Below, one piece after another: positions 1 through 64,000 of a stretch of 64,000 nucleotides of DNA. The stretch comes from Clostridia bacterium (GTDB lineage Bacteria > Bacillota > Clostridia > Oscillospirales > Acutalibacteraceae), in NCBI GenBank assembly GCA_017517135.1, contig JAFXAK010000003.1, forward strand, positions 1 to 64,000, given 5' to 3'. Within the stretch, counting starts at the first letter, position 1. Every line of letters starts with the position of its first letter. The notes under the pieces were generated by a model. The model ran no database searches. It was not told where the DNA came from and was given only the letters and a program-made list of their open reading frames with translations. Position numbers and translations under genes: made by a program.

Positions 1-10
1 CAGAATGAGT

Positions 11-115
11 AAACCGAGCAAAAACAACACATTTGTGTTGTTTTTGGTTTCCCCGACAGCGTACAAAGGTACGCCGAGGGCGAGGTTTGCTTATAGCATA
101 AAACTTGTTTTATGC
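11..115. repeat. Three consecutive inverted repeats at left edge
   Basis: Three perfect dyads lie one after another downstream of the GH25 lysozyme gene. The first has 12-bp arms at 20-31 and 34-45, and can be extended by AAACC (11-15) pairing with GGTTT (46-50) around a 4-nt bulge. The second is GCGTAC (59-64) with GTACGC (69-74). The third is GCATAAAAC (96-104) with GTTTTATGC (107-115). One of them may end transcription of the lysozyme gene, but none has a clean T-tract on the minus strand. The density suggests the end of a small repeat element that continues to the left of the window. Confidence 0.55.
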
Positions 116-145
116 GGTCTGCACTTTTTTTACAACCCCTTTTAG

Positions 146-2536
146 TTATTCTGTTGCTTGCTTTACAAAATAAAGCTCATATAAATCTTCTATATTTTCA
201 AGCTTTACTGCGGTTCTTAAAATCATACGGGCATCTGCACTGTTTACGGTTCCGTCGTTATTTATATCGGCTGCAAGTGTTTGCCTTTCATCAGCTTTTT
301 CAAGCTGAACTGCAAACCTCAGTGCTAATCTTGCATCATCTGATTTAATAAAACCGTCCTCGTTTATGTCACCGAGAGAGACCTTGTTTACGGTTTTTTC
401 TTCAGATTTATTGCAAGCGGTGCAATATCTTATATATTTTCCGTCAGTTTCAAGTGATTCCTGAGAAAGTACTTCCCACTCACCGAAGGAGTGTTCTGTT
501 TTATCGATATGTGAGGTTGAAATAACTGCTTTACATTTTGTACAGCTTATTGATGATAAGCCTGCTTTTGTGCAGGTGGCTTTTTTTGTAATCTTTTCTG
601 CTCCCTGAGTGTGTCCGACCTTTGCGATTAGCTCGGCTGACAGTATTTCCTTGCAGTCTTTACATACATTCTTTATCATACCGTCTTTTGAGCAGCTTGC
701 ATTTGTTGTCTTTTTTGAAACAGCTTTATGTCCGCAGCCGTTTACATAATAATGCTTGACGGACAGCACCTTGTTGCAGTCGGTGCAGTATGTTACAAGA
801 GAGCCGCCTTCTGTTTCATAAAGATAAAGTACAGCCTGATAAAGGTCTTCGCCCTCGGTTTTGATACTGAAAAGCTGATCGTCATTAAGTGTAACGCCGG
901 GGAGAATGGAGGTATCCTTCCATATTACACCCTGTATACTGTTCAAGTGGTTAGTGCAGGGAATAAGCTGTGTTTTCAGTGTGACACCGCAATCGGTACA
1001 TTCCAACACCTTTTCGCCTGTCGTGGAGCAGGTAGCCTTGGTTTTTATTTTCCATTCTGAGGGGGTGTGCTTGCCGTATTGAGCATTTTCTTCCTGCATT
1101 TCTTTTATACGGCTCGGGAAGTCGATATAGCAATGATTAAGGTCAAGATAGCCCGAATAGCCGTCTAATTTACCGTAGCGGGTGTATTGCCATATATCAA
1201 ACTGACCTTGATAGCCGCACTGTGTAACACCGTAGTGAGCTATCCATACTGCTCTGTCTTCAAAAACGGAAGGGTAGAGTAAGTCCTGAGCAAAGGACTT
1301 GTTGCAGTAAACACCGGGGTAGTAGCCCGCATCTTCGATTATATCGCAGAAGGTGTTTACAACCATTGAGCAGACATCTCTGCCGGCTTTTATGTGCTGA
1401 TTGTCTGATGCATTGCTTTCAACATAATCTTCAATGTCAATAAATACGGGCATATCAAGCTCATAATTGCCCTGAGAGAGAAGCTCGAGAGTGAGCTGTG
1501 CTTCCTGCTGTGCCTCGGCTTTGGTCAATGCATAGCTGAAGAAATATGCTCCCACATGTAAGCCTGCCGCCTTTGCATTTTTGTAGTGCTCAGCGAATTT
1601 TTCGTCGGCATACAAGGTTCTTTCGCTGCCGTAGCCTCTTCCGCCGATTCTTATAATAACAGCCTTAACACCCTGTTTTTTAAGCTTGTTCCAATCTATG
1701 CTTTCGGGATGCTGCCATTTTGAAACATCCACCATAAGCCAGTCAACTTCGCGTACCTGTTCGGCTAAAAATGTGCTGTATTCGAGAAGAATCCAACCGA
1801 ATTTACCGTCATAGCATGTATATCCCCAATTGCCGTTGATTTCGGTTATTTCAAGATTTGTTGAGGAGGGGATAACACAGATTATAGATGCAGAGGTATC
1901 GGGCGAGGAACGGAAATTCATATAAACATTTGTCTGATATGTACCTGTTTTATATGTTGTTCTGCCGTTCAGATAATCGGGAGTTGCAAAGCCGACTATT
2001 TTTTTTGAATCTGTTTTATATGTTGTTCTTGCAACCTTGTTTGAATAATTGCCCTCAATAACCGTAATTTTTTCATTATCTGCTTTTTCAACTATACCTA
2101 TGTGGTCGGGTGCATCCTTTGATGATGAGTGAGCAAAGAAAACAAGGTCACCCGACTGAGGAATGTATGTACTGCCCTGAGAAATTGAGCTTACATACAG
2201 CTTTTTAGAAATAAAAGCATTCTGCATATCTGTACAGCCTGTTTTCTGCGGAATGGCATTGACTGATATCTCAGCCTCAAGTGCACACCACGAAACAAAG
2301 GCACAGCACCATTCCATTGTTCCGTCACCGAAGGCGGCACCGTATTTTGTATATCCGTTTTCCTCTTCCGTGTAGCCTATCTGAGTTGCCGCAATTTTCA
2401 GAATGTCAGACAGAGCATCATCGGTATTCTTATGAGTGTTCTCGTGTGCCGCAAGAGCAGTTATCGGCAAAGAGCACACCGCCATACAAAGAGCGAGTAA
2501 TAAACTTAATATTTTCAGCTTACGCTTAGATTTCAT
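146..2536 (-). CDS. Secreted CHAP / SH3 / GH25 lysozyme with C-terminal dockerin
   Basis: A 796-aa secreted muramidase-like protein. A Lys-rich signal peptide with a long hydrophobic core occupies residues 1-30. A CHAP-type amidase/endopeptidase domain follows (about 40-190, with the WCCAFVSW Cys motif), then an SH3-like segment (about 195-260). The GH25 lysozyme domain starts at DVSKWQ (about 269) and carries the FIDIED acidic motif (about 364-368). Four Cys-containing modules with paired CxxC motifs (such as CTDC, CKDC, CTKC) fill about 490-735. A type I dockerin with two DxNxDG-type repeats ends the protein. The RBS GGAGG precedes the ATG. GH25 cleaves the MurNAc-GlcNAc bond and CHAP cleaves peptide. 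The dockerin implies attachment to a cohesin partner, none of which is in this window. Confidence 0.9.
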   Translation of the reverse strand: MKSKRKLKILSLLLALCMAVCSLPITALAAHENTHKNTDDALSDILKIAATQIGYTEEENGYTKYGAAFGDGTMEWCCAFVSWCALEAEISVNAIPQKTGCTDMQNAFISKKLYVSSISQGSTYIPQSGDLVFFAHSSSKDAPDHIGIVEKADNEKITVIEGNYSNKVARTTYKTDSKKIVGFATPDYLNGRTTYKTGTYQTNVYMNFRSSPDTSASIICVIPSSTNLEITEINGNWGYTCYDGKFGWILLEYSTFLAEQVREVDWLMVDVSKWQHPESIDWNKLKKQGVKAVIIRIGGRGYGSERTLYADEKFAEHYKNAKAAGLHVGAYFFSYALTKAEAQQEAQLTLELLSQGNYELDMPVFIDIEDYVESNASDNQHIKAGRDVCSMVVNTFCDIIEDAGYYPGVYCNKSFAQDLLYPSVFEDRAVWIAHYGVTQCGYQGQFDIWQYTRYGKLDGYSGYLDLNHCYIDFPSRIKEMQEENAQYGKHTPSEWKIKTKATCSTTGEKVLECTDCGVTLKTQLIPCTNHLNSIQGVIWKDTSILPGVTLNDDQLFSIKTEGEDLYQAVLYLYETEGGSLVTYCTDCNKVLSVKHYYVNGCGHKAVSKKTTNASCSKDGMIKNVCKDCKEILSAELIAKVGHTQGAEKITKKATCTKAGLSSISCTKCKAVISTSHIDKTEHSFGEWEVLSQESLETDGKYIRYCTACNKSEEKTVNKVSLGDINEDGFIKSDDARLALRFAVQLEKADERQTLAADINNDGTVNSADARMILRTAVKLENIEDLYELYFVKQATE

Positions 2537-2568
2537 CGAAAAAGTCCTCCAAGGAAAAATATATATCT

Positions 2569-2597
2569 ATTATCCTATAAAATGAGCTTTTTTTCAA
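2569..2597 (-). promoter_or_regulatory. Candidate promoter of the GH25 lysozyme gene
   Basis: On the minus strand TTGAAA (2592-2597) is followed after 17 bp by GATAAT (2569-2574). It lies about 35 bp upstream of the start codon and is a good housekeeping-type match. Confidence 0.55.
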
Positions 2598-2691
2598 GTG
2601 GAAAAATATATAAAAATAATATAAGAGGGGAATTTTGAGCGTTTTTGTTGAATATTTAAATACAGTTCATAATTTGCGAGATAAAAAACCA

Positions 2692-2730
2692 CGGCAGAAC
2701 CGAAATCGATTCTGCCGATTTTTAGTTTTT
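2692..2730 (-). terminator. Bidirectional intrinsic terminator
   Basis: CGGCAGAA (2692-2699) pairs with TTCTGCCG (2710-2717), with T-rich flanks on both strands. On the minus strand it lies between the 136-aa gene and the lysozyme gene, so it probably ends transcripts of the former. Confidence 0.7.
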
Positions 2731-2755
2731 ATGGGATGTTGGGGTTAAGAACGGT

Positions 2756-2780
2756 AAGACATAGAGCCGTCCCCTGTCCT
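2756..2780. repeat. 25-bp repeat, left copy flanking the 136-aa gene
   Basis: This copy matches the reverse complement of 3234-3258 at 21 of 25 positions. The shared core includes CCGTC and CTGTC. The two copies face each other on either side of the gene at 2792-3202. The general motif (an ACCGTC.CCTGTC palindrome with AAGACA/TGTCTT ends) resembles dispersed palindromic repeats that I recall from Clostridia genomes. Confidence 0.7.
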
Positions 2781-2791
2781 ACCTGCCCTTT

Positions 2792-3202
2792 TTAAAATGC
2801 AAAATGGAAACTATCAATGATAGAATCGCATATTCTCAATTCATTACTTTTTTGTTCACTTTGATATGTAGCAAACACTATTTTCGGATATTTGGCAACA
2901 AGCCACAATTTTATAAACCAACCATCAGATGTTGTGCCTGTTCCGCGCAAAATTGTCTTGCCTTCTCTGTTAAAAAGTATTAAGGGAGAATGCAGATTTA
3001 TATCATTTTGATCAATAAATCTTTTAGCCAATATGCTTATCTGCTCATCTAAAGATTCTTGTGTATTCAAAACATTAAAAAAAGATGTTGTTATCGCACC
3101 ATTGCCGATAGGATTATACAGAATAAGGTTATCCATATCTTCTTCGGCACACCAATTATTAGGTAATGTATAATTTAAATATTCATTATGATTAAATATC
3201 AT
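2792..3202 (-). CDS. Hypothetical protein, repeat-flanked orphan (136 aa)
   Basis: A small soluble protein of 136 aa without signal peptide or membrane segment, preceded by an AGAGG ribosome binding site. The pattern of an N-terminal strand (YTLPNNW), a central helix (ESLDEQISILAKRF) and a C-terminal strand-rich half ending in a helix (ICDSIIDSFHF) resembles small PsbP/Mog1-like or DUF3805-type folds. That is a guess from the layout, not a recognised motif. The gene is more AT-rich than its neighbours and sits between facing copies of a 25-bp repeat, 12 bp after the stop and about 30 bp before the start. This suggests it arrived as a small cassette. Function unknown; a stand-alone immunity protein is one possibility. 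Confidence 0.75.
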   Translation of the reverse strand: MIFNHNEYLNYTLPNNWCAEEDMDNLILYNPIGNGAITTSFFNVLNTQESLDEQISILAKRFIDQNDINLHSPLILFNREGKTILRGTGTTSDGWFIKLWLVAKYPKIVFATYQSEQKSNELRICDSIIDSFHFAF

Positions 3203-3233
3203 TTATCTTACCTCTAATCATACAATTTAATTT

Positions 3234-3258
3234 AAGACAGGAGACGGTTCTGTGTCTT
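3234..3258. repeat. 25-bp repeat, right copy flanking the 136-aa gene
   Basis: Inverted partner of 2756-2780 (21 of 25 positions identical after reverse complementation). It is itself partly palindromic, with AAGACA at one end and TGTCTT at the other. Confidence 0.7.
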
Positions 3259-3369
3259 ATGTATATTTTTCTGATAGTCCCCTATGTAAATACTGTCCTG
3301 TCGGCAGTTGTTTGCCTACAATTAAAATATATTACTTTTGTTTGTGTGTGTCAAGTGTTTTTATGAAAG

Positions 3370-3397
3370 ATCCGTCAAAGCCAAGGCTCTGACGGAT
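3370..3397 (-). terminator. Terminator of the pyrH-ispG operon
   Basis: ATCCGTCA (3370-3377) pairs with TGACGGAT (3390-3397), and the stem continues inside with AGCC/GGCT. On the minus strand it lies directly after the ispG stop and is followed by a T/A-rich run. Confidence 0.75.
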
Positions 3398-3403
3398 TGA
3401 TTT

Positions 3404-4447
3404 TTACAGCTTATTTATTTCAAGCATAAGCTCATCGAAGAGCTTTTCTTCGGGGACTTTTCTTAATATTTCGCCCTTTCTGAAAATAAGACCTTCACCT
3501 ATGCCGCCGGCTATGCCGATGTCTGCTTCCTTGGCTTCTCCGGGGCCGTTTACTATACAGCCCATAACAGCAACGGTTATGTTTTTATCGGTGTTTCTCA
3601 GGGCGTTTTCAACCCTTTGGGCAAGAGAAATCAGGTCGATTTTTGTTCTTCCGCAGGTGGGGCAGGATACGAGATTTGCACCCTTTGAACGGACTCCCAC
3701 AGCCTTTAATATGTCAAAGCCTGCAAAGACCTCTTCAACGGGAGGGGCGGTGAGGGAAACTCTGATTGTGTCGCCTATGCCGTCAAGTAAAAGTGAGCCT
3801 ATGCCTGCGGCTGATTTTATTATGCCCATTCTTTTGGTGCCCGCTTCCGTTACACCTATGTGCAAGGGGTAATCGCATTTTTGTCTTAAAAGACGGTATG
3901 CGGCAACGGTTGTGGGAACATCAGATGACTTTATTGAAACAACAATATCCTCAAAATCGTGCTTTTCAAGAAGAGAAATGTGATACAGCGCACTTTCAAC
4001 AAGCGCCTCGGGAGTGGGGGAGCCGTATTTTGCAAGAATTTCCTTTTCAACAGAGCCTGAATTTACACCTATTCTTATAGGCACATTTCTTTGTCTGCAA
4101 GCATCTGCAACTATTTTTACTCTTTCGTCAGAGCCGATATTACCGGGATTTATTCTGATTTTGTCAGCCCCCGCCGAAAGGGATTCGAGAGCCATTCTGT
4201 AGTCAAAATGAATATCTGCCACTAACGGCACCGATACATTTTCCTTGAGCTTTGCCATTGTGTGAACGGCTTTCATATCGGGTACGGTTGCTCTTATTAT
4301 TTCACAGCCGGCTTTTTCAAGCTCCTTAGCCTGTGCTACACAGCCGTCGGTATTATCGGACACAATATTGAGCATTGACTGTACTGCAACGGGGTTGTTT
4401 TTGCCTATCTTTATATTGCCGATTTTAACTTCTTTTTTAGCACCCAT
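3404..4447 (-). CDS. ispG: 4-hydroxy-3-methylbut-2-en-1-yl diphosphate synthase
   Basis: IspG (GcpE) reductively converts 2-C-methyl-D-erythritol 2,4-cyclodiphosphate to HMBDP, the penultimate step of the MEP isoprenoid pathway, using a [4Fe-4S] cluster. The 347-aa length is that of the short bacterial form without the plant insertion domain. A TIM-barrel N-terminal half is followed by the cluster-binding cysteines in CPTCGRT (about 260 and 263) and GCIVNGPGEA (about 296). It is the last gene of the minus-strand operon. Only 3 bp separate it from rseP, and dxr of the same pathway is two genes upstream. Confidence 0.96.
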   Translation of the reverse strand: MGAKKEVKIGNIKIGKNNPVAVQSMLNIVSDNTDGCVAQAKELEKAGCEIIRATVPDMKAVHTMAKLKENVSVPLVADIHFDYRMALESLSAGADKIRINPGNIGSDERVKIVADACRQRNVPIRIGVNSGSVEKEILAKYGSPTPEALVESALYHISLLEKHDFEDIVVSIKSSDVPTTVAAYRLLRQKCDYPLHIGVTEAGTKRMGIIKSAAGIGSLLLDGIGDTIRVSLTAPPVEEVFAGFDILKAVGVRSKGANLVSCPTCGRTKIDLISLAQRVENALRNTDKNITVAVMGCIVNGPGEAKEADIGIAGGIGEGLIFRKGEILRKVPEEKLFDELMLEINKL

Positions 4448-4450
4448 AAT

Positions 4451-5524
4451 TTAACCTCTGATTAAATTTAAGATATCGTTAAAGGTTATCAACGCCATAA
4501 GACCTAATAAAAGTACAAGTCCCGCAGCGTGAACAACAGCTTCAAATTTCTTGGGAACGGGTTTTCTGAAAATAACCTCAATAAATATGAAGAAAAGTCT
4601 GCCGCCGTCTAAGGCAGGTAAGGGGAGAAGGTTTACAAGACCGATGTTTACGGTGATAAACGCAAGCATAAAGAAAATTCCTGAGTAGTTGTTGCTTGTT
4701 AATGCATCGCTTGCGGTGTCTGCAACAATGCCGATTGTGCCGACGGGACCTGAAAGCTCGTCAAGACCGTAATTTCCGCCTATCATATCAATAAGGCTTA
4801 AAAAGATAAGCTTTGTCATAGACGCGGTTTCCCGCACAGCACCGGGGAAGAGGTTTAAGAATGTAACTGGCTTGTTGCCAACAATAAAGTCACAGAAGCC
4901 CTGCTCTGCATCATAATAAACAGACAGCTGTGTGTATTCTATTTTTTCACCGTTTCTTTCGAGAACGATATCATATAAGCCGTCGGAATCTCTGTAAAGT
5001 CCGTAATACAAGTCTCTTGCGGAATAGACCTTAGTTCCGTTGATTTCCTTGATTTTGTCACCAACCTGAATGGAATTTTCAGCTTCAAGCATCTGTACGG
5101 AAACATCGCTTACCTCGTTTGTGGGTACCTCGCCGTCAAAGGCTAACATAATACCCACAAGCAGAAGACCTAAAATAACATTAAGCGTTGCACCTGCGGC
5201 AATAACAATAAATCTTTTCCACGCCTTTGCATTGCCGAAAGCGTTGGGATCATCGGAAGCCTCGTCTTCACCCTCAAGTGCAACGAAACCGCCTATAGGT
5301 AATATTCTCAATGAATACTTTGTTTCATTTTTCTTTTTTTTGAATATGGCAGGGCCCATACCGATTGAAAATTCGTTTACCTTGATTTTGAATAATTTTG
5401 CGGTTATAAAATGGCCAAATTCGTGCAAGGCAATAATTATACCGAAAAACAGTATGGCAAATAAAATGGGCCATATCTTTCCCCAGATTTGTGAAAATGA
5501 AACGGATAAGCTTAATAAATTCAA
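4451..5524 (-). CDS. rseP: Site-2 intramembrane zinc metalloprotease (RseP/RasP)
   Basis: An M50 family membrane protease of 357 aa. A first transmembrane helix carries the zinc motif HEFGH (34-38). A PDZ-like domain lies at about 120-190. The second catalytic motif is NLLPLPALDGG (around 300) in a later helix. Family members cleave membrane-embedded anti-sigma factors and signal-peptide remnants. The position between dxr and ispG is the common bacterial arrangement. No substrate is encoded nearby. Confidence 0.93.
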   Translation of the reverse strand: MNLLSLSVSFSQIWGKIWPILFAILFFGIIIALHEFGHFITAKLFKIKVNEFSIGMGPAIFKKKKNETKYSLRILPIGGFVALEGEDEASDDPNAFGNAKAWKRFIVIAAGATLNVILGLLLVGIMLAFDGEVPTNEVSDVSVQMLEAENSIQVGDKIKEINGTKVYSARDLYYGLYRDSDGLYDIVLERNGEKIEYTQLSVYYDAEQGFCDFIVGNKPVTFLNLFPGAVRETASMTKLIFLSLIDMIGGNYGLDELSGPVGTIGIVADTASDALTSNNYSGIFFMLAFITVNIGLVNLLPLPALDGGRLFFIFIEVIFRKPVPKKFEAVVHAAGLVLLLGLMALITFNDILNLIRG

Positions 5525-5542
5525 AATATCAACTCCAAAAAA

Positions 5543-6697
5543 TCAGATAGCGTCAAGCACAGCTTTTCTTGCAAGACGGTCTGTTGAAATTATGTCCTCT
5601 AAAGTAAAGCTGTCTGTATCTTTTACAACACCGAAGGCTGTTCTTATGAGAGGAGCAATTTCGGTAAATTTAATTTTATTTTCTCTGAAAAGACGGTTTG
5701 CTTCTTCATTTGCGGAATTTACTGCCGCAGGATAAAGACCGCCCTTTGAAATAGCTTCCTTGCAGATATTAAGACAGTCAAAAACCTCGTAATCGGGCTT
5801 ATAGAAGGTAAGCGTTGCAATTTCGCTTAAATCAAGCTCCTTTACGGGAGACGGATATCTTTCGGGATAGGTAAGTGTATACTGAATGGGTATTCTCATA
5901 TCCGATACACCTAACTGTGCGATAACCGAATTATCGTCATATTCAATCATAGAGTGAATAATGCTCTCTCTGTGAACAAGAATATCTATATTTTCGGGAG
6001 CCACTCCGAAAAGGAAGTGTGCTTCAATAAGCTCAAGGCCTTTATTGAACATAGATGCGGAATCTATTGTGATTTTAGCACCCATATCCCATGTGGGATG
6101 CTTTAAGGCATCTGCCGCAGTAACATTTTCGAGCTCTTTTTTTGTTTTGCCGAAAAACGGGCCGCCCGAGGCTGTGAGAATAATTTTCTTCAATGCTTTA
6201 TTCGTGGGTTTTCCCTCAAGACATTGAAAGATTGCCGAATGCTCGCTGTCGACGGGCAGAATTTTAACATTGTTATTCTTTGCCGCATCAAGCACAAGAC
6301 GGCCGCCTGCAACCAGAGCCTCTTTGTTTGCGAGTGCGAGATTTTTTTTGTTATTAAGGGCTGTGAGGGCGGGGACAAGTCCTGCCATACCGACTATTGC
6401 ATCTATAACCGTGTCGCTTTTTTCATATGCCGCACATTCGCACACACCCTCAATGCCCGAAAGCACCTTTGTTGGGGTGTCTTTTACGGCATCTTTGAGC
6501 TTTTTTGCCGCCGTCTCGTCTGCCATAGCGGCAATTGCGGGCTTGAATTCTCTTATCTGCTCCTCGGTTTTTTCCCAGTCTGTGTTTGCGGTTATCGCAT
6601 TGACGGTGAAATTCATTTTCTTTGCAACATCAAGCGACTGAACACCTATTGAGCCCGTTGAGCCGAGAATTGATATATTTCTTTCCATAGTATGCAC
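5543..6697 (-). CDS. dxr: 1-deoxy-D-xylulose 5-phosphate reductoisomerase
   Basis: Dxr (IspC) catalyses the NADPH-dependent rearrangement and reduction of DXP to MEP, the first committed step of the MEP pathway. At 384 aa it has family length. The N-terminal Rossmann motif GSTGSIGVQSLDV binds NADPH. The catalytic region includes PVDSEHSAIFQCL and the metal/substrate segment ITIDSASMFNKGLELIEAHFLF. It lies 18 bp upstream of rseP and 12 bp downstream of cdsA in one transcription unit. Confidence 0.96.
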   Translation of the reverse strand: MHTMERNISILGSTGSIGVQSLDVAKKMNFTVNAITANTDWEKTEEQIREFKPAIAAMADETAAKKLKDAVKDTPTKVLSGIEGVCECAAYEKSDTVIDAIVGMAGLVPALTALNNKKNLALANKEALVAGGRLVLDAAKNNNVKILPVDSEHSAIFQCLEGKPTNKALKKIILTASGGPFFGKTKKELENVTAADALKHPTWDMGAKITIDSASMFNKGLELIEAHFLFGVAPENIDILVHRESIIHSMIEYDDNSVIAQLGVSDMRIPIQYTLTYPERYPSPVKELDLSEIATLTFYKPDYEVFDCLNICKEAISKGGLYPAAVNSANEEANRLFRENKIKFTEIAPLIRTAFGVVKDTDSFTLEDIISTDRLARKAVLDAI

Positions 6698-6709
6698 CTT
6701 TATAAGACT

Positions 6710-7549
6710 TTATAAAATAAGTAATACAGCGGAATAAAGAGTGGGTAAAACAAATAATGTACTGTCAAAGCGGTCCATAATACCGCCGTGACCGGGTAAG
6801 AGATTGCCGAAATCCTTAACACCCTGATGTCTTTTTATTGTTGAAGCGGCAAGGTCGCCGAACATACTTATAACAGAGAGAATAGCTGCTGTGATAAGTG
6901 TTTCAATAAGGCTTATCTCAGCAGAAAGATTATAGAACTTACTGAATACGAGGAAAAGTATACCGCTTGCAATTATGTTACAGATAATACCGCCTACGGC
7001 CCCTTCAACTGTCTTTTTAGGACTGATTTTGGGAGCAAGCTTATGCTTGCCGAAAAGCATACCCGAAATAAGTGCAAAGCTGTCGGTCATCCACGCACCG
7101 AAGAAGGCAAAGAGAATAAGGAAAATACCGTCACTTTTTGTATATGCTTCAGGTGCTGAAATATACATATCTCTGAAAAACAAAATGCACGACAGCGAAG
7201 CGGGTATTGCAAAGGCTGAGAAAAGAGAGGACACAACCTGCTCGAATTTCAGCTTCTCAAAGTTTAATACCATTATTATGAGAGAAGCAATGATAGCTAC
7301 GGTTGCAACGGGGAAGAGAGGTATATTAAGCTTTTCACCGTAATCTGCAAATAAAATTATGCCCACAGAGAGTGCAAGGCATAAAACCCTGAACGGTATG
7401 TTCTTCACATTAAAGACCTTTAACATTTCCCATACACCGATAAAGGCTATAACTGCGATAACACCCGAGAAAACAGGGGTGTATATGGCAAACAGCCAAC
7501 CGACAACAAGAAGTATTCCGACAAAAGCCGTTATAAGTCTGCTTTTCAT
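6710..7549 (-). CDS. cdsA: Phosphatidate cytidylyltransferase
   Basis: CdsA makes CDP-diacylglycerol from phosphatidate and CTP, the branch point of phospholipid synthesis. The 279-aa product is highly hydrophobic with many membrane segments. It carries the family signature near the C terminus (STIKRHQGVKDFGNLLPGHG followed by the DRFDS acidic motif) and a loop with KISPKKTVEGAVGG. It sits between uppS and dxr in the conserved order. Confidence 0.95.
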   Translation of the reverse strand: MKSRLITAFVGILLVVGWLFAIYTPVFSGVIAVIAFIGVWEMLKVFNVKNIPFRVLCLALSVGIILFADYGEKLNIPLFPVATVAIIASLIIMVLNFEKLKFEQVVSSLFSAFAIPASLSCILFFRDMYISAPEAYTKSDGIFLILFAFFGAWMTDSFALISGMLFGKHKLAPKISPKKTVEGAVGGIICNIIASGILFLVFSKFYNLSAEISLIETLITAAILSVISMFGDLAASTIKRHQGVKDFGNLLPGHGGIMDRFDSTLFVLPTLYSAVLLIL

Positions 7550-7579
7550 ATTATTTCACCAATTCCTTAATACGAGATA

Positions 7580-7604
7580 AAGCGGATGCCGAAAACATCC
7601 GCTT
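7580..7604 (-). terminator. Intra-operon hairpin between uppS and cdsA
   Basis: AAGCGGATG (7580-7588) pairs perfectly with CATCCGCTT (7596-7604). On the minus strand the flank after the stem is only weakly T-rich. It may attenuate transcription or mark an RNA end separating pyrH-frr-uppS from cdsA-dxr-rseP-ispG, rather than terminate fully. Confidence 0.5.
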
Positions 7605-7612
7605 GAGTAATT

Positions 7613-8338
7613 TTATACACCGCCGAATCTGCGGTTTCTTTTTTCAAAGGCTCTGAGTGCCTCGTCAAAATCCTTTTCGGTAAAATCGGGCCACAAAACA
7701 TCCGAAGACCAGAATTCAGCATATGCCGACTGCCATAAAAGGAAATTTGAGAGTCTCTGCTCGCCGCTCGGTCTTATAACAAGATCAACGGGAGGCTGTT
7801 CAAGTGTGTAAAGACCGCGTTGGATTGTGTCAAGAGTTATGTCCTCGGGCTTTATCAGTCCTGCCTTGACATCCTTTGCAATATTTTTTACGCTGTGCAG
7901 AATTTCCTGCTGACCGCCGTAGTTTACCGCTATGTTGAGATTAACCTTATCCATATCCCTTGTTTTTTCTTCAACAAAGTCTATAAGCTCAATAAGCTCT
8001 TCGGAAAGGCCGTTTCTGTCACCTAAAAAACGAAGTCTTATACCTTTTTCTATGTTTTCGTCAAGGCGGTCAACAGCTTCGTGCAGATAATCTCCGAACA
8101 AAGCCATAATAGCCTCGACCTCCTCTTGAGGTCTTGACCAGTTTTCGGTTGAAAAAGCGTAAAAGGAAATATGGCGAATACCGAGATTTCCTGCGTATTC
8201 ACCTATTTTTCTGAAGGTTTTTGCACCCTCGATGTGTCCCTTTGAACGGGGCAGACCGCGGTTCTTCGCCCATCTGCCGTTGCCGTCCATAATAACACCG
8301 ACATGTGCGGGTAAAACAGAAAAATCTTTATTTTCCAT
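7613..8338 (-). CDS. uppS: Isoprenyl transferase (undecaprenyl diphosphate synthase)
   Basis: A cis-prenyltransferase that condenses isopentenyl diphosphate units into the C55 carrier lipid used for cell-wall synthesis. The diagnostic MDGNGRWAKNRG motif follows closely after the start (catalytic Asp at about residue 18), and RPSGEQRLSNFL is present near the C terminus. I place the start at 8338 (MENKDFSVL), 1 bp after the frr stop. The longer frame beginning at 8404 would extend 66 bp into frr and adds sequence not typical of the family. Length from this start is 241 aa. Confidence 0.94.
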   Translation of the reverse strand: MENKDFSVLPAHVGVIMDGNGRWAKNRGLPRSKGHIEGAKTFRKIGEYAGNLGIRHISFYAFSTENWSRPQEEVEAIMALFGDYLHEAVDRLDENIEKGIRLRFLGDRNGLSEELIELIDFVEEKTRDMDKVNLNIAVNYGGQQEILHSVKNIAKDVKAGLIKPEDITLDTIQRGLYTLEQPPVDLVIRPSGEQRLSNFLLWQSAYAEFWSSDVLWPDFTEKDFDEALRAFEKRNRRFGGV

Positions 8339-8339
8339 C

Positions 8340-8894
8340 TCAGATTTCCATAATTTCTGCTTCTTTTGCAGATGCAACAGCGTCAACCTGCTTGATGAAA
8401 TCATCAGTTATTTTCTGAACCTCTGTTTCAGCATACTTGAGGTCGTCCTCTGTGATTTCGGAAGCCTTCTTCATTGCCTTGAGCTTTTCAAGAGCATCTC
8501 TTCTGAGATTTCTGATAGCAACCTTTGAGGATTCTGCTGTGCTCTTAACATCCTTAACAAGTGTCTTTCTGCGTTCCTCTGTGAGAGGGGGGAAGGTAAG
8601 ACGGATAATGGAGCCGTCATTCTGAGGATTGATACCGATATCGGATGCCTGAATAGCCTTTTCAATGAGCTTGAGAGCAGATTTGTCCCAGGGCTGAATA
8701 ACAAGAATTCTTGCTTCTGAAACAGAAACAGCTGCCATCTGGCTTATGGGAGTGGGCACGCCCCAGTAGTCAACTCTGATGGGATCGAGAACTGCGGGGT
8801 TTGCTCTGCCGGCACGGATAGAATTATATTCCGAATTAAGAGCGGAAATAGTTTTTGTCATTTTTTCCTTTGCTGAAGAAAATACAGTTTGCAT
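8340..8894 (-). CDS. frr: Ribosome recycling factor
   Basis: Frr splits post-termination ribosomes together with EF-G. The 184-aa product has the usual length and composition, including the N-terminal helix (LNSEYNSIRAGRANPAVLD) and the PLSQMA/ISVPEARTL-like region seen here as TPISQMAAVSVSEARILVI. The gene lies 28 bp downstream of pyrH, the standard pyrH-frr pairing. Its stop is followed at once by the uppS start. Confidence 0.97.
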   Translation of the reverse strand: MQTVFSSAKEKMTKTISALNSEYNSIRAGRANPAVLDPIRVDYWGVPTPISQMAAVSVSEARILVIQPWDKSALKLIEKAIQASDIGINPQNDGSIIRLTFPPLTEERRKTLVKDVKSTAESSKVAIRNLRRDALEKLKAMKKASEITEDDLKYAETEVQKITDDFIKQVDAVASAKEAEIMEI

Positions 8895-8922
8895 AATATT
8901 ACCTCCGTAAATATATGTAGAT

Positions 8923-9627
8923 TTATTTTACTATTGTTCCGATGTTTTCACCGAGAACAGCTTTTACAATATTCTGGGGATCGTTAAGATTGAAAACAAG
9001 CACGGGCATTTTGCTGTTCTGAGCGAGAGCCGCTGCCGTGTTATCCATAACACCGAGCTGCTTTTCGAGAATCTCGGCATATGTTAATGTATCAAACTTA
9101 ACTGCATCTGAAAATTTATTGGGATCCTTGTCATAAACACCGTCAACATTTGTGGCTTTGAAGAAAATATCTGCTTCAATTTCCGCAGCTCTCAGAGCAG
9201 CACCCGAATCGGTGCTGAAGAAGGGACTGCCCGTTCCGCAGGAGAAAATAACCACCTGCCCGTTCTGCATATATTTTACAGCCTTGTCTTTATTGAAGGA
9301 TTCAACCATTCTCTGAATATCCAGGGCGGACATAACAACAGCGTCGTTAGCTGCCTGAATCAAAGCTTCCTGCAAGGCGAGTGAGTTTATTGCCGTGGCA
9401 AGCATTCCCATATTGTCTGCACGGGTTCTGTCCATTTTACCGCTTGAACGGCCTCTCCAGAAATTACCGCCGCCCACAACTATACCGACCTGAACACCCA
9501 TATCGGCAACAGTTTTTATAACCGAGCAGATTTCATTCACGGTATCAAAATCAATGCCGTGACCGGCTTTGCCTGCAAGAACTTCACCGCTAATCTTCAG
9601 AAGAATTCTGTTATATATCGGTTTCAT
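8923..9627 (-). CDS. pyrH: UMP kinase
   Basis: PyrH phosphorylates UMP to UDP. It belongs to the amino acid kinase fold rather than the P-loop kinases. The 234-aa protein begins with the ILLKISGEVLAG motif, has the VGGGNFWRGR nucleotide-binding loop and the TDSGAALRAAEIEAD segment. It is the first gene of the operon, with AAGGAG as RBS and its own promoter. The frequent upstream partners rpsB and tsf are not present. Confidence 0.97.
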   Translation of the reverse strand: MKPIYNRILLKISGEVLAGKAGHGIDFDTVNEICSVIKTVADMGVQVGIVVGGGNFWRGRSSGKMDRTRADNMGMLATAINSLALQEALIQAANDAVVMSALDIQRMVESFNKDKAVKYMQNGQVVIFSCGTGSPFFSTDSGAALRAAEIEADIFFKATNVDGVYDKDPNKFSDAVKFDTLTYAEILEKQLGVMDNTAAALAQNSKMPVLVFNLNDPQNIVKAVLGENIGTIVK

Positions 9628-9662
9628 TGAAAATCTCCTTGTTTTATTTGTCGCTAAAGGAT

Positions 9663-9691
9663 ATTTTACCCGATTTTAATTCATATGTAAA
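9663..9691 (-). promoter_or_regulatory. Promoter of the pyrH-ispG operon
   Basis: On the minus strand TTTACA (9686-9691) and TAAAAT (9663-9668) are separated by 17 bp, about 35 bp upstream of the pyrH start. Confidence 0.6.
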
Positions 9692-9707
9692 GTAAAAAAT
9701 ATATTTC

Positions 9708-9735
9708 TTGACTATTTTTTTTTATTTGCTATAAT
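9708..9735 (+). promoter_or_regulatory. Promoter of the sugar kinase gene
   Basis: TTGACT (9708-9713), a 16-bp spacer and TATAAT (9730-9735), followed by a GGAGG RBS at 9758-9762. It is back to back with the pyrH promoter. Confidence 0.75.
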
Positions 9736-9771
9736 TTTTATTAGTGGTTTACAGAATGGAGGCTTATTTCT

Positions 9772-10896
9772 ATGAATAATCAGCATATAGAAAATATTAT
9801 GAATAATTTTGCCGAAGCGGGAAAATTCGTGTCATTTACTCCCGTTGAGACAGGGCATATAAACACAACATTAAAGGTTACCTGCGAAAAGGACGGAAAA
9901 GAAGTAAATCATCTTCTGCAGATGATAAACACTCATGTTTTCCAAAAGCCTGTTCAGCTTATGGATAATGTCCACGCAGTTACATCCTTTATAAAGAAAA
10001 AGGTTATCGAAAACGGCGGCGACTGTGAAAGAGCAACTCTTTACTGTAAGCTTACAAAAGACGGTAAAACATTTTTTGTTGACTCTGAAAACAAGGTATG
10101 GCGTTTGTATAACTATGTTGAAAACAGCTTTTCCTATGATGCAATAGAATCTGCCGAAATTTTCTATAAAGCCGGTAAGGCTTTCGGGGATTTTCAGCAT
10201 CTGCTTGCAGATTTCCCTATGGACGGTCTGTATGAAACAATACCCGATTTCCACAACACCGCAAAAAGATATAACAATCTCAGAATAAGTGTTGAAAGGA
10301 ACGCATCCGGCAGAGCAGGGCTTGTTCAGAAGGAAATTGAATTTGCAAAAGAACGCAGAGAAGAAACATATATACTCGTCGGCAAACAGCTTATAGGTGA
10401 TTTGCCCACAAGAGTTACCCATAACGATACAAAGCTCAATAACATCCTGTTTGATAACAACACGGATGAGCCTATATGTATAGTTGACCTTGATACGGTT
10501 ATGCCCGGACTTTCTCTTTACGATTTCGGTGATGCTATCCGCTTCGGAGCTAATACCGCGGCAGAGGATGAAAAGGATTTATCAAAGGTTTCTCTTGATT
10601 TGAACTTATATGAGCAGTATGTAAGAGGATTTTTGTCAAGTGCGGGAGACAGTCTTACTGCCGAAGAAGTAAAATATCTGCCCTTAGGTGCAAAAATGAT
10701 GACCTTTGAGTGCGGTATGCGTTTTCTTACGGATTTTATTGACGGAGATGTGTATTTCAAAACCCGTTATCCCGAGCATAATCTTGACAGATGCCGAACA
10801 CAGTTTATGCTTGTTTATGATATGGAAAGAAAATATGAGCAGATGCTTGAAATAACCCGAAAAGCTTATAAAGACATATGTTCAAAAGAATATTAA
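9772..10896 (+). CDS. Phosphotransferase, N-acetylhexosamine 1-kinase (NahK)-like
   Basis: A 374-aa kinase of the aminoglycoside/choline-kinase-like fold. The Brenner motif HNDTKLNN (about 217-224) holds the catalytic Asp, followed by the metal-binding DLDTVMPG (about 240). The overall pattern, with ETGHINTT near the start and the DFGDAIRFGANTA stretch, resembles NahK/LnpB kinases that make N-acetylhexosamine 1-phosphate. In Bifidobacterium these work with lacto-N-biose/galacto-N-biose phosphorylase, but no phosphorylase or epimerase is adjacent. It is a single-gene unit with its own promoter and terminator. The substrate could also be another sugar. Confidence 0.75.
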   Translation: MNNQHIENIMNNFAEAGKFVSFTPVETGHINTTLKVTCEKDGKEVNHLLQMINTHVFQKPVQLMDNVHAVTSFIKKKVIENGGDCERATLYCKLTKDGKTFFVDSENKVWRLYNYVENSFSYDAIESAEIFYKAGKAFGDFQHLLADFPMDGLYETIPDFHNTAKRYNNLRISVERNASGRAGLVQKEIEFAKERREETYILVGKQLIGDLPTRVTHNDTKLNNILFDNNTDEPICIVDLDTVMPGLSLYDFGDAIRFGANTAAEDEKDLSKVSLDLNLYEQYVRGFLSSAGDSLTAEEVKYLPLGAKMMTFECGMRFLTDFIDGDVYFKTRYPEHNLDRCRTQFMLVYDMERKYEQMLEITRKAYKDICSKEY

Positions 10897-10900
10897 AAAA

Positions 10901-10935
10901 AGCCGGTGCGAAAAAATCTCGCATCGGCTTTTTTT
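10901..10935. terminator. Bidirectional terminator
   Basis: AGCCGGTGCGA (10901-10911) pairs with TCGCATCGGCT (10919-10929) with one G:T pair. It is followed by a T7 run on the plus strand and preceded by A7. It serves both the kinase gene (+) and the Cys-rich gene (-). Confidence 0.85.
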
Positions 10936-10951
10936 GTGATTTTTACATTTT

Positions 10952-11791
10952 TTATCTTCCGCAGCAGCACGGCGGTGTAAATGAACAGTCGTCATTGTCT
11001 GTTTCATCGGAATTGTCGGGCGGGAAAAATTCCGAAACGGGGAAACGGATTTTTCTGAAGGAATCGCAGGGATCTTCAGTATTGCAGGAGCATTCCTTTT
11101 CGGGCATACAGAAATCGTATGCGGGGATGAGCATCTGAACATCTCTTTCAAGCTGTATGATTGAGAAAAGTCCTATTGTAACCTTTACCGCCTTGTTGTT
11201 GCTTTGCGGACCGAAGCAGCCGTTGAAGCAGCGTCTGATACAAAGCGGAATACAGCTTTCGGTATCGCATATATTGTTGCAGCAGTCACACGGACGGCAT
11301 ATTTTTGCATCAAGACATAAGGGCTTTGCTACCTGAATTTTTGCTCTCGGGTTTGTTGAAACATAGTTTGTTTTTGTGTCACAGTCTGCTGCATATTCGG
11401 ATGAGAAGACTTTTACGCTGCCTTCACTGCCGTAAAGAATACATTTTTTTGAAAATACGCATAAGCCGCACACTGTTTCAGGGGCACAGGAGGGAGATGT
11501 GTATACATCAAGTGTAACCATAAAGAAGAAAGTGATGTCAACAGAATAATAGCCTCTGTTGAAGGGAACCTTATCAACCTCTGCAATAACATCAATAACC
11601 TCGCTGCCCTTGCATCTGATTGAGGTTGCAGCATCAATTTTTGCCTGTTCACAGTCTGTAAAATATACTCTTAAATCAGCAAGACAGTCCTTGTCGGCAC
11701 AGGAATCATATACTCTGCTTGTGTCAATACATACCGCTTCTCTTACTGCGGCATTTGTGTTGTCTTTTTCGCACGAACATTTTTCGGACAT
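10952..11791 (-). CDS. Cysteine-rich protein, possible spore-coat component
   Basis: Unrecognised soluble protein of 279 aa with 30 cysteines, many in pairs or tight clusters (CDCCNNIC around 175-185, CSC, and a C-terminal PPCCCGR). No signal peptide or membrane segment is visible. The frame opens at 11833, but I choose ATG 11791 (MSEKCSCEK) because GGGAGG lies 7 bases upstream of it. Cys-rich cytosolic proteins of this size in spore-formers are often cross-linked coat proteins. A sigma-K-like promoter upstream supports that, but the function is inferred. It follows the Gfo/Idh gene on the same strand, separated by a terminator-like hairpin. Alternatives are a metal-binding or structural protein. 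Confidence 0.75.
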   Translation of the reverse strand: MSEKCSCEKDNTNAAVREAVCIDTSRVYDSCADKDCLADLRVYFTDCEQAKIDAATSIRCKGSEVIDVIAEVDKVPFNRGYYSVDITFFFMVTLDVYTSPSCAPETVCGLCVFSKKCILYGSEGSVKVFSSEYAADCDTKTNYVSTNPRAKIQVAKPLCLDAKICRPCDCCNNICDTESCIPLCIRRCFNGCFGPQSNNKAVKVTIGLFSIIQLERDVQMLIPAYDFCMPEKECSCNTEDPCDSFRKIRFPVSEFFPPDNSDETDNDDCSFTPPCCCGR

Positions 11792-11792
11792 A

Positions 11793-11854
11793 AAAAAACC
11801 TCCCGGTAAATATTTGAAATTCGAAAACTTCAATATATCTTATGGGAGGTTTTT
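11793..11854 (-). promoter_or_regulatory. Terminator-like hairpin containing the RBS of the Cys-rich gene
   Basis: AAAAACCTCCC (11794-11804) and GGGAGGTTTTT (11844-11854) are perfect 11-bp complements. In minus-strand RNA arriving from the upstream oxidoreductase gene, the second arm followed by a T7 run ends just before the start codon. It would work as a terminator and would also hide the GGGAGG ribosome binding site of the Cys-rich gene. Confidence 0.6.
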
Positions 11855-11862
11855 GTTTTGGT
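11836..11862 (-). promoter_or_regulatory. Sigma-K-like promoter candidate for the Cys-rich gene
   Basis: On the minus strand AC (11862-11861), 16 bp, then CATAAGATA (11844-11836). This fits the mother-cell sigma-K form AC-N16-CATANNNTA. A transcript starting here would lack the upstream CCTCCC arm, so the RBS would be free. Confidence 0.35.
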
Positions 11863-11865
11863 GAC

Positions 11866-13161
11866 TTAATACTGTGAAAAATCACATTTCTGAGGTGCAC
11901 CGCCGTTTTCCATTGATTTGTCTGCAAGGAAAACTGTCAGATGACCTGCAACGGAATTATATATGGATGTACAGGAAATTGACTGATTGCCTGTTTTTAT
12001 GAAATCAATAAAATCTTTTGTGAGAGCTTCATCACCGCCGCCGTGACCTTGGCTGTGGGAAACATCGAGGTCAACTGTTTCGTCAATAAAGCCGTCTTCC
12101 TCTTCAACCGCAATTCGGGAAATAACAAACTTGTTTTCCTCGTAGTTGCCCGAAATTTCGCCCTTTGTTCCGATTATATGGATTTTTCTCAGCGATTTTG
12201 CCGCTCCGCCTATCATATTGTGTGTTCCCGTTGCCCCGTTTGCGAAATTTACAAGCACGGACTGGTGGTCAACAACATTGTTGTCGGATTTGTATATGCA
12301 TCTGCCGTACGGGCTGTCTGATTTCAGCAGCTTTGCTTTCTGCTCGAGCGTGGGATTTTCTATTGCTTCAAGCGCCGACCACACATAGCATGTCCATCTG
12401 TCGGGATGCTCAAGATAGATTTTCTTGGAGGAATATCTGCAGGTGTCCACCAAAGGACAGTCTACCATACAAACCGTGCCCGCATTTTCGGGGGCATTTT
12501 CTTCCTTGAACTGATAAATACTGCCGTGGCTTGAAACGGTGTCGGGCAGAGTTTCACTCATAAGCCACATCATAATATCAATGTCGTGACAGGATTTTGC
12601 AAGAAGCATAGAGGTTTTGCAGATATCTGAATTTGCCCATTTGCCTCTGATATAGGAGGTTGACAGATGATGATAGCTTACATGCTCGGACATCTGGATG
12701 TTGATAATATCGCCGATATCACCGTTCAATATGCGCTGCTTTATTGCACGGTAAAAAGCAGAATATCTCAGCACATGGCATATCATAACCTTGTTGCCGT
12801 GCTCTCTGATTATTTTGAGAAGCTTGTGCATTTCATCAGCACTTACCGCAAAGGGCTTTTCGAGCAGCATATCATAGCCGAGCTCCAGTAAAGGTGCTGC
12901 GGTTTCATAATGCTGATGATCCATCGTGCCGTTGATTATTGTGTCTGCAAATTTTTCGTGTTTTGCCAATTCGGCAGCATTTTCAAAACAAAACTCTGTT
13001 GAGAAACCGTATCTTTCTGCGGCAAGAAGACATCTTTCTCTGTTGGGATCTGCAATTCCCACGATTTTTAACTCATCGGGATGCTCCAAAGAATAATCTC
13101 CGTAAGTAAAAGAACGATGTCCGCCTCCCACGATAATAGCGGTAACCGGTGTGTTAGCCAT
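11866..13161 (-). CDS. Gfo/Idh/MocA family oxidoreductase
   Basis: A 431-aa NAD(P)-dependent sugar-type dehydrogenase. The N-terminal Rossmann fold shows GGGHRS (family pattern GxGxR) and the conserved LLEKPFAVSADE motif (around 100) carries the Lys of the EKP triad. The second domain has the usual beta-sheet part and a cluster of cysteines in VDCPLVDTCRYSS. The substrate is unknown. It is the third gene of a minus-strand operon after a glycoside-hydrolase-like and a ceramidase-like gene, 30 bp from the latter. A role in processing a released sugar or sugar derivative is therefore plausible. Confidence 0.88.
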   Translation of the reverse strand: MANTPVTAIIVGGGHRSFTYGDYSLEHPDELKIVGIADPNRERCLLAAERYGFSTEFCFENAAELAKHEKFADTIINGTMDHQHYETAAPLLELGYDMLLEKPFAVSADEMHKLLKIIREHGNKVMICHVLRYSAFYRAIKQRILNGDIGDIINIQMSEHVSYHHLSTSYIRGKWANSDICKTSMLLAKSCHDIDIMMWLMSETLPDTVSSHGSIYQFKEENAPENAGTVCMVDCPLVDTCRYSSKKIYLEHPDRWTCYVWSALEAIENPTLEQKAKLLKSDSPYGRCIYKSDNNVVDHQSVLVNFANGATGTHNMIGGAAKSLRKIHIIGTKGEISGNYEENKFVISRIAVEEEDGFIDETVDLDVSHSQGHGGGDEALTKDFIDFIKTGNQSISCTSIYNSVAGHLTVFLADKSMENGGAPQKCDFSQY

Positions 13162-13191
13162 AGTAAAAAAATCCCCTCTTGATCCAAAAAA

Positions 13192-14808
13192 TTAATATCT
13201 GATTTTTTCAGCCGCATCAAGCAGCCTTATGAATGCGGACATAATATTCGAAGCGGTTTTTCCGCCTGCAGAAACAGCTTCTTCATAGTGCTCAGGTGCA
13301 AAAACAGAACCGAAATCGTTATCGGGAACAATGTAGCCGATAGCGTCATTGCAAAGACCTATTGCGGATAAATGTCCGTCTACTATCTCTCTCATAGCAG
13401 GGAATTCCCAGTCTGTGCCGTTATAGCTTACCGAGGAATCAAATGCACCGCCCGTTAAAATTTCAGGTATCATTTCACCGGGAACCATAACAAGCTTAAG
13501 AGCTTTGCCGAATTCCGCATAGCCTAACTCTGAGGCAAAATATAAATCGTAATCATCACCGTCGCCGGCAACCTTGGTCATATTGTTGTTTACAAGCCTG
13601 AGCTTTCCTGCAAGCTCAAGAACTGAGTTGCCGGAGGGCAGCAGAATTTCATTTACCTTAACATTGAGCATAGGCTCAATTTCTTTGTAGAGAGCTTTAT
13701 CGCTGTCTAAAACAAAACGGGCAATTGATCTGCCGTATTCAGCAATACCCTCCATCCAGGTAAGTCCTTCGGGCATATTATAGCCTCTGTTTGTTGCAAC
13801 TGCGGCCTCTGCACCCTGGAAGAACATAGCATCAAGGCCGTTTTTCTCAAATTCCTCACAGATATAGTAGGGGAAATCCGAGCTTATTTCGCGCTGACGG
13901 CTTCCGTAGCATACCGGATGAGCTGCAAGAAATACAGCCTGTACGGTTTTTGATTTGTCCTTCGGCTCAAATTTCAGTGAAAGCAGAGTGTTATCTGTAA
14001 TATAGGGAGCGCGTTTGTCGCGTACAAACATTGAGCCGTCAAGCGTTGCAAAGGAAAGTTTACCCTCTTTCATATTAAGGACTGCTTCTTCAATGGTCTT
14101 TGCGGCAACCGAGAAAAGATTTTCCATAAAATCCTTGTTTTTACCGCTTACGGTATCGTCTGTTCTGCCCTGCTTTATAGCCTTGGGATTTGTTTTGACA
14201 GCCTTTATAAGGTCACCCCATATACCCTGAGTGTCAACACCCGAATGGCAATGAGTGGCACTTATGTTTATTGACACTATATTTTTGTCGTTTATAAGAT
14301 TTTTAAGTCTTGAACGGATTGTTCTTATATCTGCATTTGAAATACCGATACAGTCAATTACCGCAAAAACATTTATTCCTCTGCCGGAATTATCGTCAAA
14401 TGCAACAGCACGGATAAGCTGGTCGTTGAGTATACCGTTAGCCTTGTTGGGCGGGAATGCAAGATAACCGCCGATATACAGGTCACCGTTCCACTTTTCG
14501 GGAATTATACTCGATTTCGCAAAGCCGACAGACCATTTTGCATCTGTCTTTGGCTCTGAGAGGAAATATCCGCTGCCCTCAAGGTAACCCTCGTTATCGT
14601 ATCTGTTGAGATAGGGAATACCCTTGTCGGAAACTCTGTCTGCAAGCTTCTGTACAATTCTATGGGCAATAACATCCCCCTTGTCCATAAGCATACGCTT
14701 GTTTTCTTCGCTTGACAAAAATTCCTTGGCTTTATTCTTTAACACTATAGCTCCTGCTGTACCGACAGCAGAGCCGACGAGAGATTTTATAACAGTTTTC
14801 TTGTTCAT
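13192..14808 (-). CDS. Neutral/alkaline ceramidase-like hydrolase
   Basis: A 538-aa protein related to the N-terminal catalytic domain of neutral/alkaline non-lysosomal ceramidases. After a short basic and Gly/Ala-rich N terminus (SLVGSAVGTAGAIV), which may be a membrane anchor, the domain opens with KWSVGFAKSSIIPE. Metal-binding His pairs are in SATHCHSGVD (about 195) and AAHPVCYG (about 295), with the AFFQGA-type segment seen as MFFQGAEAAV. The true substrate in Firmicutes is not established and need not be ceramide. It is the middle gene of the operon, 15 bp after the GH-like gene, with AAAGGA as RBS. Confidence 0.78.
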   Translation of the reverse strand: MNKKTVIKSLVGSAVGTAGAIVLKNKAKEFLSSEENKRMLMDKGDVIAHRIVQKLADRVSDKGIPYLNRYDNEGYLEGSGYFLSEPKTDAKWSVGFAKSSIIPEKWNGDLYIGGYLAFPPNKANGILNDQLIRAVAFDDNSGRGINVFAVIDCIGISNADIRTIRSRLKNLINDKNIVSINISATHCHSGVDTQGIWGDLIKAVKTNPKAIKQGRTDDTVSGKNKDFMENLFSVAAKTIEEAVLNMKEGKLSFATLDGSMFVRDKRAPYITDNTLLSLKFEPKDKSKTVQAVFLAAHPVCYGSRQREISSDFPYYICEEFEKNGLDAMFFQGAEAAVATNRGYNMPEGLTWMEGIAEYGRSIARFVLDSDKALYKEIEPMLNVKVNEILLPSGNSVLELAGKLRLVNNNMTKVAGDGDDYDLYFASELGYAEFGKALKLVMVPGEMIPEILTGGAFDSSVSYNGTDWEFPAMREIVDGHLSAIGLCNDAIGYIVPDNDFGSVFAPEHYEEAVSAGGKTASNIMSAFIRLLDAAEKIRY

Positions 14809-14823
14809 ATAAACATCCTTTCA

Positions 14824-17058
14824 TCAGACGGTGTAAGGCTTCTTTGTTATGCGGAATTCTGCAATTTCAAATCCGCTTAAAGGCTCGCTGATTTCGATTC
14901 TTGCACATCCGTTAACGAAAACCTCTGCAGGGACAGTATACATAACAGCCGCAAAATCGTCGGGGAGCATATCGCGTTCAAAGTCGGTGTTTCTTTCACC
15001 GCCGAACTGAGCACCTTTATAGATTGTGTGACCGTTTACCGTTATCTTATGATTGGTTGCCTTTTCATTCGGTGAATTTTTATAGGTTATCATAAGTGTG
15101 TAATCGGTGTCTGCCGAGAAGCCTGCCAATTTACAGCGGAAGGTAAAATGGTCAAAGAGCTTGAATAAGCAGACGGGGAGCGTGCCGTTGTTTTTATCAG
15201 GTCTGTCTCCCTGAAAATCCATATAGAAATCCGGTGTCTGTTTTTCACCGAGAACGGAAAATCCGTCCAATGCAAGGGAGAAATAGTATTCGTCCTTTTC
15301 AACCTTGTTTCTGTCAAGCACTCTTACAAGGAAGGCATTTTTATCGTCTCTGTTTTCGGCTTCCTCTATTTTATTCAAAAGCCATGCTCTGTCTGTTACG
15401 GGCAGATCTATTGTGTCAAGAGTTGCGCCTCTTTCCCAGCTCATAGCGCGGTATCTTTCCACCTCGAGTTGAATGCCGATAAGGTCAAATAAGGTCTTTG
15501 CATCCCCGTCAATAAGCTTTCTTATTTTTGCAATGCTTTCGGGAAATTCGGCACCGAGAATTTCCTTTGCCCTGTCGGTATTACCTTTTCTGATGTAATA
15601 GGAAGCGTCTTCAATGAGTGCGTTTTCAAATAAAATTTTGCGTCTTACGAAAGCATCGCAACGGGCACGGAAAAGGCACATAACAAAACGCCAGTTTTCC
15701 GAAAGCTCGGGATTTTCGCTTAGGATTTCCTCAAAGGACTTAAGTGTGTTTTCTATTTGCGGATTGTTTTCGGGGGCACCCTCCCAGTTCTTTTCGAGTC
15801 CTAAAACAGCATCTGCGATTTTTTCTTCATCGGCACCGAAGAAGAAAAGTCTTGAATAGTCGAGCAGGGTTTCTCTGACGGGGACCTCGGGGAAAAAATC
15901 AAGGTCTGCCCATACCGCCTTGTTTATGTCGTCATTGACACCCTCTGAATAAGAAACACTTCCCACAACATATCTTTCGGTGAGCTTGTGAATTGTTCTG
16001 TATTCTGCGGGTCTGGGGTTGATACATTCACGGCTGAGTGCTGTTGTGAGTGCATAATGCCAGTCGTCCGTTTCAAAATGAACGGGATATTCACATCTTA
16101 CATTATGTGTTATATCGGGATAAAGACGGATAGGATATTTTGCGGGCAGCAGTCTTCTCAGAGTGTCAATATCAAAGGCTCTGTTGGGACCTGTTATAAT
16201 TCCGTCAATACCGTCGGGATTTGTTTTTAATACATCAATAAGCTTTGTGCCCCATAAAGGATCATTGTGCGGCTGCTGTGCAGAGGGCCAGAGAGTTGCA
16301 TCGGGATGATATTTTTTGAGAATTTTTGAAAATTCCGTGCATCTTCTTGCAAGCTCATCGGGAGGCAGAGAGCCGGGATCGCTTCCGGGAGGGAACATTA
16401 CATTAAGACGGGGCAGGGAAGAAAAAACTGCTTCACGGCTTCTTTTTGCCTTTTCAATATCGTCTTCGCTGTTGGGATACCACAGTGATACATCAAGGTC
16501 CAATTCGTCAGCCATTTCACTTGCCTTTATGAGGAATTCCTCTTCATCATAGAGCATAAGCTCATTTTTATCAGAAACGCCCTTTTCATAGGGTATATGC
16601 TCACATATATTTGAGCCGAAATACATAATATCAAGATAATATCTTCTGTATTGCTCATAGGACCATTTATCGTAGGTGTTATTAAGCTGACGGTAACCTA
16701 ACTGATGTCCGCGGATTTTTTTGTCGGGGGAATATGAGCCGCTTATATCCTTTATGAGCGTGATTTTACTGTTTTTTACACGGATTTTTCTTAAAAAATA
16801 AGCATAGCCGTAAATAAGACCTCTTATACCGACGGCTTCAATTGTAAGAGTGTTTTCATTGAGAGATAAAACAAAGCAATCCTTGTCGGCAATTTCCTTG
16901 TTTTCGACAAAACGGACACAGGGAAAAGCGGAGCTTTTGTCAGTTATACGGGGTGATATGGCAGTTCGCAGCTTTATTTCGTCCGCAAAAAGCAAAGCTG
17001 CCTTTTTTTCGGTCTGACTTTCGGCAAAAATCTCTAAGGATGTAAAATCAAAAAACAT
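14824..17058 (-). CDS. Glycoside-hydrolase-like protein (GH20/GH67-type N-terminal fold)
   Basis: A 744-aa protein without signal peptide, so probably cytoplasmic. The first 120 residues form the small alpha/beta domain that precedes the barrel in GH20, GH67 and similar enzymes (typical segment GIRGLIYGYAYFLRKI). A TIM-barrel-like core follows (about 120-420, with GYRQLNNTYDKWSYEQYRRY), then a helical region, then a beta-rich C-terminal domain. I could not place it in a defined GH family or name catalytic acids with confidence. It is the first gene of a three-gene unit with ceramidase-like and Gfo/Idh genes, with its own promoter and an AGGAGG RBS. It acts most likely on a glycan or glycoconjugate taken into the cell. 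Confidence 0.7.
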   Translation of the reverse strand: MFFDFTSLEIFAESQTEKKAALLFADEIKLRTAISPRITDKSSAFPCVRFVENKEIADKDCFVLSLNENTLTIEAVGIRGLIYGYAYFLRKIRVKNSKITLIKDISGSYSPDKKIRGHQLGYRQLNNTYDKWSYEQYRRYYLDIMYFGSNICEHIPYEKGVSDKNELMLYDEEEFLIKASEMADELDLDVSLWYPNSEDDIEKAKRSREAVFSSLPRLNVMFPPGSDPGSLPPDELARRCTEFSKILKKYHPDATLWPSAQQPHNDPLWGTKLIDVLKTNPDGIDGIITGPNRAFDIDTLRRLLPAKYPIRLYPDITHNVRCEYPVHFETDDWHYALTTALSRECINPRPAEYRTIHKLTERYVVGSVSYSEGVNDDINKAVWADLDFFPEVPVRETLLDYSRLFFFGADEEKIADAVLGLEKNWEGAPENNPQIENTLKSFEEILSENPELSENWRFVMCLFRARCDAFVRRKILFENALIEDASYYIRKGNTDRAKEILGAEFPESIAKIRKLIDGDAKTLFDLIGIQLEVERYRAMSWERGATLDTIDLPVTDRAWLLNKIEEAENRDDKNAFLVRVLDRNKVEKDEYYFSLALDGFSVLGEKQTPDFYMDFQGDRPDKNNGTLPVCLFKLFDHFTFRCKLAGFSADTDYTLMITYKNSPNEKATNHKITVNGHTIYKGAQFGGERNTDFERDMLPDDFAAVMYTVPAEVFVNGCARIEISEPLSGFEIAEFRITKKPYTV

Positions 17059-17090
17059 ATAAACCCTCCTTGAAGCCTATTCAAAACATT

Positions 17091-17119
17091 ATTATATATC
17101 CGTAAAAACTGCAAGTCAA
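17091..17119 (-). promoter_or_regulatory. Promoter of the GH-like / ceramidase-like / Gfo operon
   Basis: On the minus strand TTGACT (17114-17119), a 17-bp spacer and TATAAT (17091-17096), about 33 bp upstream of the start codon. Confidence 0.75.
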
Positions 17120-17167
17120 GGTTAATTGAAATATAAAGAATATATTTTTATAAATATGAAAAATTTG

Positions 17168-17196
17168 TTGACATTTGTCTGCGATTACTATATATT
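17168..17196 (+). promoter_or_regulatory. Promoter of potABCD
   Basis: TTGACA (17168-17173), 17 bp, TATATT (17191-17196). The leader up to potA holds a small dyad CGTTG-T-CAACG (17248-17258) next to the RBS. No known riboswitch fold was recognised. Confidence 0.7.
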
Positions 17197-17274
17197 AAAT
17201 TAAAGAAGTAAAAAAGCTTTACGGCTTGATTTTCTCGTATATCTATTCGTTGTCAACGGAGAGGGGCTGCATAA

Positions 17275-18414
17275 TTGGAAAAGAAAAATTGTCTGATTGA
17301 TCTGAAAAATATTGTCGTTTCTTTTGACGGAGAACAAATCCTCAAGGGAATAAATTTTTATATAAGAGACGGTGAATTTATAACCTTTCTCGGGCCTTCG
17401 GGATGCGGTAAAACCACAACCCTGAGAATAATTGCGGGCTTTCTTGAGCCTGACGAGGGAGAGGTTATTTTCGACGGTAAAAAAATCAATGGTGTTCCTC
17501 CTCATAAGAGACAGGTAAACACCATTTTTCAGCGTTATGCTCTTTTCCCTCACCTTAATGTTGCTGAGAATATCGCATTCGGTCTGAAGCTCAAGAAAAT
17601 GCCAAAGGATAAGATAGAAGCAAAGGTAAAGGAAATGCTGTCCTTGGTAAACCTCAAGGGCTTTGAAAACAGACATATAAACTCTCTTTCGGGCGGTCAG
17701 CAGCAGAGAGTTGCAATTGCCCGTGCTCTGGCAGTTGATCCCAAGGTGCTTCTTCTTGACGAGCCTTTAGGTGCACTTGACCTGAAGCTTCGTAAGGATA
17801 TGCAGGTGGAGCTTAAAAAGATTCAGCAGAGCCTTGGCATCACATTTATTTATGTTACCCACGACCAGGAAGAAGCTCTGTCCATGTCTGACACAATAGT
17901 TGTTATGGATTCGGGTAAAATTCAGCAGATAGGCACTCCTACGGATATATACAATGAGCCGAAAAACGCATTTGTTGCAGATTTCATCGGTGAGAGTAAT
18001 ATAGTAGACGGAATTATGAAGCAGGATATGCTTGTTGAGTTTTCGGGACATACATTCGATTGTCTTGATAAGGGCTTCGGTAAGAATGAGGCTGTTGATG
18101 TTGTTGTCCGTCCCGAGGATGTTGATGTTGTTCCCGTTGAAAAGGGAATGCTCACAGGCACCGTAACCTCCGTTACCTTCAAGGGTGTTCACTATGAAAT
18201 AATTGTTGATATCGGCGGCTTTTTGTGGATGATTCAGTCAACCGATATTCAGCATGTAGGCGACAGAATAGGTCTTTATATTGAGCCCGATGCAATTCAT
18301 ATTATGAAAAAGTCGGAATATTCAGGTATGTTCGGCGACTTCTCAAGCTACAGCGAGGAATTTGACGAGCTTTCAGATGTCAACTCCGGTGTGGAGGACG
18401 GCGAAAATGGGTAA
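17275..18414 (+). CDS. potA: Spermidine/putrescine ABC transporter, ATP-binding subunit
   Basis: A 379-aa ATPase driving polyamine import. Walker A is GPSGCGKTT (40-48), the ABC signature [10 protein letters not shown] is at about 143, and Walker B is [12 protein letters not shown] at about 162. A C-terminal TOBE-type regulatory domain carries the VRPEDVDVV segment typical of PotA. The start is TTG at 17275, supported by GGAGAGG 9 bases upstream; no ATG fits better. The potB start overlaps the end of the gene by 8 bp. Confidence 0.95.
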
Positions 18415-19267
18415 AACTGTAACAGTCGGAAATAAAAAGGTTATGCTGGCACCCTTTTCCTCGTGGATGGTTGTTTTCGTTTTTATTCCTATGGCATTGG
18501 TTGTATACTTTGCTTTTACGGACGGGGACTCCTTTACGCTCAGCAACCTGCAGTACATATATACCTACCGTCACACACTCTGGCTTTCCGTTGAGCTTGC
18601 ATTTATTGCAACCGCAATATGTCTTGTGCTGGCGTATCCTATAGCATATATTTTATCAAGAGCGAGTGAGAGAATCCAACGCAACGCTACGCTTATTGTT
18701 ATGCTTCCTATGTGGATGAATTTCCTCGTAAGAACTTATGCGTGGATGACCTTGCTTGAAAATAACGGCATTATAAATTCCGCGTTACGCGGTCTTGCAG
18801 GGCTTTTCGGCTCGGAGTTTGACGGATTTGCAATGGTAAATAACCGCGGAGCTATAGTTCTCGGTATGGTTTATAACTTTTTGCCTTATATGATTCTTCC
18901 CATATACACGGCACTTACAAAGATTGACAATTCTCTCATTGAAGCCGCAAGGGATTTGGGCTCGGGAGGCTTTCAGGTGCTTAAAAGGGTTATTTTTCCT
19001 TTGAGTATCCCCGGTATAATTTCGGGTATCACAATGGTGTTTATCCCGTCGCTGAGTACCTTCATTATTTCAAGAATCTTAGGCGGCAGTAAGGATTTCC
19101 TTATAGGCGACCTTATAGAAGATTTCTTCCTCGGAAATTCCGGTGTTGTAAACTACAATATCGGTGCAGCATTGTCTTTGGTGCTTATGATAATGATTTT
19201 CATTGCAACCTTCTTTATGAATCATTTTGATAAGGAAGCCAAGACCACGGCAGGGGGTACAATATGA
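18407..19267 (+). CDS. potB: Spermidine/putrescine ABC transporter permease
   Basis: First membrane subunit of the polyamine importer, 286 aa from the chosen start, with about six hydrophobic segments. The EAA-type cytoplasmic loop appears as [21 protein letters not shown] choose ATG 18407 (MGKTVTVGN) because GGAGG lies 9 bases upstream. The frame itself is open from 18362. The start overlaps the potA stop as ATGGGTAA. Confidence 0.94.
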
Positions 19268-20058
19268 AGATATTAGCTAAAATTTATGCTTTTCTGATTT
19301 TTGTTTTCCTTTATGCTCCGATTTTTGTTATTGTTGTATTTTCCTTTAACAGCGGCTCTTCCAGAGCAGTTTTTGAAGGCTTTTCACTTCAATGGTATAA
19401 GGAAATGCTGCAGGATGAGCTGATACTCCGTTCACTCTGGTATTCTCTCATAATTGCGGTTTTATCTGCAATTATTGCTACCGTTATAGGCACTATGGCG
19501 GCAGTGGGAATAAATAATCTTAAAGGCTGGAAAAAATCCGCTTTTCTGAGTGCAAACAATATTCCCGTTGTCAATCCCGAAATAGTAACGGCTATTTCAA
19601 TGATGATACTTTTTGTATTTATTCTTTCATACTTTAATTCGCTTGAGATGGGCTTCGGTACACTTCTTATAGCACACATCACCTTCAATATTCCCTATGT
19701 TGTGCTGTCGGTATTGCCAAAGCTTCGCGGTATGGATTCAAACATCTATAATGCGGCTCTTGATTTAGGCTGTCCGCCCGTAAAAGCGTTTATAAAGGTT
19801 GTTATTCCGCAGATTTTACCCGGTGTTATATCGGGACTTATAATGGCTTTCACCTTGTCGCTTGATGACTTCGTTATCAGTTATTTCAACTCAGGCTCGT
19901 CCTTCCAGACCTTGCCCATAACGATTTATTCAATGACTAAAAAGCCGTATTCTCTTAAACTCAATGCACTTTCCACAATTATGTTTGCAGTTATTCTTGT
20001 GCTTATGATAGCAGGAAATATAAGAAAACCCGCAAACGAAAAGAAATTAAAAAAGTGA
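19264..20058 (+). CDS. potC: Spermidine/putrescine ABC transporter permease
   Basis: Second membrane subunit, 264 aa with six predicted membrane segments. The EAA loop is NIYNAALDLGCPPVKAFIKV, and LSLDDFVISYFNSG is a PotC-type segment. ATG overlaps the potB stop by 4 bp (ATGA), showing translational coupling. It works with PotA, PotB and PotD. Confidence 0.95.
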   Translation: MKILAKIYAFLIFVFLYAPIFVIVVFSFNSGSSRAVFEGFSLQWYKEMLQDELILRSLWYSLIIAVLSAIIATVIGTMAAVGINNLKGWKKSAFLSANNIPVVNPEIVTAISMMILFVFILSYFNSLEMGFGTLLIAHITFNIPYVVLSVLPKLRGMDSNIYNAALDLGCPPVKAFIKVVIPQILPGVISGLIMAFTLSLDDFVISYFNSGSSFQTLPITIYSMTKKPYSLKLNALSTIMFAVILVLMIAGNIRKPANEKKLKK

Positions 20059-20074
20059 TTTCCTAAGGAGAAAT

Positions 20075-21145
20075 ATGATGAAAAAAGCACTTGTTTCTCT
20101 TGTTCTTGCCGTGTGTATGCTCGTATCTGTTCTGTCCTTTGCAGGCTGTTCCGACAACACGGAAGATACGGTAACCTTGAATGTGTATAACTGGGGTGAA
20201 TATATCGATCTGGATACACTTGAAATGTTTACCGAGCAGACAGGTATTGAGGTAAATTATACTACCTATGCCAGCAATGAAGAAATGTATGCAAAAATAG
20301 TCAGCGGAGCCGCTTCGTATGATGTTGTAGTTCCGTCTGAATATATGATTGCAAAAATGATAGATGAGGGACTTCTTGCTGAAATTCATACGGATAAGCT
20401 TGAAAATTATTCCCTGATAGGTGACGAATATAAAGGTCTTTCCTATGATCCTGAAGAAAAATACAGCGTTCCTTACACTTGGGGTACTGTTGTTATTGTG
20501 TATAACACGAAATATGTTGACGAAGAGGATGTAAAGGATCAGAGCATCAATCTTTTGTGGAATGAAAAATATGCAGGTAAAATCCTTATGTTTGACAATC
20601 CCCGTGATGCATTTGCTTTGTCTCTCATAAAGCTCGGTTATTCATTGAACTCAACAAATCCTGATGAATGGCAGGAAGCTGCCGAGGAACTCAGAAATCA
20701 GAAGGACATTCTTCAGGCATATGTCATGGATCAGATTTTTGATAAAATGATAAGCGAAGAAGCATACATAGCCCCCTATTATGCGGGTGATGCTATTGTT
20801 ATGATGGAAGAAAATGAGGACCTTGCAGCGTATGTTCCCGTTGAGGGCGCAAATATGTTCTTTGATTCAATGTGCATACTTAAAACAAGCGAGCATAAGG
20901 AAGAAGCAGAAAAATTTATTGATTTTATGTGCTCAACCGAAATTGCCGTTATGAATGCCGAAGAGGTCTGGTATGCAATTCCTCAGCTTGAAGCATATGA
21001 GCTTCTCGAGCCCGAGCAGAAGGATGATCCTATGGTTTATCCTCCTCAGGAGGTACTTGACAGATGTGAGGTTTTTGTAAATCTCCCGCAGGATATAATG
21101 CAGCTTCAGAGTAAGCTGTGGATATCTCTTAAAACAGAATATTAA
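20075..21145 (+). CDS. potD: Spermidine/putrescine-binding lipoprotein
   Basis: Substrate-binding protein of the polyamine importer, 356 aa. A lipoprotein signal peptide ends in LSFAGC with the lipid-modified Cys at residue 25. The mature part starts with the PotD-like LNVYNWGEYIDLDTLEMF and carries ASYDVVVPSEYMIAKM and YSVPYTWGTVVIVYN. It is anchored to the outer face of the membrane. It is the last gene of potABCD, 16 bp after potC with AAGGAG as RBS. A terminator follows directly. Confidence 0.95.
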   Translation: MMKKALVSLVLAVCMLVSVLSFAGCSDNTEDTVTLNVYNWGEYIDLDTLEMFTEQTGIEVNYTTYASNEEMYAKIVSGAASYDVVVPSEYMIAKMIDEGLLAEIHTDKLENYSLIGDEYKGLSYDPEEKYSVPYTWGTVVIVYNTKYVDEEDVKDQSINLLWNEKYAGKILMFDNPRDAFALSLIKLGYSLNSTNPDEWQEAAEELRNQKDILQAYVMDQIFDKMISEEAYIAPYYAGDAIVMMEENEDLAAYVPVEGANMFFDSMCILKTSEHKEEAEKFIDFMCSTEIAVMNAEEVWYAIPQLEAYELLEPEQKDDPMVYPPQEVLDRCEVFVNLPQDIMQLQSKLWISLKTEY

Positions 21146-21153
21146 AAAAAATG

Positions 21154-21195
21154 AGGATGTAATAACCGAAAGGCTCTTACATCCTTTAATTTTTT
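21154..21195. terminator. Bidirectional terminator between potD and pyk
   Basis: AGGATGTAA (21154-21162) pairs with TTACATCCT (21177-21185), followed by TTAATTTTTT on the plus strand. An A-rich stretch on the left serves the convergent pyk gene. Confidence 0.8.
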
Positions 21196-22606
21196 AAATT
21201 GTTTCAATTTTTATAACATTTGTATTTCCCGAAATGCCGTTTGTAAGTCCGCCTGTGATAACAATTTTATCATCTTTCTTTAATCCGAATGTCTCGGCAG
21301 AGAGTCTTTTCGCTGTATAGAAAAGGACATCCGTTGAATCGTAAACCTCGCACATCGCAGGCGTGATACCCCATGAAAGTGAGAGCTTCCGCCAGGTCTT
21401 TTCGTTTGTTGTTATGCCGAGAATGTCCACGGGCGGACGAAAACGCGATACCATTCTTGCTGTCATTCCCGAGAGGGAGCATACCGCAATGGCTTTTGCG
21501 TTTATATCTATTGCCATACCGCAGGTTGCGTGGGAAATGGCATCAACGGTATTTTTTATATGAAAATCCGCAGAGGAGAATCTTTTGTTATAGTGTATGC
21601 TGTCTTCTGTTGCTTCGGCGATTTTTGCCATTGTTTCAACCGTCAGCACAGGATTATTTCCTGCCGCTGTTTCAGCAGAGAGCATAACCGCACTTGTGCC
21701 GTCGTAAACCGCATTTGCCACATCGGAAATTTCTGCTCTTGTGGGACGGGGATTGTGTATCATTGATTCCAGCATTTCCGTAGCAGTTATAACTCTTTTA
21801 CCCAAGAGACGGCATTTGTTGATAATCTGCTTCTGAATTGCGGGCAGCTGTTCAAAGGGCATTTCAACACCCATATCGCCTCTGCCTATCATAATACCGC
21901 TGCATTCGTTGCAGATTTCTTCAATGTTCTCAACGCCCGACTGATTTTCGATTTTTGCAATCAGCTCAATGTTGTTTTCTCCGTGCTTATGCAGAAATTC
22001 CTTGACATCAATCAGATCCTGTGCGGTTGACACAAACGAACAGGCAATAAAATCAACATCATTTTGTATGCCGAATAAAATATCCTCTTTGTCCTGCTCA
22101 CTTAAATATATCTGCTTTAAGACCTTTCCGGGGAAGCTCATACTCTTTCTGTCGGAAAGCTCTCCGCCGCTGATAACGGTGCAGATTACATCCGTTTCGC
22201 TTGTTTGAAGTACACGGAAAATAAGCAGTCCGTTGTTGAGAAGAATTGTATCTCCCGCGGTCAGCTCTCTCGGTAAGCCCTTGTAGGTTACGGAGACCTG
22301 TGTTTCGTCGCCTAAGATTTCTCTGGTTGTAAAGGTGAAATTTTCACCCTGTCTGAGAAACACTTTTTTGTCCCTGAATGTTTTTATACGGTACTCGGGC
22401 CCTTTTGTATCAAGTAAAATTGCTACAGGCAACCCTAATTTTTTTCTTACCTTTTTTATCAGACTGATGTTTTCAAGGTGAGTTTCGTGTGTACCGTGTG
22501 AGAAATTAAGTCTTGCAACATTCATTCCTGCTTTGCACATTGCGGTCAATGTCTCTTCGTTGTTACATGCAGGGCCTATTGTACATACTATTTTTGTTTT
22601 GCGCAT
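21194..22606 (-). CDS. pyk: Pyruvate kinase
   Basis: Pyk transfers phosphate from PEP to ADP at the end of glycolysis. At 470 aa it has the length of the form without the extra C-terminal PEP-utilizing domain. It begins with the typical KTKIVCTIGPAC and GMNVARLNFSHG, has ILLDTKGPEYR and the catalytic-site helix around MIGRGDMGVEMP, followed by KRVITATEMLESM. RBS AGGAG. A minus-strand TATAAT (22627-22632) just upstream is centred in a TTTGAT-N6-ATCAAA dyad. Confidence 0.96.
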   Translation of the reverse strand: MRKTKIVCTIGPACNNEETLTAMCKAGMNVARLNFSHGTHETHLENISLIKKVRKKLGLPVAILLDTKGPEYRIKTFRDKKVFLRQGENFTFTTREILGDETQVSVTYKGLPRELTAGDTILLNNGLLIFRVLQTSETDVICTVISGGELSDRKSMSFPGKVLKQIYLSEQDKEDILFGIQNDVDFIACSFVSTAQDLIDVKEFLHKHGENNIELIAKIENQSGVENIEEICNECSGIMIGRGDMGVEMPFEQLPAIQKQIINKCRLLGKRVITATEMLESMIHNPRPTRAEISDVANAVYDGTSAVMLSAETAAGNNPVLTVETMAKIAEATEDSIHYNKRFSSADFHIKNTVDAISHATCGMAIDINAKAIAVCSLSGMTARMVSRFRPPVDILGITTNEKTWRKLSLSWGITPAMCEVYDSTDVLFYTAKRLSAETFGLKKDDKIVITGGLTNGISGNTNVIKIETI

Positions 22607-22620
22607 ATCTGAAGCTCCTG

Positions 22621-22638
22621 TTTGATATTATAATCAAA
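22621..22638. promoter_or_regulatory. TTTGAT-N6-ATCAAA dyad over the pyk -10 region
   Basis: TTTGAT (22621-22626) and ATCAAA (22633-22638) are exact complements with a 6-bp centre that contains the minus-strand TATAAT. The same arms and spacing occur at 41964-41981 upstream of xpt. It may be an operator for an unidentified regulator. Confidence 0.4.
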
Positions 22639-22660
22639 GTATTGTGTAAAAGAAATTTTT

Positions 22661-23239
22661 TTATTTATATAATGCAGCTTTTTCTGCTTCTTTTTTTAAT
22701 CTGTAGTAGATTTCAAGTGTCATTTCACAGTCACCTAAAGCACGGTGCTCGCTTCTCGGCGGCAAGCCGAAATAGTCGGCAAGTGCATCCAGATTTTTAT
22801 GAGGAAGCTGAGACAGATATTTTCTTGCTAATTTTAATGTGTCAACAAAATCATTGTCAAAAACTCTGCATAATTTATCAAGGCATTTATCATACAGAAA
22901 ATTTATGTCGAAATTTGCATTATGAGCCAAAACTATATCGTTGCCCGTGAAATCAAGGAAACGGTAAAGTACATTCTCGGCACTATCTCCGGTAAGCAGC
23001 ATTTTGTCTGTAATTCCCGTCAGCGAGGTTATAAAAGGGGGAATCGGTCGTTTTATGTTTATAAGCTCGGAAAATGTGTCAACCGCCTTGTTATCCCGTA
23101 CCTTTATTGCTGATATTTCAATTATATCCTCGCTTTCGGGGGACAGCCCTGTTGTTTCAATATCAAGCAAAACAAAGTCAGCGGGAAAACAGCACAGTGA
23201 TTTTCCTTTAAAAATTCTTTGATTTTTCATAAAATTCAC
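22661..23239 (-). CDS. DEDDh 3'-5' exonuclease (DnaQ/PolC-epsilon-like)
   Basis: A 192-aa single-domain exonuclease of the DEDDh type. Exo I is LLDIETTG with D26 and E28, exo II is AHNANFDINFLY, and exo III is HRALGDCEMT with the His and final Asp. Family members proofread DNA or trim RNA and DNA ends; which applies here cannot be told. The gene may be co-transcribed towards pyk (about 54 bp gap) and lies downstream of mrp on the same strand. Confidence 0.9.
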   Translation of the reverse strand: MNFMKNQRIFKGKSLCCFPADFVLLDIETTGLSPESEDIIEISAIKVRDNKAVDTFSELINIKRPIPPFITSLTGITDKMLLTGDSAENVLYRFLDFTGNDIVLAHNANFDINFLYDKCLDKLCRVFDNDFVDTLKLARKYLSQLPHKNLDALADYFGLPPRSEHRALGDCEMTLEIYYRLKKEAEKAALYK

Positions 23240-23249
23240 CTATATAATC

Positions 23250-23275
23250 ATACTCCCCTCAAAAGAGGAGAGTAT
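23250..23275 (-). terminator. Hairpin after mrp
   Basis: ATACTCCCCTC (23250-23260) pairs with GAGGAGAGTAT (23265-23275) with one mismatch and an AAAA loop, directly after the mrp stop on the minus strand. The T-tract on that strand is poor, so termination may be partial. Confidence 0.5.
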
Positions 23276-23280
23276 ATTTT

Positions 23281-24108
23281 TCAGTCTGTTATAATTTTGT
23301 TTGCAAATTCAGAGAGCTCTTTGCAGTCAGAAAGCTCAATCATTCCCTTGTCGCATGCGCCTGCAAGCTTCGGGTTTATGGGAAGAGAAACTGTATAAGG
23401 AATACTGTATTCCTTTGCAATTTCCTCTACCTTGCTTTCTCCGTAAATAAAATGCTTTTCGTTGCAGTTGGGGCAGGTGAAATATGAGAAGTTCTCAACA
23501 ACACCTAAAACGGGAATGTTCATCATCTTTGCCATCTTAACAGCCTTGCCCACTATCATCGAAACTAACTCCTGAGGAGATGTTACAACGATTATACCCT
23601 TGACGGGGAGAGACTGGAAAACGGTAAGCGGAACATCGCCTGTTCCGGGAGGCATATCAACAAACATATAGTCAACATCATTCCATACAACATCTGTCCA
23701 GAACTGCTTGACTGCACCTGCAATGACGGGACCTCTCCAGATAACGGGATCGGAATCGTTTTCAAGCAAGAGGTTGAGGGACATCATTTTTATGCCTGTT
23801 TTTGTCTCAACGGGGAATATGCCTATATCTGAGCCTTCGGCTTTTTTTGTTATGCCGAAGCTTTTGGGCATTGAGGGACCTGTTATGTCTGCATCGATGA
23901 TAGCGGTTTTATATCCTTTTCTCTGTGCCTCAACCGCTAAAAGTGATGTTATCATAGATTTGCCTACGCCGCCTTTTCCGCTGACAACGGCAATTACATT
24001 TTTGATATTTGACATTTCGTGGGGATTTTCAAGAAGACTTGTTTTTGCACCTGCAGATGAACACTTTGCAGAGCAGGTTTCGCAGTTATGTGAACAATTT
24101 TCGCTCAT
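23281..24108 (-). CDS. mrp: Mrp/NBP35 family iron-sulfur cluster carrier ATPase
   Basis: A ParA/MinD-like ATPase of 275 aa involved in Fe-S cluster delivery. The N terminus has a four-Cys cluster (C5, C9, C12, C16), as in Clostridia Mrp proteins. The deviant Walker A is SGKGGVGKSM (43-52), the Walker B-like segment is YMFVDMPPGTGDVPLT, and a CPNC pair lies near 210. It has a near-consensus promoter and stands apart from the genes upstream. Confidence 0.93.
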   Translation of the reverse strand: MSENCSHNCETCSAKCSSAGAKTSLLENPHEMSNIKNVIAVVSGKGGVGKSMITSLLAVEAQRKGYKTAIIDADITGPSMPKSFGITKKAEGSDIGIFPVETKTGIKMMSLNLLLENDSDPVIWRGPVIAGAVKQFWTDVVWNDVDYMFVDMPPGTGDVPLTVFQSLPVKGIIVVTSPQELVSMIVGKAVKMAKMMNIPVLGVVENFSYFTCPNCNEKHFIYGESKVEEIAKEYSIPYTVSLPINPKLAGACDKGMIELSDCKELSEFANKIITD

Positions 24109-24151
24109 TTGTTTTGCACCGTCCGTTTACAGTAAAATTTTTTTCATTACA

Positions 24152-24179
24152 ATTATAATCTCTTTTTTATTATTGTCAA
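24152..24179 (-). promoter_or_regulatory. Consensus promoter of mrp
   Basis: On the minus strand TTGACA (24174-24179), a 16-bp spacer and TATAAT (24152-24157). Both hexamers match the consensus exactly. Confidence 0.85.
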
Positions 24180-24186
24180 GAAAATA

Positions 24187-24224
24187 CCGCCGATATTTTA
24201 TATCAGCGGCATTCCCTTTTTTTT
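24187..24224 (+). terminator. Terminator-like hairpin before a mini-ORF
   Basis: CCGC plus GATAT (24187-24196) pairs with ATATC plus GCGG (24200-24209) around a 3-nt loop, followed by CATTCCC and T8. No plus-strand gene ends just upstream, so it may be a leader attenuator or a relic. Confidence 0.5.
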
Positions 24225-24237
24225 GAGGAGATAATTT

Positions 24238-24303
24238 ATGAAGAAAAACAAGAGAACAATAAAAGCTTGTTCCTTTGTCTTGAGTATATACGCTTTGCCT
24301 TAA
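24238..24303 (+). other. Mini-ORF with RBS, 21 codons
   Basis: ATG at 24238 with GAGGAG 7-10 bases upstream opens a 21-codon frame (MKKNKRTIKAC...) ending TAA at 24301-24303. It looks like the first part of a signal peptide. It could be a short leader peptide or the start of a lost gene. No protein function is claimed. Confidence 0.35.
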
Positions 24304-24388
24304 AATAAACTTAACTGTGAAAAAAATTCCGTATTGAAAACTTAAAAGGCTTTTAAGTGTAATTTAAGTAATCGGGGTTATATTTATC

Positions 24389-24424
24389 TCACAATAAATA
24401 TTTCGCATTTTTCGTTTTCTTCAT
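24389..24424 (-). other. Facing mini-ORF with RBS, 11 codons
   Basis: On the minus strand ATG at 24424, with GGAG 7 bases upstream, opens an 11-codon frame (MKKTKNAKYLL) ending at 24389. It faces the mini-ORF at 24238 and shares its RBS-start sequence. Confidence 0.3.
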
Positions 24425-24442
24425 AAATAATCTCCACAAGGG

Positions 24443-24471
24443 AAAAACCGTAGCTTCAGGCTGCGGTTTTT
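24443..24471. terminator. Bidirectional terminator-like hairpin
   Basis: AAAAACCGTAGC (24443-24454) pairs with GCTGCGGTTTTT (24460-24471) with one wobble pair and a 5-nt loop, followed by T-rich sequence. It insulates the mraZ operon from the left. Confidence 0.75.
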
Positions 24472-24595
24472 CTCTTTTTTTCTCATATTTTTCTCAAAAA
24501 ATTACATATTGTAATCTTTGTCGTCCGCTTGCGTATCAACAGGTTGCAGACGATAAAAAAATATTAAAAAAGGGTAAATTATATGTGATTTTCTA

Positions 24596-24623
24596 TTGAT
24601 TTTTTTTTGAATATGATTATAAT
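24596..24623 (+). promoter_or_regulatory. Promoter of the dcw cluster
   Basis: TTGATT (24596-24601), 16 bp, TATAAT (24618-24623). The leader is about 125 bases long and contains AGTGGAGTG (24632-24640), which could serve as an MraZ-type GTGG site. A weak hairpin TCGTC...GACGA (24521-24553) lies upstream. Confidence 0.65.
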
Positions 24624-24753
24624 TAATATACAGTGGAGTGAAAAGCATTAAAATCCCCTAAAAAGGAGCAAGAAATTTCAGTAAATGAAACTTTTTGGGA
24701 GATAAAAACAAAAAATCGCTATCAAACAAATTTTCAGGAAAGGAGCAGGAGCT

Positions 24754-25176
24754 ATGTTTTATCTCGGTAAATTCAATCATACGCTGGACAGCAAGAACCG
24801 TTTGTTCGTTCCTGCCCGTTTTCGTGAAAAGCTGGGTTCGGATTTCGTTCTGTTTATGATGCCCGATCCTTGTCTTGCATTGTATGACAGTGATAATTTT
24901 GAAAAGTTAATAGAACAGGTCTATGAAATGTCTGAGTCGGAGGAAAGCCGTGAAGCGCAGAGAAATTTCTTTGACGGTGCATTATCCGTAACTCAGGATA
25001 AACAGGGCAGATTTACTGTCCCTCAGGATTTTATAGAATATGCTTCTCTGGGAGAAGAGGTGCTTATCCTCGGTGTTGCAGACCGTCTTGAAATCTGGAA
25101 TAAAGAGAGATATGAAGAATTAAGACAGGCAAAAGGCGAGGATAACAAGAGAGTTATGCCTAATATCAGATATTAA
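24754..25176 (+). CDS. mraZ: Transcriptional regulator MraZ
   Basis: MraZ is a DNA-binding protein of the AbrB-like double-psi fold that controls the dcw operon it heads. The 140-aa product begins MFYLGKFNHTLDSKNRLFVPA, and the second SpoVT/AbrB-like repeat carries SVTQDKQGRFTVPQ. RBS AAAGGAGCAGGAG. It is followed by rsmH after 18 bp, the standard order. Confidence 0.96.
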   Translation: MFYLGKFNHTLDSKNRLFVPARFREKLGSDFVLFMMPDPCLALYDSDNFEKLIEQVYEMSESEESREAQRNFFDGALSVTQDKQGRFTVPQDFIEYASLGEEVLILGVADRLEIWNKERYEELRQAKGEDNKRVMPNIRY

Positions 25177-25194
25177 GGAAGAGGGAGAATATCA

Positions 25195-26124
25195 ATGGAT
25201 TTTCATCATATTCCTGTTTTGTTTGAAGAAACAATTTCCTCTCTCTGTATAAAGCCCGACGGGGTATATGTTGATTGTACGGGCGGCGGCGGAGGCCACT
25301 CCAAAGCTATTGCCGATGAGTTGAACGAAAACGGTATACTGATAACAATAGATCAGGACCCCGAAGCCATAGCGCATCTCAAAGAAAAATTCGCTTTATA
25401 TAATAATGTTATAATAATTAAAGACAATTTCAGTAATATAGATAATATTTTATCGTCGTTAGGGATTGAAGCGGCAGACGGAATTATGGCTGATTTGGGT
25501 ATAAGCTCACATCAGATAGATACAGCCGAAAGAGGCTTTTCCGTGCATAATGAGGCACCGCTTGATATGCGTATGAGTAAAGAGGGATTAAGTGCGGCAG
25601 ATATTGTAAATACTTATTCCGAAAAAGAGCTTATAAGAATATTCTCAAAATATGGAGAAGAAAAGTTTTCAAAAAGCATTGCCCGTCATATTGTGTCAAA
25701 CCGTGAGAAGAAAAGAATAGAAAGCACAACCGAGCTTGCTGAAATCGTAAAGAATGCGATTCCTGCAAGAGCAAGAAGAGAAGGCGGTCATCCTGCCCGC
25801 AGAATTTTTCAGGCCGTAAGAATTGAGGCAAATTCAGAAATAGAGTTGCTTCCCGAGGCTGTAAGAAAAATGTTTTCTCTGTTGAAAAAAGACGGTATAT
25901 TGTCAATCATAACCTTCCACTCTCTTGAAGACAGAATTGTGAAAAATGAATTCAGAAGCTTTTGTGAGGGTTGTGTTTGTCCCAAGGATTTTCCCGTTTG
26001 TGTTTGCGGAAAAACACCTGACGGTGAATTGCTTTTCAAATCAGTTTCCCCGAGCGATGAAGAAATTGAAAGAAATCCGCGAAGCCGCAGTGCAAGACTT
26101 CGCAGTATAAGAAAGTTAAAATAA
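25195..26124 (+). CDS. rsmH: 16S rRNA (cytosine1402-N4)-methyltransferase
   Basis: RsmH (MraW) methylates N4 of C1402 in 16S rRNA using SAM. The 309-aa protein carries the SAM-binding YVDCTGGGGGHSKAI (about 25-40), DLGISSHQID and the C-terminal FHSLEDRIVK. A Cys cluster (CEGCVCPKDFPVCVCG) near 260-275 is typical of the family. It is the second gene of the dcw cluster. Confidence 0.96.
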   Translation: MDFHHIPVLFEETISSLCIKPDGVYVDCTGGGGGHSKAIADELNENGILITIDQDPEAIAHLKEKFALYNNVIIIKDNFSNIDNILSSLGIEAADGIMADLGISSHQIDTAERGFSVHNEAPLDMRMSKEGLSAADIVNTYSEKELIRIFSKYGEEKFSKSIARHIVSNREKKRIESTTELAEIVKNAIPARARREGGHPARRIFQAVRIEANSEIELLPEAVRKMFSLLKKDGILSIITFHSLEDRIVKNEFRSFCEGCVCPKDFPVCVCGKTPDGELLFKSVSPSDEEIERNPRSRSARLRSIRKLK

Positions 26125-26152
26125 AGGTATAAAACAGAAAGGGAGATAAAAA

Positions 26153-26668
26153 ATGGCAGCGTATCATGATAATAGTGCCTATGCATTTGATATGTTTGAA
26201 ACCCGTGAAAGGGTTGTTCCTAGAAATAATACCCGTACTGCGGCGGCACCTGATGTCAGAAAAGAGCCTGCCGTTCTCAAAAAGGTTCCCGAAAGATCTG
26301 AACGGTATAAGAGAAATCTTGAAATTTCAGCAACTAAAACAATTGTAATGATGTTAACACTTGCATTGTTTTCTTTTTCAATGATTTGTATGCATGTAAC
26401 AGCGGGTGCTCAGCGCTATGAGCTTACCAAGCAGATTGAATCCGTAGAGAAGGATCTTGCTGCCGCAAGAAGCGAACAGGTAAGATTGAATGCTGAACTT
26501 AACAGTCTGACCAGCATCACAAAAATAGACAGCTTTGCGACCGGAATTCTCGGAATGACCAAGCTTGAAAATTATCAGGTTGAGTATGTGGATCTTTCCG
26601 ACGGTGATAAGGTGCTTTTCTCCAAATCGCCTGTTCTGAATTTTGCAAAGCTTGATTCGGCAGATTAA
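26153..26668 (+). CDS. ftsL: FtsL-like cell division protein
   Basis: A 171-aa bitopic protein. A basic cytoplasmic N terminus of about 60 residues precedes one membrane segment (about 62-80, TIVMMLTLALFSFSMICM) and a coiled-coil outer part (EQVRLNAELNSLTS). This architecture, plus the position between rsmH and the PBP gene, identifies it as FtsL, although the sequence family diverges quickly. It is expected to bind FtsQ/DivIB and a DivIC partner at the septum. Confidence 0.82.
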   Translation: MAAYHDNSAYAFDMFETRERVVPRNNTRTAAAPDVRKEPAVLKKVPERSERYKRNLEISATKTIVMMLTLALFSFSMICMHVTAGAQRYELTKQIESVEKDLAAARSEQVRLNAELNSLTSITKIDSFATGILGMTKLENYQVEYVDLSDGDKVLFSKSPVLNFAKLDSAD

Positions 26669-26694
26669 AAAGGTATAACTGAGACGGTGTGCGG

Positions 26695-26749
26695 CATACA
26701 ATTATGATGTATGTCCTGAAATAAGAGGGCGGAGTATCTTCGCCCTTAT
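26695..26749 (+). other. Two hairpins between ftsL and the PBP gene
   Basis: CATACA (26695-26700) pairs with TGTATG (26708-26713). ATAAG-GGGCG (26721-26731) pairs with CGCCC-TTAT (26741-26749). They fill the roughly 100-bp gap and may tune read-through or mRNA decay inside the operon. Confidence 0.45.
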
Positions 26750-26775
26750 TCCTATATTAGAGTGAGGTGCAAAAA

Positions 26776-29022
26776 ATGGCATTCAAGAGAGACGGTATGA
26801 ATAAAAACAGTCTTACCGCAAAAAGAGGAGTAATTTTGCTTGTTTTGTTTGCGGTGATACTTATGGGTGCGTGTATTCTGCGTATCGGCTATCTTTCTGT
26901 TATCAAAGGTGAGACATACAGAGAAAAAGCTGAGAGGCAGCAGTTGAGCGATTCCTCACTAAGTGCAACGCGCGGCACGATATATGACAGTAATATGAAT
27001 GTGCTTGCACAAAGTGCCTCTGTGTGGCTTATATATGTGAATCCCAGTAAAGTCACGCAGGACAATATAGATAAGGTTGTAAACGGACTTGTTGATCTTC
27101 TGGAAATTGACGGCGAAAAGCTGCGCGAGGATATTGCTAAAAATGCATCTAAAGGCTATCTCAAGGTCAAATCACAGATTGAATACACTCAGCAGTCTGC
27201 GCTCAAAGAATATATATCCGAAAATGAGCTTGTTAATATTATCTGTATAGATCCCGATACAAAAAGATATTATCCCAATGCTTCTCTTGCATCAACCGTT
27301 ATTGGTTTTACGGGTGTGGACGGCAACGGACTTTACGGTATAGAATATTTCTATGATGATCTGCTTACGGGTACTGACGGCAGAATTATAACCGCCAAAG
27401 ACGGTGTTCAGAGTGAGCTTATGAACGCCTATGAAATTGTTTATGATGCACAGCAGGGCTTAAGTCTTGTGCTTACAATAAACTCGGAGATACAGACCAT
27501 TCTTACGGATGCTCTTGCTGCCGCCTTAAAGGAAACGGGAGCAAAGAATGTTTACGGAATAGTTTCCGAAACATCTACGGGTGCAATTCTTGCAATGGCA
27601 AATCTTCCCGACTATGATCCGAACAATCCGAGTGAAATTACTTCTCAGGCGGCTCTTGATAAAATTGCGGCGGCACAGTCCGAGGAGGAGCAAAATAAGC
27701 TTATTCAGGAAGCCCGTTATTCTCAATGGAAAAACAAATCCATTGCGGATTTCTATTTCCCCGGTTCTGTATTCAAAACATTTCTTGTTGCTGCAGCACT
27801 TGAAGAAAATGTTATAACCGACAGCACTTCATACACCTGTCACGGCACAATTTCAACTGCGGGCAGAACTATAAAGGACTATAACCCCAAAGGTCACGGT
27901 GCGGAAACACCGAGAACGCTGCTTGTCAATTCGTGCAACACATTTTCCGTTGTAGTAGGACAAAAGCTCGGTATTGACCTTTTCTATAAATACTATGAAG
28001 CATTCGGCTTTACCGAAAGAACAGGGATAGACATAAACGGTGAGGATACTCCCAAGGCCGGAGTTGCATATTATGATCCCGATGTTTCATTTTCTGCATC
28101 TGACCTTGCCAGTGCTTCTTTCGGTCAAGGTAACTCTGTAACACCTTTGCAGATAATAAATGCAATAAGTGCAATAGGTAACGGCGGACATCTTATGACT
28201 CCGTATATTGTTGATAAGGTGCTTGACTCTGAGGGGAACATTGTAAAAGAAACAACTCCCATTGAAAAAAGACAGGTTATTTCCGAAACAACGGCAGCTC
28301 AGGTTGCCGATTATATGAAGGATGTTGTCAACACAGACAAGGGCACAGGTAAGAATGCATATGCTGCGGGCTATGCGGTTGCAGGTAAAACAGGTACATC
28401 GGAAAAGCTTTCTGAGGGCGAGGGTGTGTATATAGCTTCTTTTGCAGGCTTTGCACCCTATGACGATCCGGTTATTTCGGTTGTTATTATAATAGATGAG
28501 CCGAAGGGTTATAATTATTCGGGCGGTGCTATTGCAGCCCCCGTTGCAGGTGAGGTTTTTGAAAAAGCTCTGAAATATCTCGGTGTTGAACAGACCTTTA
28601 CCGAAGAAGAGCTTGCTGAAATGATAGTTGAAACACCTGAGGTTACGGGTAAAGAGGTTGATGCTGCCAAGAAAGAGCTTGAGGGAGCAGGCTATACCGT
28701 AAGAATTATCGGAGACGGAACAACTGTTATCAGTCAGTCTCCTGAAGCAGGAAGGTCAATTCCCTCAAACGGTGCGGTTATTCTTTATACAAAGACAGAC
28801 TCGGAAAAGCAAATGGCTGTTGTGCCTGATTTTACGGGACTTACTGTTTCACAGGCAAATAAGCTTGCTGTAAGCCGCGGACTTAATATCAAGATATCGG
28901 GCAGCTCCGCAAGTAACTCTGAGGTTGTTGCCTACAGACAGGAAACCGAAATCGGCAGCGAGGTCGAGCAGGGAACTGTTATAACTGTATATTTCAAAAC
29001 CACCGTGGGTGTCGGTGACTGA
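26776..29022 (+). CDS. ftsI: Class B penicillin-binding protein with PASTA domains (FtsI/SpoVD type)
   Basis: A peptidoglycan transpeptidase of 748 aa anchored by one N-terminal membrane segment (about 17-37). A dimerisation domain follows, then the transpeptidase with S331-x-x-K334 (GSVFK), S386-C-N388 and K538-T-G. Two PASTA domains (about 620-680 and 683-745) end the protein. The start is ATG 26776 behind GTGAGG; the frame also offers GTG 26767. PASTA repeats and the dcw position are shared by division PBP2/3 and sporulation SpoVD, and this is the only such gene here, so it may serve both roles. Confidence 0.92.
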   Translation: MAFKRDGMNKNSLTAKRGVILLVLFAVILMGACILRIGYLSVIKGETYREKAERQQLSDSSLSATRGTIYDSNMNVLAQSASVWLIYVNPSKVTQDNIDKVVNGLVDLLEIDGEKLREDIAKNASKGYLKVKSQIEYTQQSALKEYISENELVNIICIDPDTKRYYPNASLASTVIGFTGVDGNGLYGIEYFYDDLLTGTDGRIITAKDGVQSELMNAYEIVYDAQQGLSLVLTINSEIQTILTDALAAALKETGAKNVYGIVSETSTGAILAMANLPDYDPNNPSEITSQAALDKIAAAQSEEEQNKLIQEARYSQWKNKSIADFYFPGSVFKTFLVAAALEENVITDSTSYTCHGTISTAGRTIKDYNPKGHGAETPRTLLVNSCNTFSVVVGQKLGIDLFYKYYEAFGFTERTGIDINGEDTPKAGVAYYDPDVSFSASDLASASFGQGNSVTPLQIINAISAIGNGGHLMTPYIVDKVLDSEGNIVKETTPIEKRQVISETTAAQVADYMKDVVNTDKGTGKNAYAAGYAVAGKTGTSEKLSEGEGVYIASFAGFAPYDDPVISVVIIIDEPKGYNYSGGAIAAPVAGEVFEKALKYLGVEQTFTEEELAEMIVETPEVTGKEVDAAKKELEGAGYTVRIIGDGTTVISQSPEAGRSIPSNGAVILYTKTDSEKQMAVVPDFTGLTVSQANKLAVSRGLNIKISGSSASNSEVVAYRQETEIGSEVEQGTVITVYFKTTVGVGD

Positions 29023-29084
29023 TAAAACGGATGCGGAAGAAAGAGAAAGAATAATAAATCTGAAATTAATCGGAGGTAATTATT

Positions 29085-30512
29085 TTGACTCTTCATTCAC
29101 TTTTGAAAGAAATCGGTATCGAGTGTGATTTTCCTGACTGTGAGGTTGCATCTGTGACAGACAGAATAGAGAATGTGCGCTCGGGAAGTGTGTTCGTGTG
29201 TATACACGGCAGAAATTATGACGGACATCTCTTCGGAGAAGAAGCTCTGCAAAAGGGGGCCTCGGCAATTATTTGCGAAAGGCCTGTAACAGAGGAAAAA
29301 TGTGTTGTTCTCAGAAACACAAGAGTTGCTTACAGTTTTCTGTGCAGTGCATTTTTTGAGCATCCCGGTGATAAATTAAAAATTATCGGAATTACGGGGA
29401 CAAACGGAAAAACAACCACAGCGTATTATCTTCGTCATTTTCTTGAGAGTGCGGGATATAAATGCGCGGTTTTGGGAACTCTCGGCTGTGATAATAACGA
29501 AAATATTGTTACTACGGGATACACCACTCCTTCCTGCGACATTCTGTTTGAGTCTCTTTACGGTATGGTAAAGGATAAATGCGAATACTGCATTATGGAG
29601 GTGTCCTCTCAGGCACTTGCACAGAACAGAGTTGATGCTTTGAGCTTTGAGCTGGGTATTGTTACAAACATAGGCTCTGAGCATCTTGATTACCACGGCA
29701 GTATCGAGCGTTATGTGAGAGATAAATGCAGACTTGTAACACTCAGCAAAAAAATGCTTCTTAACAATGACGATGCATATATTGACAGCTTTTTATCCGT
29801 ATGCAGCTCAAAAAAATGTCTGATGTATTCCGCGAAAGCAAACTTTTCGGATTTTATGGCGAAAAATATCCGTGTTTCTTCTTCGGGGATATCATATATT
29901 CTGCTCACTCAGAAAGGTATTGCCAATATTTCGTGTGCTGCACTCGGAGAGTTCAGCGTGTATAATACCCTTGCAGCAGCGGCTGCAGCTTATGTCTGCG
30001 GTGTTGAGCTTGCGGATATTGAAAAAAACAGTCCGTCTCTGCCTGCAATCAAGGGAAGATTTCAGATAATAAAAAACGAGAGATGTAATGTGTGTATTGA
30101 TTTTGCACACACTCCGCAGGCCCTTATGAATGTTCTGCAGACTCTCAGAAAAATTTTCACGGGAAAAATTATTACGGTTTTCGGCTGCGGCGGTAACAGA
30201 GATAAGTCAAAAAGGCCCGAAATGGGTGCAGCTGCCGCACTTTTATCGGATTGTGTTATCATAACATCGGATAATCCGCGTAATGAAGATGAACAGGATA
30301 TAATAGACGATATTCTCTCCGGAATAAAGAAAAGAGCCTCAAATGTATTTTGTGAAAAGAACAGAGAAAAGGCGATTGAGCTTGCTGTCAATAAAGCAAA
30401 AGCTGAGGATGTTATTCTTATTGCGGGAAAAGGACATGAGGAATATCAGATAAAAGGTAATGAGCAAATTTTTTTCAGCGATGAAAAATGTGTGAGAAAT
30501 ATGTTGAATTAG
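29085..30512 (+). CDS. murE: UDP-MurNAc-tripeptide synthetase
   Basis: MurE adds the third amino acid to UDP-MurNAc-L-Ala-D-Glu with ATP. The 475-aa protein has the Mur ligase P-loop GITGTNGKTTT (102-112) and NPR-type substrate motif DNPRNEDE (about 400). DNPR is the form associated with meso-diaminopimelate, so a DAP-type wall is inferred. The start is TTG 29085, supported by GGAGG 8 bases upstream. murF, its usual neighbour, is not in the cluster. Confidence 0.94.
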   Translation: MTLHSLLKEIGIECDFPDCEVASVTDRIENVRSGSVFVCIHGRNYDGHLFGEEALQKGASAIICERPVTEEKCVVLRNTRVAYSFLCSAFFEHPGDKLKIIGITGTNGKTTTAYYLRHFLESAGYKCAVLGTLGCDNNENIVTTGYTTPSCDILFESLYGMVKDKCEYCIMEVSSQALAQNRVDALSFELGIVTNIGSEHLDYHGSIERYVRDKCRLVTLSKKMLLNNDDAYIDSFLSVCSSKKCLMYSAKANFSDFMAKNIRVSSSGISYILLTQKGIANISCAALGEFSVYNTLAAAAAAYVCGVELADIEKNSPSLPAIKGRFQIIKNERCNVCIDFAHTPQALMNVLQTLRKIFTGKIITVFGCGGNRDKSKRPEMGAAAALLSDCVIITSDNPRNEDEQDIIDDILSGIKKRASNVFCEKNREKAIELAVNKAKAEDVILIAGKGHEEYQIKGNEQIFFSDEKCVRNMLN

Positions 30513-30549
30513 GGTTGCGGATGTTGCCCTGAGAAAGGATATGAGATAA

Positions 30550-31581
30550 ATGAATGTGTGGCTTGCTGTTTTATTGAGCATTATTGTAGGCTTTGCTGTG
30601 TCATGGGGATTGGGCTTTGCCGTAATTCCGTGGCTTCACAAGCTTAAATTCGGTCAGTCTATACTCGATATAGGACCGAGCTGGCATAAAAAGAAGCAGG
30701 GAACTCCCACTATGGGCGGTATACTTTTTATTGCAGGCTTTGTTGCGAGTCTGCTTATCGTGCTTGTAACCGATAAGCTTCTCGGCGGAAATATTCTGCT
30801 TTATAATAACGACAAAGCATCGGATGCTGTTTATATAAAAATATTCAGCGGTATACTTATGTCGGCAGGCTTCGGCTTTATCGGTTTTATGGACGACTAT
30901 ATAAAGGTTGTCAAGAAAAGAAATCTCGGTCTCACAGAGCTTCAGAAAACCGCATTGCAGCTGCTTGTTATTATCGCATATCTGTTTACTCTTTATAAGT
31001 CGGGTGTAAACTATATGTTTATTCCCTATTACGGAATGTGGGAAAACACAGCCGTGTTCTGGATTGTGGGTGTAATCGGAATATATTGCACCGTAAATGC
31101 AGTAAACTTCACAGACGGTGTTGACGGGCTTTGCACAAGTGTAACCTCTGTTGCATGTGTTGCGTTCGCTGTTGTTGCCGTGCTTCTCAATTATATGGGA
31201 GTGAGCATTCTTTGCTGTGCCCTTTTCGGTTCTCTTATAGGCTTCCTTGTATGGAACTGGAATCCCTCAAAGGTTATAATGGGAGACCTCGGTTCACTCT
31301 TCCTCGGCGGTCTTATATGCACCTTTGCTTTTGCCGTTGATGCCCCCTGGCTTATAATACTTATAGGTGTTATCTATGTTGCCGAGTTCGCTTCCGATGT
31401 TTTACAGATAGCGTATGTTAAAACTCATAACGGAAAGCGTCTTTTCAAGATGGCTCCCATTCATCATCACTACGAAATGTGCGGTTGGAATGAAAAGAAG
31501 ATAAGTAAGGTATTTTCTCTTGTTACTCTTATAGGTTCTGTTGCCGCAGTAGCTCTTGTCTGGTTCGGCAGAGCACAGTAA
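30550..31581 (+). CDS. mraY: Phospho-N-acetylmuramoyl-pentapeptide transferase
   Basis: MraY transfers phospho-MurNAc-pentapeptide to undecaprenyl phosphate, giving lipid I. The 343-aa membrane protein has about ten hydrophobic segments. It carries GIPTMGG-like TPTMGGILF, the Asp pair in GFMDDYIKV, NFTDGVDGL and the HHH motif in APIHHHYEMCGW. The polyprenyl phosphate comes from the uppS route at 7613. Confidence 0.96.
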   Translation: MNVWLAVLLSIIVGFAVSWGLGFAVIPWLHKLKFGQSILDIGPSWHKKKQGTPTMGGILFIAGFVASLLIVLVTDKLLGGNILLYNNDKASDAVYIKIFSGILMSAGFGFIGFMDDYIKVVKKRNLGLTELQKTALQLLVIIAYLFTLYKSGVNYMFIPYYGMWENTAVFWIVGVIGIYCTVNAVNFTDGVDGLCTSVTSVACVAFAVVAVLLNYMGVSILCCALFGSLIGFLVWNWNPSKVIMGDLGSLFLGGLICTFAFAVDAPWLIILIGVIYVAEFASDVLQIAYVKTHNGKRLFKMAPIHHHYEMCGWNEKKISKVFSLVTLIGSVAAVALVWFGRAQ

Positions 31582-31625
31582 AATCAGTAAAGTAAAACTG
31601 CTTTACACCGAAGGAGGATCCTCTT

Positions 31626-32855
31626 ATGGCTTCAGCTGTCAGAAATATAAAAAAGTATATAGATTCAAAGGGAGGCCTCTTTGCAAAAGGCAGTATTGAC
31701 CTTAAGCTTTTCGGCTGTCTTCTGCTGATGTTGGTTATCGGGCTTGTTATGCTTCTTTCGGCTACATACCCGTATGCGTATTATTATGAAAACAATTCCT
31801 TGCTCTATTTCAAAAATCAATGTTTTGGTGCGGCAATCGGTTTTGTGCTAATGCTTTTTATATCAAAGCTCAACTATAATCTTTTCAGAGAAATCGGAGC
31901 CGTTGTCGGAACGGGCGCTTCAATTGTGTTGCTTTTATGGGCTCTTACAGAGCCTGCTTATAACGGTACACACCGATATATTTATCTGGGTACATTCCAG
32001 TTTCAGCCGTCCGATGTTGCTAAGTTTGCTCTCATTCTTACACTTGCTTGCATACTCGATAAATATCATCATGCGGTGTTAAGTAAAAAGCCTTTACAGG
32101 CAAAAATTTTTGTAAAGGCAAACTCACTTATCGGAAAGCCCGTTTTCAATTATTCACTCAAAATGATTGCCGTGTGCGGCATCCTTGTTGTTGTCTATAC
32201 AGGCCTTGTTATTGCGGGAAGCCATCTTTCCGGTGCAATACTTATGATGTGTATCGGCATATCTCTTTTGTATCTCGGTGAGATAAGAGGCAAATGGTTT
32301 GTTGCAGGTATAATAGGCGGAATTGCTGTTATCTGGCTGGCATATGAAGCAGGATTTCTTAAAGAATATATGGAACGAAGAATAACCGCATGGGTTGATA
32401 AGGATTTTGAGCCTCTCGGTGCGAGATGGCAGGTAAATCAGGCTCTTTATGCCATAGGCTCGGGTGGCTTGCTCGGTAAGGGACTCGGAAATTCAACCTT
32501 AAAATATCTGTATGTTTCCGAGCCTCAGAACGATATGATTTTCTCAATTGTTGTTGAGGAGCTCGGTTTTATAGGTGCAGCGCTGATTATTATTCTTTTT
32601 GCTCTTATTGTGTGGCGCGGAGTTGTTATCGGTGTCAACGCACAGAACCGTTACGGTGCACTTATTGCAATGGGTGTTGTTTTTCAGCTTGCCGTTCAGG
32701 TTATTCTCAACATTGCCGTTGCAACCGACTCAATTCCGAACACGGGTATCTCACTTCCGTTTTTCAGCTACGGCAGAACGGCGCTGATTATGATGCTTAT
32801 TGAATTCGGGTTTGTGCTGAGTGTTTCGAGAACTTCAAAAATACGAAGACGATAA
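31626..32855 (+). CDS. ftsW: SEDS-family peptidoglycan polymerase (FtsW)
   Basis: A 409-aa polytopic glycosyltransferase of the FtsW/RodA/SpoVE family that polymerises lipid II. Typical elements are LLSATYPYAYYY in the first helix, FQFQPSDVAKFALI, the outer loop AWVDKDFEPLGARWQVNQAL with the likely catalytic Asp, GGLLGKGLGNS and the C-terminal NTGISLPFFSYGRTAL. Position between mraY and murG favours FtsW over RodA. RBS GGAGG. Confidence 0.93.
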   Translation: MASAVRNIKKYIDSKGGLFAKGSIDLKLFGCLLLMLVIGLVMLLSATYPYAYYYENNSLLYFKNQCFGAAIGFVLMLFISKLNYNLFREIGAVVGTGASIVLLLWALTEPAYNGTHRYIYLGTFQFQPSDVAKFALILTLACILDKYHHAVLSKKPLQAKIFVKANSLIGKPVFNYSLKMIAVCGILVVVYTGLVIAGSHLSGAILMMCIGISLLYLGEIRGKWFVAGIIGGIAVIWLAYEAGFLKEYMERRITAWVDKDFEPLGARWQVNQALYAIGSGGLLGKGLGNSTLKYLYVSEPQNDMIFSIVVEELGFIGAALIIILFALIVWRGVVIGVNAQNRYGALIAMGVVFQLAVQVILNIAVATDSIPNTGISLPFFSYGRTALIMMLIEFGFVLSVSRTSKIRRR

Positions 32856-32873
32856 TTCAGGGGAGAGAAGCGT

Positions 32874-33989
32874 ATGAAAGTTTTATTTGCCGCAGGCGGT
32901 ACGGGCGGTCACATCAATCCCGCTCTTGCCGTTGCTCAGGAATTAAGAAGCCGTTATCCCGATGCCGATATTCTGTTTGTCGGCACAAAAAACAAAATGG
33001 AAGCCAATCTTGTTCCGAAAGCAGGCTTCCGCTTTGCTTCGATAAACATAAGCGGTTTTCAGCGTTCTTTTGCCCTTGAGGATATAATATATAACTTAAA
33101 AACACTTGCCCGTCTTGCAGTTGTAACCGGGCAATGCAAAAAAATAATAAAAGCGTTCAAGCCCGATGTTGTTGTGGGCTTCGGCGGATATGTCAGCGGA
33201 CCTGTTGTCCGTACTGCCCATAAAATGGGCATAAAAACAGCAATTCACGAGCAGAATGCTTTTCCGGGAAAAACAAATATAGCTTTGTCAAAATACGCAG
33301 ATGCAGTTATGCTTACCTCGGAAAATGCAAAAAAGCATATGAAATGCTCTGTCACTCCCGTAACAACAGGCTTGCCTGTAAGAGAAGAGATTTTATGTGC
33401 CGACTATAATGCGGCAAGAAAAGCATTGGGCTTTAACGAAAACGATACGGTTGTGCTTTCAACGGGCGGAAGTCTCGGTGCCGAATCAATCAACCGAATA
33501 ATGTGTGAGATTATTTCTCGGTATGCCGAAAAGAACATAATTTTTGTTCACGGTTACGGTCAGCTCGGCCGTTTTGTTCCCGACGAGCTTAAAAAAGCGG
33601 GGATTGATATTGAAAATACAAAAAATCTGTTCGTCAGCGAATACATATACGATATGGCAAAATATATGGCTGCGGCAGACCTTGTCATAAGCCGTGCGGG
33701 AGCAAGCTCCCTTGCTGAAATACAGGCTCTGGGAAAGGCGGCAGTCTTGGTTCCCTCTCCCTATGTTTCTGAAAATCATCAGTACCATAATGCTATGGCT
33801 TTGCAGGAGAAAAATGCGGCTGTGGTTATAGAGCAGAAGGAGCTTAACAGCGAAAAAATAGCTGTGATTCTGGATGAATTGCTTTCAGGCAAAGAAAAAT
33901 ACCGGACAATAGGCAGAAATGCCCGTAATATGGCTTTGACAAACGCAAAGAAGCACATATGTGATATAGTTCTTTCTTTGATTAAATAG
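32874..33989 (+). CDS. murG: UDP-GlcNAc:lipid I N-acetylglucosaminyltransferase
   Basis: MurG makes lipid II on the inner membrane face. It is a 371-aa GT-B enzyme with the N-terminal AAGGTGGHINPALA glycine loop, VVGFGGYVSGP, HEQNAFPG, and the C-terminal UDP-GlcNAc site STGGSLGAESIN and SRAGASSLAEIQALG. It lies 18 bp after ftsW with GGGAGAG as RBS. Confidence 0.96.
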   Translation: MKVLFAAGGTGGHINPALAVAQELRSRYPDADILFVGTKNKMEANLVPKAGFRFASINISGFQRSFALEDIIYNLKTLARLAVVTGQCKKIIKAFKPDVVVGFGGYVSGPVVRTAHKMGIKTAIHEQNAFPGKTNIALSKYADAVMLTSENAKKHMKCSVTPVTTGLPVREEILCADYNAARKALGFNENDTVVLSTGGSLGAESINRIMCEIISRYAEKNIIFVHGYGQLGRFVPDELKKAGIDIENTKNLFVSEYIYDMAKYMAAADLVISRAGASSLAEIQALGKAAVLVPSPYVSENHQYHNAMALQEKNAAVVIEQKELNSEKIAVILDELLSGKEKYRTIGRNARNMALTNAKKHICDIVLSLIK

Positions 33990-34012
33990 TGTATTTGTAA
34001 CACGGACATAAC

Positions 34013-34055
34013 CCCTTTCATAAAATGTGAATGATTTATTTATGTTCTGAAAGGG
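34013..34055 (+). promoter_or_regulatory. Hairpin that can mask the murA ribosome binding site
   Basis: CCCTTTCA (34013-34020) is the exact complement of TGAAAGGG (34048-34055), which contains the murA RBS. A competing inner pairing CATAAA/TTTATG (34019-34024 with 34039-34044) exists. Either could tune murA translation. Confidence 0.4.
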
Positions 34056-34063
34056 TGTAGATT

Positions 34064-35329
34064 GTGAGTGTTTATATAATAAACGGCGGACAGCGTCTTA
34101 CGGGAGAAGCAGATGTGCAGGGGGCAAAAAACAGTGCTTTGCCTATTCTTGCCGCAACGCTGCTTTGCAGGGGAAAAAGTGAAATACATAATTGTCCCGA
34201 GCTGAGTGATGTTGATGCGACGGTAAATATCCTCAGACATCTCGGTTGTGAGGTGGAAAGAAACGGCAGAACCATAACGGTGGACAGCTCTCAGGTGAGT
34301 GCAAATGAAATCCCCGATGAGCTTATGCGTGAAATGCGCTCGTCTGTTATTTTTCTCGGAGCTATTCTTGCGCGGACGGGCAGAGTATCGCTGTCAACAC
34401 CGGGCGGCTGTGAAATCGGACTGAGACCTATAGATCTGCACCTTGATTCAATGAAAAAGCTCGGTGCAGAGGTCAGCGACGAATTCGGACATATCTGCTG
34501 TGAAAGCAACAAAAGACTTCACGGTGCAAAAATATCCTTATCCTTCCCGAGTGTAGGGGCTACGGAAAACATTATGATTGCCGCAAGCACGGCTGAGGGT
34601 GTAACAACAATTGTGAATGCTGCCAGGGAGCCCGAAATCAGCGATCTTGCAGATTTTCTCAACAGCTGCGGTGCAAGAATTTCGGGAGCGGGCGAGGGAA
34701 CAATAACCATCGACGGTGTTGAAAAGCTTTCAGGTGCAACACACACCGTAATTCCCGACAGAATTGCCGCGGCAACAATAATGGCGGCAGCCGCTATGAC
34801 ACACGGAAGAGTTTGTCTTAACAAAATCATTCCGGCACACTTAGGACCCGTGATAGATGTCTTTGAAGAGGCGGGATGCAGAATCAATACCTTCGGAAGA
34901 AGTATTCTTATTGAGGCTCCGTCAAGGCTTAAAGCAATAAAAACAATACGAACAATGCCTTATCCCGGTTTTCCTACCGATATTCAGGCACCTGTTGTCT
35001 CAATGCTGAGCATTGCACAGGGGACGAGTGTTGTTATAGAAACAATTTTTGAAAGCAGATACAAATATATCGGTGAGCTTGCGAGAATGGGTGCAAAAAT
35101 CCGCGTTGACGGCAGAATGGCTGTAATTGAGGGTGTAAGAGAATTTCACGGGGTGCCGGTTATAACTCCCGATCTCAGAGGCGGTGCGGCATTGGTGCTT
35201 GCAGGACTTGCCGCAAAAGGTCAGACGGTAATTTCTCAAATCAAGCATATAGACAGAGGATATGAAAAATTGGAGCAGACGCTGAGAAAGCTTTCTGCAG
35301 ATATAAAAAGGGTAGATGTTAATGAGTAA
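34064..35329 (+). CDS. murA: UDP-N-acetylglucosamine 1-carboxyvinyltransferase
   Basis: MurA transfers enolpyruvate from PEP to UDP-GlcNAc, the first committed step of peptidoglycan synthesis. The 421-aa protein has the catalytic Cys at 116 in STPGGCEIGLRP (the fosfomycin-reactive residue), QGAKNSALPILAA near the start and PYPGFPTDIQAP. The start is GTG 34064 behind GAAAGGG. Its 3' end overlaps ftsQ by 8 bp. Confidence 0.95.
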   Translation: MSVYIINGGQRLTGEADVQGAKNSALPILAATLLCRGKSEIHNCPELSDVDATVNILRHLGCEVERNGRTITVDSSQVSANEIPDELMREMRSSVIFLGAILARTGRVSLSTPGGCEIGLRPIDLHLDSMKKLGAEVSDEFGHICCESNKRLHGAKISLSFPSVGATENIMIAASTAEGVTTIVNAAREPEISDLADFLNSCGARISGAGEGTITIDGVEKLSGATHTVIPDRIAAATIMAAAAMTHGRVCLNKIIPAHLGPVIDVFEEAGCRINTFGRSILIEAPSRLKAIKTIRTMPYPGFPTDIQAPVVSMLSIAQGTSVVIETIFESRYKYIGELARMGAKIRVDGRMAVIEGVREFHGVPVITPDLRGGAALVLAGLAAKGQTVISQIKHIDRGYEKLEQTLRKLSADIKRVDVNE

Positions 35330-36284
35330 TCCCAGACAGAATAACAGAAATAATGTTCCGCAGTCCAAAAGCGAGAAGATGCGTGTCAGTGCGAGCGGAC
35401 GCAAAAAACGCAGAAAGCTGAAAGACGGTTTTGTGTTGTTTTTGCTTTTTGTGGCATTGGTATGTGTAGGGCTTGTGCTGTCTTTGACAGTTTTGTTCAA
35501 TGCTGAGACCATAAGCTGTGAAAATTCGGGTGTGCGTTATTCCGATGCACAGATAATTGCAGCGGCAGGCCTGGAAAAAGGCGATAATATGTTCAGAATG
35601 AATACAGCCTTTGTTGAGGCAAAGATTGAAAAAGCCTTGCCGTATGTAGGAAAGGCGGAAATCAAGCGCCGTCTGCCCGATACGATAGTAGTCTGCGTTG
35701 AATATACATCTGCTTCTACGGCAATAAAATACGGCTCGGGATATGTGCTTCTTGACGACACGGGCAAGGTGCTCGAAACAGATGTTGCAACTCCGTCGGA
35801 TTATGTTGCCGAAATAAACGGAATTGAAGTTCAGACGGCGGTTGCGGGCGAGCCTGTTGAATTTACAGACGCATCGTATCTCGGATATCTCACTCTTCTG
35901 ATACAGGATTTCCGTCAGTCAGGCTTTACACAGATAACAGCGTATAATTTTGATGAATCGGATAATGTTACCGTTGAAATTGATTATAAAATTGATGTTG
36001 TTTTCGGTAATGTGACTCAGATAGAAGGAAAGCTTGAATTCGGCAAAGAGGTCATCCGTCAGAATCTTGATTCCGCGAAGGCGGGAAAGGTAATTATTGA
36101 TTTAACTGTGGATAATGTTGCATCCGTAAGAAATGAAAAGGATATACTTGCGGCAGACGAAGCCGCTTCTTCGGCATATGCAGAAAGTCTTAACGGCTCA
36201 GATGAATTGAGCACAGGGGATGGAGAGACTGCACAAACCGAAGAAAGCACATCAGAGCCGTCAGGAGCAGATACGGTAGGTTGA
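35322..36284 (+). CDS. ftsQ: FtsQ/DivIB-type cell division protein
   Basis: A bitopic division protein of 320 aa with a basic cytoplasmic N terminus, one membrane segment (about 37-57) and a POTRA-type outer domain (ISCENSGVRYSDAQIIAAAG onward) followed by a beta domain. An acidic, Ser/Thr-rich tail ends it. I choose ATG 35322 (MSNPRQNN) over 35316 because AAGGG is then 9 rather than 3 bases away. The start overlaps murA as ATGAGTAA. Confidence 0.88.
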   Translation: MSNPRQNNRNNVPQSKSEKMRVSASGRKKRRKLKDGFVLFLLFVALVCVGLVLSLTVLFNAETISCENSGVRYSDAQIIAAAGLEKGDNMFRMNTAFVEAKIEKALPYVGKAEIKRRLPDTIVVCVEYTSASTAIKYGSGYVLLDDTGKVLETDVATPSDYVAEINGIEVQTAVAGEPVEFTDASYLGYLTLLIQDFRQSGFTQITAYNFDESDNVTVEIDYKIDVVFGNVTQIEGKLEFGKEVIRQNLDSAKAGKVIIDLTVDNVASVRNEKDILAADEAASSAYAESLNGSDELSTGDGETAQTEESTSEPSGADTVG

Positions 36285-36363
36285 TTTTGTTGTTTTTCTG
36301 AGTTTTTGAGACATAATCAATAAAAAATAATATAAATTTTTGTTTTATTTAATATTTTTGTTC

Positions 36364-36423
36364 TTGAAATTTGCGAATAAGTATGTTAGTATAAAATAAA
36401 TTATAATGTTTGTTTATAACAAA
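36364..36423 (+). promoter_or_regulatory. Possible internal promoter region upstream of ftsZ
   Basis: The 171-bp AT-rich gap before ftsZ has TTGAAA (36364-36369), with TAGTAT (36387-36392) 17 bp on, and a further TATAAT (36402-36407). A dyad TTTGTT-TAT-AACAAA (36409-36423) lies between these and the GGAGG RBS. An ftsZ promoter is expected here, but the exact elements are uncertain. Confidence 0.4.
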
Positions 36424-36455
36424 GGTATAAATAAAAGTAATCGGAGGAAAATAAT

Positions 36456-37541
36456 ATGGGATTTGAAATGTCAAACGAGTACGATCTTGTAACTCAGATT
36501 AAGGTCGTAGGCGTTGGCGGCGGCGGCGGAAACGCAGTAAACCGCATGGTTGAATCAAATGTTCAGGGCGTTGAATTTATCGCAGTTAACACAGATAAGC
36601 AGGTTCTTATCAGCTCAAAGGCCACCAACAAAATACAGATCGGTGAAAAAGCAACAAACGGTCAGGGTGCAGGCTCAAAGCCCGAGATCGGTAAGAGAGC
36701 TGCAGAAGAAAGCATGGAGGTTCTCAACGAGGCTCTTGCCGGCACAGATATGGTTTTCATAACTGCAGGTATGGGCGGCGGAACAGGTACAGGTGCTGCT
36801 CCCGTTATCGCACAGCTTGCAAAGGATAAGGGTATACTCACGGTAGGTATCGTAACCAAGCCCTTTGATTTTGAAGGCCGTCGCCGTATGCAGCAGGCAG
36901 AGGCAGGCATTGCAGAGCTCGCTCAGCATGTTGACAGTCTTATTGTTATTCCCAACGAAAGACTCAAGCTTGTTTCCGAACAGAAAATAACCTTCCTCAA
37001 TGCATTCTCAATCGCAGACGATGTTCTTCGTCAGGGCGTAAAGAGCATTGCAGAGCTTATCAAGATTCCCGGCATCATTAACCTTGACTTTGCCGATGTA
37101 ACATCAGTTATGAAGGATGCAGGCCACGCTCATATGGGTGTCGGCAGAGCTAACGGTAAGGATAAGGCTGAAAATGCTGCTAATGCTGCAATCTCCAGTC
37201 CTCTTCTTGAAACAACCATTCAGGGGGCAAAGGGCGTTATTATTCTTATATCCGCTTCCAATGACATTACTCTTGATGAGGTTGATGTTGCTGCAACAAT
37301 CGTTAAGAATGCAGCAGATATTGATGCTAATATCATCTTCGGTGTTTCCACAGATGCGGCTCTTGATGATGAAATGATAGTAACTGTTATTGCAACAGGC
37401 TTCGGTACAGATTCAAATGCAGTTGTTAACAATACTGCTGAGAAAAAGCCCGCAGAGCCTGCAGCAGACACTTCATCTGACAAGGGCGTTGATGATGACA
37501 GCATTATTGACATCTTCAATATGTTCAAGAGCAACAACTGA
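36456..37541 (+). CDS. ftsZ: Cell division protein FtsZ
   Basis: The tubulin-like GTPase that forms the division ring. The 361-aa protein has the glycine-rich GVGGGGGNAVNRM (19-31) and the tubulin signature GGGTGTG (107-113), with the T7 loop NLDFADV. The C-terminal end is odd: after an Ala/Glu/Asp linker it reads DDDSIIDIFNMFKSNN. This lacks the usual IPxFLR-type conserved peptide that binds FtsA, SepF or ZipA. ftsA is also missing from the cluster. Confidence 0.96.
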   Translation: MGFEMSNEYDLVTQIKVVGVGGGGGNAVNRMVESNVQGVEFIAVNTDKQVLISSKATNKIQIGEKATNGQGAGSKPEIGKRAAEESMEVLNEALAGTDMVFITAGMGGGTGTGAAPVIAQLAKDKGILTVGIVTKPFDFEGRRRMQQAEAGIAELAQHVDSLIVIPNERLKLVSEQKITFLNAFSIADDVLRQGVKSIAELIKIPGIINLDFADVTSVMKDAGHAHMGVGRANGKDKAENAANAAISSPLLETTIQGAKGVIILISASNDITLDEVDVAATIVKNAADIDANIIFGVSTDAALDDEMIVTVIATGFGTDSNAVVNNTAEKKPAEPAADTSSDKGVDDDSIIDIFNMFKSNN

Positions 37542-37564
37542 TATCCCGGAAAGGGCGAAATGTA

Positions 37565-37798
37565 TTGACCTTTGAAAGGGTTTGTGCTGTTTTGGCAAGG
37601 CTTCTCGGATGTAATGAAGCACAGTTCAGTTATTCAACCGAGCTGGCTGATTTGAAGATTGACAGCTTTGAGGCTGTTGAATTGCTCTCTTCTCTTGAAG
37701 AGGAATTCGGTGTGAGGCTGAAAACAGCGTACATTAAAAAACTGAAAACTGTCGGTGATGTCGTGTGTCTTATTGACCGATTGAAGACTGACGGATAA
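37565..37798 (+). CDS. Acyl carrier protein
   Basis: A 77-aa acidic carrier protein. The 4'-phosphopantetheine attachment Ser is S34 in LKIDSFEAVEL (usual form DSL), with a typical four-helix pattern and VRLKTAYIKKLKTVGDVV around helix III. The TTG start at 37565 is supported by GGAAAGGG 9 bases upstream. It lies 23 bp after ftsZ, away from any fatty acid gene. It may therefore be a second ACP rather than the main AcpP; its partner enzyme is unknown. Confidence 0.88.
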   Translation: MTFERVCAVLARLLGCNEAQFSYSTELADLKIDSFEAVELLSSLEEEFGVRLKTAYIKKLKTVGDVVCLIDRLKTDG

Positions 37799-37809
37799 AT
37801 GTGAATACG

Positions 37810-37831
37810 GGGCGAAGCGGCTGTTTCGCCC
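37810..37831 (+). terminator. Weak hairpin before proS
   Basis: GGGCGAA (37810-37816) pairs with TTCGCCC (37825-37831), followed by TTTAGTCTTTC. It may end part of the ftsZ-ACP transcripts. No T-box features were seen. Confidence 0.4.
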
Positions 37832-37860
37832 TTTAGTCTTTCAATGAAAGGAAAATTGTT

Positions 37861-39300
37861 ATGGCTGATAACAAAAAAATGGTAGAAGCAATAACTTCAA
37901 TGGAAGAAGATTTTGCGAAATGGTATACCGATGTAGTAAAAAAAGCAGACCTTATTGACTATTCAAGCGTAAAGGGATGTATGATAATCCGTCCCTACGG
38001 TTATGCTATCTGGGAGCTTATTCAGCGTCAGATGGATGACCGCTTCAAGGCTTTAGGTCATGAAAATATATATATGCCTCTGTTTATTCCCGAAAGCCTT
38101 TTGCAGAAGGAAAAGGACCATGTTGAAGGCTTTGCTCCCGAGGTTGCATGGGTAACACACGGCGGCAGCGAGCCTCTTGCAGAAAGACTTTGTGTAAGAC
38201 CTACCTCCGAAACACTTTTCTGCGAGCATTATGCAAATATTGTTCAGTCCTACAGAGATTTGCCCAAGCTTTATAATCAGTGGTGCAATGCTGTAAGATG
38301 GGAAAAAACAACAAGACCTTTCCTTCGTTCAAGAGAATTTCTCTGGCAGGAGGGCCACACGGTTCATGCAACAGCCGAAGAAGCTATTGCCGAAACAGAA
38401 TGTATGCTCAATGTTTATGCGGATTTTTGCAAGGATGTTCTCAATATGCCTGTTGTCAAGGGCAGAAAAACCGAGAGTGACAAATTTGCAGGTGCCGAGG
38501 CTACATATGCAATAGAAGCACTTATGCACGACGGTAAGGCACTTCAGGCAGGCACATCTCACTATTTCGGTGACGGCTTTGCAAGAGCCTTCAATATGAC
38601 ATACACGGATAAGGAAAACAAGCTGCAGTATGTCCATCAGACATCATGGGGCACAACAACAAGACTTATCGGTGCGGTCATTATGTCACACGGCGATAAC
38701 AACGGTCTTGTTCTTCCGCCTAAAATTGCTCCCACACAGGTTGTTATTATTCCCATTGCTGCTCATAAGCCCGGTGTTATTGACAAGGCAGAGGAGCTTA
38801 CCCAGAGACTTTGCAAGTCCTTCAGAGTAAAGTGCGATAAGAGCGATAATTCAGCAGGCTGGAAGTTTGCAGAATACGAAATGAAGGGTGTTCCGCTTCG
38901 TCTTGAAATCGGCCCCAAGGATATTGAAAATAATCAGTGTGTGCTTGTCCGCCGTGATAACAGAGAGAAATACTTTGTATCTCTCGATAATCTCGAAAGC
39001 GAAATAGACAGACTTCTCAACGAGCTCGGTGAGGCTATCTACAATAAAGCACTCAAAAACATTGAAAATAAGACATATAAATGCACAACTATTGATGAAA
39101 TCAATGATGCACTTGCCAAGAACGGAGACGGCTTTGTTAAGGCTATGTGGTGCGGTGAAGAGGAATGTGAGGATAAGGTCAAGGAGCTTACAGGTGTCGG
39201 TTCCCGCTGCATTCCCTTTGAACAGGAAAATCTTTCCGATGTTTGCGTTTGCTGCGGCAAGAAGGCTCAGCATATGGTCGTATGGGGCAACGCATATTAA
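37861..39300 (+). CDS. proS: Prolyl-tRNA synthetase, archaeal/eukaryotic type
   Basis: A class II synthetase that charges tRNA-Pro. At 479 aa without an editing insertion it is the shorter archaeal/eukaryotic-like ProS. Motif 2 is in [18 protein letters not shown] and [11 protein letters not shown] is the ProS substrate site. A C-terminal zinc-binding domain has CGEEEC and [11 protein letters not shown] and ends in the characteristic Tyr. RBS AAAGGA. Confidence 0.95.
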
Positions 39301-39321
39301 TATAAGTGTATAAGTAAAATG

Positions 39322-39365
39322 AAAAATGGCTACAGACTTCAAAGGTCTGCAGCCATTTTTTGATT
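39322..39365. terminator. Bidirectional terminator between proS and the 811-aa gene
   Basis: AAAAATGGCT (39322-39331) pairs with AGCCATTTTT (39351-39360), with CAGAC/GTCTG extending the stem, followed by T-rich sequence. It is placed between two convergent genes. Confidence 0.85.
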
Positions 39366-39376
39366 TTGTTGTTTGA

Positions 39377-41812
39377 TTATTCAAATGCTTCAAGCTTAAC
39401 CGCAACACGGAGAATTAAACGGGCATCGTCTGCTTTGATTTGTCCGTCCTTTGTGGCATCGGCGGCAAGGAACTCGGAGGAGCCTTCTTCAAAGGATTCA
39501 AGCTTTACTGCGGCTCTGAGTGCGAGTCTTGCATCCTGTGATTTTATCGCTCCGTCATTATCAACATCTCCGAGGTTATATTTGATTTCGGGAATATAAT
39601 GTCCGTTCTTCACACAGTAGTCAACATCGGTTTTCTGTTTGTCAACGGTAATGGTTGTTGTTGCAGTTTCATCACATGAGTGTTCAAAAAGCGATGTTAA
39701 AATGCGGTTTGCTGCAGAAATAACGGCGGGAATAAGTGCTTTTGAGAGAATGTTATCTTTATCGCTGTTTGTTGCAACAAGCTCTGTCACAGCCTGAACA
39801 TCAAGATTGAGCAGATTTTTAATGCATACATCAATCAAAGCCTTTTCTGTATCAAGCTTGAAGGTTTCGTTGCTCACACCGTTAAGGAAAGAGAAATCAA
39901 TAAACTCATTAGTGAGAACATTGAGCTTGTAGAAGGGACCGTAGCCGTCATAAACTCCTCTTTCGTGGGTAATTTCCGCGTTGTTTATAACAACAGGGAA
40001 GCCGTCAATGAAATCAATAGCCCAGTCAACTATTTCATCAAGGAATTCAATCCATCCCCAGCCTGCGTTTTTGTATTCTTTTACCTTTTCGGGAGAAAGA
40101 CTGAAGCCCGTAAAATCAGAAGCTTCATTGAGTGCGCAAACGGCGGCATCTGCACCGATTGTGAGAAGTATTTCGAGCCATTCGCTGTCGGTTTTGCTGA
40201 GCATTGCACCGTTCTTTGCAAAAATGCTTTTCTTGTAAACGGAAGCATCAACGCTGTCCCAATTATCCATAGCATAGTACGCGGCAAGCACACCGAGCTC
40301 TTCGAGTGTATCTGCACTGTTGAGAGCAGCTTTGCTTGATTGCTCAAACCAATCGGGGAAGAATACCTTGAGAACTGCCACAGCCATTTCCTCAAGCGAC
40401 ATATCTTTTACAGCCTGTGCTGTGAATGCGGAAAGGTCAAAGCCGAGATTTTCGCTGTTTTCGGCAAGAATGGGGAGAATGAATTTGCATACCTTTTCCA
40501 GGTTTTTGTTTATGTTTTTGTTTGAGCCTGTTTTAAGGTTAAGGGCTTTATAGGTTTCCTTTGTGAGTATAACCTTGAAGAGCTTGCAGACCATATTGTT
40601 GAACTGAGCAACTAAGTCTGTGTCTTTGCCTTCAAAGAATTCGCTGAAGGTATCCTGCTCGAAAACATAATTTACATTGATATAATCGGCAATTTCGGGA
40701 ACATCCTCAACAAGAGAGTTGAGAAGCTCTCTTACATCTGTATTGAGAGGCTCAACTAAAAGATTGGCATATATCATATCCCCGTATTCACCGAGAATTT
40801 CATAAACGGAAAGCTTTGTGAGTGCGGTAGCTTCTTCGGATGAAACAACCTCATCGGAAGCTGTAACAAGCTTTAAGAAAGCAACGGCAAGAAGCTGATC
40901 GGCAGTAAATGCGGCATAAGGGGAGTTCTTTCTTTCGGTGTCAAGACCTATAAGGTCATAAATCATATCAAGGAGAGCTTGTTTGCTGATAGTGTCTTTG
41001 ATTGATTTGTTAAGGTCTGCGGTACCTGCGATGTCATTAAGAATACCGAGGTCGAGCTGTCCTTTAAGTGCCTTGCCGATAATGGCGGTGTTGTCTGCAA
41101 GCAATTGGAAAAGAGAATAAACAAGCCTGAGATTGTCTTCATCTGTTCCTGTTCTTATTCCCTTGATTGCAGAGAAGTTGAAATCCTCAAGATCTCCGTA
41201 TGTATCAGCATCAATTCCGAGAACATTGCTGTGGACAAGGCTGTTGACGGTTTCGAGGGTTTTCATAATTCCGTCAACATCATCAATATCAATTGTAAGC
41301 CCCATTAATTTTGCCATGCTTGTAACGGTGCTCCACCAGTCCTGCTCGGTGAATTCTGTTACAAGATCGGGGAGAATTGCATTGAGCCAGTTTACAAGAA
41401 TTGTTGAGTTCTGTGCCGCGGTGTTATAAACAACCTTCTGCTTGCCTATGGTCTTCTGCAGCGCTCTTACAGCTTTTAAGGACATATCAACATCCTCTTC
41501 TATGTCGGAGGTGATGTTGTCGTCATTATCTTTTATGTCGTCAAATGCATCCTCTGCTTTGTCTGTAAGCTCGGAATTGCCGAGGGAGAGGAAGAGAAGC
41601 TTCAATAAGGTTCCTGTTGTGTTTTCTTTTTGTGCATTGAGATTTTTTATCAGGTATTCAACAAGAGCGATTATGTTATCTGTTTCGATAAAGGAATCGA
41701 TGCTTGTTATTTTTGTTTCATCAATGGCTGCTGCTGTTGTGTTGAACGGTATGATTGAAAATACCATTAAAACAGACAGAACAATACTGATGATTTTGGT
41801 GTACTTTTTCAT
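39377..41812 (-). CDS. Large secreted dockerin-containing protein, unknown function
   Basis: An 811-aa exported protein with a classical signal peptide (1-28, ending near FNTTAAA). Most of the length (about 30-740) is a predominantly helical region that I do not recognise and that shows no enzyme motif. A type I dockerin with two calcium-loop repeats (GDVDNDGAIKSQDARLALR and ATKDGQIKADDARLILR) ends it. The dockerin is close in sequence to that of the GH25 lysozyme at 146-2536, so both may dock on the same scaffold. It is a single-gene unit with its own promoter and a WalR-like box near the transcription start. Confidence 0.85.
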   Translation of the reverse strand: MKKYTKIISIVLSVLMVFSIIPFNTTAAAIDETKITSIDSFIETDNIIALVEYLIKNLNAQKENTTGTLLKLLFLSLGNSELTDKAEDAFDDIKDNDDNITSDIEEDVDMSLKAVRALQKTIGKQKVVYNTAAQNSTILVNWLNAILPDLVTEFTEQDWWSTVTSMAKLMGLTIDIDDVDGIMKTLETVNSLVHSNVLGIDADTYGDLEDFNFSAIKGIRTGTDEDNLRLVYSLFQLLADNTAIIGKALKGQLDLGILNDIAGTADLNKSIKDTISKQALLDMIYDLIGLDTERKNSPYAAFTADQLLAVAFLKLVTASDEVVSSEEATALTKLSVYEILGEYGDMIYANLLVEPLNTDVRELLNSLVEDVPEIADYINVNYVFEQDTFSEFFEGKDTDLVAQFNNMVCKLFKVILTKETYKALNLKTGSNKNINKNLEKVCKFILPILAENSENLGFDLSAFTAQAVKDMSLEEMAVAVLKVFFPDWFEQSSKAALNSADTLEELGVLAAYYAMDNWDSVDASVYKKSIFAKNGAMLSKTDSEWLEILLTIGADAAVCALNEASDFTGFSLSPEKVKEYKNAGWGWIEFLDEIVDWAIDFIDGFPVVINNAEITHERGVYDGYGPFYKLNVLTNEFIDFSFLNGVSNETFKLDTEKALIDVCIKNLLNLDVQAVTELVATNSDKDNILSKALIPAVISAANRILTSLFEHSCDETATTTITVDKQKTDVDYCVKNGHYIPEIKYNLGDVDNDGAIKSQDARLALRAAVKLESFEEGSSEFLAADATKDGQIKADDARLILRVAVKLEAFE

Positions 41813-41851
41813 TTTTCAGATATCCTTTCTTTATGTTGATTTTTTACAAAG

Positions 41852-41868
41852 GTTACAAAAATATTACA
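41852..41868 (-). promoter_or_regulatory. WalR (YycF)-like box upstream of the 811-aa gene
   Basis: On the minus strand TGTAAT (41868-41863), 5 bp, TGTAAC (41857-41852). This is an exact fit to the TGTWAH-N5-TGTWAH form bound by the cell-wall regulator WalR. Two more TGTAA units flank it. It lies close to the expected transcription start. A chance match is possible in AT-rich DNA. Confidence 0.35.
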
Positions 41869-41873
41869 ATTAC

Positions 41874-41902
41874 AGTTTAAATCATCGGACAGGGATTGTC
41901 AA
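41874..41902 (-). promoter_or_regulatory. Promoter of the 811-aa dockerin gene
   Basis: On the minus strand TTGACA (41897-41902), a 17-bp spacer and TAAACT (41874-41879), about 60 bp upstream of the start codon. Confidence 0.55.
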
Positions 41903-41963
41903 TAATCTAATATTTGGTTTTTTTGTATATGTGCGGTAAGTTTGTGATTTTTTTTTGAGTATA

Positions 41964-41981
41964 TTTGATAAACTTATCAAA
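41964..41981. promoter_or_regulatory. TTTGAT-N6-ATCAAA dyad in the xpt upstream region
   Basis: TTTGATAA (41964-41971) and TTATCAAA (41974-41981) are perfect complements. The arms and spacing equal those of the dyad over the pyk -10. The rest of the 300-bp gap is AT-rich and no purine riboswitch was found in it. Confidence 0.4.
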
Positions 41982-42059
41982 ACAAATAAATAAATCCTCC
42001 TTTTTGTTTGTAAAAAATGCAGAAACTTAAAATAAACTGTAAAAGTAATTAAAATTTTC

Positions 42060-42088
42060 TTGATTTTACCTTAATGTTAGTTTATACT
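42060..42088 (+). promoter_or_regulatory. Promoter of xpt
   Basis: TTGATT (42060-42065), 17 bp, TATACT (42083-42088), about 40 bp before the start codon. Confidence 0.65.
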
Positions 42089-42129
42089 GTATGTGTTGTT
42101 TGAAAATGACTGCGAAAGAGGTGTGCGGA

Positions 42130-42708
42130 ATGAAGCTTCTTGAAGAAAAAATTTTAACAGACGGAACCGTTCTTCCCGGTAATATTCTCAAGGTTGATAA
42201 TTTTCTTAATCACCAGATAGATGTAGCATTTCTCAATAAAATAGGTGAAGAATTCTATAATATTTTTTCATCTGAAAATATCACAAAAATCCTCACGGTA
42301 GAGGCATCAGGTATTGCTATTGCCTGTGCTGCCGCACAGCACTTCAATGTTCCCGTTGTATTTGCAAAAAAAGGTCAGCACAAGAACATAGGTACTGATT
42401 GCTTTACTGCAGAGGTTTTTTCTTTTACAAAAGGCACTTCATATGATGTAACTGTTTCAAAGAAATATCTTAATGAGAACGATACTGTTCTTATTCTTGA
42501 TGATTTTCTTGCAAACGGCCAGGCAGCTTTGGGGCTTATGAAAATAATTGAAGACGCAAAAGCAAAGGTTGCAGGCGTTGGAATTGTTATTGAAAAAGGC
42601 TTCCAGCAAGGCGGTGCTCTTATAAGAGAAAAGGGTGTCAGATTAGAGTCTTTGGCAATTGTTGATTCTATGACTGATGATTCCATCAGCTTCAGAAGCA
42701 ATGATTGA
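42130..42708 (+). CDS. xpt: Xanthine phosphoribosyltransferase
   Basis: Xpt converts xanthine and PRPP to XMP in purine salvage. From ATG 42130 (MKLLEEKIL) the protein is 192 aa, the family length. It matches the pattern DGTVLPGNILKVDNFLNHQID near the start and the PRPP loop VLILDDFLANGQA (about 125-137). The frame is open from 42091, but the RBS AAAGAGGTG fits 42130. It heads an apparent operon with a nucleoside-type ABC transporter. This agrees with a purine salvage role. Confidence 0.94.
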   Translation: MKLLEEKILTDGTVLPGNILKVDNFLNHQIDVAFLNKIGEEFYNIFSSENITKILTVEASGIAIACAAAQHFNVPVVFAKKGQHKNIGTDCFTAEVFSFTKGTSYDVTVSKKYLNENDTVLILDDFLANGQAALGLMKIIEDAKAKVAGVGIVIEKGFQQGGALIREKGVRLESLAIVDSMTDDSISFRSND

Positions 42709-42746
42709 TAAGGAATATAAAAACAAAAAATTTGGAGGAAACCACA

Positions 42747-43994
42747 ATGAAAAAAGTATTTAAAGTACTTGCTCTCGTTCTTGCTCTTTCAATGGTAGTA
42801 GCATTTGCTGCTTGCACAGGCAACACAACAAATGAAACAACCACAGCAGCAGATAACGAAGAGACCACAGCAGGTGAAGTAGTTGAAGTTAAGGTAGGCT
42901 TCATCTTCCTTCACGACGAACAGTCAACTTATGACAAGAACTTTATGGATGCAGCAAAGGCTGCATGCGAAACAATGGGCGTTGAATATGCTCAGAAGAC
43001 TCAGATCCCCGAATCAAATGCTTGCTACGATGCAGCAGTTGAGCTTATCGAGGTTGACGGCTGTAATGTAATCTTTGCAGACTCCTTCGGTCACGAAGCA
43101 TTCCTTATGCAGGCTGCTGAACAGTATCCTGATGTTGAATTCTGTCATGCAACAGGTACACAGGCTCACACATCTGAGCTCAAGAACTTCCACAACGCTT
43201 TCGCTTCCATCTATGAAGGCAGATATCTTGCAGGTGTTGCTGCAGGTATGAAGCTCAATGAAATGATTGAAGCAGGCTCAATTACAGCTGAAGAAGCTAA
43301 GATGGGTTATGTTGGTGCTTTCACATTTGCTGAAGTTATCTCCGGTTACACATCCTTCTATCTTGGCGCAAAGAGCGTATGCCCCACAGTTACAATGGAT
43401 GTTAAGTTCACCGGCTCATGGTATGACGAACAGCTTGAAAAGGAAGCTGCTCAGGCTCTTATCAACGGCGGTTGCGTACTTATCAGCCAGCACGCTGACT
43501 CAATGGGTGCTCCCACAGCTTGTGAAACAGCAGGTGTTCCCAATGTTTCCTACAACGGCTCAACAATTGCTGCTTGCCCCAACACATTCATCGTTTCCTC
43601 CAGAATCAACTGGGCTCCCTACTTTGAATATATGATTGAATGTGTACAGACAGGTAAGGCTATTGACACAGACTGGACAGGTACTATCGAAACAGGTTCA
43701 GTAGTTCTTACTGAGGTCAACGAAGCTGCTGCTGCAGAAGGCACAGCTGCTAAGATTGAAGAAGTTAAGGCTAAGCTTCTTGACGGTTCAATCAAGGTAT
43801 TTGACACAGCAACATTCACAAAGGGCGGCGAAACTCTCACTTCCTATCCGGCTGATGTTGACACAGACGATAAGTTTACACCCGATACAGAAGCTATTGC
43901 AGACGGTTACTTCCATGAATCAGAATACCGTTCAGCTCCCTACTTCGATATTCAGATCGACGGTATCACTCTTCTTGATACAAACTTCGGCTAA
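42747..43994 (+). CDS. BMP-family nucleoside-binding lipoprotein
   Basis: Substrate-binding protein of the basic membrane protein (PnrA/NupN) type, 415 aa. The lipoprotein signal ends with the modified Cys at 23 (AFAAC), followed by a Thr-rich linker. The ligand-binding part includes VGFIFLHDEQSTYDKNFMD and GRYLAGVAAG, a BMP hallmark. ATG 42747 is chosen because TTGGAGG precedes it; the frame opens at 42705. Codon use is strongly biased, as expected for an abundant protein. It probably binds purine nucleosides, given the neighbours. Confidence 0.9.
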   Translation: MKKVFKVLALVLALSMVVAFAACTGNTTNETTTAADNEETTAGEVVEVKVGFIFLHDEQSTYDKNFMDAAKAACETMGVEYAQKTQIPESNACYDAAVELIEVDGCNVIFADSFGHEAFLMQAAEQYPDVEFCHATGTQAHTSELKNFHNAFASIYEGRYLAGVAAGMKLNEMIEAGSITAEEAKMGYVGAFTFAEVISGYTSFYLGAKSVCPTVTMDVKFTGSWYDEQLEKEAAQALINGGCVLISQHADSMGAPTACETAGVPNVSYNGSTIAACPNTFIVSSRINWAPYFEYMIECVQTGKAIDTDWTGTIETGSVVLTEVNEAAAAEGTAAKIEEVKAKLLDGSIKVFDTATFTKGGETLTSYPADVDTDDKFTPDTEAIADGYFHESEYRSAPYFDIQIDGITLLDTNFG

Positions 43995-44005
43995 TATTTG
44001 ACTGC

Positions 44006-44036
44006 AGTCTAAGGCGGAGAATATCCGTCTTAGACT
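44006..44036 (+). other. Stable hairpin between the binding-protein and ATPase genes
   Basis: AGTCTAAGGCGGA (44006-44018) pairs with TCCGTCTTAGACT (44024-44036) with one G:T pair and a 5-nt loop. The T-tract is weak. It probably protects or partly terminates the abundant binding-protein mRNA and lowers expression of the transporter core. Confidence 0.65.
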
Positions 44037-44105
44037 GATTTTGAAGAAAACGCTGTATTTTTGTGCAGCTTTTTCTTGAGAATTTACAGAAACGGGGGTT
44101 CAACG

Positions 44106-45653
44106 GTGGAAAAGAAGCCTGCTATTGAACTTAAAAACATAACAAAAAGATTCGGCGCAAGGGTTATTGCCAATAAAAATGTAAATCTTACCGCATACCG
44201 CGGTGAGATTCTTTCCATTCTTGGCGAAAACGGCAGCGGAAAAACCACACTTATGAATATGATTTCGGGTATTTATTTCCCCGATGAAGGTCAGATTTTT
44301 GTTGACGGTGAGGAAGCTGTTATTTTGTCTCCCAAGGATGCATTTTCTTACAGAATCGGTATGATTCATCAGCATTTTAAGCTGGTGGATGTTTTTAGTG
44401 CTGCTGAAAATATTGTTCTGGGAATTGAAGACGGCAAGTATAACCTTAAAAATTCAATCAAGGATATTACTGCTATCAGCGAACAGTACGGCTTTGACAT
44501 TCAGCCCGAAAAGAAGATTTATTCGATGTCTGTTTCCGAAAAGCAGACAGTTGAAATCATCAAGGTGCTTTACAGAGGAGCGGATATTCTTATTCTTGAT
44601 GAGCCTACTGCTGTTTTAACTCCTCAGGAAACAGAAAAGCTTTTCAATATTCTGCGTAATATGCGTGATGACGGAAAATGCATCATTATTATTACCCATA
44701 AGCTTCATGAGGTGCTGTCTCTCTCAGACAGAGTTGCGGTTCTCAGAAAGGGCGAATATGTCGGCACCGTAAACACAGCCGAAACAAATGAATCCGAGCT
44801 TACCGAAATGATGGTAGGCAAGAAGGTTGAACTCAATATTCACAGAAGCGAGCCCAAGAACAGCGTTGACCGTCTTCAGGTAAACGGACTTACCTGTGTT
44901 GACAGACAGGGTGCAACCGTTCTTGATGATGTTTCGTTCACAGCCAAAAGCGGTGAAATTCTCGGTATCGCAGGCATTGCAGGCTCAGGTCAGAGAGAGC
45001 TTCTTGAAGCCATTGCAGGTCTTCAGCATCTTTCAAACGGTGAAATAACATATATAAACCCTAATGACGGAAAGCTTGAAAATCTCCGCGATAAAACTCC
45101 CGTACAGATAAGAGATATGGGTGTCCGCCTTTCATTCGTACCTGAAGACAGATTGGGTATGGGACTTGTAGGCAATATGGATATTGTTGATAATATGTTG
45201 CTCAGAAGCTACACAAAGGGTAAATCAATCTTCCTTCAGAGAAAAGCTCCCAAGGATCTTGCAATGAAGATAATCAAAGACCTTGAGGTTGTAACTCCCG
45301 GTGCAAACACACCGGTACGCCGTCTTTCGGGCGGTAATGTTCAGAAGGTGCTTGTCGGCAGAGAAATTGCAGCTTCTCCCACAGTGCTGATGGTTGCATA
45401 TCCCGTAAGAGGACTTGATATTAACTCTTCATATACAATTTATAATCTTCTTAATGAACAGAAGGAAAAGGGTGTTGCGATAATTTTTGTCGGTGAAGAC
45501 CTCGATGTGCTTGTTGAGCTTTGCGACAGAATTATGGTTATCGGTTCAGGCAGAATAACAGGTGTTGTTGATGCAAGAACTACTACAAAAGAAGAAATCG
45601 GTCTTCTGATGACAAAATCAAAGGAAGACGGAAAGGAGACAGCAAATGGCTAA
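44106..45653 (+). CDS. Nucleoside-type ABC transporter, duplicated ATPase
   Basis: An ATP-binding protein of 515 aa with two ABC domains, as in NupO/RbsA-type importers. Domain 1 has Walker A GENGSGKTT (about 39) and Walker B ILILDEPTAVLTP, with a degenerate signature (SMSVSEKQ). Domain 2 has the degenerate Walker A GIAGSGQRE and the signature LSGGNVQKVLVGRE. Such asymmetry is normal for this family. I choose GTG 44106 (MEKKPAIEL) with ACGGGGG 8 bases upstream over the ATG at 44061. The next gene overlaps by 8 bp. Confidence 0.9.
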   Translation: MEKKPAIELKNITKRFGARVIANKNVNLTAYRGEILSILGENGSGKTTLMNMISGIYFPDEGQIFVDGEEAVILSPKDAFSYRIGMIHQHFKLVDVFSAAENIVLGIEDGKYNLKNSIKDITAISEQYGFDIQPEKKIYSMSVSEKQTVEIIKVLYRGADILILDEPTAVLTPQETEKLFNILRNMRDDGKCIIIITHKLHEVLSLSDRVAVLRKGEYVGTVNTAETNESELTEMMVGKKVELNIHRSEPKNSVDRLQVNGLTCVDRQGATVLDDVSFTAKSGEILGIAGIAGSGQRELLEAIAGLQHLSNGEITYINPNDGKLENLRDKTPVQIRDMGVRLSFVPEDRLGMGLVGNMDIVDNMLLRSYTKGKSIFLQRKAPKDLAMKIIKDLEVVTPGANTPVRRLSGGNVQKVLVGREIAASPTVLMVAYPVRGLDINSSYTIYNLLNEQKEKGVAIIFVGEDLDVLVELCDRIMVIGSGRITGVVDARTTTKEEIGLLMTKSKEDGKETANG

Positions 45654-46752
45654 AGTAAAACACCATCGTGAACCGCTTTTTCATATAGTAAAGCGTGATG
45701 ATATGGTTTGGTGGCAGGCATGGCTTGTCAGAATTGCCACAATAGTAATTTCTGTTTTCCTTATGGGGCTTCTTTCAAAGATGCTCACGGAAAAAAGTCT
45801 TCTTGAAACCTTTGAAATTATGTACAGAGGTGTTTTCGGAAGAATTGAAACAGGCTCGACCGTAATGCTCTGGAAATATCTGCAGGAAATTGCAATTCTT
45901 CTTTGTCTTGCGTTGGCACTCACTCCCGCGTTCAAGATGAAATTCTGGAACTGCGGTGCTGAAGGTCAGGCGCTTATCGGCGGCTTTGCATCAATGATAT
46001 GTATGATAGAGCTCGGAAAAACACTCTCATACCCCGTGCTTTTAGCGGTTATTGCTGTAACAAGTATGCTCGCAGGTGCTTTGTGGGGACTTATTCCTGC
46101 CGTATTCAAGGCACTTTTCAATACAAATGAAACTCTGTTTACTCTTATGATGAACTATATTGCAACACAGATTATTGCATATTATGTTTATCTCAAGGGC
46201 GGCGGATCGAATATAATTCAGCCCGTTGCAGAGGGTAATCTTCCCACAATCGGAGGAAACAGATATCTTGTAAACATTCTTGTTGTTGCCCTGCTTACGG
46301 TTTTTGTTTATGTTTATCTTAAATACAGCAAGCACGGCTATGAGATTTCCGTTGTCGGTGAAAGTCAGAACACCGCAAGATACATAGGTATCAATGTCAA
46401 AAAGGTCATAATCCGCACAATGGCAATTTCAGGTGCACTCTGCGGTGTTGCAGGTATGCTTCTCGTTGCGGGAACAGACCATTCAATTAACACAAACACC
46501 GTCGGCGGACAGGGCTTTACTGCAATTATGGTATCGTGGCTCGGTCAGTTCAATCCCTTTATAATGGTGTTTATGACAGGTCTTATATGCTTCCTGCGTC
46601 TGGGTGCAGGTAAGGTTGCTGATACCTGTATGCTTAATTCTGCTTTTGCGGATATCGTTGTCGGTATCGTAATTCTTTGTGTTGTAGGCTGTGAATTCCT
46701 TATCAGATATTCAATCAAATTCCGCCACGGCAAGAAGGAGGTCAAAGCATGA
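45646..46752 (+). CDS. Nucleoside-type ABC transporter permease
   Basis: A 368-aa permease of the BPD_transp_2 type (NupP-like) with multiple membrane segments. Typical stretches are NCGAEGQALIGGFA, LFTLMMNYIA and VVGESQNTARYIGINVKK. ATG 45646 overlaps the ATPase stop as ATGGCTAA. It pairs with the following permease as a heterodimer. Confidence 0.91.
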   Translation: MAKVKHHREPLFHIVKRDDMVWWQAWLVRIATIVISVFLMGLLSKMLTEKSLLETFEIMYRGVFGRIETGSTVMLWKYLQEIAILLCLALALTPAFKMKFWNCGAEGQALIGGFASMICMIELGKTLSYPVLLAVIAVTSMLAGALWGLIPAVFKALFNTNETLFTLMMNYIATQIIAYYVYLKGGGSNIIQPVAEGNLPTIGGNRYLVNILVVALLTVFVYVYLKYSKHGYEISVVGESQNTARYIGINVKKVIIRTMAISGALCGVAGMLLVAGTDHSINTNTVGGQGFTAIMVSWLGQFNPFIMVFMTGLICFLRLGAGKVADTCMLNSAFADIVVGIVILCVVGCEFLIRYSIKFRHGKKEVKA

Positions 46753-47729
46753 TAACTCAGTTTATTTGTAGAGCAATTCTTCTTGGTGTGCCGCTTCTTT
46801 ACGGTTCAACAGGTGAAATTATAACCGAAAAATCAGGACATCTTAATCTTGGTATTCCGGGTATTATGTATGTTGGTGCGATAAGCGGTGTTATAGGTGC
46901 ATTCCTCTATGAGGGTGCAGCAGCAGGAGCAATGAACGGTGTTTTAGCTGTTCTTATTCCCTTTATCTGCGCGGTTGTCGGTTCAATTCTTATGGGATTG
47001 ATTTACAGCTTTTTGACAGTAACACTCAGAGCAAATCAGAATGTTACGGGCCTTGCTATCACAACCTTCGGTATAGGTCTCGGTAACTTCTTCGGCGGCT
47101 CGCTTGTAAAGCTTACAAGCAGCGATTTGCCTTCAATTGCTCTTACAAAAACAAGTGCATTCTTTTCTGTCAAGCTGCCCTTTGCCGATTCTCTCGGTGC
47201 AGTAGGAGAAATATTGTTTTCACACGATTTCCTCACTTATCTTGCAATTATAATAGCTGTTCTCGCAAGCTTTGTGCTCAATAAAACCAGAGTAGGACTC
47301 AATCTTCGTTCCGTTGGTGAAAATCCCGCAACAGCAGATGCTGCAGGTATCAATGTAACAAAGTATAAGTATCTTGCAACCTGTGCGGGCAGCGCAATAG
47401 CAGGTCTCGGCGGCTTGCAGTATGTAATGTCGTATGCCAACGGTGTATGGTCAAACAACGCCTTCGGCGACAGAGGCTGGATGGCAATTGCACTTGTTAT
47501 TTTCGCACTCTGGAAGCCCTCATTTGCAATATTCGGTTCATTCGTATTCGGTGCATTGTGTAATGCAAATAACTATATTCAGGGGCTTGGAACAGAAACA
47601 CAGGAGCTTTTCAAGATGCTTCCTTATGTTGTTACCATTGTTGTGCTTATCATAACAAGTATGCGTAAGAAGAGAGAGCATCAGCCTCCCGCATCACTGG
47701 GTATTTCATATTTCAGAGAAGACAGATAA
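46749..47729 (+). CDS. Nucleoside-type ABC transporter permease
   Basis: A 326-aa second permease (NupQ-like) with multiple membrane segments. The motifs GEIITEKSGHLNLGIPGIMY and SVGENPATADAAGINVTKYK are characteristic of this half. It starts with ATGA overlapping the previous stop and ends the xpt-transporter unit, followed by a strong terminator. Confidence 0.92.
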   Translation: MITQFICRAILLGVPLLYGSTGEIITEKSGHLNLGIPGIMYVGAISGVIGAFLYEGAAAGAMNGVLAVLIPFICAVVGSILMGLIYSFLTVTLRANQNVTGLAITTFGIGLGNFFGGSLVKLTSSDLPSIALTKTSAFFSVKLPFADSLGAVGEILFSHDFLTYLAIIIAVLASFVLNKTRVGLNLRSVGENPATADAAGINVTKYKYLATCAGSAIAGLGGLQYVMSYANGVWSNNAFGDRGWMAIALVIFALWKPSFAIFGSFVFGALCNANNYIQGLGTETQELFKMLPYVVTIVVLIITSMRKKREHQPPASLGISYFREDR

Positions 47730-47735
47730 TTTTAT

Positions 47736-47773
47736 AAAAAGGAAACCTTATTTTGCAAAGGTTTCCTTTTTTT
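47736..47773 (+). terminator. Terminator of the xpt/transporter operon
   Basis: AAAAAGGAAACCTT (47736-47749) pairs with AAGGTTTCCTTTTT, followed by more Ts up to 47773. Confidence 0.88.
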
Positions 47774-47788
47774 ATGCATTTCTGATGC

Positions 47789-47817
47789 TTGATATTTTTT
47801 TATTTTTATGTTATTAT
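47789..47817 (+). promoter_or_regulatory. Promoter of the DUF5696 lipoprotein gene
   Basis: TTGATA (47789-47794), 17 bp, TATTAT (47812-47817), shortly before the AGGAAAGGAAG ribosome binding site. Confidence 0.55.
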
Positions 47818-47846
47818 TATTCAGATTAGGAAAGGAAGTGGATTGA

Positions 47847-50087
47847 ATGCTGCATAAAAGATTTTTGCGTACTCTTGCGCTTATAATTGTTCTTGCACTC
47901 AGTGTTACTTCCTGTTCAACAGACAGCTCGGTCTCTTCGTTTTTTTCATCAAACCGTGAAATAAAAACGGGAGTTTCATCAATATCGCTTCATTCGTCAG
48001 CGTTAAAGGATTATACCTTTGTTGCAGCTTCCGGACTTGTTGAGCTTTATTTTGACACAAGAACAACCTCTGTTGCGGTATACGATACTTCTGCACAGTT
48101 TATGTGGTATGCACTTCCCGCATATTCAAACGACAGTTCTGCAATAGTAAATCTGAAGCTGAGCAACTCCGACGAAATATATTATCTTAACTCTCAGGAT
48201 AATTCAGTTGCATATTCCTCCTACAGCACAGAGTTTACTTCCAATACTATAAAAGTTACCTATTATATGTCCGACAGCGAGCAGACAGTCAATAAGGCTG
48301 TTTCCGTGCTTGACAAGGGCGAGGTTTACGCTATTGTGCCTGTTTTGTACACGCTTGAAGACGGTAATCTCACAGTAAGCATAGACTGTGAAGAAATGTT
48401 TATTTCAGACGGCTTTGTGCTTGAGTCCTTAAGTGTTCTGCCGTATTTCGGTGCAATTTCTTATTCGGCTGAAGCCTTGGCTATGGAAAAAACAGAAGAA
48501 GAAACAGCTTTTGAAGAAACAACGATTGAAGACGGAAAAACCGAAGATGTACCGGCTGTTTCCGATGACCTTACGGAAGATTTTATTTTAGTACCTGACG
48601 GCTGCGGTGCTGTTATGTATACCGCTATGCAGGATGAGACTACCGAAAGCCTTGAATTTGAGGTTTACGGCAATGAAAATAATACTGCCCAAAGGGAAGC
48701 TGTTATAGGTGCTTACGGAATAAAAAAGGCTGATGCCGCATTTGTTGCAGTTGTTGAGAACGGCGAAGCTATAGCTACAATAAAAGCAAACAGAGATACG
48801 GCAAATGCCGATAAGGTAAATAATGTATACGCTGATTTTGCAATAAATCCGAGTTTTGAAACATCATCAAGATTGTATTATTCCGATAAGTTTGACGGTG
48901 AAATTTCCGTACGCTACAGATTTATGTCGGGTAGCGAGGCAAACTATATAAGTATGGCGGCTTCCTGCCGTGAGGCACTTATCCGCAACGGAACTCTTTC
49001 CTCAAAGTCTGTATCGTCAAATGAGCTTGGGCTTAATATTTCCCTTATCGGCTCTGTTGACGGCTCTTCTTCGAAAAAAATGACCGATTTTGAGGGTGCA
49101 CAGGATATATTGTCCGTGTTGAAGGCAAAGGGTATAAATAATGTAAATCTCATATTCAACGCAATGTTTTCGGGCGGTCTTAATCAGCAGAAGGCTTCTT
49201 CGGCTAAGATTCTGAAAACACTCGGCGGAAACAGCGGCTTTGAGCAGCTGTGTGAATATGCAAAAAAGCAACGCTTTAATGTTTTTGCAGGTGTAAACAT
49301 TTTAACCGCCTCTGATTTATCTTCTTCTGAAAAAGCAAAAGGACTTGACGGAAATAAGATAAAATACAGCGTTTCTAATCCTTTGGCTCAGCAAAGCGGT
49401 AAAAGTGTGTATACCTTAAATGTTTTGGCTGCAGATTATGTAGAGCAAAATATAATTGATTTGATGAACAGCACTAAAAATCTTGACTTTGCAGGTTTTT
49501 GTATAAATGATGCCGCAAATCTGCTTTACGGAGATGCATCGTTTGACAGTACCGATGTGATGAAGCTTTTGTCTGAGAATATTTCGGCATTGGCAACGCA
49601 GAACAGATTGATGCTTTCGGGCGCGAATTTTTATGCTCTGAAAAGTGCATCTATGCTTGTTGATGTGCCTTTCTATACGCAGTATGCACCTACTGAGGCT
49701 TACAATGCAGTTCCGTTTGTTATGGCTATTTTACATTCAACGGTTGAATATTCGGGCAAGGCGGCAAATATATGCTCTGTGCCTAAGCTTGAGATGCTCA
49801 AATGTATAGAATACGGCGGTGTTCCGCATTTTATGCTTGTGTATGATTCATCATCACAGCTTTATTATGCAAATTCCGTAAATGAAATTGTTGATTTTGT
49901 TCTGCGTGCAAACAAAGACCTTACAGACCTTACAAGTGCAAGAATTACGGCACACTATTCTGTTGAAGACGGATTATTCTGCACCTCTTACGATAACGGT
50001 GCGGTGGTTTATGTCAACTATAATAATTACTCGGTAACAATAGGTGAGATTTCGGTTATGCCGTATGATTATCTGCGAATCAACTGA
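47847..50087 (+). CDS. DUF5696-type surface lipoprotein
   Basis: A 746-aa exported lipoprotein; the signal peptide ends at Cys23 (LSVTSC). A beta-rich first half begins with an LVELYFDTRTTSVAVYDT segment (about 70-85). A second half (about 410-720), with GFCINDAANLLYGDA, looks like a TIM-barrel-type domain as in glycoside hydrolases. I recall this layout as DUF5696, a family of unknown function. An acidic linker (EKTEEETAFEETTIEDGKTE) lies near residue 215. It starts a plus-strand series that continues with DUF4364, phoH, ybeY, era and recO. Confidence 0.75.
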   Translation: MLHKRFLRTLALIIVLALSVTSCSTDSSVSSFFSSNREIKTGVSSISLHSSALKDYTFVAASGLVELYFDTRTTSVAVYDTSAQFMWYALPAYSNDSSAIVNLKLSNSDEIYYLNSQDNSVAYSSYSTEFTSNTIKVTYYMSDSEQTVNKAVSVLDKGEVYAIVPVLYTLEDGNLTVSIDCEEMFISDGFVLESLSVLPYFGAISYSAEALAMEKTEEETAFEETTIEDGKTEDVPAVSDDLTEDFILVPDGCGAVMYTAMQDETTESLEFEVYGNENNTAQREAVIGAYGIKKADAAFVAVVENGEAIATIKANRDTANADKVNNVYADFAINPSFETSSRLYYSDKFDGEISVRYRFMSGSEANYISMAASCREALIRNGTLSSKSVSSNELGLNISLIGSVDGSSSKKMTDFEGAQDILSVLKAKGINNVNLIFNAMFSGGLNQQKASSAKILKTLGGNSGFEQLCEYAKKQRFNVFAGVNILTASDLSSSEKAKGLDGNKIKYSVSNPLAQQSGKSVYTLNVLAADYVEQNIIDLMNSTKNLDFAGFCINDAANLLYGDASFDSTDVMKLLSENISALATQNRLMLSGANFYALKSASMLVDVPFYTQYAPTEAYNAVPFVMAILHSTVEYSGKAANICSVPKLEMLKCIEYGGVPHFMLVYDSSSQLYYANSVNEIVDFVLRANKDLTDLTSARITAHYSVEDGLFCTSYDNGAVVYVNYNNYSVTIGEISVMPYDYLRIN

Positions 50088-50116
50088 CAAATCTTTTACA
50101 AAAAAACGGAGAAAAT

Positions 50117-50671
50117 ATGAGTGAATATAATGATGCTTTCACCCAGGGAACAACTTTGGGCGGATTGCGTAATCAGAACGACATAAAAATATTACTTTGT
50201 TATATTCTCAAAAGTCTGGGAATGCCGCTTTCGAGAAGTGCTCTGACGGAAATTCTGCAGACCGCACAGCTTGTTAATTTTTTTGAGATAAGCAATGCTC
50301 TTTCTGCTATCTGCGATGCGGGACTTGCGGTGTGTGAAAACAGAGGCGGTGAAGATTATTTTTCTCTTTCTGCTGACGGACTTTCGGTTGCCGAAAAGCT
50401 TGACACGGAATTGCCTCTTCTTGTGAGAGATGCTGCGGTAAAAGCCGCCGTGGGTGTTGTTGCAAGAGAGAAAATGAAGGGAAGCGTTGAAACTGAGGTA
50501 CAGAAGCTTTCCAAGGGATATAATGTAATTTTGAGTATAAAAGATGCAGATACTATAATGATGCAGACAGTTTTGTATGCATCGGACAGTCTGCAGGCTC
50601 AGACAATAGAGGAGAGCTTTCTGAATAATCCCGAAAAGCTTTATTTGTCAATTATAGATTCATTGGTTTAA
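50117..50671 (+). CDS. DUF4364 family protein, winged-helix regulator-like
   Basis: A 184-aa soluble protein. The first part (NQNDIKILLCYILKSLGMPL followed by an LTEILQ helix and EISNALSAICDAGLAV) has the form of a winged helix-turn-helix domain, and the later half is mixed alpha/beta. This matches the DUF4364 family common in Clostridia. It is placed just before phoH (14 bp gap). Target genes are unknown. Confidence 0.8.
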   Translation: MSEYNDAFTQGTTLGGLRNQNDIKILLCYILKSLGMPLSRSALTEILQTAQLVNFFEISNALSAICDAGLAVCENRGGEDYFSLSADGLSVAEKLDTELPLLVRDAAVKAAVGVVAREKMKGSVETEVQKLSKGYNVILSIKDADTIMMQTVLYASDSLQAQTIEESFLNNPEKLYLSIIDSLV

Positions 50672-50685
50672 GGAATTGGATATAT

Positions 50686-51639
50686 ATGTACGAACAGATA
50701 ATAAATGTTGATTCAACCGATCAGGCAGTAAGCCTGTTCGGAAGCTTTGATGAAAATATACGGCTTATAGAAAAAGAGTTTTCTGTTGATATATTAAACC
50801 GCGGCGGTGCATTGAAGGTCTGCGGTGACGAGGAGCAGGTTTCTAAGGCTGTCAAGGCAATTGAAGGACTTATAATGCTTCTCAACAAGGGTGAGGCACT
50901 AAATGAGCAGAATGTGAGATATTGCATTTCTCTTGTCAATGACGGTAACTGCGATAAGCTCTCATCTATTGCTTCCGATTGTATATGTATAACAACGAGC
51001 GGCAAGCCCATAAAGCCTAAAACACTCGGACAGAAAAAATATATAGACAAGATAAGCAATAACACGATTGTTTTCGGTGTAGGTCCTGCCGGTACGGGTA
51101 AAACCTATCTTGCCGTGGCAATGGCAGTCAAGGCATTCAGGGCAAAAGAGGTAAACAGAATAATTCTTACCCGTCCCGCTGTTGAAGCAGGTGAGAAATT
51201 AGGCTTTTTGCCGGGAGATCTGCAGCAGAAGGTTGATCCGTATTTAAGACCTTTATATGATGCTCTTTTTGATATGCTGGGGGCTGATAATTTCCAGAAA
51301 TATCAGGAAAAGGGAAGTATTGAGGTAGCACCTTTAGCATATATGCGAGGAAGAACGCTTGATGACAGCTTTATAATTCTTGATGAAGCGCAGAACACTA
51401 CCCCCGAACAGATGAAAATGTTTTTAACCCGTCTCGGTTTCAATTCTAAAATAGTTGTAACGGGCGATGTTACACAGATAGACTTACCTGACGGCAAAAA
51501 ATCGGGACTCAAGGAAGCTGTAAAAATATTAAAGGGCGTTGAGGATATTGAAACGGTGCGTTTTTCGGAAAAGGATGTGGTCCGCCACCGTCTTGTTCAG
51601 GATATCATCAAGGCCTATGAGAGAAACGAAAAAAAGTAA
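50686..51639 (+). CDS. phoH: PhoH family protein
   Basis: A 317-aa P-loop ATPase/helicase-like protein of the PhoH/YbeZ type. Walker A is GPAGTGKTYLAVAMA (about 130-144), Walker B is FIILDEAQN (about 228-236), and the sensor segment is VVTGDVTQIDLP. An N-terminal KH-like part precedes the core. The phoH-ybeY-era-recO order is conserved and points to rRNA processing. The RBS is GGAATTGGA-like, and the gap from DUF4364 is short. Confidence 0.93.
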   Translation: MYEQIINVDSTDQAVSLFGSFDENIRLIEKEFSVDILNRGGALKVCGDEEQVSKAVKAIEGLIMLLNKGEALNEQNVRYCISLVNDGNCDKLSSIASDCICITTSGKPIKPKTLGQKKYIDKISNNTIVFGVGPAGTGKTYLAVAMAVKAFRAKEVNRIILTRPAVEAGEKLGFLPGDLQQKVDPYLRPLYDALFDMLGADNFQKYQEKGSIEVAPLAYMRGRTLDDSFIILDEAQNTTPEQMKMFLTRLGFNSKIVVTGDVTQIDLPDGKKSGLKEAVKILKGVEDIETVRFSEKDVVRHRLVQDIIKAYERNEKK

Positions 51640-51672
51640 AGTGAAAAGGATATAGAAAGAGGGAGAATATTT

Positions 51673-52179
51673 ATGGCTGAGAAAGTTAAAGTTATTATTT
51701 CAAACGACCAGAACACGGTAAAAGTACCGTCAGGTGTCCGTCTTCTTATAAGACGCTGCTGCCATGCAGTTTTGCTTCTGGAAAGCTTCAGCAGTCCTGC
51801 TGAAATAAGCGTCCGTTTTGTTGATAATGAGCAGATAAAGGAGCTTAATGCTCAGTACAGAAATATAGATAAAGAAACCGATGTTCTGTCTTTCCCCTTG
51901 GGAGAAAACGGAGAATATGATGTAAATCCCGAAACCAATGCGTGCTTGTTGGGTGACATAGTAATTTCGGTTCAGAAAGCAATGGAGCAGTCTCAGGAAT
52001 ATAATCATTCACTTGACAGAGAAATTGCTTTTCTTACAGTACATTCAATGCTTCATCTTTTAGGTTATGACCATGTAAACGGCGGTCTTGAGGCTGTCAG
52101 AATGAGAGAAAAGGAAGAAACGGTTCTCACACAGTTAGGGCTTAAAAGAAACGGCAGTTATTATCTTGACGAGGAATAA
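51673..52179 (+). CDS. ybeY: Endoribonuclease YbeY
   Basis: YbeY is a zinc-dependent RNase for 16S rRNA 3' maturation and quality control. The 168-aa product carries the metal motif HSMLHLLGYDH (about 125-135) and the conserved NAQYRNIDKETDVLSFPL. It lies 33 bp after phoH and 2 bp before era. The dgkA and cdd genes often found between ybeY and era are absent. Confidence 0.96.
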   Translation: MAEKVKVIISNDQNTVKVPSGVRLLIRRCCHAVLLLESFSSPAEISVRFVDNEQIKELNAQYRNIDKETDVLSFPLGENGEYDVNPETNACLLGDIVISVQKAMEQSQEYNHSLDREIAFLTVHSMLHLLGYDHVNGGLEAVRMREKEETVLTQLGLKRNGSYYLDEE

Positions 52180-52181
52180 TT

Positions 52182-53075
52182 ATGAGTGAACAGAAAACCG
52201 CTTTTATAGCAATAGTAGGCTGTCCCAATGTCGGCAAATCTTCAATACTTAATCATCTGCTCGGTGAAAAAATTGCAATTGTTTCAAATAAGCCTCAGAC
52301 CACAAGAACAAGAATTATGGGTGTGCTTACAAGAAACGAAATTCAGCTTGTTTTCACAGATACTCCCGGTTATCATAAGCCGAAAAACAAACTCGGTGAA
52401 AAAATGATAAAGGCAGTAGGCGAGGGTATAAGAGATGTTGATGCCTGTCTTTTTGTTGTTGAACCAAAGGGCGAAATAAAAGAGGCTGAGCTTACGCTTA
52501 TCAAAAAATTCAAAAAAGACAATCTTCCCGTTGTTCTTGCCATAAACAAGATTGATACCGTGCAGAACAAGGAGGATATTCTTGCGAGAATTCTTGAATT
52601 TTCAAAGCTCTATGATTTTGAAGCAATAGTGCCCGTAAGTGCCATAGACGGAAACGGTTTGGCTGACCTTTTAGGCGAGCTTGAAAAATTAAGCTTCCCC
52701 TCACAGCATCTTTTCCCCGATGACACCCTGACAGACCAACCCGAAAAGGTTATTGCGGCTGAATATATAAGAGAAAAGATTTTAAGATACCTCGACAAGG
52801 AAATCCCTCACGGAACGGCAGTTGCCATTGAGTTTTTCCGTGAGAGAGAAACAGGGGATATACTCGACATCGACGCTACCGTTTACTGTGAAAAGGAAAG
52901 CCACAAGGGAATTATTATCGGTAAGGGCGGCGAGATGCTCAAAAAGATTTCAACGGGTGCAAGAATAGAGATGGAACGCTTCTTTGACTGCAAGGTAAAT
53001 CTTAAATGCTGGGTAAAGGTCAAGGAAGACTGGAGAAACAGAGAAGGACTTATTCATAATTTCGGACTTGACTGA
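52182..53075 (+). CDS. era: Ribosome-assembly GTPase Era
   Basis: Era binds the 3' end of 16S rRNA and assists 30S maturation. The 297-aa protein has G1 GCPNVGKSS, G3 DTPGYH, G4 NKID and the C-terminal KH domain (HKGIIIGKGGEMLKKIS), ending in the DWRNREGLIHNFG segment. It overlaps recO by one base (TGATG). Confidence 0.97.
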   Translation: MSEQKTAFIAIVGCPNVGKSSILNHLLGEKIAIVSNKPQTTRTRIMGVLTRNEIQLVFTDTPGYHKPKNKLGEKMIKAVGEGIRDVDACLFVVEPKGEIKEAELTLIKKFKKDNLPVVLAINKIDTVQNKEDILARILEFSKLYDFEAIVPVSAIDGNGLADLLGELEKLSFPSQHLFPDDTLTDQPEKVIAAEYIREKILRYLDKEIPHGTAVAIEFFRERETGDILDIDATVYCEKESHKGIIIGKGGEMLKKISTGARIEMERFFDCKVNLKCWVKVKEDWRNREGLIHNFGLD

Positions 53076-53815
53076 TGGAAAAATTCAATGTTGACGGAAT
53101 CGTAATAAAAACCTCCGTTACGGGTGAATCAGATAAAATACTCTGGATTTTAACCCGTAACAGAGGAATTATAAGGGCGTTTGCCAAAGGAGCAAGGGGC
53201 ACAAAAAGCCGCCTTCACTCAGGCGCGTCCCTTTTTGCTTTCTGCTCATTTGCCGTGTATGAAAAAAACGATGTTTTTCATATAAATGAGGCGGAAATAA
53301 AGGAAATATTTTTTGAATTGAGAACATCTATCGAAAATTTAACCCTTGCACAGTATTTTTGTGAGGTGCTTCTGAAAACTCTTCCCGAGAATGTTGTAAG
53401 TGATGAATATATGCGTCTGCTGCTTAACTGCCTTTATTTTCTTTGTAAGGAAAAAAAGCCCGTATTGCTTATAAAGTCAGTTTTTGAATTGAGAATTGCA
53501 TCTCTGGCAGGGTATATGCCGTCTTTAGTTGCGTGCGATAATTGCGGTGAGTTTGAATCTGAAGAGATGTTTTTTAACTGTGAAAACGGCTTGCTGTTGT
53601 GTTCATCCTGCGGAAAAAACACCGAAGCTCCGTTACTTCCGTTGCCTGTAATAACTGCTATGCGTCATATAGTTTTTTCTTCATTTGAAAAGATTTTCAG
53701 TTTTTCACTTCCCGAGGAGCTGCTGGAAAAGCTTAATATTATTACACAGAAGTATCTTGAAAACTGTTTTCAGCAAAAGTTCAGATTGCTGGATTATTTT
53801 GATACGCTAAAATAA
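53075..53815 (+). CDS. recO: DNA repair protein RecO
   Basis: RecO loads RecA on SSB-coated DNA in the RecFOR pathway. The 246-aa protein has an N-terminal OB fold (DGIVIKTSVTGESDKILWIL), a helical middle and a four-Cys zinc module (CDNC and CSSC, about 155-185). It follows era with a one-base overlap, the usual arrangement. Confidence 0.94.
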   Translation: MEKFNVDGIVIKTSVTGESDKILWILTRNRGIIRAFAKGARGTKSRLHSGASLFAFCSFAVYEKNDVFHINEAEIKEIFFELRTSIENLTLAQYFCEVLLKTLPENVVSDEYMRLLLNCLYFLCKEKKPVLLIKSVFELRIASLAGYMPSLVACDNCGEFESEEMFFNCENGLLLCSSCGKNTEAPLLPLPVITAMRHIVFSSFEKIFSFSLPEELLEKLNIITQKYLENCFQQKFRLLDYFDTLK

Positions 53816-53817
53816 AA

Positions 53818-53886
53818 TTAAAATAATTCTAAAAAACTATTGACAAATTATTTAGAATGATTATAATAAATTTAGAACAATTCGAA
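53818..53886 (+). promoter_or_regulatory. perR promoter with PerR-box-like operators
   Basis: TTGACA (53840-53845), 16 bp, TATAAT (53862-53867). The -10 lies within TTAGAATGATTATAA (53852-53866), one mismatch from the PerR consensus TTATAATNATTATAA. A second copy, TTAAAATAATTCTAA (53818-53832), has two mismatches. A weaker dyad follows at 53872-53886. Autoregulation by PerR is inferred. Confidence 0.75.
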
Positions 53887-53900
53887 AATGAGGTGACTTA

Positions 53901-54269
53901 ATGACAAAACAACGAGCCGCAATACTAAAGGTGATGGCTGAAAATGACGGTCATTTCACTGCAGAAGAAATTTTCACAAAGACAAAGGCTGTCTATCCGG
54001 GAATTGTTCGTGCAACAATTTATAATAACCTCAACGCACTTGCTCAGGAAAACCAAATCCGCAGAATCTGCCAGTCAGGGCAGCCGGACAGATTTGACAG
54101 AAATCCGATTCCTCATGAACATATAATCTGTACTCAATGCGGAGAGGTTGTTGATGTATGGATAAAGGACTTCAAGCATAAGCTTCAGAAAGAACTTCAT
54201 CTTGATGTTGATGATTATGAGCTTGTGATACATTGTAAATGTGAAAAATGCAAGGAAAGCATTGCATAA
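53901..54269 (+). CDS. perR: Fur-family peroxide regulator (PerR-like)
   Basis: A 122-aa metal-dependent repressor. The winged helix (about 10-60) includes ATIYNNLNALAQEN. The dimerisation domain has PHEHIICTQCGEV and a second Cys pair in CKCEKC, giving the four-Cys structural zinc site. The candidate regulatory ligands are His in GHFTAEE, Asp in DRFD and the two His of PHEH, as in PerR. The PerR boxes in its promoter and the rubrerythrin gene behind it favour PerR over Fur or Zur. Confidence 0.88.
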   Translation: MTKQRAAILKVMAENDGHFTAEEIFTKTKAVYPGIVRATIYNNLNALAQENQIRRICQSGQPDRFDRNPIPHEHIICTQCGEVVDVWIKDFKHKLQKELHLDVDDYELVIHCKCEKCKESIA

Positions 54270-54282
54270 AGATAAAAAAACA

Positions 54283-54299
54283 ATACTATAATATAGTAT
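54283..54299 (+). promoter_or_regulatory. 17-bp palindrome upstream of rubrerythrin
   Basis: ATACTATA-A-TATAGTAT is a perfect dyad, 20 bp before the rubrerythrin start. It contains TATAAT (54287-54292), with TTGCAT 19 bp further up. It does not match the PerR consensus and could be an operator for another regulator. Confidence 0.4.
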
Positions 54300-54318
54300 A
54301 AAAACGGAGGATTTAACA

Positions 54319-54852
54319 ATGGAACTTAAAGGCACAAAAACAGAACAGAATCTCAGAGCAGCATTTTCAGGCGAAAGCGAAGCAAGAAATAAGTACACTT
54401 ATTTTGCTTCCGTTGCAAAAAAAGAAGGCTATGAGCAGATTGCAGCACTTTTCCAGGAAACAGCAGATAACGAAAAAGAGCATGCAAAAATGTGGTTCAA
54501 GGAGCTCGGTGCTCTCGGTAACACAGCCGCTAACTTAAAAGCAGCAGCAGAGGGCGAAAACTACGAATGGACAGATATGTATGCTACCTTTGCAAAAGAA
54601 GCAGAAGAGGAAGGCTTCACAGAATTGGCAGCAAAGTTCAGAGCAGTTGCAGCTATTGAAAAGAGCCACGAGGAAAGATACCTCAAGCTTCTTTCCAATG
54701 TTGAAATGCAGAAGGTTTTTGAAAAGTCAGAAGAGGTTATGTGGCAGTGCCGTAACTGCGGTCACCTTGTTATAGGCAAAAAGGCTCCTCAGGTTTGCCC
54801 TGTCTGCAATCATCCTCAGAGCTACTTTGAAGTAAGAAGCGAGAATTATTGA
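54319..54852 (+). CDS. Rubrerythrin
   Basis: A 177-aa non-haem di-iron peroxidase that reduces hydrogen peroxide in anaerobes. The ferritin-like domain (1-135) supplies Glu/His ligands in [19 protein letters not shown] and [11 protein letters not shown]-terminal rubredoxin-like domain binds one iron through CRNC and CPVC (about 142-162). It lies 49 bp after perR and is probably part of its peroxide stress regulon. Confidence 0.96.
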
Positions 54853-54880
54853 TTTATTAAAAATAAATATATTTCCACAA

Positions 54881-54913
54881 AAAGCCAACGCAAAATTCTG
54901 CGTTGGCTTTTTT
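54881..54913 (+). terminator. Terminator after rubrerythrin
   Basis: AAAGCCAACGCA (54881-54892) pairs perfectly with TGCGTTGGCTTT (54899-54910), followed by Ts. Confidence 0.88.
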
Positions 54914-55036
54914 GATTATCGGCATTTTATTGAATAGAGATCTATGTATTCGAATTGTTTTTGCTGTAAAAATACTCAAAATGCTGTCAAATAATAATAA
55001 AAATGCTTAAAAATTAAAAAATATTATTAAAAACAC

Positions 55037-55065
55037 TTGCAAAAGCAAATATCATATGTTAATAT
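55037..55065 (+). promoter_or_regulatory. Candidate promoter of spo0A
   Basis: TTGCAA (55037-55042), 17 bp, TAATAT (55060-55065). The 220-bp AT-rich region between the rubrerythrin terminator and spo0A also has TGTCAAA (about 54984-54990), one base from the 0A-box core TGTCGAA. No clear sigma-H promoter was seen. Confidence 0.5.
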
Positions 55066-55131
55066 ATGGTAGAAATGTAAATCACTTGGTGATAACATTG
55101 TAAAAAAATGAAAAATTGAGAGGATTTTGTT

Positions 55132-55923
55132 ATGAGTCAGCAGAAAAAAGTTTTAATTGCGGAAGAGAACGGAGATTTTTTGAAAAATCTGATGGCATCA
55201 TTCAGAACATACGGCTTTGAATGTATGAGTGTTCCGAAGGACGGGGAGCAGATAATTTCGGTGCTGGGAAAATATCAGCCCGATATAATTATCATGGAAG
55301 CATTTATGGCAAGGTTTGATGCGCTTGCGGTATTGAAATTGCTTCCCACCGTAAAGCTGTCAGTAAAGCCCTATATAGTGGTGCTTTCAAATGCGGATAA
55401 TGATATGTTTGAACAGAAAATGTTAGCAGCGGGGGCGGACTATTATTTTATAAAGCCTGTTGATATTTCTATCCTCACAGAACGCATAGCACAGCTCAAC
55501 GGCTGGAGTGACAAGAATTCGGGAAATGTTGTTAAACTGAGAAATGCCAATCAGCCCGATTTAAAGGTTATTGTATCGGATATTATGCACGAGCTCGGAG
55601 TTCCTGCACATATCAAGGGATATCAGTATCTGCGTGATGCGATAATTCTTGCGGTCAACAGTCCCGATATGATGAATTCCGTCACAAAGGTGCTTTATCC
55701 CACCGTTGCAAAGAATTTCAGCACAACCTCGTCGAGAGTTGAAAGAGCGATCCGTCACGCAATTGAGGTTGCCTGGGACAGAGGAGATATTGATGTATTA
55801 AGCTCCTATTTCGGCTACACAATCCAGAATTCCCGCGGCAAGCCCACCAATTCCGAGTTTATAGCTCTTATTGCCGATAAATTACAGCTTCAGATGAAGG
55901 GCAGACAGGCAGTCAGCTTTTAA
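55132..55923 (+). CDS. spo0A: Spo0A-type sporulation response regulator with altered receiver
   Basis: Master regulator of sporulation entry, 263 aa. The C-terminal DNA-binding domain is typical: HELGVPAHIKGYQYLRDAI, SSRVERAIRHAIEVAWDRG and KPTNSEFIALIADKL. In the N-terminal receiver domain the acidic pair is E11-E12 (VLIAEEN) where Asp-Asp is usual. The phosphoacceptor position is E56 (IIIMEAFM) instead of Asp, and the following MP is MA. The conserved Ser (VLSN) and Lys (FIKP) remain. Phosphorelay control is therefore doubtful; Glu could mimic the phosphorylated state. It is a single gene between its own promoter and terminator. Confidence 0.92.
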   Translation: MSQQKKVLIAEENGDFLKNLMASFRTYGFECMSVPKDGEQIISVLGKYQPDIIIMEAFMARFDALAVLKLLPTVKLSVKPYIVVLSNADNDMFEQKMLAAGADYYFIKPVDISILTERIAQLNGWSDKNSGNVVKLRNANQPDLKVIVSDIMHELGVPAHIKGYQYLRDAIILAVNSPDMMNSVTKVLYPTVAKNFSTTSSRVERAIRHAIEVAWDRGDIDVLSSYFGYTIQNSRGKPTNSEFIALIADKLQLQMKGRQAVSF

Positions 55924-55938
55924 CAGAAAACTTTTTCA

Positions 55939-55983
55939 AAAAAACTCTTACGGAAAGTAAAAAGCTTCCGTAAGAGTTTTTTT
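55939..55983. terminator. Bidirectional terminator after spo0A
   Basis: ACTCTTACGGAA and TTCCGTAAGAGT form a perfect stem, extended by A/T runs on both sides (55939-55955 with 55966-55983). It separates spo0A from the convergent GH106-like gene. Confidence 0.9.
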
Positions 55984-55985
55984 GA

Positions 55986-58900
55986 TTAAATTATGTTGAT
56001 TGTAACAGGGCCTATAAGCCCCGATTTTGCATCGGCAGGGAAGTTTGAGTATCTTGAGGGGATAGTTGAGTAATGGTTGCAAAGGGTGTTGGAAACTGTG
56101 ATTTTAAGCTTATTTTCACCGTTTATTAAATATCTGCTTATATCAGCCTCAAACGGTGCAAAGGTCAGAACTGCCGCAACCTCCGAATTGATTTCAATTT
56201 TTGCGGTAGCGCCCAGTTCCCCGAGAGACAGGATATATTTTCTGTTCCTGTCTGTACTTTCAACAAAAACGCTTTTTTCATAAACAAGCTTACCCGAATA
56301 GCATTCAAGTGCACCCATTTTGCTTGTGTCTCCGAGACGGATAACAGCATTATCACCTGTTTTCAGGTCAACAGGCTCGGGGATTATTGAGGTATATGAA
56401 TAACCGCTGTCTGCCTTTACAAATAAAACAACCTGTGTGGCATTTTCAGAGGATTTTTTCAGCTTAGCTTCAAATTTTCTTGTGCCGAAGCTTCCTTTGC
56501 CGATTTCAGTTATCAGCATTTCCTCGTTGTCTGATAAAGCCTTTGTGAGTGTGCCGAAAAGCGATATGCTAAAGCCCTCAAAACCGGGAACACTTGTAAA
56601 TCTGAAGCAGTAAATATCTTCATTTTCACCGTGCGGCACAAAGCGGAAAAATCCGCTGTTTGCAAAATTACAAGTTGAAAGGGGAATATCTGTTTTTTTG
56701 CACTCTTTGTTTTTACTGAATAACAGAGTTGCTCTTTTTACCTTGCCGCGGTTTCTCATACACTCAAAACGGCTTTCGTCATAAACAAAGCCTGCAACAA
56801 CAGTATTTTTGCCCTTGTGCAGTTTAACCTTTTCGGTGTTTATATCTGTCTTTTCACCGTTGATGTAAAGAAAATCTGCTTTTTCCCCGTCTGTTATCAT
56901 AAAGGCTTCGCAATCGGTGTCACTTGAAATATCGCTTACAAAAATGCTGTTTTCGTCAAAATAGAAATTATCGTCAAATACTTTTCCCTTTAAGCCGTGA
57001 AAGCCCTGCTCGCAAAGGAAGGTTTCATCATCCTTGCCGAGATATATAAAGCCGTATCGGTCGTGCAGAGATAAAATTTCACTACTGAAAAGCTCATTAT
57101 CGATACAGATACCGTCTGTTTTATTTGTCTTTGCTATGAATTTACAGATTTCCTGAGTTTTATCCTTTGAACGGATTATTTTAATGCTCTGAGCGTGGCA
57201 GTAGGGCAGAGAGGAAAAAGTGAATTTTTCGGGAACACAATCGCTGTTTTCCGCTGCAGTACAATCAAAAAATCTTGCCTGTGCACCTATAACCCCGCCT
57301 GCGGGTAAATAGAAATCACCGTAGGTATTATCGAGTGTGGGAACTAAAGAGAATTGCCATTTCCCGTCAAGCTCAATTTTTTTTCGTGTTTTTGCAATAT
57401 TGCTGTCTGATGTATCAAGAGCAGCGTCATACGGTATGGTATCATCAGTAAATAAAATCAGGGTGTCCGCATTTGCATCATTCGGCATTTTAATATAAGT
57501 ATAGCCGTCAAGATATTTTGTGCCGTCAAGCTTATATATTTTACCGTTGTCAGACTCCAACATATAAACATTTCCCGTTGCTTCAAAACGGCAGAAGCTG
57601 TCTTTCTCGGCATAGCGTACAAAGAATAAATCATTATCCCCGAAATGACGGCGGGTGACATAAACCTTACCTTTGCAGTCTGCTTTTTCCGGAATAAAGC
57701 TTCTCTGAATTTTGCTGTTTATAAATTCATACAGCCCGTAAAAATCCTTTACAAGGATGCAGTTTTTATGGGATGTAATTTTTTCAATATCGGCATTGAG
57801 AAGCTTATCATTTGCACCGTTAAGATCAGATGCAAAGGGGGTACAGCCCACAAAAGCCACCTTGCCGTCGCAGGAGAGAAATTCTTTTATTTTCCTTATG
57901 TTTGAATATCTGATGCAGTCAACATCACAGAAAATAAGTATCTTATATTTTTCATCTGCAATATTCAATGTGCCGTTTTCGCAGACGGCATTATCAATGG
58001 ATTGGAAGTCAATAAAATCAAAGTCAATCCCGTGATTAAAGAGTTTCTCTGCCGTATCAAAGGTTGAGTTTTTACATTTTTCACAGTTTTCTGCGTAATC
58101 AAAGGACGAAACGGGATAAAAGACAGCCGCATCGCAGAGATGTGTGCCGTAGGTCAGAATACTCGCCAGTCGCTTGTATTTCATAAGCCATTGCTGTTCA
58201 TCATCCCAATACGGCATTCTGAAATGGAAATCGGGGGGAGCCCACTCGTAAAATCCGCCGTTGGTTGAATAGTAAAGTCCGTGAAGATTGAGAAGATTGG
58301 CACCGAATATGAAGTTATCGCTTGTGGGAGCGGTAATACTTTCGAGCGTTGTGCCCCAGCCTGAGGAATGATAGCCCTCAAGCCATACTCTCGGTCTTTT
58401 ATAGAGATGTGCAATGGAGCTGTTTACCTTGACCTTTATAAGGTCGGCGGCTCTTCCCGGGGTATCGTTGCCGGGAGCGGTAAACCAACGGACAGTTCTG
58501 AAATAATCGCTGAATTCGTCGGGCTGTTTACCTCTGCTTGACTGGTCACAGCCGTAAATAAGCCCTCTTGAAGCGTGAAAATCGTATATGGGCTTGAAAT
58601 AGCAGTCCTCCATAAGCTGAGTTTTTACATCAGCTAAATCGAGACGGATTTTAGGCGTTATATCCGATAAATTAAAAAATGTGTGCGGAATGAAGCCTAA
58701 AATATCATAATTGAATTTTTTTATAAATTCTTCCCTGAGATTGCTTCTCCAGAGTGTGCGGTGGTCTGTGTTGAACAATAATTCATCCTGGAAAAAGTAG
58801 TTCAGCGTCCCGTTCTTTAACTGCGGATTTCTTCTTTCAAATTCCTCAAAATAAATACGGACAAGCATTTTACCGCAATCGGGATTAAGGGGACTTATTG

Positions 58901-59483
58901 AAAGGGGAGTAATGCGGCTTTCTATAACAAAGACCTCATCAAACGAATTCTGAATATCAATAAAGCCCTTGCCCTTTTCAAAAAGAATAACAGGCTTGGT
59001 ATAATCCTTATCTTCATAGGCAACAACAGCAAGGGTATGCTCGTTAATTCCCATATTGTTGAAATCTGTTTTTTTGCAGTAGAGATTTTCTGCATTCATC
59101 CCGGGGGTGTTTGCTATCCGGTCCGTGAAAAATCCGTTGCCTATCCACGCTAATGTGTAATCTCCCACACCTATTCCCATACCGAGCTTTTCGCACTCTT
59201 TGGCGGCATAGGAAAAGAAATCCCACCATTCTTCGGAAAACTGCTCAGGCTCGCCCTCAATGGACTTGCCGTGACCTCCGTAAGGCTCAGTGCTGTAGCG
59301 ACTGTATTGGTGGGAATAATTTATCTGTATACCGGCGATACCTTTTTCTTTGAGAAGCTGCAATTGCTTTGACAGTCTTTCCCTGTCAAGCTTATCGCCG
59401 CCCCACCAGTAAAAAGGTACCTCGCCGTATTTGTCATTTGGTGTGAGAAATGCATCTAAAAAATTCTTCGTAGGAGAATTCAT
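55986..59483 (-). CDS. Large GH106-like glycoside hydrolase (putative alpha-L-rhamnosidase)
   Basis: A 1165-aa protein without signal peptide. The start of the catalytic part (VPFYWWGGDKLDRERLSKQL, then EKGIAGIQINYSHQY) resembles the barrel entry of GH106-type proteins, with GMGIGVGDYTLAW and FQDELLFNTDHRTLW as possible active-site segments. The second half (about 700-1165) contains beta-sandwich modules and ends in a GH2-like sugar-binding domain (INGENKLKITVSNTL ... AKSGLIGPVTI). GH106 enzymes remove alpha-L-rhamnose from pectic glycans, but the substrate here is unproven and the family call is by layout. It starts 2 bp after the SCP2-like gene. Confidence 0.72.
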   Translation of the reverse strand: MNSPTKNFLDAFLTPNDKYGEVPFYWWGGDKLDRERLSKQLQLLKEKGIAGIQINYSHQYSRYSTEPYGGHGKSIEGEPEQFSEEWWDFFSYAAKECEKLGMGIGVGDYTLAWIGNGFFTDRIANTPGMNAENLYCKKTDFNNMGINEHTLAVVAYEDKDYTKPVILFEKGKGFIDIQNSFDEVFVIESRITPLSISPLNPDCGKMLVRIYFEEFERRNPQLKNGTLNYFFQDELLFNTDHRTLWRSNLREEFIKKFNYDILGFIPHTFFNLSDITPKIRLDLADVKTQLMEDCYFKPIYDFHASRGLIYGCDQSSRGKQPDEFSDYFRTVRWFTAPGNDTPGRAADLIKVKVNSSIAHLYKRPRVWLEGYHSSGWGTTLESITAPTSDNFIFGANLLNLHGLYYSTNGGFYEWAPPDFHFRMPYWDDEQQWLMKYKRLASILTYGTHLCDAAVFYPVSSFDYAENCEKCKNSTFDTAEKLFNHGIDFDFIDFQSIDNAVCENGTLNIADEKYKILIFCDVDCIRYSNIRKIKEFLSCDGKVAFVGCTPFASDLNGANDKLLNADIEKITSHKNCILVKDFYGLYEFINSKIQRSFIPEKADCKGKVYVTRRHFGDNDLFFVRYAEKDSFCRFEATGNVYMLESDNGKIYKLDGTKYLDGYTYIKMPNDANADTLILFTDDTIPYDAALDTSDSNIAKTRKKIELDGKWQFSLVPTLDNTYGDFYLPAGGVIGAQARFFDCTAAENSDCVPEKFTFSSLPYCHAQSIKIIRSKDKTQEICKFIAKTNKTDGICIDNELFSSEILSLHDRYGFIYLGKDDETFLCEQGFHGLKGKVFDDNFYFDENSIFVSDISSDTDCEAFMITDGEKADFLYINGEKTDINTEKVKLHKGKNTVVAGFVYDESRFECMRNRGKVKRATLLFSKNKECKKTDIPLSTCNFANSGFFRFVPHGENEDIYCFRFTSVPGFEGFSISLFGTLTKALSDNEEMLITEIGKGSFGTRKFEAKLKKSSENATQVVLFVKADSGYSYTSIIPEPVDLKTGDNAVIRLGDTSKMGALECYSGKLVYEKSVFVESTDRNRKYILSLGELGATAKIEINSEVAAVLTFAPFEADISRYLINGENKLKITVSNTLCNHYSTIPSRYSNFPADAKSGLIGPVTINII

Positions 59484-59485
59484 TA

Positions 59486-59935
59486 TTATGCTTCCTTTTT
59501 TGTTGATTTCTTTCTTGTTGTTTTCTTTTGAGCAGGCTTCTTTTCTTCTTCTGCAGTTTGTGTTGCTTCTGCCTTGGGGGCAGTTTTTCTTGTTCTTGTC
59601 TTTTTTACGGGTTTAAGTGCCTCAACCATCATTTTTGCGTGCTCGGCATTACCTGTAAGGAACAGCTTACCGTTTGTGAAGCACTCAACAGCATCCTCTT
59701 TGCCCTTGATGATATCCTCAAGCAAAAGAGAATTGATTGCTATAGCAACTGTGTTGTCATAATAGTTATAGGGCTCACAGGCGAAATTGCCGTCAATATA
59801 GGCAATATAGAAAATACCGTGACAGTCATCATCGGTCATTTCTATCTGTGCGGCAAAGCTCTCTGTAAGCTTTGTTGTGTCAACCTTCTTAGCGTATTTT
59901 TTGTTCAAATAATCAAATTTTTCCTGAAATGTCAT
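59486..59935 (-). CDS. SCP2-like domain protein with Lys-rich tail
   Basis: A 149-aa protein. Residues 1-110 have the pattern of an SCP2 sterol-transfer-like domain (HGIFYIAYIDGNFACEPYNY, ending FTNGKLFLTGNAEHAKMMVE). From about 112 on it is a flexible, highly basic tail rich in Lys, Thr and Ala (KKTRTRKTAPKAE and KKTTRKKSTKKEA), like histone H1-type tails. The tail may bind nucleic acid or an acidic surface. The role is unknown. It is the third gene in an operon with ACT, PFL and GH106-like genes. Confidence 0.78.
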   Translation of the reverse strand: MTFQEKFDYLNKKYAKKVDTTKLTESFAAQIEMTDDDCHGIFYIAYIDGNFACEPYNYYDNTVAIAINSLLLEDIIKGKEDAVECFTNGKLFLTGNAEHAKMMVEALKPVKKTRTRKTAPKAEATQTAEEEKKPAQKKTTRKKSTKKEA

Positions 59936-59958
59936 TTTTTATTATCCTTTCGTTTGTT

Positions 59959-61317
59959 TTAGTTCTTTAATGAGTGTATGGGAGCAGGGATTCTGCCGCC
60001 GCGGGAAATGAATTTTTCGGGTGAATTGGAATTGAGCTTTATAACGGGAGCAAAGCCTAAAAGACCGCCGAATTCAACCTCATCGCCCTCTTTTTTGCCG
60101 TATGCGGGGATAACTCTGACTGCCGTTGTTTTATTGTTTGCAACACCTATGGAAATTTCATCGGCAATTATTCCCGAAATAACAGCATCGGGAGTGTCAC
60201 CGGGAATTGCAATCATATCAAGACCTACAGAGCATACTGCAGTCATAGCTTCGAGCTTTTCAATGGAGAGTGAGCCGTTTGCAACTGCTGCAATCATACC
60301 CTCGTCTTCCGAAACGGGGATGAATGCACCCGAAAGTCCGCCGACATGGGAAGAAGCCATAACACCGCCCTTTTTAACGGCATCATTGAGCATTGCAAGA
60401 GCCGCTGTTGTGCCGTGAGCACCGCAGCATTCAAGTCCCATATTTTCAAGAATTCTTGCAACGGAGTCACCTATGGCGGGAGTGGGAGCAAGAGATAAGT
60501 CTATAATACCGAAAGGTACATTCAGTCTGTTGGCGGCTTCGCTTGCAACTAACTGACCTACTCTTGTTATCTTGAACGCAGTTTTCTTTATTATATCTGC
60601 AAGCTGTGACAAATCACAGTCGCCTGCTCTCTGAATAGCGGAAGACACAACACCGGGACCTGATACACCAACATTTATAACACATTCGGGCTCGCCTATA
60701 CCGTGAAAAGCACCTGCCATAAATGGGTTATCCTGAGGCACATTTGCGAAAACAACCAGCTTTGCACAGGCAATGGAATTGTTATCCCTTGTAAGGTATG
60801 CCGCCTCTTTAATTGTGGAGCCCATAAGCTTTATTGCATCCATATTTATACCGGCTTTTGTTGTTGCAACATTAACACTTGAGCAAACCTTGTTTGTTGC
60901 AGTCAGAGCTTCGGGAATAGCCGCTATAAGATTTTTTGAAGAGTTTGTAAAGCCTTTGTCAACAAGAGCTGAAAAGCCGCCTATGAAGTTAATTCCGAGA
61001 GTATCAGCTGCCTTGTCGAGTGTCTGAGCGATTTTTATATAGGATTCTTTCCCGAGACAGCCGCCTATAAGTGACACGGGAGTTACGGATATTCGTTTGT
61101 TGACAATCGGAATACCGTACTGCTTTTCAATGTCTTCGCCCGTTTTTACAAGGTGCTCGGCTTTTGTGGTTATTTTATCGTATATTTTCTGACACAGCCT
61201 GTTTTCATCTTCACTTACGCAGTCAAAGAGGGAAATTCCCATAGTTATTGTGCGTATATCAAGATTTTCCTGGCGTATCATATTTATTGTTTCCAGAATA
61301 TCTGCAGTATTGAGCAT
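59959..61317 (-). CDS. PFL family protein (UPF0210/DUF711)
   Basis: A 452-aa soluble protein of the UPF0210 family. Recognisable segments are [22 protein letters not shown] at the start, [21 protein letters not shown] in the middle and [21 protein letters not shown]. The name refers to a distant likeness to pyruvate-formate lyase folds; no activity is established. It is almost always paired with a small ACT protein, as here (20 bp gap). Confidence 0.93.
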
Positions 61318-61337
61318 AGTTTTACACCTGCCTTAAA

Positions 61338-61607
61338 TTATATATGGTGCATTGTGTTGAAGATGTCTTCATGCATAGTGTGGATTTCAAGAGAACGCGA
61401 ATGTCCGTATTCACTTAAAACATCAACAAATTCGGCAAAGGGGATATTAAGCTCCTGAATATCAGCAAGCATAATCATTGCGAAGAAATCGCCTAAAACG
61501 CTCTGAGTGATGTCGAGTATATTAACACCCTTTTCGGCACAGATTGAGCTTACACCTGCAATTATGCCTACATTATCCTTACCGGTTACGGTTATAACAG
61601 CTTTCAT
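61338..61607 (-). CDS. ACT domain protein (UPF0237)
   Basis: An 89-aa stand-alone ACT domain (KAVITVTGKDNVGIIAGVSS and VNILDITQSVLGDFFAMIML). Such domains bind amino acids or other small ligands. It is the first gene of the operon, with GGAGG as RBS, and is the constant partner of the PFL family protein. It may sense a ligand for it. Confidence 0.93.
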   Translation of the reverse strand: MKAVITVTGKDNVGIIAGVSSICAEKGVNILDITQSVLGDFFAMIMLADIQELNIPFAEFVDVLSEYGHSRSLEIHTMHEDIFNTMHHI

Positions 61608-61637
61608 AAAAAGAACCTCCGTTTATATAATATATCT

Positions 61638-61666
61638 ATTTTACTATAATGCTAATAATAATTCAA
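61638..61666 (-). promoter_or_regulatory. Promoter of the ACT-PFL-SCP2-GH106 operon
   Basis: On the minus strand TTGAAT (61661-61666), 17 bp, TAAAAT (61638-61643). Confidence 0.6.
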
Positions 61667-61674
61667 TAATTATA

Positions 61675-61703
61675 TTGAAATATAAGAATAATTATTTTAA
61701 TAT
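61675..61703 (+). promoter_or_regulatory. Promoter of folP
   Basis: TTGAAA (61675-61680), 17 bp, TAATAT (61698-61703), diverging from the ACT operon promoter only 9 bp away. Confidence 0.55.
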
Positions 61704-61722
61704 ATATACGGAGCGTGATAAT

Positions 61723-62559
61723 ATGCGTGAGTTTATTATGAGAGACAAAAAGCTTGTTTTAGGAAATAAAACATATATAATGGGTATAGTGAATATAACT
61801 CCCGATTCATTTTCGGACGGAAATCAATTCTTTTCTGTAGAAAGTGCATTGACACAGTGCGAAAAGCTGATTGCGGACGGTGCGGATATAATAGATATAG
61901 GTGCCTGTTCAACCCGTCCCGACAGTACACCTGTAAGCGAAGAAGAGGAATGGGAGAGACTTAAAGGCATTTTACCCGAACTAAGAAAAATGACAGATGC
62001 TCCGATTTCTGTTGATACCTTCAGAGAGAGTATAGCCGAAGAGTGCCTTGAAATGGGTGCCGACATAATAAACGATGTCAGCGGTGTTTATTCTTCCTCT
62101 ATGGCACAGCTTATAAAAAAATACAATGCAGGCTGGATATTAATGCACGGCGGAGTTAAAACAGGAAAGACGGAAAGTATTGTTGATTTTGAAAACGGTG
62201 TTGTGCAGTCCGTTCAGGATTTCTTTGATGCGGTGCTTCTTAATGCGAAAAATGACGGACTCAATGAATCAAATATATGTCTTGATATCGGCTTCGGTTT
62301 CTCAAAAACAAACGAACAGAATATTGAGCTTTTCAAGAATCTTGACACACTTGACACGGGACTTTCTGCCTTACTTTCGGGACTTTCAAGAAAGCGCTTT
62401 ATTGGTGCACTTTCAGAAGATACAGATGTGTCTGACCGCCTTGGCGGAACACTTGCCTCAAATGTGCTGAGTGTTGAAAAGGGTGTTGACATAGTGAGAG
62501 TACACGAGGTAGCCCTGCACAGAAAGGCACTTACATTAGCGGACAAATTATACAGATAA
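61723..62559 (+). CDS. folP: Dihydropteroate synthase
   Basis: FolP joins p-aminobenzoate to 6-hydroxymethyl-dihydropterin diphosphate in folate synthesis. From ATG 61723 (MREFIMRDK, GGAG 9 bases upstream) it is 278 aa, as usual. The frame opens earlier at 61507, but that part overlaps the divergent ACT gene. Motifs are MGIVNITPDSFSDG (about 20-33), DGADIIDIGACSTRPDS and DIVRVHEV near the end. Other folate genes are not adjacent. Confidence 0.95.
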   Translation: MREFIMRDKKLVLGNKTYIMGIVNITPDSFSDGNQFFSVESALTQCEKLIADGADIIDIGACSTRPDSTPVSEEEEWERLKGILPELRKMTDAPISVDTFRESIAEECLEMGADIINDVSGVYSSSMAQLIKKYNAGWILMHGGVKTGKTESIVDFENGVVQSVQDFFDAVLLNAKNDGLNESNICLDIGFGFSKTNEQNIELFKNLDTLDTGLSALLSGLSRKRFIGALSEDTDVSDRLGGTLASNVLSVEKGVDIVRVHEVALHRKALTLADKLYR

Positions 62560-62562
62560 AAT

Positions 62563-62608
62563 AAAAATACAATAACCATAAAAGCTGCGGTTATTGTATT
62601 TTTTTTTG
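62563..62608. terminator. Bidirectional terminator between folP and nadE
   Basis: AAAAATACAATAACC (62563-62577) pairs perfectly with GGTTATTGTATTTTT (62589-62603), followed by more Ts. Confidence 0.88.
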
Positions 62609-62613
62609 TATGC

Positions 62614-64000
62614 TTATCCAATGTTTTCTAAGTCTTTTACCCACAATTCAAATGAAGCATCACTCGGCATATTCCAGTCGCCTCTGGGGGAGAGGGAAAC
62701 TGAGCTTGTTTTCGGGCCGTCGGGGAGACAGGAGCGTTTGAACTGCTGGATAAAGAAGCGGCGCATAAAGGTTTTGAGCCACTTGAGGATTGTTTCACCG
62801 TCATAAATTCCGTCAAAGGTGTATTTTGCAATTCTGTAAATTTTTGACGGTGAAAAAGCATTCTCAATATGATGATACAAGAAGAAATCGTGCAGCTCAT
62901 AGGGGCCTACAAGGTCTTCTGTTTTTTGCGCAATTTTGCCCTGATTGTCTGTGGGAAGAAGCTCGGGGGAGACAGGAGTGTCGAGAATATCAAGTAAAAC
63001 CTCTTTGAGAGCGTTTTCGCTGTTTTCGGCAATATACTGAACAATATGTCTTACCATTGTTTTTGTAATATCGGCATTCACGGAGTACATCGACATATGG
63101 TCGCCGTTGTAGGTCGCCCAGCCTAAAGCCAATTCAGACAAATCGCCTGTGCCTATAACCATACCGTTTTCCTTGTTTGCAATATCCATAAGCACCTGAG
63201 TACGCTCTCTTGCCTGAGCGTTTTCATAGGTGACATCGTGTACATCGCTTGAATGCTCAATATCTCTGAAATGGATATTTACGGCTTCTTTTATATTGAC
63301 TTCTCTTAAAGTAACACCGAGGCTTTCGCACATCTTAACTGCATTATCGTGAGTGCGCTCAGATGTGCCGAAGCAGGGCATTGTAACAGCAATAATCTTT
63401 TTTCTGTCGGCTTTCATCAGGTCGAATGCATTGACTGTTGCAAGGAGAGCCAGACAGCTGTCAAGACCGCCCGAAATACCTATAACCGCACTGTCTGAAC
63501 GAGCATGCTCAAGTCGCTTTTTTAAGCCGAAAGCCTGAATTTTGAGTATCGTTTCAATTTTTTCGTTGAGTTCTGTCTTGTTTTCGGGTACAAAGGGATT
63601 GAGTGCAAACTTTCTTGAAAGGGAAGTATCAATAATTTCCTGCTCAAAAAGTATTGTCTGTACATTGCTTTCTTCTTTACTTCTGAAAAGATTTGATTTA
63701 ATTCTTGCTGATGAAAGCTTGTTTACATCGATTTCACTCACAGCATTTTTCATTTCAAAGGGAGCACTTTCAGAGAGTATGCTGCCGTTTTCAGCGATTA
63801 TATTATGAGCAGAAAAAACAGTATCTCCCGTTGCTTCACCCATTGAAGCATTTGAAGTGATATAAGCACAAATATTTTTTGCACTTGCAGTTTTAATGAA
63901 AAGTCTTCTCTGTTCTGCCTTGCCGGTTGTTTCATTTGAAGAAGAGGGATTCAATATGATGTTAGCACCATTTGCGCAAAGCTCGGACGCAGGGGAAACG
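62614..64000 (-). CDS. nadE: Glutamine-dependent NAD+ synthase (partial, cut by window edge)
   Basis: The C-terminal part (about 460 aa) of the two-domain NadE. The window end cuts the N-terminal nitrilase-type glutaminase domain. The visible part begins in its core (ELCANGANIILNPSSSNE, with no stop up to the edge), so the true start lies beyond 64000. The synthetase domain carries the ATP P-loop GISGGLDSCLALLA and the ISDLSE-like GTGDLSELALGWATYNGD segment. It makes NAD+ from nicotinate adenine dinucleotide, glutamine and ATP. Confidence 0.94.
   Translation of the reverse strand, partial: VSPASELCANGANIILNPSSSNETTGKAEQRRLFIKTASAKNICAYITSNASMGEATGDTVFSAHNIIAENGSILSESAPFEMKNAVSEIDVNKLSSARIKSNLFRSKEESNVQTILFEQEIIDTSLSRKFALNPFVPENKTELNEKIETILKIQAFGLKKRLEHARSDSAVIGISGGLDSCLALLATVNAFDLMKADRKKIIAVTMPCFGTSERTHDNAVKMCESLGVTLREVNIKEAVNIHFRDIEHSSDVHDVTYENAQARERTQVLMDIANKENGMVIGTGDLSELALGWATYNGDHMSMYSVNADITKTMVRHIVQYIAENSENALKEVLLDILDTPVSPELLPTDNQGKIAQKTEDLVGPYELHDFFLYHHIENAFSPSKIYRIAKYTFDGIYDGETILKWLKTFMRRFFIQQFKRSCLPDGPKTSSVSLSPRGDWNMPSDASFELWVKDLENIG

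Follow-up and report, generated by a model that had tools for sequence, protein, structure and literature searches.

A Spo0A without its phospho-acceptor aspartate

The only Spo0A of the genome studied here has a receiver domain in which the phospho-acceptor Asp56 is gone, as a trait of its lineage, and the genome keeps sporulation genes and Spo0A-type target promoters. We put at roughly 55% the probability that this Asp-less Spo0A still controls its old targets while unphosphorylated, its action being governed by protein level or by a binding partner.

The gene lies at positions 55132..55923 on the forward strand (263 aa, stop codon included in the coordinates) of the window, by which we mean the whole 64,000-nucleotide stretch that was analyzed. 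Its product scored 276.9 bits against the NCBIfam Spo0A model TIGR02875 (cut-off 200), 153.1 bits against Pfam Spo0A_C (PF08769) and 47.5 bits against Response_reg. The receiver spans residues 7–119 (55150..55488, forward strand) and the Spo0A_C DNA-binding domain residues 148–251 (55573..55884, forward strand), the latter being 60% identical to the DNA-bound Spo0A structure 1lq1 with a target-normalized TM-score of 0.94. In an AlphaFold2 model built with 42 sequences (mean pLDDT 87.1, pTM 0.51), the receiver has the ordinary order of strands and helices and a normal fold. A sequence-only reading of this DNA had described a typical DNA-binding domain joined to a receiver with Glu in place of three Asp residues but with the active-site Ser and Lys kept, and translation and alignment to relatives bear this out (all codons on the forward strand): E11-E12 (55162..55167) replaces the metal-binding Asp pair, E56 (55297..55299) replaces the phospho-acceptor, and the switch residue S86 (55387..55389) and the Lys of K108-P109-V110 (55453..55461) are retained. 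The pocket is changed further by A60 for the canonical Pro, A64 for Gly and V110 at K+2, which is mostly Phe in canonical Spo0As. By descent and model score the protein is a Spo0A, yet not a phospho-accepting one; with a receiver fold and no acceptor Asp, it belongs among the Asp-less receivers or pseudo-receivers. No second, canonical Spo0A was found: the genome (94% complete) contains a single Spo0A_C match. Convergent with spo0A is an open reading frame of 1165 aa (55986-59483, reverse strand).

Residue 56 across relatives and the order of pocket changes

We took 118 relatives by kinship, 117 of which had some match to the protein, many of these being other response regulators. Position 56 could be read in 89 genomes (13 others with a long match were left unfetched; in the remaining 16 the match was short, distant or absent), giving 60 Asp, 21 Glu, 5 Asn, 1 Thr, 1 Gly and 1 Ser. 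Within the window's genus, 24 of 27 genomes were read, with 19 Glu, 1 Thr and 4 Asp. Among named relatives, the nearest are MAGs that carry the labels Oscillospiraceae, Ruminococcaceae or Clostridia, and ruminant guts are the source of many. Because Glu56 is found in several separate genomes of this genus, an assembly or annotation error, or chance, is excluded as its source.

A quick tree was built from 169 rows with the six pocket columns removed (L091 and L121, at <200 aa, were left out); 79 rows had been picked for likeness to the query, and one was a B. subtilis sequence. Position 56 was Asp in 131 rows, Glu in 30, Asn in 5 and Thr, Gly and Ser in 1 each. On it, the non-Asp rows of the genus group in a single clade of 19 (starred support of 99); four rows that combine Glu-Glu with Asp56 are its sister (99, starred), and the two join at 96 (starred). 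By parsimony, Asp and non-Asp interchange 15 times over the 169 rows, at least 10 of them on well-supported (starred) branches; since many rows were likeness-picked and the tree carries a long-branch warning, this number gives no rate for the order. D56E is a trait of this lineage and is preceded on the tree by Glu-Glu, but the change is not confined to it, as Asp56 was lost repeatedly, also to Asn, Ser, Gly and Thr.

The Glu-Glu replacement of the metal pair and Val/Ile at K+2 seem to have come before D56E, with the pocket changing stepwise. Phe was the commonest K+2 residue in Asp rows (63 Phe, 40 Ala/Ile/Leu/Val, 26 other), and non-Asp rows had 22 Ala/Ile/Leu/Val, 10 Phe and 7 other, these being raw counts uncorrected for relatedness. 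In CheY, the loss of Phe at K+2 has been associated with conformations that are more active (PMC12632262, in the part available). The series Asp-Asp/Asp56, Glu-Glu/Asp56 and Glu-Glu/Glu56 within one family amounts to a natural experiment on a receiver gaining independence from phosphate.

The pocket differs among close species. Within the 19-row clade, Glu is found at position 56 in 18 rows, at position 11 in 16 and at position 12 in 13 (Asp in the other 6), so that, of the three Glu positions, 56 is the most conserved and the conserved feature is not the Glu triad as such. S86 is present in 17/19 rows and K108 in 18/19. The sole Thr56 member of the genus, L012 (G025), has also lost Ser86 (to Leu), a joint loss that hints that positions 56 and 86 may work together. 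Elsewhere, L036 and L037 (from G079, a single-contig genome, and G103) combine Asn56 with Met for the conserved Lys108, both genomes keeping SpoIVA, and G101 has two near-identical Spo0A copies (L065, L068) on two contigs, each near a contig end.

Selection, sporulation genes and target promoters

Pairwise dN/dS (Nei-Gojobori; many dS values were saturated and some pairs gave no value) was 0.03–0.20 among Glu56 receivers and 0.07–0.20 among Asp56 receivers, with lower values in the DNA-binding domain. With values this far below 1, the receiver is under purifying selection. Across the 19-row clade, 17 receiver positions are invariant, as are 71 of 113 in the DNA-binding domain.

Phosphosite loss does not track sporulation-gene loss. 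SpoIVA, SASP, SpoIIGA and SpoIVB were all present in 12/14 non-Asp and 48/52 Asp genomes at ≥90% completeness; at all completeness levels the counts were 19/29 and 51/60, the non-Asp set holding more incomplete genomes. The window's genome has SpoIVA above its cut-off, SASP, SpoIVB, full-length homologs of SpoIIE and SpoIIGA (for which the NCBIfam cut-offs are reached in 0 and 1 of 118 genomes, respectively) and, judged by eye, an apparent SpoIIAA-SpoIIAB-sigma factor run (L316). To our knowledge, sporulation is not known from any member of the genus. Besides the full gene, short extra matches to the final 36 positions of the SpoIVB peptidase model turned up in open frames of 43 aa (G006:C29:19-935, G017:C73:4692-4799).

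Upstream of spoIIGA we found an opposite-strand 0A-box-like site (TTCGACA or near), 21–22 bp before TATAAT, the form in the window's genome being ATCGACA-N21-TATAAT. A spacing of this length is also a feature of the B. subtilis spoIIG promoter. We searched 21 genomes (12 Glu/Thr56, 7 Asp56, 2 unread at position 56). The pattern GAC[AG]-N21/22-TA[TC]AAT, which was relaxed once G019, G005 and G069 had been inspected, occurred before spoIIGA in 21/21 (shuffle mean 0.13) when whole fetched regions were used, an earlier test on short stretches before the guessed start codon having given 13/21. The strict GACA-TATAAT form occurred in 18/21, including 10/12 non-Asp genomes (shuffle mean 0.03). These predicted sites place 0A-box-type sequences ahead of a spoII gene. 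For spoIIE, a looser pattern was seen in 14/21 genomes against a shuffle mean of 1.86 (7/10 Glu56, 7/10 Asp56, 0/1 unread), and neither it nor the strict form was present at spoIIE in the window's genome. In the 0A box core, TGTCGAA, the contacted bases are G2, C4 and G5 (PMC3485338, as far as available). Near spoIIE and spoIIGA of the window's genome, short 0A-box patterns were no commoner than expected by chance, and exact TGTCGAA is rarer than expected in window positions 1-64000 (2 seen, 8.8 expected from shuffles).

Expression of spo0A

A putative vegetative-type promoter, TTGCAA-N17-TAATAT, lies upstream of spo0A with an adjoining conserved element, ATGGTAGAAAT (together 55037..55076, forward strand). 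The string ATG.TAA.ATATGG.AGAA across and after the -10 box is kept in 22 of the 23 genus rows listed, the 23rd having no N17 match, and similar promoters with the element are found in sister genera having Asp56. The conserved element is possibly an operator, which would put a control point at the spo0A promoter. Among 25 spo0A upstream regions of 260 bases each, none contained a sigma-H-type promoter and 6 contained a 0A-like word.

A SpoIVB-like gene directly precedes spo0A in many relatives. By eye, the two are adjacent in the Asn56 genome G079, and genus members with Glu56 and with Asp56 alike have them on separate contigs, so separation of spo0A from spoIVB is unsupported as the cause of the change.

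Histidine kinases

At least one orphan histidine kinase was reported for 47/48 spore-formers in Davidson 2018 (PMC6136694, in the part available), and such a kinase is expected in a direct-phosphorylation sporulation pathway. In the window's genome, 21 HATPase_c matches comprised 10 HisKA kinases, 6 GHKL-type kinases and 5 others resembling, by eye, GyrB, MutL, SpoIIAB and two small ATPases. A HisKA kinase was counted as paired if a same-strand receiver open reading frame (stop to stop) lay within 250 bases. All 10 HisKA kinases stand beside a receiver-domain gene, and all 6 GHKL kinases adjoin a REC or LytTR gene, as judged for one from its REC score and for five by eye, one of the five showing its LytTR part only. 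No orphan was therefore found among the 10 HisKA and 6 GHKL kinases that HisKA and HATPase_c models gave in this 94% complete genome. One apparent orphan (L181) proved to have a regulator directly upstream once wider sequence (L189) was inspected; L216 and L222 were rejected as orphans in the same way, wider sequence (L304, L305) showing an adjoining regulator.

The same holds in Asp56 relatives. Over nine family genomes (4 Glu56, 5 Asp56), 69/69 HisKA kinases were paired (window's genome, G000, 10; G006, 8; G012, 7; G018, 8; G022, 7; G014, 6; G033, 13; G058, 5; G070, 5). In the Asn56 genome G079, 13/15 HisKA kinases are adjacent to a regulator and 2 are in same-strand gene runs that also hold one. 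Among controls with a canonical pocket, G119 and G120 each had one orphan among 6 kinases, G118 had none among 19 except one hybrid, and the 9 of 36 kinases examined in G121 were 8 paired and one hybrid. No orphan kinase was seen in the window's genome, but since Asp56 relatives lack orphan HisKA kinases too, their absence is unsupported as the cause of D56E; it is weak evidence, as the canonical control G118 also has no plain orphan, and it cannot be tied to pocket loss, as the G118 pocket is intact. Rewiring may predate D56E. The family, Asp56 members included, departs from the described sporulation-signaling architectures.

A proposed phosphorylation-independent route and its alternatives

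With Asp56 gone, Spo0A in this lineage cannot be switched by phosphotransfer to that residue. Since the loss is a lineage trait and the sporulation genes and target promoters are kept, a rewired entry into sporulation is the simplest reading. In the model we propose, the sole Spo0A has become an Asp-less pseudo-receiver protein that would dimerize unphosphorylated and drive spoIIGA, and probably also spoIIE and spoIIA; the sporulation decision would be set by the amount of Spo0A made from the conserved vegetative-type promoter, by a ligand or partner that binds the receiver, or by both. The lineage-wide loss, the low dN/dS, the retained markers and spoIIGA sites, the single Spo0A, the fact that no orphan kinase was seen and Val at K+2 support this model. 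Against it, the paired kinases might cross-talk, the vegetative-type spo0A promoter is common to Asp56 relatives, orphan HisKA kinases are lacking where Asp56 is retained as well, and the strict spoIIE pattern is missing from the window's genome; besides, we know of no sporulating member of the genus, and one tool predicts few spore-formers in the order (see below). The earlier suggestion of a constitutively active or otherwise rewired Spo0A is partly supported: Asp56 transfer is impossible, and the retained genes and Spo0A-type promoters fit a rewired entry. It is weakened where it relied on Glu, as an Asp-to-Glu change alone is reported to be insufficient for constitutive activity of Spo0A (PMC4395418, after Green 1991, in the part available).

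That report bears directly on the rival in which Glu56, paired with S86 and K108, locks the receiver in its active form and only the amount of Spo0A is controlled. Mimicry of phosphate by Glu56 is possible: Glu imitates the phosphate in many response regulators (PMC12632262, same part), E56 is the best kept Glu with S86 and K108 kept beside it, and the one Thr56 row has no Ser86. Yet other lineages replaced Asp56 by Asn, Ser or Gly, and we did not use the excess of Glu among the substitutes as proof of mimicry, because Glu is the commonest substitute in Asp-less receivers generally (26%; PMC4395418, same part). On balance we consider a permanently locked receiver rather unlikely. A pocket that varies among close species would suit a Spo0A that no longer decides sporulation, either as a general regulator or with the sporulation genes on their way out and the receiver drifting. 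The organisms here are uncultured MAGs, and one tool predicts few Oscillospirales MAGs to sporulate, calling 1 of 34 from one host a spore-former (PMC12536801, in the part available). A receiver dN/dS far below 1, and markers and spoIIGA promoter sites that persist in non-Asp genomes, speak against this reading, which we judge quite improbable.

The phosphate could also have stayed and only its route changed, with Spo0A receiving it on a different residue, or from a paired or Ser/Thr kinase. The genome has 16 histidine kinases, and S86 and other possible acceptors remain, but the metal pair and Asp56 have all changed, and of the 17 invariant receiver positions only D51, D63, E94 and Y104 might, in our judgement, accept a phosphoryl group; we find this very doubtful. 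Returning to a Spo0A that acts without phosphorylation, a broader form of that reading is kinase-free sporulation entry, in which this family first lost its dedicated Spo0A kinases; Spo0A came to work unphosphorylated, its acceptor site decayed more than once, and control moved to spo0A transcription, from the conserved vegetative-type promoter with its adjoining element, or to a ligand of the pseudo-receiver. We put this forward only tentatively, as less likely than not, and G118, with an intact pocket but no plain orphan kinase, lowers its odds slightly. If it is true, Spo0A phosphorylation is not universal in spore-formers.

Comparison with known systems

A review describes Spo0A phosphorylation at the conserved Asp as the entry into sporulation in all endospore-formers, and Ruminococcaceae as having no phosphorelay (PMC11210211, in the part available). 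The part of PMC4395418 available names Spo0A twice, for the laboratory Asp-to-Glu change and its reference, and PMC12632262 has no occurrence of Spo0A. In the open PMC literature, no natural Asp-less Spo0A was among the matches listed, and none with D56E was found. The finding goes beyond the earlier reading: an Asp-less Spo0A evolved repeatedly in genomes keeping their sporulation genes, and several gut lineages with these genes are unable to phosphorylate Spo0A at the conserved Asp. Should they form spores, the bacterial developmental switch that is best known is able to work unphosphorylated, and finding spo0A in a genome does not reveal which signaling route is used.

The window's protein shares with canonical Spo0A (1qmp/1dz3, 5wq0, 1lq1, 1fc3) the domain order, DNA-binding domain, 0A-box-type targets and sporulation context, but differs in having no acceptor Asp, a Glu-Glu metal pair, Ala60/Ala64 and Val at K+2. 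Like the Asp-less receivers (ALR, PsR; ChxR, RitR, HP1043 and FrzS in the available parts of PMC4395418 and PMC12632262), it has a receiver fold without an acceptor, whereas its output domain is Spo0A_C. As in the direct-phosphorylation and phosphorelay architectures (PMC6136694, in the part available), Spo0A stands at the end of a route to the spoII genes; unlike the direct-phosphorylation architecture of that source, the window's genome has no orphan kinase that we saw and no acceptor Asp.
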